In this document: piece by piece, positions 1 through 38,757 of the stretch
Layout: the number at the start of each line of letters is the position of its first letter
How positions within the stretch are numbered: the stretch's first letter is position 1
Assembly: GCA_013823055.1 (NCBI GenBank)
Contig: PNLN01000075.1
Coordinates: 1 to 38,757, forward strand
From: Cyanobacteria bacterium DS2.3.42
Lineage (GTDB): Bacteria > Cyanobacteriota > Vampirovibrionia > Obscuribacterales > Obscuribacteraceae
Length of the DNA stretch: 38,757 nt
Reading direction: 5' to 3'
Notes under the pieces: model-generated
Told to the model about the DNA's origin: nothing
Database searches by the model: none
The model's input: the letters and a program-made list of their open reading frames with translations, nothing else
Translations under genes and position numbers: made by a program

Positions 1-671
1 TCAGACCATGATGCGTGTCTCTGCAAGACGCCGTTGTGATAGCTGAGGTATGTTGTCGGTCCGGAACCACCACCGCCACCGCTTTTGGTGCCGTACTTAG
101 TGCTTCCGCCGGTGCTATCTTTCTTTTTGTTTTCGGGAATCGGCTCAGCTTCAGGCAGTACACTCAAATCAATGAAGTAGCCGTCACGCGGACCGACATA
201 CAAATGATCAGGTTTGTTCTTCGCGTATGAAACAGCAATTTCGTCGCAGCGCTCATTGCCCGGATAGCCGGAATGTCCGCGCACATATCTCCAATCGACG
301 TTCGATGGTTTGAGCCTGGTTACCTGGCGTAAGAGTTCTTCCCATAGCTCGCGATTGGCGACATCCTTGCCGTCTGCGCTTTTCCATCCACGCGAGCGCC
401 ACCCCCAGATCCACTGGGTAATGCCCTTAATTACATAAGATGAGTCTGTGTATAAAACAATTGGTGTTGGTTCTTTCAGTTCCAACATTGCCAGTGCGCG
501 AATGGTTGCTGCCATTTCCATTCGATTGTTGGTCGTATCCCTGACGCCACCGCCGAGCTCATGCACCGTTCCATCCGGCAACGACACAACACACGCCCAA
601 CCACCAGGACCGGGATTGCCGGTGCAGGCTCCGTCTGTGTAAATCAGAACTGTCGATTCCAGGCTGATCAA
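1..671 (-). CDS. rnhA: Ribonuclease HI with C-terminal extension; 3' end truncated by the window edge
   Basis: Manual reverse-strand translation from a TTG at 671: LISLESTVLIYTDGACTGNPGPGGWACVVSLPDGTVHELGGGVRDTTNNRMEMAATIRAL...VLYTDSSYVIKGITQWIWGWRSRGWKSADGKDVANRELWEELL...WRYVRGHSGYPGNERCDEIA. This has the RNase HI signature YTDGACxGNPGPGGW, NRMEMxA, TDSxYV and VRGHSGxxGNERCD. It is absent from the ORF track because it runs off the edge. The start overlaps the upstream gene's TGA. Confidence 0.95.
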   Translation of the reverse strand, partial: MISLESTVLIYTDGACTGNPGPGGWACVVSLPDGTVHELGGGVRDTTNNRMEMAATIRALAMLELKEPTPIVLYTDSSYVIKGITQWIWGWRSRGWKSADGKDVANRELWEELLRQVTRLKPSNVDWRYVRGHSGYPGNERCDEIAVSYAKNKPDHLYVGPRDGYFIDLSVLPEAEPIPENKKKDSTGGSTKYGTKSGGGGGSGPTTYLSYHNGVLQRHASWS

Positions 672-1537
672 GCCTTTGTACCTTTCTTCAATTGCTTAAT
701 TGCTTTTGCTGCGAGCTCTTTATCCGGGTAGGATTTTTCCAATTCCGGTGCAAGTGTTTCTGCCATCCATTTTTCGGCGCCGTCAGTGTCGGCCCAATGA
801 TAGCCGGCGTCCATCACGTATGCTGCCGCTTCTCTTTCGTCACCAAAGCCAACAGTTTCTGGCGCTTCTTCCGGAAGAGGCACTACTTCCGCCAAATAAA
901 TAGGTACGTGAATGTTGGTTTCAAACGCCTTCAGCAAAACTTGGTTGGTGCGCTCGGAGGGACCATATTTTCTGAATATATGAAGTGCTTTGATATAACT
1001 CAGTGAAGCGCTAACTTCGTCATCGTATTTCACAAAGAAGCGGTCCAACTCATCGCTGCACTTCGCTTCGTAGAGACAGGAAGCCAGGTTGTAGTGGACT
1101 CCTTGATTGTCGGTGGGATTCCATTCCATCAGTTTTCGATTAATTGCCAGCGCTTCGTCAAGTTCGTCTTCCCACTGCAAATCGATGGCAAGCATTGCCA
1201 TTGCGTGCATCAGCGGACGTGTTTCACTTGCGAGCCAAAAGCTTCCTTTATATCTGCGTTCCCAGTCAGCACCAAGCACTTTCTCCGCTGCGGCAATTGC
1301 TTTTCGATAGTGCTTTATGCGTGCCGGCCGTTCAGTCGTTTCTTCTGCTAATAGCGAATGGGCCTCTGCGCAATCTGCGTAAATGTCGAGGGCTTCTTTC
1401 GCCAATGCCACGCGTTTTTTTCCTTCTGCCGCCCGTGCTTCAGAAACTTTTTTTTGTGCGAGACGCAGCTCGTCAGGGGTTCCGCTTGATACTTTGCGAA
1501 GCAGGAATACATTTGATTTTGTAGTGCGCTTTGTCAC
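668..1537 (-). CDS. TPR (ST7-like) repeat protein; start uncertain
   Basis: The C-terminal ~270 aa of ORF 668..1789 read as a TPR protein (KKRVALAKEALDIYADCAEAHSLLAEE ... ETRPLMHAMAMLAIDLQWEDELDEALAINRKLMEWNPTDNQGVHYNLASCLYEA). The ORF's N-terminus overlaps the uvrA-like gene, so a downstream start (GTG at 1537 is one option) is more likely. Confidence 0.75.
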   Translation of the reverse strand: MTKRTTKSNVFLLRKVSSGTPDELRLAQKKVSEARAAEGKKRVALAKEALDIYADCAEAHSLLAEETTERPARIKHYRKAIAAAEKVLGADWERRYKGSFWLASETRPLMHAMAMLAIDLQWEDELDEALAINRKLMEWNPTDNQGVHYNLASCLYEAKCSDELDRFFVKYDDEVSASLSYIKALHIFRKYGPSERTNQVLLKAFETNIHVPIYLAEVVPLPEEAPETVGFGDEREAAAYVMDAGYHWADTDGAEKWMAETLAPELEKSYPDKELAAKAIKQLKKGTKA

Positions 1538-1664
1538 GGATGAAGACCTCGGCGTGAGCACGGTTGAACGAATCCATGATCTTATCAGAGGAATGCTGAA
1601 ATTCAGTAGTGAAATCGTTGAAATATATCGAGGATGTATGCGGTAGGCGTTGATCTGGCACGGG

Positions 1665-4187
1665 CTACCGCAAGGCTTTGAGCTTCTTGGCCAGGTATGC
1701 CGCAGTCTTGCTGCTTGCAGCTTTCGACACTTTCTCCGGAATTCCGGAGGCGACAACTTTCCCTCCGAGGCTACCGGCACCAGGACCAAGGTCTATCACC
1801 CAGTCTGCTGCCGCGACAACATCCATGTCGTGCTCTACGACGATCACCGTATTGCCGCCGTCAACCAGGGCGTGCATCAGCATCATCAATTTTTCAACGT
1901 CGGCCGGGTGAAGCCCGGTTGTGGGTTCGTCCAGCAGATACAATGTGCTGCCTGTTTGAACGCGCTGCAGCTCAGTGGCTAGTTTGATGCGCTGCGCTTC
2001 ACCACCCGAGAGTTCGGTGGCAGGCTGTCCAAGCCTTAGATATCCCAAGCCGACTTCGCGTAAAGTCTTTAGCGCTCGCTCGACTGCCGGCAATTCCGTG
2101 AAAAACTCGCTTGCAGCATCGACTGTCATGTCTAGAACATCGGCGATGTTAAGGTCGCGATATTTAACAGCAAGAGTTTGCTCGTTGTAGCGAGTGCCTT
2201 TGCACACGGCGCAAGGAGTATAGACACTGGGCAGGAAGAGCAATTCGACGGAGACAAAACCTTCGCCTTCACATGTGGTGCATCGTCCACCTTCAACATT
2301 GAAGGAAAAACGTCCAGCGTTGTATCCACGCGCTTTAGCTTCCTGCGTTGCAGCAAATTTCTTGCGAATGAAATCAAACAGCCCTGTGTAGGTTGCGAGG
2401 TTTGAACGCGGAGTTCTTCCGATTGGTTTTTGATCTACGCATACCAATCGTTTTATCGAATCGATGCCCTCTATTTTCGCTGGACGTTGTTCATCGATTT
2501 CTTCGTCAAACTCTTCTGACTCGTCCTCGGATTCCTCTTCGATTTTCTGACTGCCGAGCGCTGAATTGATTGCGTCTGCTAGAACCTGGCTAATCAAAGT
2601 TGACTTGCCGGAGCCGGAGATACCTGTGACGACTGTTAGAACGGAGAGCGGCAACTCAATTTCCAAATTTTTGAGATTGTGCCTGTTAATACCGCTGAGC
2701 TTCATCCATCCTGCCGGAGCAATTGTTTTTCTTTTGCTTTGCGCTTGAGCGTTAAAAACATACTGCCGTGTCAGCGATGAATCTATCTTCGCCAAACCTT
2801 CAATAGGTCCGCTGTAAAGCAGAGCGCCGCCTGCCTCGCCTGCATGCGGACCAATGTCAACGATCCAGTCGGCCTCACGCACGAGGTCCATTTCATGTTC
2901 AACAACAAACAGCGAATTACCGTCTGCCTTCAGTTGTCTGAGCGTTTTGAGTAGCGCTTCCGTGTCAGCCGGATGGAGCCCCGCCGAGGGCTCGTCGAGA
3001 ACGTACACGACTCCGAACAATCCGGAGCGAAGCTGCGTCGTCAGTCGTAGTCTTTGCAGTTCACCTGCAGACAAAGTTGGTGTCGAACGGTCCAGAGATA
3101 GGTAATCTAGTCCCAGTTCGCTCAGTAATTGAATACGATCGACTAGATCGTGCACGATTAGTTTTGCTACTTCGGTATTCGCCGCTGTTTCGTCGATTCC
3201 CTTCGCCGTGGGAGATTTTGACGCAATCTCCTTTTGCAGCACAGCGGACAATTCCGACAATGACATTTGTGACAGGTCTGCAATGTCGTATCCACCAAAT
3301 TTCACCGCAAGTGCCTCGGCTCTCAATCGTTTCCCATCGCATGATGGGCAGTGAGACTTTTCCATAAAGCGCGCGACGCGTTTTCGCAGCGTAGCACTCT
3401 GGGTGGTGGCGAAGGTATGGCGAACATACACGGCTGCACTCATGTATGTTCCTTGATACGGACGCTGAATTCTGTGTGCTTCACGCTGTGCATGAACAGT
3501 TACTATAGGCTTCTCTTCCGTAAACAGAATCCAATCGCGATCTTTCTTCGCGAGTTGCTTCCAGGGTTTGTTGACGTCGTATCCAAGTACATCCAAAATG
3601 TCTCGATAGTTTTTGCCCTGCCACGCACCGGGCCATGCTGCCACCGCACCTTCACGGATGCTCAGGGAATCATCCGGTACGAGAGAATCTTCGCTGACAC
3701 TGTGGCGGATGCCCATGCCGTGGCAATCAGGACACGCACCGCTGTGAGTGTTAGGAGAGAATGCATCTGAATCCAGTCGTTCTGTTGCACCTTTGGGGTA
3801 TGTGCCGGCTCTGGAAAAGAGCATGCGCAATGAATTTGACAAATTAGTTATGGTGCCGACAGAAGAGCGAGCCGTCGGCTCCCCCCTCCTCTGCTGGAGA
3901 GCAACTGCTGGTGGCAAGCCGCGAATCTCCGTAACCTTCGGAGCCGGCAACTGCGAGATCAAGCGTCGGGCGTATGGTGCGATCGAATCAAAATAGCGAC
4001 GCTGTGCTTCTGCAAAAATCGTTCCGAACGCAATTGAGGACTTTCCAGAGCCCGAAACTCCGGTGAAAACCACAAACGCGTTGCGTGGAATGTCGACATC
4101 GATGCCGCGCAAATTGTTTTGCCGCGCGCCGCGAACTTCGACAAATCCGTCCTTGTGCGCCGTGTTTTCTTTAATTTTGGTAGTCAT
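1665..4187 (-). CDS. UvrA-like (UvrA2-type) ABC ATPase
   Basis: Two Walker A motifs (GVSGSGKSS, GISGSGKST), two signature motifs (LSAGELQRLRL, LSGGEAQRIKLA), CxxC zinc modules (CPDCHGMG, CPSCDGKR, CTTCEGEG, CAVCKGTR) and LDEPSAGLHPAD/LDEPTTGLHPAD. At ~840 aa it is shorter than canonical UvrA. ATG at 4187 chosen over 4289. Confidence 0.92.
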   Translation of the reverse strand: MTTKIKENTAHKDGFVEVRGARQNNLRGIDVDIPRNAFVVFTGVSGSGKSSIAFGTIFAEAQRRYFDSIAPYARRLISQLPAPKVTEIRGLPPAVALQQRRGEPTARSSVGTITNLSNSLRMLFSRAGTYPKGATERLDSDAFSPNTHSGACPDCHGMGIRHSVSEDSLVPDDSLSIREGAVAAWPGAWQGKNYRDILDVLGYDVNKPWKQLAKKDRDWILFTEEKPIVTVHAQREAHRIQRPYQGTYMSAAVYVRHTFATTQSATLRKRVARFMEKSHCPSCDGKRLRAEALAVKFGGYDIADLSQMSLSELSAVLQKEIASKSPTAKGIDETAANTEVAKLIVHDLVDRIQLLSELGLDYLSLDRSTPTLSAGELQRLRLTTQLRSGLFGVVYVLDEPSAGLHPADTEALLKTLRQLKADGNSLFVVEHEMDLVREADWIVDIGPHAGEAGGALLYSGPIEGLAKIDSSLTRQYVFNAQAQSKRKTIAPAGWMKLSGINRHNLKNLEIELPLSVLTVVTGISGSGKSTLISQVLADAINSALGSQKIEEESEDESEEFDEEIDEQRPAKIEGIDSIKRLVCVDQKPIGRTPRSNLATYTGLFDFIRKKFAATQEAKARGYNAGRFSFNVEGGRCTTCEGEGFVSVELLFLPSVYTPCAVCKGTRYNEQTLAVKYRDLNIADVLDMTVDAASEFFTELPAVERALKTLREVGLGYLRLGQPATELSGGEAQRIKLATELQRVQTGSTLYLLDEPTTGLHPADVEKLMMLMHALVDGGNTVIVVEHDMDVVAAADWVIDLGPGAGSLGGKVVASGIPEKVSKAASSKTAAYLAKKLKALR

Positions 4188-4359
4188 GTAAATTGGCAAC
4201 TTCACGCGAAAGTCCATTAAATCACAGAAGACCAGCACTAACAAATGTTGTCGAGAGCTAAGACCTAAGGTTGTATTTCTTTTCTGCATGTATAGTATGC
4301 GTTACGTAACCATTGCGCGCCGCTTGGCTATGCGGAACGACCTGTCTGGTGGAGATTCC

Positions 4360-7200
4360 ATGAAAAAACAAGTATCGACAAAGAACTTTGGAAAAACGGC
4401 TGTCCCTGTAATTCTCCTTCTCGCTACGACCTTCACGTTGACGACGAACCTTTCGGCGAGCAGTCAGACAGAGACCAATCCGACCAATGCACCCGCGGCC
4501 ACTCCGATCAATCCGCCTGTGGGGTTTCAAGTCGTAGCACCGGGAGTTCGCCCCGCTGAATGGAAATTTCAAAACGAGCAAGAGTGGATAGTTGACAGTA
4601 TCGGACGCGACATTGCAGAAATGCTGGGATACGCGAAATACTCTAAAGACGCCAAAGAGAAATTCTCTGCAAAAGATGTTGAATTCACCACCAAAACGGC
4701 CAACCTGAGCACAAATTCGTACGAGTACAAACTCTCGTTCAAAGATGCTCAAAGCCCGCTTGAGTACAAGTTTTCCCTGCAAGAGTATGCGTGGTCGCCG
4801 ATTAATTACGAGCCGCTTGCAAAGCAGATAATGACTTCACTGAAGCTAACTCCGTCTGAGCCCTCGGCAATTCCGGATGATTTCTTGAAGAATCTTTCTA
4901 AGGCTGATTTTCCCGCCTTGTTTGTTGAGAACACACGCATTTCAAAGGCTCTTTCCGCCAACCCTCTAGATGCGTCTTTGCATGAACAAGCGGCACTCTT
5001 GCAGGGCGTCTTCAATATGTTGGAAATTTGCGGAATTTTCAGCGACACGCGAGCACCACTCGATCGAATGACTGCTCACCTGGCAATGGCTAAGGCGCTC
5101 AACAAAGACAAATTGAGCAACGTCGGGAAAATCGCAAACATTGCCTTGGAGAGTATGTCTTGTCGAGACGCTGTTGCAGTAGCTCTGATCGAGGAGGCTG
5201 AGAAGCTGCCGATGAGTCCGGTGGAAAAGTCATTTTTGCGTGCGGTGAAAATTCGTTCTACAACGAACTATCGCTATTTCAATGAAGCAGAAAAGACTCC
5301 GATTGAAGAGTATCAGTATGGACTTCGCCTTGCGCAGTCGCGTGGAATCGAAGAAACGATGGAGACAGTTGCCCAACGCCACGGCAATCTTTCCATCCAG
5401 TGGAGACGAATTCTCGCTTCGGGACCGGCATCCGTACAAACTGGACACATACTTCAGGCTCATATGGTTTCTGCTGAATTGTTTGACTTCATGAAGAGTC
5501 GCAATGCATACAAGAATGTAAACGATCAGAATTTGCAGAGCTATATTTCCGAATTGAATTTGCCCTCGACAAGATGTTTGACGCCGGTGTTTAACGCTGG
5601 TGACTTTCCACTAACAGTACTTAGTTGGGACGATGTTGCCGCTTTTTACAGCCGGCATCTGGCTGAAGCAGTTTCTGAGGAGTACCTTTTCAATGAGCGC
5701 ATGTACGCCGTGAAAGAACTTGCGCAGCAGACAAAAGCAAATGCGAAGAAGTTGTTTAGTGGTCTAAAACTGATGCCTCTGATAACTGCGCACTTCAGCC
5801 CAGCACATGCTGAAAAGGATCAGTTCCTCGCGGATTTGCAAAACCTGTTTATCAATAATCCTGAATTGTGCACTGCGCATCACTGGAACATGATGGTTGA
5901 GACTACCAAAACATATGCACCAAATGCGGTGCTAGTTGAACCGGAGCTGTGGTTTGATCCTCCAATGCCAATGGGCACAGTCTATTACTTCAGGGATATG
6001 TTGAAGAACTGCAAGAAAAATCTTGCCGAGCTTACTGAATGGCGGCGTTTATGCCCTTACTCCCCTATGCTCAACACCGCATGGGCGGAAAAGAAATACG
6101 GACCTCATCCAACTGGCGACCAGTATAGAGAAGCTTTTGGACCGATGGCCGACTTTAATGTCCAAGCCATGCGATGGATCGCTTGGGCGGAGAACGCCAA
6201 CCCAGAAAAATTCATTCCGATGATGGAAAAGATGGCGAAAGAAGATCCGAATTTATATTTGGAGCTTGGTGAATATTGCGTGCTGCATAACAAACCGGAA
6301 CAGGCCGCCGCTTATTACGAGAAAGGTATCAAGGTATGTGAAAACGCTGTGCATGTTTCGAATGTCTGTGATTGGCTAATTCAATATCGATATGAACATG
6401 GACAAAAAGAGAAAGCGGCAGAACTCGCGCAGTTCGCTGCAGAAGTTTATTCTGCCCGCGGACTAATTTCGCTTGCGAGACATAATGAGCGTCTGTGCAA
6501 ATTGAGTGAAGCGGAGGAAACATACCGCAAAGTGTTGGGGCGTTATGGATACAAGTGGCCACTGGCCGCTTTTTACATACGTTATTCCGACAAGGACAAG
6601 AAGTACGCTCAAGAAGCTTCTGTTTTGACTAAGGAAATTTTTCCTACCGGAATGAAAAAAGTCACCCTGGCCAGTTTTACTGAGAAGCCCAAACGTGGAC
6701 TTGAAGTCGAGAGTACGGACTGGTTAACAGACAAAGCGCCAATCGAGCGCAAAGATATCATTGTTGCTGTGAATGGCTATGAGGTAATAAATAAGGATCA
6801 ATTCGATTTAGCTAGAAACCTTGCGACTAAGCCATCAGCTTGGGTAATTTATTGGCACGAAAAAGAATTCAAGGAAACCACCCGGCAGACGGTAAACAAC
6901 AACTATCTGCGACTAGACGTGAAGGCTCTGGAGTCTCCCGAAGAGAAGGCAAAGAAAGCGGCTGAAGCAAAACCCTCCGCAGATGCTCTGACAAAGCTGA
7001 AAGACAACATGATGAAGCAGGCGCAAGAGATGCAAAAGCAAAATCTGCCACCGGAGGAAATGCTCAAGCGATTGTTTCAGCAAAACAACATTCCACAAAG
7101 CATGTATCAGAGTCTGTTGCAGCAGAATGCCGCGAAAGCAAGCCCTGTCGGAAAGCCCGCAGCTGGGAAGGCTCCCGCTAAAGGTTCGGCTAAGAAGTAG
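4360..7200 (+). CDS. Secreted TPR-type repeat protein with a PDZ-like domain and a K/A/P-rich C-terminus
   Basis: Signal-peptide-like N-terminus (MKKQVSTKNFGKTAVPVILLLATTFTLTTNLSAS) after a GGTGGAGA motif; helical repeats; GLEVESTDWLTDKAPIERKDIIVAVNGYEVINKDQFDLARNL resembles a PDZ carboxylate-loop/strand region. Confidence 0.75.
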   Translation: MKKQVSTKNFGKTAVPVILLLATTFTLTTNLSASSQTETNPTNAPAATPINPPVGFQVVAPGVRPAEWKFQNEQEWIVDSIGRDIAEMLGYAKYSKDAKEKFSAKDVEFTTKTANLSTNSYEYKLSFKDAQSPLEYKFSLQEYAWSPINYEPLAKQIMTSLKLTPSEPSAIPDDFLKNLSKADFPALFVENTRISKALSANPLDASLHEQAALLQGVFNMLEICGIFSDTRAPLDRMTAHLAMAKALNKDKLSNVGKIANIALESMSCRDAVAVALIEEAEKLPMSPVEKSFLRAVKIRSTTNYRYFNEAEKTPIEEYQYGLRLAQSRGIEETMETVAQRHGNLSIQWRRILASGPASVQTGHILQAHMVSAELFDFMKSRNAYKNVNDQNLQSYISELNLPSTRCLTPVFNAGDFPLTVLSWDDVAAFYSRHLAEAVSEEYLFNERMYAVKELAQQTKANAKKLFSGLKLMPLITAHFSPAHAEKDQFLADLQNLFINNPELCTAHHWNMMVETTKTYAPNAVLVEPELWFDPPMPMGTVYYFRDMLKNCKKNLAELTEWRRLCPYSPMLNTAWAEKKYGPHPTGDQYREAFGPMADFNVQAMRWIAWAENANPEKFIPMMEKMAKEDPNLYLELGEYCVLHNKPEQAAAYYEKGIKVCENAVHVSNVCDWLIQYRYEHGQKEKAAELAQFAAEVYSARGLISLARHNERLCKLSEAEETYRKVLGRYGYKWPLAAFYIRYSDKDKKYAQEASVLTKEIFPTGMKKVTLASFTEKPKRGLEVESTDWLTDKAPIERKDIIVAVNGYEVINKDQFDLARNLATKPSAWVIYWHEKEFKETTRQTVNNNYLRLDVKALESPEEKAKKAAEAKPSADALTKLKDNMMKQAQEMQKQNLPPEEMLKRLFQQNNIPQSMYQSLLQQNAAKASPVGKPAAGKAPAKGSAKK

Positions 7201-7365
7201 GCAGGCTCAAGCGTCCCGAACTGGGTTGCAAACAGGCGCCTGCTTATAGTCTAGTTCTCAAGCAATGTGCCGTAACTTTTGGGTGCTTTCGCCAGCCCGG
7301 TGCTGCCTTTCGAGGTAAAATAGCCTCTCTTAGAGCATATTTCTCGCATCACAGGGGACCAAGCC

Positions 7366-9084
7366 GTGAGTTCTTCCGCATCCGCACCCGCGAAACCCAG
7401 CGATTTTATTAGGGACATCATCAACGAAGACCTGCAAGCAGAGCGCTTCAAAAAGGTGCTGACTCGCTTTCCCCCAGAGCCGAACGGCTTCCTGCATATC
7501 GGGCATGCCAAGTCCATTTGCTTAAACTTCGGACTCGGCAATGAATACGCGGAAAAGTTGCCGGGCAGCGGCACGGGTTGCAATTTGCGCTTCGACGATA
7601 CGGATCCTGCCAAGGAAGACACTTTGTTCGAAGACGGAATTCAGGATGACGTCCGCTGGCTTGGCTTTGAGTGGACCGGCTTCTTTCATGCCAGTGACTA
7701 TTTCGAGAAGATGTACGAGTATGGCGAGCATTTGATTCAATCTGGCAAGGCTTATGTGTGCAGTTTGAGTGATGCAGAGACAAAACAATATCGCGGCGAT
7801 GTAAAAACTCCGGGCACGAACAGCCCATATCGCGATCGCAGTGTTGAAGAGAATTTGGACTTATTTCGCCGTATGCGCAAAGGTGAGTTTAAAGACGGCG
7901 AGCATGTATTGCGTGCAAAGATTGATATGGCAAACGCAAACATGAAAATGCGTGACCCGATGTTGTATCGCATTCGCCACACTGCTCACCATATGACTGG
8001 TGATACGTGGTGCATTTATCCGATGTACGACTATGCACACCCGATTTCGGATGCGATTGAAGGCATCACGCACAGTATCTGCACGCTCGAATTCGAGAAC
8101 AATCGCGAACTGTACGATTGGGTTATCGACAATTTGATTGATTACGCGAAATTCCCGACTCGCCCGCATCAATACGAGTTTGCGCGGTTGAATTTAAACT
8201 ATACAGTGATGAGCAAACGCCGCTTGCTGGAACTCGTCGAAGGGAAACATGTAGATGGCTGGGATGATCCACGCCTGCCTACAATCGCAGGTATGCGCCG
8301 CCGTGGCATCACGCCTGAGGCAATTCGTGCGTTTTGCGCGACTGTTGGTGTCGCCAAGGCGAACAGCACTGTTGATATGGCTCAGCTGGAATTCTGCATC
8401 CGTGATGACCTTAACCAAAAGGCACCGCGAGTGATGGCAGTGTTGAAGCCGCTGAAAGTGGTGATTGAAGGCTATCCTGACGATAAAGTGGAAGAACTCG
8501 ACGCGTCCTACTGGCCGCATGATGTCCCTAAAGAAGGGTCTCGCAAAGTGCCTTTCTGCAAGGAAATCTACATCGAGCAAGATGACTTTATGCTGGAGCC
8601 GCCAAAGGATTACTTCCGTCTGGCACCAGGACAAGAAGTTCGATTGCGGTATGCGTATTGCATCAAGTGCACAGATGTCGTTAAGGATGCAGACGGTAAC
8701 GTCACAGAAGTACGTTGCACCTATGATCCTGAAACGCTCGGAAACAATCCTGTCGGACGCAAAGTAAAAGGCACCATCCATTGGGTAAGTGCTCGCCATG
8801 CTGTCGATGCTGAAGTGCGTTTATATGACCGCCTTCTCTCCGTGGAAGCCCCTCCCACAGGCAAGGACAGTGAGTTTCTCACCGCAATCAATCCGAATGC
8901 GCTGCAAGCGTTGAAGGGATGCAAATTGGAAAGAAGTCTCGGCGATGCTAACGGTGGCGATCGTTTTCAATTCGAACGACAAGGCTATTTTGTTGTCGAT
9001 GCTAAAGACACCAAGCCAGGTGCATTGGTTTTCAACCGCATCGTGACTTTGAAGGATTCGTGGGCGAAGTCGCAGAAGAAGTAA
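7366..9084 (+). CDS. glnS: Glutamine--tRNA ligase
   Basis: GTG start after [31 protein letters not shown] (HIGH), [20 protein letters not shown] (KMSKS variant), [25 protein letters not shown]; 572 aa. Confidence 0.97.
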
Positions 9085-9167
9085 GACCAAACTCGACATC
9101 GACACGTTAAAAGCGGTGTGCTGCGTCAGCGCTTCCGTGTGACACGAAGGAATCGCTTACTGCGCGA

Positions 9168-10049
9168 TTACTTTTTGCGACCTATGGTGCCTTTGATAAC
9201 GCCAAAGGGTTCGCTCGTAGTCACAAATACTTCGTTCTTGTTTTCCATGCCCAGCGGCTCAAGGTTGAACGGCACGCGGTGCAAATTCGGTAAGGTCAAT
9301 GAGATTTCTTCGATGTCGTTGACCTTTGCGAGAACTGCGTCGCCCATAGCGAACAGTGTTTGTTGCGCCGCGAGGCTGTGATGGTGCGCGAATGTTTCCA
9401 GCATGATCTTTCTGGCTGTCTCATAGCAGGCATTGAAATCAACCGCTGTGTTTTTCCAAATCCACCGGGCTTCAATTTTGGTGCCAAGAATTCTGTCGTG
9501 CGTATCTTTCAAGGTTGTGTACGCATCTTTGATGTGACCGGCAAATTCCGAGTTGGTTATTTTGGCGACGATCAAATTGTCGATGCCGGAAGTGACTTTC
9601 GTCTCTTTGCGTGTCATTTGAATGTGAGTGCAGCGAATGTCGCTTTGTGCTTTTACGAACGATGTCGGGTGCACGCCACCTTCAATTGGAATCGGAGTCC
9701 AAATGTCTTCGCTGATTCTGATGTTAACTTCGTCAATATGTTTGTAGTCGTCCAGATAATGCTTTGCCAGTGCAAGTCCGTATTCTTCAATGCTGTTCAG
9801 GTCGTTTCTAGCGCCGAGAACATAGACAGTATTTTTTTGTGAGTCGGTGGCAACTATCTTGCTGTTATCGCCTTCGTAGTAGCAGCTGCCGAATTCAGGA
9901 CCGGAGAGTTCAGATTCAACAGTGATCTCTTTCCAAGTAGGCACTTTGCCGTTGCGGTTAATCTTGGTCAGCCGAACCAGGCTTTTGCCGTAAGAATCCT
10001 TGACAAGGGTGCTCACGAATGTATTGTCTTTTGCCGTACCCACGCTCAT
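9168..10049 (-). CDS. Urate oxidase (uricase)
   Basis: GDNSKIVATDSQKNTVYVLG, IPIEGGVHPTSFVKAQSDIRCTHI, KDAYTTLKDTHDRILGTKIEARW, LPNLHRVPFNLEPLGMENKNEVFVTTSEPFGVIKGTI. Start chosen at MSVGTAKD, residue 26 of ORF 9168..10124. Confidence 0.9.
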   Translation of the reverse strand: MSVGTAKDNTFVSTLVKDSYGKSLVRLTKINRNGKVPTWKEITVESELSGPEFGSCYYEGDNSKIVATDSQKNTVYVLGARNDLNSIEEYGLALAKHYLDDYKHIDEVNIRISEDIWTPIPIEGGVHPTSFVKAQSDIRCTHIQMTRKETKVTSGIDNLIVAKITNSEFAGHIKDAYTTLKDTHDRILGTKIEARWIWKNTAVDFNACYETARKIMLETFAHHHSLAAQQTLFAMGDAVLAKVNDIEEISLTLPNLHRVPFNLEPLGMENKNEVFVTTSEPFGVIKGTIGRKK

Positions 10050-10254
10050 TTGATTGTCCTCCTGATGGACAGCTAAACATGCTGAATTATCGGGATTCCG
10101 CCGCCTGGTTGCCGCAGCAACCAAAACGGTACAATAACACCCTAATAGCTGCCAATCTTCTCTCTATCGTTGACATTGTGTCAAGCTCATAGGCGACCTA
10201 ATTCGGGATTTCAAATTGCTGGTCAGATTGATTGTGGGGCGAGAAGGCGACTAG

Positions 10255-11865
10255 ATGCATGAAGTCGAAACAGTGGCAGCGCTTCTTGCCGTAATTGGTG
10301 TAGTCGGAGTCATTTCTCAGCGCCTGCCAGTGGCGTTTCCGATTTTGCTTGTGATCGCAGGCATGATTATTTCTTTCGTCCCGCAAATCCCGCAGGTAAA
10401 ACTCGATCCGAATATCGTGTTTTTCATTTTTCTTCCGCCCCTGCTGTACTTGGACGCTATCAAAACTAATTGGAAAGAACTTAGAGACGTAGCAGATCTG
10501 GTGATATTGCAGGCTTTTGGCCTGGTTCTGGTGACAGTCGTTACCGTTGCCGCAGCCATTCATGCGGTCGTGCCTGAGATGCCGTGGGCGGTGGCATTTG
10601 TTCTCGGTGCGATTGTCTCGCCGACCGACGTCATTGCAGCATCAGCGCTTTCCAAAGAAGTGATTTTGCCGAAGCGATTGATGAACGTCATAAAAGGTGA
10701 GAGTCTCGTCAATGACGCTACGGGGTTGGTGGCATACCAAATTGCTGTTGCTGCCACCGTTACTGGTGCATTCTCAATCTCGGAAGCGAGTTTGAGATTT
10801 CTTCAACTCGGGCTGGGAGGCGTTTTACTTGGTGGCATCCTGGGCCTCGCTTTAGCAAAGATTAGAACCCACCTGGATCACGGACCGGTAGAAATTATTG
10901 TGTCGCTGGTGACTCCGTTTATTGTTTATCTTCTTGCTGAGCATTTGCATATTTCCGGCGTGCTCGCAGTGGTTACCGCCGGGTTGATTTTAGGGTGGCG
11001 TGGACCGACGATCCTTTCGTCGGAAACTCGGCTGCAAGTGAATGCAAATTGGGACACCTTCGCCTTTATTCTGAAAGGACTTTCCTTCTTGTTGATGGGA
11101 ATGCAGCTTCGGCAGATTGTTGAAACAATCAAGGTTCATCACATCTCGCAGATTGTACTTTGGGCTGTAGTGGCTGCGCTGGCACCAATCGTTATTCGTT
11201 TTCTTTGGACATTCGGCGTCGGATTTCTTTACAGTAAGTTGCGCCGGCAACCGGTACCCACATGGCAGCAGCTATTCATTGCTTCGTGGGCGGGTATGCG
11301 TGGAGTGGTATCCCTTGCCGCGGCACTTGCACTTCCTCTCACTGCCGCCAACGGTCAGCCGTTTCCTTTCCGTGAAATGCTCATCTTCTTGACCATCGTA
11401 GTCATAGCGACAACGCTATTGGTTCAGGGCGTGACGCTACCTTTTTTCCTAAAGAAGTTTGATATTGAAGAACCGGAAGAAGACATCGAAGCAAATGAAC
11501 AGAAAGCAAGACTTATTCTCTATAAGGAAGCAGTTAGAGCAATCGATGCGACAGCGCGGAAAAACTCTATAGATTCGGATGATCCGGCCTTTGAGAAGCT
11601 ATTGCATTATTACCTGGAGCGAGCAGTTGCAATCAGCAATGATGAAGTTGTTGATGTTCATACAACTGAAAACTGGCACCTTTTAAAGAGCGCCGCCCTT
11701 GAATCGCAACGCCGGGTTCTTGTGTCATTGAGAAAGAACGATAAGATCGTTGAAAGTGTTTTTCTCAGTTTGCAAAAGGAATTGGATTTGGAAGAGGTGC
11801 ATGCTCAGCATGTTAGCACCGATCCAAAAGAATCCAATACGTCTGCGGAAACAAACATATCGTGA
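10255..11865 (+). CDS. CPA1-family Na+/H+ antiporter
   Basis: Multispan protein with FFIFLPPLLYLDA, GAIVSPTDVIAASA, KGESLVNDATGLVAY and WAGMRGVVSLAAALALP. Confidence 0.92.
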   Translation: MHEVETVAALLAVIGVVGVISQRLPVAFPILLVIAGMIISFVPQIPQVKLDPNIVFFIFLPPLLYLDAIKTNWKELRDVADLVILQAFGLVLVTVVTVAAAIHAVVPEMPWAVAFVLGAIVSPTDVIAASALSKEVILPKRLMNVIKGESLVNDATGLVAYQIAVAATVTGAFSISEASLRFLQLGLGGVLLGGILGLALAKIRTHLDHGPVEIIVSLVTPFIVYLLAEHLHISGVLAVVTAGLILGWRGPTILSSETRLQVNANWDTFAFILKGLSFLLMGMQLRQIVETIKVHHISQIVLWAVVAALAPIVIRFLWTFGVGFLYSKLRRQPVPTWQQLFIASWAGMRGVVSLAAALALPLTAANGQPFPFREMLIFLTIVVIATTLLVQGVTLPFFLKKFDIEEPEEDIEANEQKARLILYKEAVRAIDATARKNSIDSDDPAFEKLLHYYLERAVAISNDEVVDVHTTENWHLLKSAALESQRRVLVSLRKNDKIVESVFLSLQKELDLEEVHAQHVSTDPKESNTSAETNIS

Positions 11866-11876
11866 TTTGATTTTGT

Positions 11877-14039
11877 CTATTTCTTAGACGATTTCGCCTT
11901 CTTCCTTTTTTCGCTTTTATCACCTTTGGACGGCGCAGGCAATGCTGCTTCCGCAAGGTCGAGAGCGGGATTGCGTTTGAAAAAGGCCTCTGGCATGAGT
12001 TTGAATCCCATACTTGCCGATGGCATCACCGGCCAATCTTCAACACGCGGTGTGTGTGTGATGCCAACCGAGTACCAGCAGACAATGTCCTGATTGTCGA
12101 TCGATGCATCGCCAACCCATTGAGGAAGGCCTTCACCACCAAGACTGGACACGGGATAGTCACCGGCGGCATACATCTCATCTTGATTGTATTGCGTAGT
12201 CCAGAAATGATGCTTCAAAAATCCCGCTCGTTTTCGATTGAATGATTCAGGGTGACTGTAAGGGTAAGCGTTTGTCGCCGGCGCGATCAAATATCCCGGA
12301 GGGTGTCCGAGGTAGCGTGGCGCGTTTTGGTTGACCACTTTCCAGCATCTGTTTTGCACTTCGTTGAGGTCTCTAGCCGCTTCTTGCTCTCGGCGAAAGA
12401 GAGTGCGCTCAAGTGTAAAGGTGTTTTGTTCTGCATATCCACGACTTTCGGAAATCGGCCTGACATTTAGTTCGTAGAGATTATTTTTGACACCATCCAC
12501 ATCGAAATCCATGCGAAAACAGAAAAAATGTTGATGGTTGATGCCCACTATATTTGGTGCCACCAGTGTTCCATAACGTTCAATTCCCTTCGGAATTATT
12601 CTCCCTTCTTCATCAGGTTCTTGCGAACAGGTCTGACAATCTTTATTAACAACGCCCTGTGCAAGCACGTCTCCGTTGAGCGTCACCTTGATGTCTATGG
12701 AGCCGTCCTGATTGAAAAAATACTGAGTGAAATAGTCATAGTTGCCTAGCGTGAACATGTGCGCTATGACAAGTTGACGTCCTCTGCGTGTCGATGTGCG
12801 ATCGGCATCATCGTCATGGTGTTCCCAAAGAATGCCACCATCTTGTTCCCAGATTGAAAGCGCACTCGGTTTGATTTTAATTGTGCCTACACTGTTTGCG
12901 TATGGTACATCAAAGGTTTTTGCATAAGCAGGAATTTCATGACCTGGACGCAGCGTTGTGGTCAGGCGCCCCAATCCGTATTCACCTTCGTCAATTGGAG
13001 AGCGCCAAACCCAGTCTAGTCCGGGCGCACCATATGGGACCGAGACTTCTGAAATGCCTAGACGATGAAGTATTGGCCGCACTTTTCCTTCGTCTTCGTA
13101 GCCGACACAGTGAAGGACCAGACCCTCTCGCGAATCTAATTCGTAGCGGAAGCGCCACTTTTGCCATTTCACTTCATGACCGTCAAGCGTGAAAGAAGGA
13201 CCTTCCGGTTGCGTGGTGACCAGTGGTTTGCACGGCGTGCGCAACTTGCCGACGTATTGTGGGTTGAAGTAATTGGAAGATATTCCTGCCAGTGGAATTA
13301 TGTCTTTGCTGTCGCTTACCGCGCATTTTTTTTTCGTCAAATTGACCAGCGCGGATAATCCTTCAATCGGTTCGCCAAAGGAGTTGTCTCCTACCACTCT
13401 ATAGAATGGGTACGCTCTAAGAAGGCGGTCACCGTCTGGATTGTTAATGTTGACCGGATTGCCGACGACAAACATTTCCATGTGGACGTTGTCCATGTTC
13501 TTAATACCGCGGCGCTCTAGACCTCGCATCCAGGCAGGATCGCCCTTCAGCAATTCGATACCGACAGGCGTATCTTCTTCCAGTTGCATAGGTTGCACAC
13601 CTTTGCGCAAGGTGTCTGACGTGATTTGCTTGCTGTTGATGTCCGTCACTACTTCGTGTGTTTCATTCTTGTCCAGGCGGTAAGTGACTGCGATCGCTTT
13701 GCGGTCGATCGGACTTCCAGCTTTGTAATTCAAAACCACATCTTTTGATGGTTCCAACAAGGTAAGTGATACTAAAGATGTATTGGGGTCTAGCTTTCCG
13801 GCAGCTCTCAGAACATCAACTGTTGCCGCGAGCTCATTTCTGGTCATGGGATCTAGTGGATGAAGAATGGGTTCTGCCGCTGCGCTGGTTACAGTGTTGT
13901 CACTCTTCGAATCAACGCTGTTGGCTGTTGGGGATGCCTTACCTGTAGAGTCGGCAAGTGCGGGCAGACCTAAAACATTCGTGCATATGAAAGCCACTGA
14001 CAGCACGAGGCCGGCGACAGGGCGGAAACCATTGCGCAT
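11877..14039 (-). CDS. Secreted copper amine oxidase
   Basis: HMFTLGNYDYFTQYFFNQDGSI fits the TPQ precursor motif [ST]-x2-N-Y-[DE]-[YN]; GINHQHFFCFRMDFDVDG; DNQDIVCWYSVGITHTPRVEDWPVMP. Signal-peptide N-terminus MRNGFRPVAGLVLSVAFICTNVLGLPALA with a start at 14039. Confidence 0.92.
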   Translation of the reverse strand: MRNGFRPVAGLVLSVAFICTNVLGLPALADSTGKASPTANSVDSKSDNTVTSAAAEPILHPLDPMTRNELAATVDVLRAAGKLDPNTSLVSLTLLEPSKDVVLNYKAGSPIDRKAIAVTYRLDKNETHEVVTDINSKQITSDTLRKGVQPMQLEEDTPVGIELLKGDPAWMRGLERRGIKNMDNVHMEMFVVGNPVNINNPDGDRLLRAYPFYRVVGDNSFGEPIEGLSALVNLTKKKCAVSDSKDIIPLAGISSNYFNPQYVGKLRTPCKPLVTTQPEGPSFTLDGHEVKWQKWRFRYELDSREGLVLHCVGYEDEGKVRPILHRLGISEVSVPYGAPGLDWVWRSPIDEGEYGLGRLTTTLRPGHEIPAYAKTFDVPYANSVGTIKIKPSALSIWEQDGGILWEHHDDDADRTSTRRGRQLVIAHMFTLGNYDYFTQYFFNQDGSIDIKVTLNGDVLAQGVVNKDCQTCSQEPDEEGRIIPKGIERYGTLVAPNIVGINHQHFFCFRMDFDVDGVKNNLYELNVRPISESRGYAEQNTFTLERTLFRREQEAARDLNEVQNRCWKVVNQNAPRYLGHPPGYLIAPATNAYPYSHPESFNRKRAGFLKHHFWTTQYNQDEMYAAGDYPVSSLGGEGLPQWVGDASIDNQDIVCWYSVGITHTPRVEDWPVMPSASMGFKLMPEAFFKRNPALDLAEAALPAPSKGDKSEKRKKAKSSKK

Positions 14040-14138
14040 CGGAAACTTCCCTTGGACGGAGGGGGAAACAGCAGATTCCAAGTGAGCAGATGCGTACTTG
14101 GAATTAACGAAAATCCAAGATATCACATAAGTGCCGAA

Positions 14139-14573
14139 CTATTTTTTCTTGGCGTCGTCGCGGGATTTCCGCGCCTTTTCATGCACATCGCCGCTAGTAA
14201 TGACGCCGATGACAAGCATCGGTAAACTTGCGTACAAAACTGGGGTCCAGCCTGTAAACGAGAGAGTCTCGGGCATCATCATGGCGAGATACTTAAGACC
14301 AACCGCCGGTAGTATCCAGAAGCCCAATAACCAGGCGGGAATGAGGATAACGAGAGCCAAACCCAATGTTCCGACCGCTAGCATAGCGCTGATGGCAATG
14401 GCGACCAATTCTACGACCCATGCCACGACGACGAAGACCAGCCCCGCCACCGCTGCATGGACAAAGGTGCCATGGAAGGTGACCCCGGGAATTTCTGGAA
14501 AAACGAAGTAAAAAGCGCTTGCTATAAGCAGCAAGCGGATTAGAAAACGCGTCATTTGTCGAAACTTCCCCAT
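14139..14573 (-). CDS. Small multispan membrane protein
   Basis: C-terminal ~145 aa of ORF 14139..14756 are strongly hydrophobic and end in a charged tail (DVHEKARKSRDDAKKK). Probable starts are MGKFRQ (14573) or MTRFLI (14555). Confidence 0.6.
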   Translation of the reverse strand: MGKFRQMTRFLIRLLLIASAFYFVFPEIPGVTFHGTFVHAAVAGLVFVVVAWVVELVAIAISAMLAVGTLGLALVILIPAWLLGFWILPAVGLKYLAMMMPETLSFTGWTPVLYASLPMLVIGVITSGDVHEKARKSRDDAKKK

Positions 14574-14749
14574 AGGCATCAAGCGAATGCTCGCCTTTGA
14601 ATGGCAATAGGGAGCCTCTATACTCCAGTATGCATGATCCATTGTGAAAACGAGGTTAATACTTGGACCTGCGGCACTTCTTGCCTCCGGAGCATTTGAC
14701 GGCTTGGAGGTTCCTTTGCGGCATGAACAGGGGTTTCCCCTCGAATGTA

Positions 14750-14778
14750 TTGACATGTTGTAAATACGTGTCTACACT
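14750..14778 (+). promoter_or_regulatory. Sigma70-type promoter with internal palindrome TGTA-N3-ACGT-N3-TACA (14759..14776)
   Basis: TTGACA (14750-14755), 17-nt spacer, TACACT (14773-14778). The spacer and -10 contain TGTAAATACGTGTCTACA. Confidence 0.7.
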
Positions 14779-14800
14779 GTCTTTGAGGGAGGAAACGACA

Positions 14801-15115
14801 ATTCCGACAGATAAACGCTCAATTACTTTCTATGCCGACCCAGAAATTGAAGCCTGGTACGAGTCTCTGCCTACAAGTGTGCGATCTCGTACTATAAATG
14901 AGCTGTTGAAGAAGGCCATTGCTGCTCCCGATGAGAAACTCATCGTGTCCGAGAAAATCGACAAGCACGATTCCCTTCTGCGTGAATTGATCTCACTGGT
15001 CACCATTCTCACTCAAGAACAGATCGTTGCCTGTGAGCAAAAGTCCAAGAGTCCTCAAGCTAAGGCACTGAAAAAGCGGCTTAAGACCGCACTCAGTGGA
15101 TTAGAGCAAACCTAG
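14801..15115 (+). CDS. Ribbon-helix-helix-like DNA-binding protein, proposed ATT start
   Basis: DKRSITFYADPEIEAWYESLPTSVRSRTINELLKKAI resembles a RHH N-terminus. SD GGGAGG (14788-14793) lies ~7-8 nt before ATT at 14801. The ATG used by the ORF track (14663) lies upstream of the predicted promoter. Confidence 0.6.
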   Translation: MPTDKRSITFYADPEIEAWYESLPTSVRSRTINELLKKAIAAPDEKLIVSEKIDKHDSLLRELISLVTILTQEQIVACEQKSKSPQAKALKKRLKTALSGLEQT

Positions 15116-15129
15116 ATTGGAAGAGCAAT

Positions 15130-15579
15130 CTGAAAGCGCTTCTTGTCAGTCTTGCACTGGTAGTCTCTGTGCATGATGGTGATACGCTGAAGTTAGCAGA
15201 TGGACGCACAGTTCGACTGCAAGGAATTGATGCGCCGGAAATTTCACAACCCTACGGCATTGAGTCCCGCAATCTTTTAGTTAAGTTGACTCGAAAGAAG
15301 AAGATCCGCATAGCTTCTCATGGCAAAGACCGATACGGGAGAACTGTCGGCGAGATTTTCGTGGGAAAACGATCTGTCAATCATTCAATGGTTAGCAGCG
15401 GTGCAGCATGGTGGTTTCGGTCGTTTGCGCCGACAGACAACCAGCTTCGCCGTCTGGAAGGCGATGCTCGAAAGCGGAAAATGGGGCTGTGGCACGCGTC
15501 GAATGTGGTGGCTCCATGGGACTGGAGAAAAACTAAAGACAGACGTGCGCGAATCGCTGGAGCCCTGCACTCTAATTGA
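15130..15579 (+). CDS. Staphylococcal-nuclease-fold (thermonuclease-like) protein, proposed CTG start
   Basis: VVSVHDGDTLKLADGRTVRLQGIDAPEISQPYGIESRN...KDRYGRTVGEIFVGKRSVNHSMVSSGAAWWF...ARKRKMGLW, with SNase active-site motifs. The listed GTG (15169) falls inside the first strand. The frame is open upstream to CTG at 15130 after GGAAGAG. Confidence 0.85.
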   Translation: MKALLVSLALVVSVHDGDTLKLADGRTVRLQGIDAPEISQPYGIESRNLLVKLTRKKKIRIASHGKDRYGRTVGEIFVGKRSVNHSMVSSGAAWWFRSFAPTDNQLRRLEGDARKRKMGLWHASNVVAPWDWRKTKDRRARIAGALHSN

Positions 15580-15589
15580 AATGAGCTGA

Positions 15590-16048
15590 CTATTCTGGAA
15601 GGTAGAGCTTCAGCTTTACTATCGGAAAGCGGTAAGTACGCACGAAAGTGATTGTGCCTGGTACGCCAAATTGGCTTGAAATGAATCGTACTGGAGCTGG
15701 CGTGGTGCAAGGCATTTGCGTTGTTACAGATACGTATGGGGTTTCTCCTTCAGGAGTATTGCCTCCATAGTCCTGATATACAAATTGGCCAGCATTCAAA
15801 GTGACCGGTCCATAGAATGCACCATACACGTTTTGTGTTGCAACCACAGCTTGTGCTAATTTCAACGCGGTCGTTGCGTCACTTGCTTCTGCTGCTGCTC
15901 GGCAAGAATTTCGGCAGATGCGATCGTTTGTTCCTACTGCGATTTCTACGACCAACAAACTGCAGCCAAGAATGCTCAGTGGAATGATCAGAACGCAAGC
16001 CAGAACTAGCTCAAGTAACACATGACCAGATCGTCGGCAACCCGGCAT
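15590..16048 (-). CDS. TadE-like pilus assembly protein
   Basis: MPGCRRSGHVLLELVLACVLIIPLSILGCSLLVVEIAVGTNDRICRNSCRAAAEASD: a single N-terminal TM with GxxLLE-type TadE organisation, adjacent to a TadG-like gene. Confidence 0.7.
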   Translation of the reverse strand: MPGCRRSGHVLLELVLACVLIIPLSILGCSLLVVEIAVGTNDRICRNSCRAAAEASDATTALKLAQAVVATQNVYGAFYGPVTLNAGQFVYQDYGGNTPEGETPYVSVTTQMPCTTPAPVRFISSQFGVPGTITFVRTYRFPIVKLKLYLPE

Positions 16049-16052
16049 TTTC

Positions 16053-17813
16053 TCACCTCACTAACTGAGATAAGTGGCGTGCCACATTTTCAAAGGTGAA
16101 CCGTAAGTTGTTTGTGTTGGTGACAATGTAGAACTGCCCTCCATTTCCGGCAATGGCCGCAATTCCTCCTGCAGAGGGACTAGAATTGGTGTCATTCAAA
16201 ATTGCCGTTTCCGACGGTACAATTTCCGGGTTCTGTGCAAGCCCAATTGTATAGACCGGAATGCCTTTTCCTTTTGCAACCACGGCAGCGGCTCTTGCAT
16301 TTGCCCATGGGTCGGAATTCAAAGGTCCACCCACAGTCGGCTGTCCATCTGTAAATAGGATAATGGCCTTTTTTGAACCTTTTCTTGTGCTTGTTGTGTT
16401 GAATTGCAAAACTGCTTCGTTGAGCGCGTCACCGATATTGGTTGCCGTGTTGGCACCGGTTTTTGGCAATAGTGCTTTGATCGTATCGTAGTTGGTGGTG
16501 GCAGGAGTTTGGTTCAGTTTTACCTGCGGCATAGGAAATTGTCCTTGCCCGCCGGAAGAGTATGTAGCATCAATGTTTGACTGCGTCACGGTGCTTGTTG
16601 GACTGGTACCGGTGTCGTTGGCGAATGCGACAAAGCCAAAGTGCGCATCTGTGTTCGTGTTGATTATGTTGAGAAACGCATCTGCTGCTTGTTGAGCTTC
16701 GGAAATAGGGTGAAGTTGCAAGGCCGCCAACCTGATGTATTCGGCTTTGTAGCCTACTTTCGGCGTAATGTTGGTGAGGGTCAGATTGGCTTTACTGGCG
16801 TTAAAAACAGTTGAATTTTCGAGGTTGCCTCGTGCTGCTTCTGTGACGGTTGCGATATCTGGAAAGTCAAAACCATTGCTGCTGATGCCACCAAAAACTG
16901 CATTACCATCGATGTTTGTGACAAGATCCGTGTATGTATACAAATCACCGACAGACGCATTGCCCGGTGGGCAATTGCCCGGAGGAGAGCCTGCATTCGG
17001 CGAACCTCTTAGTCCATTGGCCGCGCCGTCTTCACTGAATGAGAGTGCATAGCGATGGTCGCTCTGATTCGAACTGGACAACCATTGAGGAAAAACCGCG
17101 TTTGTTCTGCTTCCCGTTGAAGGCGGACCCAGGACGTCGTAAAGTTTGCCGTTTGCATTTGTACCTGCTGGAGAGCCTGCGCGAGCACTGGTTATGTTAT
17201 ATGCAATTTTGCTGTTCGTAGGATCCCATTGGCGCCGCACGAATGTAACAGGCGTTTGATCATCAATTGAGCCGGACAGGTCGAAGCAGAGCACCACATC
17301 TAGAGTGGGGACACCTCCCGACGCTGCTGAACAGATCGGCACTGCACCAATATGCAAATAAGCCCCAAATGACGGTACGAGAGTGAATGTACCAGTAACT
17401 TTTACAACTTTGCCTCGCGGATCGCCAATGGTCACCACTTGCATATTGTTGTTTGGGTCAAGAAACTGAACATAAAGACTACCTGATCGAACTGGCGGTA
17501 TGGTATTCAGAGATTGAGCCATGTAAGCATTGTTCAGTGGACAACCAATAATGCTGTTTGACCTGAATAGCGATAGTGCCGCACTCATAGCATTTGTTTG
17601 CGCTTCGAGCGCATCTTGAATGTCCGATCCAGCCAGGGTTGCTGCCGCACCTAAGGCCGCTGATTCACAGACTGCACGCAATTGCTGGCGGGCCAGCTCG
17701 GCGCGATGGATTTCGAAAACCAGCAATCCCAAGGGAAGCGCTACAAAGATTCCCATTACAAGAGCCAAGGTGATGAGACTTACGCCTCTGTTAGATCGTC
17801 GTGACTTTTGCAT
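16053..17813 (-). CDS. TadG-like protein with split von Willebrand factor A domain
   Basis: RRSNRGVSLITLALVMGIFVALPLGLLVFEIHRAELARQQLRAVCESAALGAAATLAG (TadG/TadE N-terminus); MIDAS DVVLCFDLSGSIDD; later KKAIILFTDGQPTVGG and IPVYTIGLAQNPE. Confidence 0.85.
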   Translation of the reverse strand: MQKSRRSNRGVSLITLALVMGIFVALPLGLLVFEIHRAELARQQLRAVCESAALGAAATLAGSDIQDALEAQTNAMSAALSLFRSNSIIGCPLNNAYMAQSLNTIPPVRSGSLYVQFLDPNNNMQVVTIGDPRGKVVKVTGTFTLVPSFGAYLHIGAVPICSAASGGVPTLDVVLCFDLSGSIDDQTPVTFVRRQWDPTNSKIAYNITSARAGSPAGTNANGKLYDVLGPPSTGSRTNAVFPQWLSSSNQSDHRYALSFSEDGAANGLRGSPNAGSPPGNCPPGNASVGDLYTYTDLVTNIDGNAVFGGISSNGFDFPDIATVTEAARGNLENSTVFNASKANLTLTNITPKVGYKAEYIRLAALQLHPISEAQQAADAFLNIINTNTDAHFGFVAFANDTGTSPTSTVTQSNIDATYSSGGQGQFPMPQVKLNQTPATTNYDTIKALLPKTGANTATNIGDALNEAVLQFNTTSTRKGSKKAIILFTDGQPTVGGPLNSDPWANARAAAVVAKGKGIPVYTIGLAQNPEIVPSETAILNDTNSSPSAGGIAAIAGNGGQFYIVTNTNNLRFTFENVARHLSQLVR

Positions 17814-17823
17814 GAACGTTGAC

Positions 17824-18396
17824 CTACATTGTCAGACCTTGGGTAGACTCACAGTTTTCGCATGCTCTCACTGCCAGCTTCAGCTCTTGGGTGAGGCCGG
17901 GGATGTCACCAAAAATGTTGCGGCTGAACATTAGCAATGGCTTCACGCGCCCTGTTACAACAACTTCGATCTGGTAAACATACTGGCTTGTGTCCGCCGG
18001 TTGGCTTAGCGGCGCTGTTTGTCGCGTGGTAGCAAGGCTGTTTATATTGGTAACTAAAATACTAGTGACTACTGAGTCGATGGTAGTTCCATTCATTAAT
18101 GATGCGGCCCTCAGCGCGCTTGATTCGGCTACGGTTTTTGCAGCCTGCTCCGAACTGGAGATATCTACCAGAAAGCTCTTGCATTTTGATGCGTTAAACG
18201 CGCTATCGTGAGCGGCCATAAATAGAGCCTGGCTGCGCAGTCCAAGTGTGCAGAAATCGATCAGGGGAAGGCCGATTAGGAAGAGAAGCACGTATATTGC
18301 AAGAACGTACGCGAGTGTCTGCCCGGTTCGCCTCAACAAAACTTGTTTTGCACGGTCGCGCCGTCTAGCGCCCAGCCGTGTAGCGATGGAATGCAT
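17824..18396 (-). CDS. TadE/TadG-like membrane-anchored pseudopilin
   Basis: RRTGQTLAYVLAIYVLLFLIGLPLIDFCTLGLRSQALFMAAHDSAFNASK, a TM followed by a TadE-like extracytoplasmic domain; just upstream of the TadG-like gene on the same strand. Confidence 0.65.
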   Translation of the reverse strand: MHSIATRLGARRRDRAKQVLLRRTGQTLAYVLAIYVLLFLIGLPLIDFCTLGLRSQALFMAAHDSAFNASKCKSFLVDISSSEQAAKTVAESSALRAASLMNGTTIDSVVTSILVTNINSLATTRQTAPLSQPADTSQYVYQIEVVVTGRVKPLLMFSRNIFGDIPGLTQELKLAVRACENCESTQGLTM

Positions 18397-18754
18397 TTTG
18401 AATACCCTCTCTCTGTTCCAATCTTAGTTTGTCTGGCTCGCTGGAGACATCAGACTAAAGGGGGAACCGAAGTAGTGGTCTTTCGCGTTTTCTTGCATAT
18501 ATGAAGGTGTTCTTACTCACACTTTCGAGTGATAGTGGCCGGGACCGCCGCGCAGGTTACCAGTGAAGAACGGGTTGGCGAAGAAGCCAGCGTTCTCGTT
18601 GGTTTGTACGGATCTAACCAAAGCCCGAGGCCAATGGTTTTTACTCGAAGAATTTTCCAGATGCGGCAACAAAGCATCCCGTTTCGCCGTCTACCGAACC
18701 CTTCACAGTTTCCTCACATCTGAGTGTCACTGTAGAGGGTAAGGGGGACCCGAT

Positions 18755-18994
18755 ATGAAAATAGAGAAGTATAAGATGCTACTCTCTGCGGCACAGAATG
18801 CGACACCAGAACTGCAACCCATCATTTACCAGCGAGCCTATCAATCTGCCAAAGAGTCGTATGGCAAGGACAGTCCCGAAGTCTTTGCCGTCTTGAGCGC
18901 CTTGAGCAGCCACTTGCAAAATCAGGGCATCGGCGATGCTTCGCTCTGTCAGGAGCAAGCAAAGAGTATCTTCAAGGAGTTTGTAGGTTGCTAA
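18755..18994 (+). CDS. Small helical (single TPR-like) protein
   Basis: 79 aa; ATG preceded by AAGGGGGA; YQRAYQSAKESYGKDSPEVFAVLSALSSHLQNQG resembles a TPR unit; no competing ORF of comparable quality. Confidence 0.55.
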   Translation: MKIEKYKMLLSAAQNATPELQPIIYQRAYQSAKESYGKDSPEVFAVLSALSSHLQNQGIGDASLCQEQAKSIFKEFVGC

Positions 18995-19035
18995 ATTGCG
19001 TATACTAGTGCTCCCCCAAGCTTGGAGCATTCGCA

Positions 19036-19827
19036 ATGTCAAAACGCTGGACTCTCGAAAACAAGGTTGCCTTGATTACGGGCGCGTCTAAAGGAATCGG
19101 GCTGGCGTGCTCGAAGGAGTTTGCTGATCTTGGTGCTGAAGTGATTATGGTTGCCCGCGGTGAGGAGGCTCTCAACGATGCGGCCGGCAGCGGCGTTGGC
19201 AAGTCAGCGAAAATTCATGTGGTAGCAGCTGATGTGACTACCCCCGAGGGACGTAAGGAAATTTTCAAAGTAGTAGAGAAGATCGGGCGGCTTGATATTT
19301 TGGTTAATAACGTCGGTACGAACATTCGCAAGAAATTTATGGAAGTTTCAGAGGATGATTTGAGTCATCTGCTGGAGACTAATTTGAACTCTGCATTGGC
19401 GATGTGCCGTGAGGCGCATCCCTGGCTGCTGAAGGGCAAAGATGCTAACGTCGTTTTCATAACCTCGATTGCCGGATTGGGCACGGTCGGGTCCGGTTTG
19501 ATGTACGGAGTAACGAAAGCCGCCCTTAACCAGGCCACAAAAGCTCTTGCGCAAGAATGGGCCTCTGAAAAGATTCGTGTCAACGCAATTGCTCCAGGCT
19601 ACATTGAAACTCCTCTGACTGAGGGAATTCTAAAAGACCCTGTGTTTCGCACTGCTGTTGAAAATGTTGCGATGCTCAAGCGCATCGGAAAACCAGAGGA
19701 AGTTTCAGCCGCTGTCGCGTTTCTTTCAATGGAGGTCGCCTCCTTCATAACAGGGCAAGTTTTGGTTGTTGATGGTGGCACCACCGCACAATTTTTCAAT
19801 GCCCAGGAGATTCTCTCTAGAAGCTGA
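19036..19827 (+). CDS. Short-chain dehydrogenase/reductase (FabG/tropinone reductase-like)
   Basis: [31 protein letters not shown] (TGxxxGxG), [27 protein letters not shown] (YxxxK), [15 protein letters not shown]. Confidence 0.93.
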
Positions 19828-19887
19828 AGTTTGCGACAGACTTGCTATGAGTTCAACGCAAAAGATGATCGAAACCGACGAGATTGT

Positions 19888-19905
19888 CCCGTCGCCGACG
19901 ACGGG
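19888..19905. terminator. Hairpin between convergent SDR and rsgA genes, possible bidirectional terminator
   Basis: CCCGTCG-CCGA-CGACGGG: perfect 7-bp stem with a 4-nt loop in the 3' intergenic gap; weak U-tract. Confidence 0.4.
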
Positions 19906-20937
19906 CTAAAATCGCTTTCTTCCTCTATTGGCTTTATTGATTGCTTTCCACCTCGCTTTTTCCACTTCTGCCGCTACACGATCTGTTTTACGAGTTTCGT
20001 AGGCAGCCTCACGTTCTAGCTTGCACCAACGTGAGTAGTTCTCGCTGTCAAGATTTTCTCGGACAGCGCAACCAGGCTCAGCGCGGTGTTTGCAGTCGCG
20101 AAAGCGGCATTCTTCCGCGAGCTGGGTGACGTCGCCGAAAACAGTATTTACACCATCTTCTGCATCTGCCAGCGCTAATTCCCGCATGCCGGGCGTATCG
20201 ATGATAGATGTTCCGTCTTTGAGTTGAATGAGTAGCCTTCTTGTCGTTGTGTGGCGACCCTTCTGGATTTGAGAGCTGATATCTTTCACCGCCAGCCTTT
20301 CCTCTTTAAGCAAGGTGTTGATTAGCGTAGATTTACCGACTCCGCTTGATCCGACAAAAGCGATTGTTTTGTCAGTTCCCAGAAATGGTAGAAGCTCGTC
20401 TATTCCTTTGCTTTCCATTGCAGACAGTGCAATTACTGGCGCTTCGCATGCAATTGATTTTGCTGCCGAAATGAATTCCGCAGGATCCTCCACCAAGTCG
20501 ATTTTTGTCAACGCAATCGCACAAGGTACGTTGAATCCCGCTGCGGCGATTAGATATCTCTCCAGCCGCCGCAGGTTGAAGTCTCTATTCAACGCTATCG
20601 TTATGAACAGAGTATCGAGGTTGGCTGCAATTGGTTGCAAATCCACTCCACCATCAATTGCACGACGCGCGAAAAAATTCTTGCGCGGCAGTAATCGATG
20701 AATCATGCAGATACCGTCTTCGCTGCCGTTTTCACTGAGCGAAGTTTGAATTGCTACATAGTCACCTACGATCGGAAAATCTGAGGCGACGTTCGAAGCA
20801 TATCTAAATGCGCCCGTGATTTCAGCGCGCATTTCACTACTGTTCGTGGTGACCAAGTAAGACCCACGATCTTGCGAGACAATACGCCCGCATTCGAATG
20901 GCGGCTCAACGAGAGCCGCAATGTGTGTTGGCAACAT
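19906..20937 (-). CDS. rsgA: Ribosome small subunit-dependent GTPase A
   Basis: Circularly permuted GTPase order: ALTKIDLVED (G4), ALSAMESKGIDEL (G5), FVGSSGVGKSTLINTL (G1), GRHTTTRR (G2), IIDTPGMRELAL (G3), then a Cys-rich zinc domain CRFRDCKHRAEPGCAVRE. Confidence 0.95.
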   Translation of the reverse strand: MLPTHIAALVEPPFECGRIVSQDRGSYLVTTNSSEMRAEITGAFRYASNVASDFPIVGDYVAIQTSLSENGSEDGICMIHRLLPRKNFFARRAIDGGVDLQPIAANLDTLFITIALNRDFNLRRLERYLIAAAGFNVPCAIALTKIDLVEDPAEFISAAKSIACEAPVIALSAMESKGIDELLPFLGTDKTIAFVGSSGVGKSTLINTLLKEERLAVKDISSQIQKGRHTTTRRLLIQLKDGTSIIDTPGMRELALADAEDGVNTVFGDVTQLAEECRFRDCKHRAEPGCAVRENLDSENYSRWCKLEREAAYETRKTDRVAAEVEKARWKAINKANRGRKRF

Positions 20938-21012
20938 TGACCTATTCCTTATATTTGCCGTGGTGCAAACAAAGGGATACGTGCGTCAATTCACAAAGCG
21001 CAAAATCTTGCT

Positions 21013-21081
21013 TCAGCGATTCACAATAGAAGCGCAACGGAAGACGGCATCGTATCCGTGTGTAGCAATGACATTCTCCAT
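21013..21081 (-). CDS. Short upstream ORF (22 aa) in the rsgA leader
   Basis: MENVIATHGYDAVFRCASIVNR* preceded by AAAGGAGG six nt before ATG; lies between a predicted promoter and rsgA. Confidence 0.4.
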   Translation of the reverse strand: MENVIATHGYDAVFRCASIVNR

Positions 21082-21126
21082 GTAGCGCCTCCTTTCGCGG
21101 GCAGCGATTGATAACTAATACGCCAA

Positions 21127-21154
21127 TATATACCGACCCTCAAGCTCATGTCAA
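21127..21154 (-). promoter_or_regulatory. Sigma70-type promoter for rsgA leader
   Basis: On the minus strand TTGACA (21154-21149), 16-nt spacer, TATATA (21132-21127). Confidence 0.55.
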
Positions 21155-21251
21155 GTTCGTGTTTTGGATCATTTAGCAAACAGGCTGTACAATCTTTCAA
21201 ATGATCGATTTTTACTGAATGCTGGATTAGACAGGGTTGAAATTGGGTTCT

Positions 21252-22151
21252 ATGCGTTTTTTTTCCGGTACTTTATCGAGCTGCTTATTGCTGAGTGCGA
21301 CGGCAGGCGTTTTGGCTTGCGTTCCGCCGTGCCTGGCAATATCGGATAGCGATCGCAAAGAAGATCTTCCTGTGCCTGTTACACCAAAACCAAAACCGGT
21401 CAGTGTGTATGGTGACAAGCATTTAAAAGCGATTGAAGCTCAGATTGTTGCGCTGGCAAAGCAGAACAATTCGGATTGGTCGGAGAAAAAAGAAGACCAA
21501 CGCACACAAGAACTTAAAAGGCTTTTCGAGAAAGAAACTGAGCCGCATGCGTTGGCGACCCTCTCCATATGGGCATGGATGAATCGCGAGGACGACCCGC
21601 TTGTTCGTAAGGTCTATCATTACGACAAAATTATTGAGAGTGCTTTCTATCAATCGATGTTCCGTATATCCGACATTGGTGGCGACGATGCTGCACCAGC
21701 GCTGCATCGAATCATGCATCAAGTAAATATGAATAAGGACGCGATGGATAAACTTCGCGACTGTTTAAACGCCGTGACTCCCGATGGCTTCACAAGCGAA
21801 TCGCGCGTAATAGTGCATTTTTCCGACGACCTTCTCAGTGGACGGCCTGCACCCGAGGAAGTCGCTCAATTTGTAGTCCCATTGCGTGAAGCACTGTGGA
21901 GGCTATGGAAGTCGCCTACTCTGATTGCTTCGGAAATTCACGCAAAAGCGCAATTCACCGTTGATGAAACGCTGACAATCTCGAACCTTACAGTCGATAT
22001 TGTTACTGGAAGTTCTCCGAAATCTGTTTGGACCATGAAGAGTGAATATAAGAAAAACGCCCTCAAAGGTTTGAAGCGATTGAAAATCACTCAACCTTTG
22101 CCGCTTATCGTAAGCAAAACAAACGTGGTCGTGGAGTTTTACGGTCCTTGA
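21252..22151 (+). CDS. Secreted protein of unknown function
   Basis: MRFFSGTLSSCLLLSATAGVLACVPPCLA signal-peptide-like N-terminus; long ORF with balanced composition. Confidence 0.65.
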   Translation: MRFFSGTLSSCLLLSATAGVLACVPPCLAISDSDRKEDLPVPVTPKPKPVSVYGDKHLKAIEAQIVALAKQNNSDWSEKKEDQRTQELKRLFEKETEPHALATLSIWAWMNREDDPLVRKVYHYDKIIESAFYQSMFRISDIGGDDAAPALHRIMHQVNMNKDAMDKLRDCLNAVTPDGFTSESRVIVHFSDDLLSGRPAPEEVAQFVVPLREALWRLWKSPTLIASEIHAKAQFTVDETLTISNLTVDIVTGSSPKSVWTMKSEYKKNALKGLKRLKITQPLPLIVSKTNVVVEFYGP

Positions 22152-22193
22152 AGTTGAAGTCCATCTGACTTTTAGAACAAATGTTTCCTAATC

Positions 22194-22790
22194 TCAAGAA
22201 TTCTTGTTCTGCTGCTCTAGCGCACATAAATCAATGACATAAATTAGACTTGGTCCGGTGCCGAATGCGTCACTCTTCTCTTGCACCAGCTTGCCACCAT
22301 TGTGCTCGATCAGTCTTTTTGAAGCGGTGTTGGTTGGATTGCAGGAGACGAAGATCGGGTTTATGCCTCTCTCTTTGAAGTAAGCACCTGCAAGTTGCCA
22401 CGCCAATGTAGCGGCTCTTACGCCGTACCCTTTGTTCAGGAGTCCTGGTCTAATTGCAACTCCAATGTGACCGCCAAATTCTTCAATGACTTCTTTGTCG
22501 CCGGCGAATCGCAGTGATACAGAACCGAGATATCGCGTACCATCAACAAGCCAAAACAGTGCATGGTCTGCAATCGTGTATGACGAACCGTCTGGCAGCT
22601 CGACGACGCGAGGAGAGGTGTCATTTATCCTTTTGAGGTATTCATCAGGATCGCGTGAAATTTCGTCAACCGATTCATCTGCGAATGCACCAAGTGCCAT
22701 ATTGCAGTGAGTGCCTTCTGATAGAGCCTCTAAATAGGAAGGCAAAAATTCCTTGCACGGTTTTACAAGTTCTATCGGCATTAATCCCAA
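22194..22790 (-). CDS. GNAT-family N-acetyltransferase
   Basis: LFWLVDGTRYLGSVSLRFAGDK...GGHIGVAIRPGLLNKGYGVRAATLAWQLAGAYFKERGINPIFVSCNPTNTASKRLIEHNGGKLV is typical of the RimJ/RimL group; start overlaps the pdf stop. Confidence 0.88.
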   Translation of the reverse strand: MGLMPIELVKPCKEFLPSYLEALSEGTHCNMALGAFADESVDEISRDPDEYLKRINDTSPRVVELPDGSSYTIADHALFWLVDGTRYLGSVSLRFAGDKEVIEEFGGHIGVAIRPGLLNKGYGVRAATLAWQLAGAYFKERGINPIFVSCNPTNTASKRLIEHNGGKLVQEKSDAFGTGPSLIYVIDLCALEQQNKNS

Positions 22791-23335
22791 TAACGCATTT
22801 TGTTTTCTACATTAGTAAAAGTTGTCGAATACATTCGGTCGATGTAGAGAATTCCATTCAAGTGATCGATCTCATGCTGCAAAATACGAGCGTACCATCC
22901 ATGTGCCTTGATGGAAACTTCGTCACCATGCTCGTTTAGTGCAGTCACACTAACTGCTCTATAGCGCGCGACTCGGGCGGCAAATCCGTGCACACTCAAG
23001 CAGCCTTCGAAAAAATCTACTTTCTCATCTCCGACAGGTTGCAGCACTGGATTTATCAAGACATGAAATGGAACTGGGTATCTTTCCCGTTCGTTCAATT
23101 GTTCTTGATTTAATTTTGTTTTTTCGCCGGCGTCATCTTCGATTACTGCGAGTTTTAGCGACTCTCCAATTTGCGGCGCAGCCAAGCCTACCCCTACTGC
23201 AAGCCGCATTGACTCGCGCATGTTTTCGATAAGCTCTTGAATCTCCGCGGACTTGATTTCGTCGCGCGTCAGCTCACGCCCTTCTGCGCGTAGTACCGGA
23301 TGTCCCGTTTGAACTATTGGTTGTGCAATTCCCAT
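22781..23335 (-). CDS. def: Peptide deformylase
   Basis: All three motifs: GVGLAAPQIG, EGCLSV, QHEIDHLNG. Confidence 0.97.
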   Translation of the reverse strand: MGIAQPIVQTGHPVLRAEGRELTRDEIKSAEIQELIENMRESMRLAVGVGLAAPQIGESLKLAVIEDDAGEKTKLNQEQLNERERYPVPFHVLINPVLQPVGDEKVDFFEGCLSVHGFAARVARYRAVSVTALNEHGDEVSIKAHGWYARILQHEIDHLNGILYIDRMYSTTFTNVENKMRYWD

Positions 23336-23365
23336 GCTGGAATTTTAGCAGTTCCGCGGTGTGGC

Positions 23366-23393
23366 TTGACAATGTTTTCCAAACCAGGATAAT
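23366..23393 (+). promoter_or_regulatory. Sigma70-type promoter
   Basis: TTGACA (23366-23371), 16-nt spacer, GATAAT (23388-23393). Confidence 0.6.
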
Positions 23394-23399
23394 GGAAGG

Positions 23400-23542
23400 T
23401 ATGGACATATTATTTACAGCCAGTCGCGAAGAAAGAATGAACGGCACCGTGAAGTCGGGGCTCGGAGTGACACAGGCGTAAATAACTGATCGAAAGCATC
23501 TGTAGTCATTAAGCGAGCCCTTTCAGAAACGAAGGGGCTTTT
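23400..23542 (+). ncRNA. Candidate leader/small RNA between a promoter and an intrinsic terminator
   Basis: About 140 nt lacking any listed ORF, bounded by TTGACA/GATAAT and a terminator; contains a possible 26-codon ORF at 23401..23481 (MDILFTASREERMNGTVKSGLGVTQA). Confidence 0.4.
23516..23542 (+). terminator. Intrinsic terminator upstream of tRNA-Ser
   Basis: AGCCCTTTC-AGAAAC-GAAGGGGCT followed by TTTTAGTTT: 9-bp stem with one G-U pair, 6-nt loop. Confidence 0.7.
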
Positions 23543-23567
23543 AGTTTATCTATGTATGCGAATCTGA

Positions 23568-23655
23568 GGGAAGATGGCTGAGAGGCCTAAGGCGACGTTC
23601 TGCTAAGACGTAGACGGCTATTGTCCGTCCGTGGGTTCGAATCCCACTCTTTCCG
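23568..23655 (+). tRNA. tRNA-Ser(GCU)
   Basis: Acceptor GGGAAGA/TCTTTCC with discriminator G; anticodon stem ACGTT-CTGCTAA-GACGT gives anticodon GCT (23602-23604); long variable arm; T arm GTGGG-TTCGAAT-CCCAC. 3' CCA not encoded. Confidence 0.95.
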
Positions 23656-23700
23656 AATAACAATGAAAGTGAAACAAAGAAAATAACAGAGGACACGGAC

Positions 23701-24942
23701 ATGGAGATTTTTAACCCAAAAGACAAAACATATGACGTTATGCGCACTGAGGGCGGAGTTCCGGTCAAGATGTGGACCCGCGGCGTGCAGCTCGAAGACG
23801 AGGCGCGCAAACAGTTGGCCAACATAACGAAGATGCCGTTTGTTTTTAGATGGGTCGCTGCCATGCCCGATTGTCACTGGGGTATGGGCGCCACTGTCGG
23901 CAGTGTCATACCTACCAGAAAGGCGATTATTCCGGCAGGCGTAGGCGTCGACATTGGTTGCGGCATGGTCGCTGCACGTACGAGTCTGCGCGCGTCCGAT
24001 CTTCCGGACGACCTGGCATCAATCAGGCAGGCAATCGAATCCGCCGTTCCTCACGGTAGGACCGACAATGGCGGTCCTAACGACAGAGGTGCGTGGAAAG
24101 ACGCACCGAAAGCGGTGGAGGATGCATGGGTCGGGCTTGCTGAAGGACATAAGAGAATCGTGGATAAACATCCCAAACTTGCAAGATCTAACACAATTAC
24201 GCATCTTGGCTCGCTAGGCACTGGAAACCACTTCATTGAAATCTGCGTAGACGAGGATAATGCCGTTTGGATAATGCTTCACTCTGGATCCAGAGGAATC
24301 GGAAATGCAATCGGAAAATACTTCATCGAACTTGCGAAGAAGGACATGGAGAAATGGTGCATCAGTGTGCCGGACATGGATCTCGCATACTTGCCTGAAG
24401 GCACAGACAACTTCAACGAGTATTGGAAGGCGTTGATGTGGGCGCAAAAATTTGCGCAAACAAACAGAGACGTCATGCTTAGCTCGGTGATTGCTGCGCT
24501 TCGCAAGTGCAAGTTGCCCGAATTCGAGATTACCTCGGAAGTCGTCAACTGCCACCACAACTACGCCGCACTCGAAAATCACTACGGTGAAAACATCTAC
24601 GTGACGAGAAAAGGTGCAGTCAGGGCGCAGGAAGGCGATCTGGGAATCATCCCGGGTTCCATGGGCACCAGGTCATACATCGTGAGAGGAAAAGGAAATC
24701 CTGAAAGCTTCAACAGCTGCTCGCACGGAGCAGGCCGAGCGATGTCTCGTGGTGAGGCGAAGAAGAAATTCACTTTAGCCGATCACGAAAAAGCGACTGC
24801 CGGTGTCGAGTGCCGAAAAGATGCTGATGTCATCGACGAAACTCCGATGGCATACAAGTCAATCGACGCCGTGATGGAAGCGCAGAAAGACCTGGTGGAC
24901 ATTGTCCACACGTTGAAACAAGTAGTCTGCGTCAAAGGCTAA
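23701..24942 (+). CDS. rtcB: RtcB-family tRNA-splicing/RNA-repair ligase
   Basis: MPDCHWGMGATVGSVIP, GVGVDIGCGM, GSLGTGNHFIEI, LHSGSRGIGNAIG, NCHHNYAALE, TRKGAVRAQEGDLGIIPGSMGTRSYIVRGKGN, SCSHGAGRAMSR. Confidence 0.97.
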   Translation: MEIFNPKDKTYDVMRTEGGVPVKMWTRGVQLEDEARKQLANITKMPFVFRWVAAMPDCHWGMGATVGSVIPTRKAIIPAGVGVDIGCGMVAARTSLRASDLPDDLASIRQAIESAVPHGRTDNGGPNDRGAWKDAPKAVEDAWVGLAEGHKRIVDKHPKLARSNTITHLGSLGTGNHFIEICVDEDNAVWIMLHSGSRGIGNAIGKYFIELAKKDMEKWCISVPDMDLAYLPEGTDNFNEYWKALMWAQKFAQTNRDVMLSSVIAALRKCKLPEFEITSEVVNCHHNYAALENHYGENIYVTRKGAVRAQEGDLGIIPGSMGTRSYIVRGKGNPESFNSCSHGAGRAMSRGEAKKKFTLADHEKATAGVECRKDADVIDETPMAYKSIDAVMEAQKDLVDIVHTLKQVVCVKG

Positions 24943-25132
24943 GCAACATAAAGGAAACTGCGAAGGTTGTTGAGGCACTGAATATAGTGCCTCGCGACCG
25001 GCGCGGGAACAAGAACTAAAACTGACAACAAACCAAAACTAAATCACCGCTGCAATTCATATGCAGGGGCAAGCTTAAGGCGACTAAATACAACTTTGTG
25101 CGTCGTGAGCCACTCACAACTGGAGGTGTGTT

Positions 25133-25327
25133 ATGAAAATCTACGTTCTTCTGCGCAACGGTGTTCCACTCGGATATGCCCTCGCCGCTGCTTCGCATTG
25201 CTCACTTTGGGCTATAGCCGACTCTGAGAGGATCGGAGTCTCTTTCTTTCGTTCTTATCCGCGGCAATGGATGAGTATTGATGACACTCTTGGAAGGCGC
25301 ATCAATAATCGGAGACGATGTGAATGA
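25133..25327 (+). pseudogene. Truncated PTH2 (peptidyl-tRNA hydrolase-2)-like ORF
   Basis: MKIYVLLRNGVPLGYALAAASHCSL after SD GGAGGTG resembles a PTH2 N-terminus. From ~25208 the reading overlaps the antisense 3' end of the convergent gene and no longer looks like the family. Confidence 0.5.
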
Positions 25328-25816
25328 TTTCGGAGCGGATCCATTTAGCTTCGCGCCCAGGCTACTTAGCTTTGCGCCAACTTCACTCGTTAGGTTTTCC
25401 ACTTCTCCAATCGCGCGACCGCCGTTCTTGGCAAAGTGTTTCCACCCAAAGCGAACCAAAAGTGCCGCCGCAGCTAGTTCAACTCCTACAACTAAAAGGT
25501 TAGACGGCTCGTCTTTCTTTTGCGACTCACTGTTCACTGAAGCGCGGACATAGTCGTATGACGGTCTCATGTCGCTTTGCGCTGATTGCTCTGCGTCTGC
25601 CCCGATTGATTCTCTTGCCGCAATTGCTGGTCCTGCTGCAAATGCTGCGGCTGTTTCGGTCGGCTGGGCGGACAACTGCCGTACCTCCGGCATTCTGTAG
25701 CTGTCCCAGACGTCTGTGGCGGATTGCATCATTGGAAGGTTTCTGTCAAACAATCTTTGTTGCCCTGTGATAATTTCCGCAGGGAGACTCGCCCGTAAAA
25801 ACTCATGCTCGTTCAT
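25202..25816 (-). CDS. Hypothetical protein with one TM segment
   Basis: MNEHEFLRASLPAEIITGQQRLFDRN ... SNLLVVGVELAAAALLVRFGWKHFAKNGG; start at residue 4 of ORF 25202..25825. Confidence 0.6.
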   Translation of the reverse strand: MNEHEFLRASLPAEIITGQQRLFDRNLPMMQSATDVWDSYRMPEVRQLSAQPTETAAAFAAGPAIAARESIGADAEQSAQSDMRPSYDYVRASVNSESQKKDEPSNLLVVGVELAAAALLVRFGWKHFAKNGGRAIGEVENLTSEVGAKLSSLGAKLNGSAPKSFTSSPIIDAPSKSVINTHPLPRIRTKERDSDPLRVGYSPK

Positions 25817-25942
25817 GGCCAACATCCTATAGATGGCGTGCAGTCACTATGATCCCGATGTGCCTAAATGCTAATGCCCCAACGTGATTAAATTGTGACT
25901 GAAACATTAGCCCAGTGCGTATTTCTACGAAACGAGAGCGAC

Positions 25943-26314
25943 TTATCTATGAACTATAGTCGGGGCTTCGTTTGTCCGCACGTGCATTCTCATAACGAGA
26001 TGATTTCTTGCCTGAGAGCCAGTCAGGACCTGCTTCCATGTTTGTCCAACGTGGTCAAACAATTGGCGCTCAGTGTGACCAAACCCATAGTATGGCTGAG
26101 GTTGTTTTTCATCACTTTTCTTGGGCAATACTTGCCAGGTCTGTGCTTCGGAGTTCCTGCCCTCCCTATCTCGGCTTGGGGTGGCTACATATGTTTGACC
26201 TTCCGCACGCATCAGATTTGAGTTGGCATAAATTTCCTGCGCCAGCGTATCTGAAGCTGAAATCTCAAATTCTGATTCTGCATGATTTGTCTTGTTGTGC
26301 TGGATTTCGTTCAT
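25943..26314 (-). CDS. Hypothetical protein
   Basis: 123-aa ORF co-oriented with flanking genes; competing plus-strand ORFs overlap and no family is recognised. Confidence 0.3.
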   Translation of the reverse strand: MNEIQHNKTNHAESEFEISASDTLAQEIYANSNLMRAEGQTYVATPSRDREGRNSEAQTWQVLPKKSDEKQPQPYYGFGHTERQLFDHVGQTWKQVLTGSQARNHLVMRMHVRTNEAPTIVHR

Positions 26315-26434
26315 TGTTTATAGTTTGCAACGCCATTTTGAAGACTTTTTCGGATGATATTGGCAGTTGCGTGCAATTGGTGTGCAATTCCCGTGCCCCT
26401 GGTGTTTCTTTAGATCGAATCAATTGAATTGCGT

Positions 26435-27493
26435 CTAGAAACTACTCACGACCGAGTCTTTACCGGCTGCCAACTTGCTGTTCAATAAAAGTTTGATTTG
26501 CGGCAGCGCATTTTCTGCTGCTGCTTCGCCGGCTCTCATTGCTCTTTCTGCATCGCGAGCACTGCGCGAGTAGAGCGGCATGGGTGACAAGACCGGACGA
26601 ATTTCGACGTCGGCGATATCAGAATGGTGACCGTCTACTTCTGCAAGTATAATGCTCAGAATTCGATTTCCGTATGGCGTCACGCGTTTGAGTGTTGCAG
26701 GACTTATGTCTTGCAGTTCCTCATCTACATTCACTGCGATGACAATGTCTGCACGGCTTTGTCGCGCTTGAACCGTGGGAACATTCGCGCGCAGCGCACC
26801 ATCAACCAGAAATTTTCCATCAATCTCAACTGGTTTTACGTAAAAAGGAATCGCTGAGCTTGCTTGAACGGCCCTACCAAGATTTCCGTATTCGAGTGCA
26901 TATGGTTTGCCGTCGAGGAGGTTTGTCGCAACCGCAACAAATGGAATTTCCGCGTGTTCGATGTTGCGGCGATATGGTGAAACATGGCTATCTACAAAGG
27001 ACGCGATTTTGTTGCTGGAATGAAGTCCGATTGTATTTGTTTTGAAACCGATGGCAAGTTTTGCCGATCGTACTACCATCGAAGTTGGAATTGTCATCAA
27101 CTTCAAAGTGTCGGAGACTGGAGTATATGCCTTGAATAGTGAACGATCGCGAAACATCGCTTCCAGTGTTTCAAGCGGAACACCGGCTGCATACATGCCG
27201 CCAACAATGGCCCCCATGCTGCTTCCAACGATAAAGTCGACCGGCAGGTTTTCGCGTTCAAGAACTCTGAGCACTCCAATGTGTGCCGCTCCTCTCACAC
27301 CTCCACCACCAAGTGCCAGCGCAATCGTTGGACGTGTTTTTCTTCTATGCACCACTTGCGGTGACAAAGACTGGGCCAATGACGCCGACGGTGTCGGTAG
27401 GTACGCTAGCTCATCTGTGGCCCACACGGGCGTTATAAAACTGAGAAGTGCGATTAGCGAAAATGCTAATGTCTCATTTCTAATTTTGAACAT
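26435..27493 (-). CDS. Secreted patatin-like phospholipase (RssA/NTE type)
   Basis: Signal peptide; ALALGGGGVRGAAHIGVLRVLERENLPVDFIVGSSMGAIVGGMYAAG (GxSxG nucleophile elbow); catalytic DGALRANVP. Confidence 0.93.
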   Translation of the reverse strand: MFKIRNETLAFSLIALLSFITPVWATDELAYLPTPSASLAQSLSPQVVHRRKTRPTIALALGGGGVRGAAHIGVLRVLERENLPVDFIVGSSMGAIVGGMYAAGVPLETLEAMFRDRSLFKAYTPVSDTLKLMTIPTSMVVRSAKLAIGFKTNTIGLHSSNKIASFVDSHVSPYRRNIEHAEIPFVAVATNLLDGKPYALEYGNLGRAVQASSAIPFYVKPVEIDGKFLVDGALRANVPTVQARQSRADIVIAVNVDEELQDISPATLKRVTPYGNRILSIILAEVDGHHSDIADVEIRPVLSPMPLYSRSARDAERAMRAGEAAAENALPQIKLLLNSKLAAGKDSVVSSF

Positions 27494-27539
27494 GATTCCA
27501 TCCTCACTTCCTCTAGTCGAGGTCTTAATCGGTCCAGTT

Positions 27540-27565
27540 CAGAGAGAGCCGGGGTGCTCTCTCTG
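27540..27565 (-). other. Strong intergenic hairpin between the Cys-rich gene and the patatin gene
   Basis: CAGAGAGAGC-CGGGGT-GCTCTCTCTG, a perfect 10-bp stem extendable by CCAG/CTGG with a 2-nt bulge; no U-tract on the minus strand. Confidence 0.55.
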
Positions 27566-27625
27566 CTGGATTCCGACCGGGAGAACTGGAAGAACTGCAA
27601 GAAACTCCGAGTGCTCCAAGAAGGG

Positions 27626-27937
27626 CTACTTGGATAGCGACAAGAAAACTTCTTTCACTTGGTCTTTATACTGATCGCATTTTTGTTTGCCTTCAATCAA
27701 ATGCGTCCACTTCGTGTGGTTCGCTTCTGCAACTAATTTGGCCAGCGCATCAAGTTTTGCACCTGCGTTCTTCTCAATTTCCTTTTTGATTTTGTCTTTG
27801 ACGACTTCTTTCCAAGCTTCATCTGCCAGGCAAAGCAACTTTTCAGGCATGTTGCAACATTCGCTGTCGCCACCATGTTGTGTTGCTGTCTCCGCGCAAG
27901 TTCCAGAACCTTGTGTTTGGTCGCATGAACTACTCAT
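27626..27937 (-). CDS. Small protein with Cys-rich N-terminus
   Basis: MSSSCDQTQGSGTCAETATQHGGDSECCNMPEKLLCLADEAWKEVVKDKIKKEIEKN...; SD GAAGGAGA; divergent from a TetR gene with shared operator-like repeats. Confidence 0.75.
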   Translation of the reverse strand: MSSSCDQTQGSGTCAETATQHGGDSECCNMPEKLLCLADEAWKEVVKDKIKKEIEKNAGAKLDALAKLVAEANHTKWTHLIEGKQKCDQYKDQVKEVFLSLSK

Positions 27938-27977
27938 TTATAAATCTCCTTCGGGCTTTGCTAATGGACTTGGTAGA

Positions 27978-28022
27978 TAGGACCGGTCTGTACTAACGAT
28001 TGAATCATACCGGTCTGTCCTA
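27978..28022. promoter_or_regulatory. Two operator-like 18-bp sites upstream of the Cys-rich gene
   Basis: TAGGACCGGTCTGTACTA (27978-27995) and TCATACCGGTCTGTCCTA (28005-28022); consensus TAGGAC-N6-GTCCTA. Confidence 0.65.
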
Positions 28023-28143
28023 ATCAAGGCCCAAAATGGATACTATTAATGGATTGGGACGCGGGGGCGCGAACGTGAAACTTTACACAGGCGCACCTTT
28101 TCGAGCCTTGCCCCCTTGATCGATTTAAGAATTAAGATATACT

Positions 28144-28161
28144 TAGGACAGAACGGTTCTA
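28144..28161. promoter_or_regulatory. Third operator copy, just upstream of the tetR start
   Basis: TAGGACAGAACGGTTCTA, inverse complement TAGAACCGTTCTGTCCTA, matching the other two sites; abuts a TATACT -10-like element 10 bp before the ATG. Confidence 0.65.
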
Positions 28162-28171
28162 GAGTTAATAA

Positions 28172-28774
28172 ATGCCCACGACCACCGACACCACCAGCGG
28201 CAGCCGGCAAAAGCTCATAGAGGCAACGATTGAGCTGATGTCTTCGCGTGGTTTTGAAGCGATGGGCATCAACAGCATCCTGGAAGCTGCCGGCGTCAGC
28301 AAGAGCAATTTTTACTATCACTTCAAATCCAAAGAAGATCTCTGTCTTGCTGCATTGGACGCGATGTCGGATATGTTTTTCACACAAATGCTTGACCCTG
28401 TGCTTTCGATTAAGACGCTTTCTCCGCGCAAGCGTCTCGAAAAGCTTTTGAAAGGCATGGCAGATATGATGGAGTCCGAGTGCTGCAACAAAGGTTGTCC
28501 ATTCGTAAATTTAGCGACGGAAACCAGTGATTTCATTCCGGCATTTCGCGAGCGCATCTCACAGTACTTCGAGCGCTATCAGCAAGGATTGGCCGAGGTA
28601 ATTCAAGAAGGAATTCAGTTGGGTGAGTTTCGATCCGATGTTTCTGCAAAACTTGCGGCGCAAGTTCTGTTAGCCAGCTTGAATGGCACCATCGTTTTGA
28701 CCAAAGTGCACAAACGCCCTCAAGTTATGAAAGAAAACATCAAGGCTTTCCTTGCTTTGTTGACAGCACCGTAA
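28172..28774 (+). CDS. TetR/AcrR-family regulator with a Cys cluster
   Basis: RQKLIEATIELMSSRGFEAMGINSILEAAGVSKSNFYYHFKSKEDLCLAAL is a TetR HTH; MESECCNKGCPFVNLATE in the ligand domain, at the position of GCxxxNLA in YxaF/NemR-like TetRs. Confidence 0.93.
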   Translation: MPTTTDTTSGSRQKLIEATIELMSSRGFEAMGINSILEAAGVSKSNFYYHFKSKEDLCLAALDAMSDMFFTQMLDPVLSIKTLSPRKRLEKLLKGMADMMESECCNKGCPFVNLATETSDFIPAFRERISQYFERYQQGLAEVIQEGIQLGEFRSDVSAKLAAQVLLASLNGTIVLTKVHKRPQVMKENIKAFLALLTAP

Positions 28775-28786
28775 CGCTTCGGGCTC

Positions 28787-28933
28787 ATGGAGCGCAACAA
28801 AAACGGCATTCATGAAATGTTTGCCGAATTGTTCAGCGCGATTGTTGCTCCTAACGAAGATCTTCGCGCGGTCGGTTTGAGCAAGGCTTTCCCTCGCTGC
28901 ACGAAGGCAGTGAAGGAAATCCTGGGGAAGTGA
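28787..28933 (+). CDS. Small ORF (48 aa) downstream of tetR
   Basis: Manual translation MERNKNGIHEMFAELFSAIVAPNEDLRAVGLSKAFPRCTKAVKEILGK*; below the ORF-track cutoff; codon usage resembles neighbours. Confidence 0.35.
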   Translation: MERNKNGIHEMFAELFSAIVAPNEDLRAVGLSKAFPRCTKAVKEILGK

Positions 28934-28934
28934 T

Positions 28935-29141
28935 TCACTTTCCAGTGAATTCTTGAAGGTCTTTGATAAGTCCTTCTAGATCGTCGATGTGGCACATGCC
29001 TTCGCAGATCGATAGGGCTGTTTCAAGAATGCTTTCAGGGCATTCGAGTCCTATGTTGACACCATGCTCATCAAAGACTTTCACGGCTTCAGGGCATACT
29101 TCGAGAATTTCTTGGACTGTGCTTTCTTCGTTAATTAACAT
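28935..29141 (-). CDS. DUF1858-domain protein
   Basis: MLINEESTVQEILEVCPEAVKVFDEHGVNIGLECPESILETALSICEGMCHIDDLEGLIKDL; SD GGAGGAGAC. Confidence 0.75.
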   Translation of the reverse strand: MLINEESTVQEILEVCPEAVKVFDEHGVNIGLECPESILETALSICEGMCHIDDLEGLIKDLQEFTGK

Positions 29142-29197
29142 GTCTCCTCCTTCGCTCTGAAATTGATCAGAACGCTTTCAATTGGCAATCTTTGGTT

Positions 29198-29617
29198 TCA
29201 GTTTCGTCCGGCGTTCAGAACAACGGCCATTCTGCGCGCCCGGCTGAGGAAGTCTTCAACCTGCTCACTGTTTGTGCAGACTTCTTTCAGAGTCGATTCG
29301 AACAAGCATAGCCAGTGGTCGAAATGCGCTTTGGTCAGTTGTTGTATTTTTCCATGAACCTGAAGCGGATTGCCCTTGTACGATCCTTGTCCAAACATTA
29401 CGGTCGCCCAGAAACTATTCATCTTCATGAGGTGATGATCCCAGTCTTCCGTCATCTCTTTTTCGAAGATGGGACCGAGTATTTCGTCTTGCTGAACTTT
29501 CTCATAGAATCCAGAAACGATTTTTTCGATCTGCTCGGTTGTGATGCAGAGCTTTTCTGCGCGGCTTTCGCTGGCTGCATACGGTCTTGTTGTATCTTTG
29601 TTTTCTACGCTGAACAT
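29198..29617 (-). CDS. Truncated hemoglobin (group III-like)
   Basis: IVSGFYEKVQQDEILGPIFEKEMTEDWDHHLMKMNSFWATVMFGQGSYKGNPLQVHGKIQQLTKAHFDHWLCLFESTLKEV. Confidence 0.88.
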   Translation of the reverse strand: MFSVENKDTTRPYAASESRAEKLCITTEQIEKIVSGFYEKVQQDEILGPIFEKEMTEDWDHHLMKMNSFWATVMFGQGSYKGNPLQVHGKIQQLTKAHFDHWLCLFESTLKEVCTNSEQVEDFLSRARRMAVVLNAGRN

Positions 29618-29618
29618 G

Positions 29619-29870
29619 TTAGTGTACCTGGCAATTTGAGCTTACCGATTTTTGAAATGTAGAATTATTGTTGCTTGCTTCTGAGTTTTCGGATGCTGTC
29701 ACCTTAATGCATGAGCAAGGTTGATATTTGTCTTTCTCTCCGCCGCAACCTGGGCATAGCCACTGTTCCGGCAGTGCTTCAAATGACGCATCGCATCCGC
29801 ATTCTTCCGGACTGCAAGGCGCTTCGTATATAAAGTTGCATACTGTGCAAATATGACGTTCTGTTTTCAT
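29619..29870 (-). CDS. Rubredoxin-like protein with extra cysteines
   Basis: CTVCNFIYE ... FEALPEQWLCPGCGGEKDKYQPCSC; SD AGGAGG; start overlaps the Rrf2 stop by 4 nt. Confidence 0.82.
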   Translation of the reverse strand: MKTERHICTVCNFIYEAPCSPEECGCDASFEALPEQWLCPGCGGEKDKYQPCSCIKVTASENSEASNNNSTFQKSVSSNCQVH

Positions 29871-30331
29871 GGCTTCCTCCTAGTGGACTTCTTCGCTTCC
29901 GTCTTTGGTGGCGGGAAGGTGAAGACAATTTCTGATTTTGGTTTTGTTAGTAGGTCTTCTATCGTCGCTCCAGCAAACGCTTTCTCCACTAACGCAGTGG
30001 CTTCATCAAGTTGCTTATGCAACTTGCACAGGCTTGTTGCATGTGCCGGCAGCCCAAGCGGGCATTCCCTTATGCGCTTGATCGGGTCGACTGCGTTCAC
30101 AACATCGAGGACGCTGACTTTATCTGCAGTCGTACTCAAGGTAAAACCTCCGCGCAGCCCGCGCTGCGATTGCACTAAAGACGCTCTGGTCAGCTGCTGT
30201 AATACCTTAGATAGGTAGGCAGCTGGTATTTGAGTGGATTTGGCAATCTGCTCTGTAGTTTGCCCGCCGTCCTGGTTTTCTGCCAGAAAGACAACTGCTC
30301 GTAGTGCGTACTCGGTTGTTTGTGAAATCAT
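29867..30331 (-). CDS. Rrf2-family transcriptional regulator (NsrR/IscR-like)
   Basis: MISQTTEYALRAVVFLAENQDGGQTTEQIAKSTQIPAAYLSKVLQQLTRASLVQSQRGLRGGFTLS ... RECPLGLPAHATSLCKLHKQLDEA. Confidence 0.93.
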   Translation of the reverse strand: MISQTTEYALRAVVFLAENQDGGQTTEQIAKSTQIPAAYLSKVLQQLTRASLVQSQRGLRGGFTLSTTADKVSVLDVVNAVDPIKRIRECPLGLPAHATSLCKLHKQLDEATALVEKAFAGATIEDLLTKPKSEIVFTFPPPKTEAKKSTRRKP

Positions 30332-30347
30332 GGTTTTCGTTACAAAT

Positions 30348-30399
30348 TGGATATCTGGACCTTTATATCCAGTATATGCGCAATAGGCTTGTTTGTCAA
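30348..30399 (-). promoter_or_regulatory. rrf2 operon promoter plus overlapping inverted-repeat operator
   Basis: Minus strand: TTGACA (30399-30394), 17-nt spacer, TATACT (30376-30371), followed by TGGATAT-N10-ATATCCA (30371-30348). Confidence 0.75.
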
Positions 30400-30455
30400 T
30401 TGCGCCCTCCTGTATTGCCGCAGGGGCGAGCTTTTCAGTATCTAGTCCTTGAGGT

Positions 30456-30902
30456 TTACCTATTTATAGTTGTGCTCGAGAAACTGCATAGGTGCTTATG
30501 TCGTGCTATGCACTCATCAAGCTTGCTTTGAAAGTATTCGAAGTTATCTTCGTCTTGCAACGAGGCCGAAACTTCGTTGATATGACTTCTCACCTTTTGA
30601 CCTAGTTCTGTCAAGCCCAAGAGATTCAGTCCGTCTTCCAGATAATTCCATACTTCTGAAATTGACTGGATTGCCGGGTTGTGGTGAACCATCACTTCCA
30701 CTATCACCGTATTTGCTATGACACCGAGCAGCAAGTATTCCGGATTCATGGAAAAGTGAGTTAGAGCAAGAAGTTTTCCATCCTCGGTCGTAAACGCCTG
30801 GCACACCAAATCGTGCATGTCGTCTTCAAAGGTCGGCTCCATATCGCAAAACATGGAAATCATATGCCGCTCTGGCTCACGTAAGGTAATTTTCTTTGTC
30901 AT
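30456..30902 (-). CDS. Hypothetical protein (148 aa)
   Basis: MTKKITLREPERHMISMFCDMEPTFEDDMHDLVC...; ATG at 30902 preceded by GAGGAAAAA. The upstream part of ORF 30456..31439 lacks coding character. Confidence 0.6.
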   Translation of the reverse strand: MTKKITLREPERHMISMFCDMEPTFEDDMHDLVCQAFTTEDGKLLALTHFSMNPEYLLLGVIANTVIVEVMVHHNPAIQSISEVWNYLEDGLNLLGLTELGQKVRSHINEVSASLQDEDNFEYFQSKLDECIARHKHLCSFSSTTINR

Positions 30903-31049
30903 CGCTTTTTCCTCGCCATGGGTTCTATGACCTAATACGGAATTCGCGCGCAAAAAGTTCAAAGGCGCTGGATTAAATAGAGCGATGCTTCCTAACAAAA
31001 CTCTATGAGGCGCTACAATAGTCGTCCACGCGGTTTCTAAGGTTAGACT

Positions 31050-32303
31050 TTGAGTTCTTGCGCAAATCGATCTCCTGAAGAAAATGAGGCCTTCTATGAC
31101 GAGGGTCTTGCGAGGCTTAAGTCCGGAGAACTGGAAGAAAGTACCGGGAAGCTCATCATGGACTTGATGGAAATCCATGACGACAAGATTTTGGTAACTT
31201 TTGCACGAAAGTGGATAAAGCTTTTTCCTAAACAGGAGAGTGCTCCGAGATTGGTTGGAAAGTGGCTCTCGAAGTACGGAAATAATGACGCCATGTATAT
31301 GGCGACCAACTATGTGAAAACTTATCCTGATGTAAATGCTTTGATTTTGATTGTCAGAGCAGCGGCTCAACTTCCGCGAATTCCAGATCGTCTTTTCGCC
31401 GCCATAGAAAGAAGATTTGAAGTCGAACCATCCAGCCATGTCTGGGCGTCATTGCATGGTTACGAAAATCGGTGCCCTTCGCGAGACAAGCTACTTTTGC
31501 GGTGGATTGAAAGAAACATTGCTAACGTAGATATCGATATTGATATGTCCAGCCTTGCCTTATTTTCTGAATCTCCGGAAGTACTCGAAGAAATCATTCG
31601 GTGGGTCAAACGCAATCAGGACAAAACGGAAAATATCTGGATGCTGCTTAGTCATTTGATGCGTGGGAAATCTCAGGCCCACCAGGTTCTTTTGCCTCGG
31701 GTGGCGGACCTTTCAAGAGAATGGCTTGCAAATAATCCAGACTTCGAGCACAACGGCAGAATCTATAATGACTTGCTGACCTTGATGCGATCGGATGATG
31801 ACATTCGCAACGCGAAAGAATGGTATCGCAAACACACGAAATCTCAGAGTGCAGAAATGGCTCTCAACGGTATTCTCAGTAGTGCCCATAGAAGAGGAGA
31901 TCCGCAGGATCCGGAGTTTGTCACGCAAGCGAAACAGATACTCGGAAAGCAGTCACCTATGGACAGAGTACCTGTCTTGGCTGGTGCGCTGCTAAACGCG
32001 AATCCTGATGATGATTCAATTAAAATCGCGAGGGAGACATGGGGGCAATATCAGCACCTAACATGGCTGCACGCGGATCTTTTGCGCATTGCTCCTGATG
32101 ATGAGTTGATAAAAAAGGCAAACGAGAGACTCTCCACTTTTAGTAAGGGAATGCCTGACGTAATGATAGAGATGCTGAGAATTGATCCTACGAATGACAC
32201 TGCGCGGCGGGCTGCTGAAAGGTGGATGCGTTCAAATCTAGATCATGAGCAGGTGAAAACCGTCAAGGATTTGCTCCAGGTGCAGTCCCATGGTCAGCAG
32301 TAA
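31050..32303 (+). CDS. Helical-repeat protein of unknown function
   Basis: 417-aa ORF with repeated WIKLFP/WLSKYG/WIERN-type helical units; TTG start suggested; overlaps the downstream DUF1801 gene by 14 bp. Confidence 0.7.
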   Translation: MSSCANRSPEENEAFYDEGLARLKSGELEESTGKLIMDLMEIHDDKILVTFARKWIKLFPKQESAPRLVGKWLSKYGNNDAMYMATNYVKTYPDVNALILIVRAAAQLPRIPDRLFAAIERRFEVEPSSHVWASLHGYENRCPSRDKLLLRWIERNIANVDIDIDMSSLALFSESPEVLEEIIRWVKRNQDKTENIWMLLSHLMRGKSQAHQVLLPRVADLSREWLANNPDFEHNGRIYNDLLTLMRSDDDIRNAKEWYRKHTKSQSAEMALNGILSSAHRRGDPQDPEFVTQAKQILGKQSPMDRVPVLAGALLNANPDDDSIKIARETWGQYQHLTWLHADLLRIAPDDELIKKANERLSTFSKGMPDVMIEMLRIDPTNDTARRAAERWMRSNLDHEQVKTVKDLLQVQSHGQQ

Positions 32304-32772
32304 AGCGGCAACAGTGAAGGAGTATTTGGATGAACTGCCGGCGGAGCGTCGCGCTGTTGTTTCTGCTGTTCGCGATGTAATTTTGAAGAACCTTCCGGAA
32401 GGTTATGAAGAAACCATGAATTGGGGCATGATTTGCTACGAAATTCCCCTCTCTCGTTATCCCAATACGTACAACAAGCAGCCACTCGGCTGTGCCGCCT
32501 TAGCAGCACAGAAGAATTACTATGCCGTGTATCTTTCGGCGCTTTATTGCGGTACTAATGACGAGTTTAACGAAGACTGGTTGCGCAAAGAATTCGATAA
32601 AGCTGGAAAGAAGCTCGACTGCGGCAAATCGTGCGTGCGTTTCAAAAAGCTTGAAGACTTGCCGCTCGATGTCATCGGCGCTGCCATTCGCATCGCCAGC
32701 CCAGATGAATACATCCGGGCGTACGAAGAAACCCGAAAAAGCGGAGCCGTGGGCAAACGCAAGATTAACTGA
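32290..32772 (+). CDS. DUF1801-domain protein
   Basis: VKEYLDELPAERRAVVSAVRDVILKNLPEGYEETMNWGMICYEIPLSRYPNTYNKQPLGCAALAAQKNYYAVYL. Confidence 0.88.
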   Translation: MVSSKAATVKEYLDELPAERRAVVSAVRDVILKNLPEGYEETMNWGMICYEIPLSRYPNTYNKQPLGCAALAAQKNYYAVYLSALYCGTNDEFNEDWLRKEFDKAGKKLDCGKSCVRFKKLEDLPLDVIGAAIRIASPDEYIRAYEETRKSGAVGKRKIN

Positions 32773-32846
32773 CGATTCCGCAAGAAATGCGCATTGTCGC
32801 CAGGCGTGAGAAAATAACCTTCGCTCCCCGTCCAAACAAGGTCCCA

Positions 32847-34988
32847 ATGAATAGAAGAACTTTCCTGAAGGGCAGTGCCGCCGTTGTCATGCTGAGTGGA
32901 GGATTTGCTATGAGTTTGCAGCAGTCTATTGCCGAAACAGTGACTATCGGACCGCTTTTGGATAAGTGGACAGGCGCGCACAACGGTTTTCCGCGTTTTG
33001 ACCTCGTCAAGATATCTGACTTCAAGCCCTCGATTTTGAAGGGGATGGATCTCAAGCGCGCGGAGATTAAAGCGCTAACGAGCCAAACGGAAAAGCCGAC
33101 CTTCGAAAACACCATATTGGTTCTCGAGGATTCCGGTCGTCCGCTTAGCAACGCATATCGCTACTTCAGCGTTTATACATCGACGATGAACGACAAGACG
33201 ATGCAAGCGATTGAGACTGAAATGACTCCTATCATCGCGAAGTTCGATGATGAAATCATTCAGAATGATGAATTGTTCCAGCGCATCAAGACCGTCTATG
33301 AAGCCCGCGAAAATTCCGGATTGACCAACGAGCAAAAACGGCTCGTTGAGGTCTACTACAAAATGTTCACTCGTGCCGGTGCCGGGCTCGATGCCGATAA
33401 GAAGAAACGTATCCGCGAGATCAATGAAAAGCTGGCGACGCTGTTTACCAATTTCCGTCACAACCAACTCGCTGACGAAGAAAAGTACACGCTCGTGTTG
33501 GAAAAAGAAACCGACCTTGACGGACTTTCCGACAGCTTGCGCGAGGCCGCCGCACAGCAAGCTGAAGCGCACAAAATGAAAGGAAAGTGGGTGATCACCA
33601 ACACACGCTCGTCGATGGAGCCTTTCCTAACTTTCTCGACTCGCAGAGATTTGCGTGAGAAAGGTTGGCGTATGTGGACGCGGCGTGGTGACAACAACGA
33701 CTCCAACGACAATAAAAAGAATATCGGCGAAATATTGAAGTTGCGTACCGAGCGCGCGCGCATTTTGGGATTCCCGACGCATGCGCACTGGAGTCTGGAT
33801 GATTGCATGGCGAAAACACCTGACGCCGCGATGGGTTTGATGTTGCGAGTTTGGAAAGCTTCAATTAATCGAGTGCACCAGGAAGTCGCAGATATGCAAA
33901 AAATTGCAGATGCAGAAGGCGCAAAGATTACGATCGAACCATGGGATTATCGCTACTACGCAGAAAAGGTACGCAAGGCGAAATACGATATCGATCAGAA
34001 TGAAGTGAAACAGTACCTGCAGCTCGATAAAATTCGCGAGGGAATGTTCTGGGCTGCAAAACAGGTCTACGGTCTCGATATGGTGAAAGTCGATGGTCTT
34101 CCGGTTGTCCAGCCCGACGTCACTGTGTATGAAGTTCATCGTGATGGAAAGCAAATTGGTCTGTGGTATTTCGATCCGTATGCACGCGATGGAAAAAACT
34201 CAGGAGCATGGATGAGCGAGTATCGGACGCAAGAAAAATTCAAAGATACCGTCACTCCGATCGTTTCGAACAACTGCAATTACATGAAAGGAAAACCGGG
34301 CGAGCCCGTGCTTATTTCATGGGACGATGCAAACACGCTTTTCCATGAATTCGGGCACGCACTGCATGGCTTGCAATCGAACGTTACCTACCCGTCGCTC
34401 GCCGGAACCAGTGTCAAACGTGATTTCGTCGAGTTTCCCAGCCAGGTCAACGAACGCTGGTTACTCACTCGCGAAGTGTTGAGTAAGTATGCGCTGCACT
34501 ACAAGACCGGTCAGCCAATTCCTGAGGCGCTGGTGGCGAAAATTGAAAAGGCTAAGACTTTCAATCAAGGTTTCAGCACGACCGAATATTTGGCCTCTGC
34601 AATCTACGATATGAAAATCCACCTTGCTGCAACTCCGGACAAAACAATTGAACCGGATGAATTTGAGAAGGTGACAATGACTGAAATCGATTGCCCGAAA
34701 GAGGTGATCATGCGCCATCGCCCAACCGCATTCGGACACATCTTCTCCGATGACGGTTACGCCTCCGGATACTACTCGTACATCTGGGCCGACACTATGT
34801 CTGCCGATGCATCAGAGGCATTCGTCGAAGCCGGTAGCTTCTACGACCGCAAGACTTGCGATCGTTTTAGAGAAACCATCTTCATGGTCGGCAACTCAGT
34901 TGCACCCGATGTGGCCTTCCGCAATTTCCGCGGTCGAGATGTGGACACTAACGCGCTCATGAGAGATCGGGGATTTCCAGTCTCTTAA
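32847..34988 (+). CDS. M3-family metallopeptidase (Dcp/oligopeptidase-like) with twin-arginine signal
   Basis: MNRRTFLKGSAAVVMLSGGFAMSLQQSIAE (RRTFLK); DDANTLFHEFGHALHGLQS zinc motif HEFGH; FVEFPSQVNERWL; DGYASGYYSYIWADTMSADASEAF. Confidence 0.93.
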   Translation: MNRRTFLKGSAAVVMLSGGFAMSLQQSIAETVTIGPLLDKWTGAHNGFPRFDLVKISDFKPSILKGMDLKRAEIKALTSQTEKPTFENTILVLEDSGRPLSNAYRYFSVYTSTMNDKTMQAIETEMTPIIAKFDDEIIQNDELFQRIKTVYEARENSGLTNEQKRLVEVYYKMFTRAGAGLDADKKKRIREINEKLATLFTNFRHNQLADEEKYTLVLEKETDLDGLSDSLREAAAQQAEAHKMKGKWVITNTRSSMEPFLTFSTRRDLREKGWRMWTRRGDNNDSNDNKKNIGEILKLRTERARILGFPTHAHWSLDDCMAKTPDAAMGLMLRVWKASINRVHQEVADMQKIADAEGAKITIEPWDYRYYAEKVRKAKYDIDQNEVKQYLQLDKIREGMFWAAKQVYGLDMVKVDGLPVVQPDVTVYEVHRDGKQIGLWYFDPYARDGKNSGAWMSEYRTQEKFKDTVTPIVSNNCNYMKGKPGEPVLISWDDANTLFHEFGHALHGLQSNVTYPSLAGTSVKRDFVEFPSQVNERWLLTREVLSKYALHYKTGQPIPEALVAKIEKAKTFNQGFSTTEYLASAIYDMKIHLAATPDKTIEPDEFEKVTMTEIDCPKEVIMRHRPTAFGHIFSDDGYASGYYSYIWADTMSADASEAFVEAGSFYDRKTCDRFRETIFMVGNSVAPDVAFRNFRGRDVDTNALMRDRGFPVS

Positions 34989-34989
34989 G

Positions 34990-37716
34990 ATGCCGATTCG
35001 TAAAAGCATAAGAAACCGTTTGCATATGCTCACTGCCAAAAGTGCGTTATGCGCTTTCGTCTTTGCATTCGTTTTCTTGTCGAGTTTCGCAATGTGCCCT
35101 ATGGCATTGGCAGTCGATGAGTTCTGCGATGTGTATGTAGGCCAAGAAAAAGTATTCACGGTTTCGAATACAAAATTGTTGTCTGCAATCGAGCGAGGGC
35201 AACTAATCAATGACACCATTCAAAGTGTTATTGATGACCCGACTGTCGATCCTGCGGCGATGACTGTGCGCACCGGATTTGATGGGGTTCCGGTAATCTA
35301 CCTCAGAGATAAGGTGCTGTGTAGCGTCACCCAAACTGATGCTGATGAGGTTGGTACAACACAACAGGTACTCGCACAACAATGGTGCGACAAACTGATG
35401 AAGCGAATCTTGAAGATTCGAGAAAAGATGAATGCCGCAAATGCGAGCAGCAGCACTAGCTCCACTGCCAACTCCAGTTCCAGTACTAGCACCAGCACCA
35501 GTACCAGTAGCAGTACAAGCAGTAGTACCGGTAGCGGTACCGGCGCCGGTACAGAAAAAACGAGTTCGGCTGGCGACGGCAAGGTCCACGGAAGTTCCGG
35601 CTTAAGTGAGCATGCAGTTCTCCTGTTGTTTGTGGAGATTGCACTTTTACTGTTTGCCTCTCTGGTTTGCGGCGAAGCAATGGTGCGTTTGGGTCAACCA
35701 GCCATCATTGGGCAGATTCTTGCCGGATTGCTTCTTGGTCCTACTTTCTTCGGTGCTCTTTTCCCGGATCTCTCATCCCAGCTTTTCCCGCGCGATGGTT
35801 CTCAGTCGAGGCTGATTGAAGTCATTTCCTGGATCGGTGTTTCCTTCTTGCTGATGCTTACCGGCATGGAAACAGACATTGCCATGTTAAAAAGGCTTGG
35901 CAAGCCGCTTCTATGTTTTGGACTAATTGGACTGGGCGGACCACTGATCGTGGGTGGTCTCTTTTCTTTGCTTCTGCCTCAACTTATGGGAGAGCTTCAG
36001 AACAAACTAGCTTTTGCTGTTTTCCTTGGTACGGTTTTTGCCGCCTCTTCGGTTCCGGTTGTGGCAAAAATATTGATGGACATCAAAATGCTAAAGCTTG
36101 GCGTTGGGCAATTGATTGTCGCAACATCATTGGCTCACGACCTGCTTTGCTGTCTTTTGCTTGCTGTCATTGTCGTTCTCTCGGGATCAGAGAGCCAGGC
36201 GGGTAATCCAGTTCTAGTCGCGATATTTGGAACAATCGGTTTTCTCGCTGTTATGTACTTCGGGCGACCGGTGTTTTTTGCAGTACTCAGGCGCATTAGC
36301 GATCATGTTTCAACCAGTGATGGATTAGTCACCGCGATGGTTGTATTGCTTTTGGCTTGCGCAGCTACAACCGAAGCGCTCGGCGTCCACATTGTATTGG
36401 GGGCTTTTGCCGCTGGTGTAATTCTTTCACAAACACCAGTGATCAATCACAAAGTGGTGCGACCGCTAGAGATTGTTACGATGGCATTCTTTGCACCAAT
36501 TTTCTTTGCTTCCAGCGGACTGGGCGTCAACCTGACTTCCTTGCTTCAGCCAAAACTTGCAGCAATAACGATACTGCTGACAGTGGCAACGTTGGCCGTG
36601 AAATTGGCAGCATGCTACGGTGCAGGCAAACTTTCTGGGTTTGGAAAATGGGAGTCCCTTTCTGTTGGAGTGGGCGCAAATACAAAGGGTTCTCTTGGTT
36701 TGATCCTTGCTATGCTCGGCTATTCGCTAGGCATTATCAATCAGGATATGTTTGCTATAGTCATCTTTATTTCGATGTTCTCCACCGCAACTGCAGCACC
36801 GCTGATGAAGTTGACTATGGGCAACGTGAAAGTCACTGACGAAGAAATTGAGAAGATGAAGCGAGAAGAGCGCTGTTCTCGCACCATACTGAGCGGCATT
36901 CGAAGAGTGCTCTGGCCAACTTCCGGTAGAGGTCGAAACAGTTTTATCGCCAAGTTGTTGAATAGCATCGGTCAGACTCAAGTCATGGAAACAACTGTGC
37001 TCTGGGTCAAGCGCGGTGACAAGCACTCGGAGAAGCCCTTTGCCAGTATTAAAGCAGCTGTCGACAGAAATCATGTCAGTGTTTATCAAAGCACCGTGCA
37101 CTCCGACGATCCACTGAAGGAAATTTCAGAAGAAGGAAATCGCGGGTACGACCTGATCATTATGGCTACCGATGAACCTCCAGCCGATGCCGAGTACGTT
37201 TTCGGTGAGCTGGTTGACGGGGTCATCCTTAATACATCAACTCGTGTGTTGGTCCTGTATGAGCCGGACTCTACTAAAGAGCGCCAGATAAAGAAAGTTC
37301 TCGTACCTGTCAGCGGTAATGAACGATCGATAACGGCGGCAGAATTTGGAATTTCGCTTGCGAAATCTCTAAATGCCAAAGTCACTTGCCTATCAATTAC
37401 TGAGTCGGAAGCAAATGAACTATACGGCGAGGCTACGCAAAGCGGCATCGTCATTCAGCGCAATGTCACCCACGAAATTGAAAACACGCTGGGCGAGTTG
37501 GCGTCTGCTCTTGATGTCGATTTTGAATCCATACTTATGCAAACAAGTGCTCATCCCGCCCAAGCTGCAATTCTTGCTGCGCAGCAAAACGATATAGACC
37601 TGATTGTTCTTGGAGCGGAACCAAAGATTGGAAAGGGTTTGTTTGTCGGACACACGATCAATTACATTTTGCGCCACGCGCCTTGTGCTGTGGCAGTGCT
37701 CAAGCTGCACGGCTAG
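34990..37716 (+). CDS. CPA2 (KefB-like) cation/proton antiporter with N-terminal extracytoplasmic domain, Ser/Thr linker and C-terminal UspA-like domain
   Basis: Signal segment, then DVYVGQEKVFTVSNTKLLSAIERGQLINDTIQSVIDDP...; linker STSTSTSTSSSTSSSTGSGTGAG; KefB core (GQPAIIGQILAGLLLGPTFFG, LLMLTGMETDIAMLKR); C-term KKVLVPVSGNERSITAAEFGISLAKSLNAKVTCLSI...DLIVLGAEPKIGKGLFVGHTINYILRHAPCAVAVLK. Confidence 0.9.
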   Translation: MPIRKSIRNRLHMLTAKSALCAFVFAFVFLSSFAMCPMALAVDEFCDVYVGQEKVFTVSNTKLLSAIERGQLINDTIQSVIDDPTVDPAAMTVRTGFDGVPVIYLRDKVLCSVTQTDADEVGTTQQVLAQQWCDKLMKRILKIREKMNAANASSSTSSTANSSSSTSTSTSTSSSTSSSTGSGTGAGTEKTSSAGDGKVHGSSGLSEHAVLLLFVEIALLLFASLVCGEAMVRLGQPAIIGQILAGLLLGPTFFGALFPDLSSQLFPRDGSQSRLIEVISWIGVSFLLMLTGMETDIAMLKRLGKPLLCFGLIGLGGPLIVGGLFSLLLPQLMGELQNKLAFAVFLGTVFAASSVPVVAKILMDIKMLKLGVGQLIVATSLAHDLLCCLLLAVIVVLSGSESQAGNPVLVAIFGTIGFLAVMYFGRPVFFAVLRRISDHVSTSDGLVTAMVVLLLACAATTEALGVHIVLGAFAAGVILSQTPVINHKVVRPLEIVTMAFFAPIFFASSGLGVNLTSLLQPKLAAITILLTVATLAVKLAACYGAGKLSGFGKWESLSVGVGANTKGSLGLILAMLGYSLGIINQDMFAIVIFISMFSTATAAPLMKLTMGNVKVTDEEIEKMKREERCSRTILSGIRRVLWPTSGRGRNSFIAKLLNSIGQTQVMETTVLWVKRGDKHSEKPFASIKAAVDRNHVSVYQSTVHSDDPLKEISEEGNRGYDLIIMATDEPPADAEYVFGELVDGVILNTSTRVLVLYEPDSTKERQIKKVLVPVSGNERSITAAEFGISLAKSLNAKVTCLSITESEANELYGEATQSGIVIQRNVTHEIENTLGELASALDVDFESILMQTSAHPAQAAILAAQQNDIDLIVLGAEPKIGKGLFVGHTINYILRHAPCAVAVLKLHG
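35444..35556 (+). repeat. Low-complexity Ser/Thr/Gly codon repeat encoding the linker
   Basis: agcagcagcactagctcc...accagcaccagtaccagtagcagtacaagcagtagtaccggtagcggtaccggcgccggtac. Confidence 0.85.
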
Positions 37717-37721
37717 GGTTT

Positions 37722-38222
37722 TTAACCGAACTGAAGTTTTCTAACTTTCAACGGTTTTGTAATAATACTGAATCTGCCGGCCAGGATGTTGCATTCTGAG
37801 AGTCTTGCTATTGTCCGCTGTGCGCGCATTGAAACATAAGGGTTCTCGTCATCGCGCAGACTTTCGAGCACGCACATCGGCATGTTGTGGTTTTCGGCGA
37901 TGCTGTAGCGTACGTCTACACTTTCGTCTTGCACTAGGTCAAGGAGAACGTCCAGGAGAGTTTTGCTGTTCGTGGCGACAGCCGCGCGGACGTCTGCGCT
38001 GCTGTGCTTTGCCAATTTCGATAGTGTTTCGGCCGTAGTGCCCGGATTTTCGGCCACTCTTTCCAAGATCCAATCGGGTCCGTCACCAGCCAGAAGATCC
38101 AAGATTTTTGGACAAGAAGACGGATTGACTGCCACTGCAAACTTGATTCGCATCTCTTTACTCCTTAGAGCATTTGAGGTGGCAGACTCCTTTGTGTAAG
38201 ACGTCACGGTGCCAGGTTTCAT
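37722..38222 (-). CDS. Leucine-rich-repeat-variant (LRV/HEAT-like) protein
   Basis: Repeats WILERVAENPGTTAETLSKLAKHSSADVRAAVATNSKTLLDVLLDLVQDESVDVRYSIAENHNMPMCVLESLRDDENPYVSMRAQRT; SD GAGGTA. Confidence 0.78.
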   Translation of the reverse strand: MKPGTVTSYTKESATSNALRSKEMRIKFAVAVNPSSCPKILDLLAGDGPDWILERVAENPGTTAETLSKLAKHSSADVRAAVATNSKTLLDVLLDLVQDESVDVRYSIAENHNMPMCVLESLRDDENPYVSMRAQRTIARLSECNILAGRFSIITKPLKVRKLQFG

Positions 38223-38757
38223 TGAACTACCTCATTTACTCATAACCACAACCAATGCGCCCACACTAATATTCTAGAACGGGTTGGCAAGCGTGGTGTA
38301 TAGGAAAGCAAATATTTCCATACACTGAAAACCCAGTGGTACCAAAGTAAACGGGCATAGTGATATGTCAATTCTGTACGAATATCCCCTGTTCGGGTAG
38401 CTTTCGGATGGAAGTGAAATGAGCGGTGCTACGTAAAAGCTGATGATTAGCGCGTCGTCTGAAACCTCGCCTGGTTGTGCGTTTTTCTTTGTAAGTCTCA
38501 CGCGGTAGGCTGGTTTTTTGAGGATTGGTAAGGAAAGAGTGATATTGATGCGCTGTCGATGGAACTAACATCGATTCAATCCGTCACAGGACCCAATGGA
38601 TCCGCTTCAATCCAATACTTACCGCGTGGCTGGAAGGGATCCCCAAAACGCTCATCCACGGAAACCTTTCAACTGGTCTAAAATTGGGCAACCGAATCCC
38701 GGATGTCAGTAGTAGTGGCTATTGGCACACTCCCAACTCCATGCCAACGGCAAAAAA

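Follow-up and report, generated by a model that had tools for sequence, protein, structure and literature searches.

A conserved AUU start appears to open an RHH-like regulator gene in a regulator-nuclease operon of uncultured Obscuribacterales

Few conserved bacterial translation starts other than AUG, GUG, and UUG have been documented, and those already known in regulators include infC, ccpN, cvfC1, and sigR. In staphylococci, cvfC1 starts at AUU and ccpN at AUA; both starts are conserved, lie behind strong Shine-Dalgarno (SD) sequences, and give about 10% of the AUG yield in poor medium (PMC13009471). ccpN encodes a transcriptional repressor, and cvfC1 is the first gene of its operon (PMC13009471). 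In Streptomyces, stoichiometry is set by the noncanonical GTC start of sigR, which stands first in a regulator operon, and this start is repressed by IF3, as is the ATT start of infC (PMC5472188).

The Obscuribacterales regulator described here adds to this rare class. It resembles infC (encoding IF3; AUU or AUC) in its AUU initiation codon on a dosage-critical gene (PMC5472188). However, its product is a transcription-type regulator, and the apparent start of infC in the same genome is a TTG preceded by AAGGAG (L105, position 1441) rather than an AUU, so that an E. coli-like IF3 autocontrol is not evident here. With ccpN and cvfC1 it shares a conserved noncanonical start that follows a strong SD, located in a repressor or first operon gene (PMC13009471), although the proteins and the phylum are unrelated and the regulator is linked here to a nuclease. 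The SD itself also differs, being a GGAGG with an 8-nt spacer in contrast to the extended, start-proximal SDs of ccpN and cvfC1. The parallel with sigR lies in a regulator operon whose leading gene has a noncanonical start, with stoichiometry under IF3 repression (PMC5472188); there, the partners are a sigma factor and its anti-sigma factor, whereas here they would be a repressor and a nuclease.

The window, i.e., the whole stretch of DNA that was analyzed (38,757 nucleotides), is contig C5 of an Obscuribacterales (Melainabacteria) MAG of 4.18 Mb that is 64% complete and divided over 271 contigs. On its plus strand, the promoter TTGACA-17-TACACT (14750 to 14778) is followed by the gene of an RHH-like regulator of 104 amino acids (14801 to 15115), running from an ATT (14801 to 14803) to a TAG stop (15113 to 15115), and, after a spacing of 14 nt, by the gene of an SNase-fold nuclease of 149 amino acids (15130 to 15579) with a likely CTG start. 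The identical arrangement of regulator and then nuclease, behind the same promoter, is present in three further species of the genus (L028, L029, and L030), and the closest relatives of the MAG, as judged by the nuclease, are Candidatus Melainabacteria/Obscuribacterales MAGs. Both flanks of the operon are occupied by opposite-strand genes: a small gene and a copper amine oxidase to the left and an unnamed 152-amino-acid gene and a Tad/VWA protein to the right. Since amine oxidase, SDR, or RsgA genes stay close by at four loci, the two-gene operon looks vertically inherited within one Obscuribacterales genus. A mobile or viral origin was considered and dropped in view of these retained neighbors and of searches among viral contigs and plasmids, neither of which yielded a relative. 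The copper amine oxidase (PF01179; 11877 to 14126, minus strand) also adjoins the operon in L030, as judged by position and sequence similarity.

The promoter recognized in the initial annotation is present, and its −35 and −10 elements with their 17-nt spacing are kept at the equivalent position in five other loci of the genus (L028, L029, L030, L031, and L032) as well as in front of a stand-alone SNase paralog on contig C248 of the window's genome. Promoter-like sites in the window, taken alone, are not above chance (2 found versus 1.8 expected in shuffles). Downstream, the SD GGGAGG (14787 to 14792, plus strand) includes a GGAGG at 14788 to 14792, which is separated from the ATT by exactly 8 nt in 4/4 regulator-bearing species, confirming the earlier reading of an SD followed by an in-frame ATT. 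An anti-SD, CACCTCCTT, is present at the 3′ terminus of this genome's 16S rRNA, whose gene ends in GGATCACCTCCTT, so that the SD is usable.

An imperfect palindrome, TGTAAATACGTGTCTACA (TGTA-N3-ACGT-N3-TACA; 14759 to 14776), lies between the −35 and −10 elements, overlapping the latter, and pairs at 7/9 positions. It represents a putative operator, of which TGT-N2-ATACGTAT-N2-ACA is the clade form. Similar 18-mers occur about 1.8 times per kb in the window, and the significance of the palindrome therefore comes from its conservation. The core ATACGTAT is matched at 7 to 8 of 8 positions, with pairing at 6 to 7 of 9, in all five promoters of regulator-bearing genomes (the four operons and the C248 paralog). 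In two sister species, the regulator survives only as remnants with internal deletions (L031) or is missing (L032); their promoters match the core at 4/8 positions and pair at 4/9, and the −35 and −10 elements persist. No other regulator copy was found in these two genomes (84% and 82% complete). With two losses versus five retentions, this co-decay provides the strongest indication that the regulator may bind the palindrome. It also favors the earlier suggestion of an autorepressor site in the spacer and −10 region, as the site is retained with the regulator and eroded where no intact regulator is left. Together, the conservation of the ATT across saturated synonymous divergence and the losses of regulator and operator that occurred naturally in sister species allow the link between repressor and operator to be tested cleanly on evolutionary grounds. 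A genome scan of the window's MAG for a wider regulon gave only two operator sites, both 5′ of SNase genes, which suggests that the C248 paralog, with the same operator and no adjoining regulator gene, may be controlled in trans.

In all four species that keep the gene, the regulator appears to start at AUU and not at AUG, ATT being the only start consistent among them. Standard gene callers would place this start wrongly or miss the gene. Initiation at another codon, be it an upstream TTG or GTG, a leaderless start, or frameshifting, with the ATT as an internal or 5′-untranslated codon, is unlikely. The reading frame in the window is indeed open 5′ of the ATT, with a TTG at 14663 and another at 14783 to 14785, at the predicted transcript start and 5′ of the SD, and L029 carries an in-frame GTG three codons upstream. 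However, the latter TTG is not conserved, the GTG overlaps the SD of L029, an in-frame TGA precedes the ATT by two codons in L030, and in L028 the stretch from promoter to ATT is free of ATG, GTG, and TTG. In addition, the upstream frame shows no conservation at the protein level, and distant homologs from other genera start at ATG or GTG, with Met1 in the alignment column of the ATT for three of them (L097, L099, and L100). These comparisons support the noncanonical initiation put forward in the initial annotation. The case for the ATT start, built on four species, is best read as a combination of these lines and not as one of codon identity by itself: codons are identical in all four species at 10 of the 58 comparable invariant degenerate residues, making ATT identity alone a weak argument. 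Along with the internal deletion of its regulator, L031 shows decay of both GGAGG and ATT. Hardly any credence can be given to the view that the operon is ordinary and that the CTG of the nuclease, and the ATT as well, are ATG codons miscalled through assembly or base errors. Such errors would fit the incomplete, fragmented MAG data and a CTG that is one base from ATG and seen in one assembly only; the ATT, however, recurs in four independent assemblies produced by different projects, so that a base error cannot explain it and could account for the CTG alone. On this comparison, the ATT start is a clade property, whereas the CTG start is specific to one MAG.

The nuclease matches PF00565 (E = 8.3e-23; 81.3 bits versus a cutoff of 21), and its catalytic Arg/Glu/Arg and Ca-binding Asp positions align with those of Staphylococcus thermonuclease. 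It shares fold and catalytic positions with this family and differs from it by the lack of an evident signal peptide, the CTG start, and the operon with a regulator. In the nuclease model (pLDDT 90), residues 6 to 16 form beta-1, the first strand of the barrel, and match strand 1 of Staphylococcus nuclease in the alignment. A start at the listed GTG (15169) would delete this strand, as had been noticed before, and CTG 15130 is the likely start, its column holding ATG in five genes (the paralog, in L005, and L029, L030, L031, and L032) and GTG in L028. The proposed position is therefore upheld by aligned starts and beta-1; the noncanonical codon is limited to a single MAG assembly. The enzyme would be intracellular, with a presumed nuclease activity. 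A locally controlled nuclease secreted via a signal peptide is very unlikely, secretion having also been raised in the initial annotation: the protein begins with MK and a hydrophobic run (LLVSLALVVSV), but this segment before HDGDT is modeled with confidence as beta-1, has its counterpart in the aligned Staphylococcus strand, and, if cleaved after SLA, would give a signal peptide of only 9 residues, too short for a typical one. Highly improbable as well is a toxin-antitoxin pair, with the nuclease as toxin and the RHH-like protein as antitoxin and autorepressor. A small RHH-type gene followed by a nuclease gene, an autorepressor-like site, and the AbiEi, HipA-like, and helicase genes on the contig of the C248 paralog would all suit such a module. 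Nevertheless, obligate pairing fails: the nuclease is still intact in L031 and L032, where an intact regulator is lacking, no regulator gene adjoins the C248 paralog, and SNases are common as stand-alone genes in the family. PADLOC gave no toxin-antitoxin match. Antitoxins are usually needed in excess, and a low-yield antitoxin start would run opposite to this. The idea of a toxin/antitoxin-like module was consequently abandoned. A literature search on SNase plus RHH operons found nothing relevant.

The regulator itself is probably a ribbon-helix-helix protein, a label that the initial annotation had derived from the sequence. Similar to autorepressors of the CopG/Arc/ParR type, it displays the motif order strand-helix-[S/T]R-helix and a palindromic site inside its own promoter; unlike them, it has a distinct FYAD motif and no significant family match. 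Searches against Pfam, NCBIfam, PHROGs, and PDB models gave no significant RHH match. The best PDB profile match, 2q2k, which we take to be plasmid ParR, an RHH protein, is not significant (E = 0.022) and serves as a lead only. AlphaFold gave a poor model (pLDDT 61) that lacks an N-terminal strand, and Foldseek found no fold match with this low-confidence model. Four genomes, all of a single genus, encode an intact regulator, and weak relatives turn up in other parts of the family. The dN of the intact genes, 0.08 to 0.27, versus a dS of about 1 or saturated in most pairs, points to purifying selection.

From the compared start positions, the conserved promoter, the conservation of the operator, and its co-loss with the regulator, we infer with reasonably good confidence an AUU-throttled autorepressor operon, in which the regulator would limit its own synthesis and control the SNase-fold nuclease and, probably, the paralog in trans. 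Binding of the regulator to the palindrome between −35 and −10 would repress its own promoter, and the AUU start behind a strong GGAGG may allow little repressor to be made per transcript. The repressor level would then depend on initiation fidelity (IF3). In the window's MAG, the nuclease would also start weakly, at CTG, possibly aided by reinitiation of ribosomes that finish the regulator 14 nt upstream. Through the shared operator, the repressor would probably control the stand-alone C248 nuclease too. A weak start on the autorepressor is predicted to raise both the set-point of the operon and the nuclease/repressor ratio. The suppressed regulator dosage suggested earlier fits the noncanonical ATT start in four species, from which a low yield is presumed. 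This makes the operon a candidate case of autoregulation limited by a start codon, in a phylum that has hardly been studied experimentally. Considerably more doubtful is the extension that AUU is a selected set-point of an IF3-sensitive autorepressor; translation stress would then lower the repressor and, via the shared operator, raise both intracellular nucleases, that of the conserved operon and that of a defense-like cluster.

At L005 (505 to 7263, G000:C248), the SNase paralog, whose promoter is at G000:C248:6752-6780, follows AbiEi_3, HipA-like, HIRAN, and RNase_H/AAA_11-12 helicase genes, which together form this defense-like cluster. One further distinct site came from a genus-wide operator scan, namely the 29-mer TCTACATAGTGGATATACGTATGTACTTT, identical in three genomes (G004, G006, and G007; L108, 1501 to 1529, L109, and L111), which was left uncounted because two of these are without the regulator. 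The stretch around it is conserved and has no long open frame in any of the six frames. Among the distant regulator homologs, GGTAC-type repeats are present in the promoter region just before the ATG in L100 (about 1430 to 1500) and L104 (about 1420 to 1480), which suggests that autoregulation may be general in the regulator's family. A regulator-like FYAD N terminus is also found fused to a Clp N-terminal-like domain in a GTG-started protein (L102, 1483 to 2355, G003:C609).
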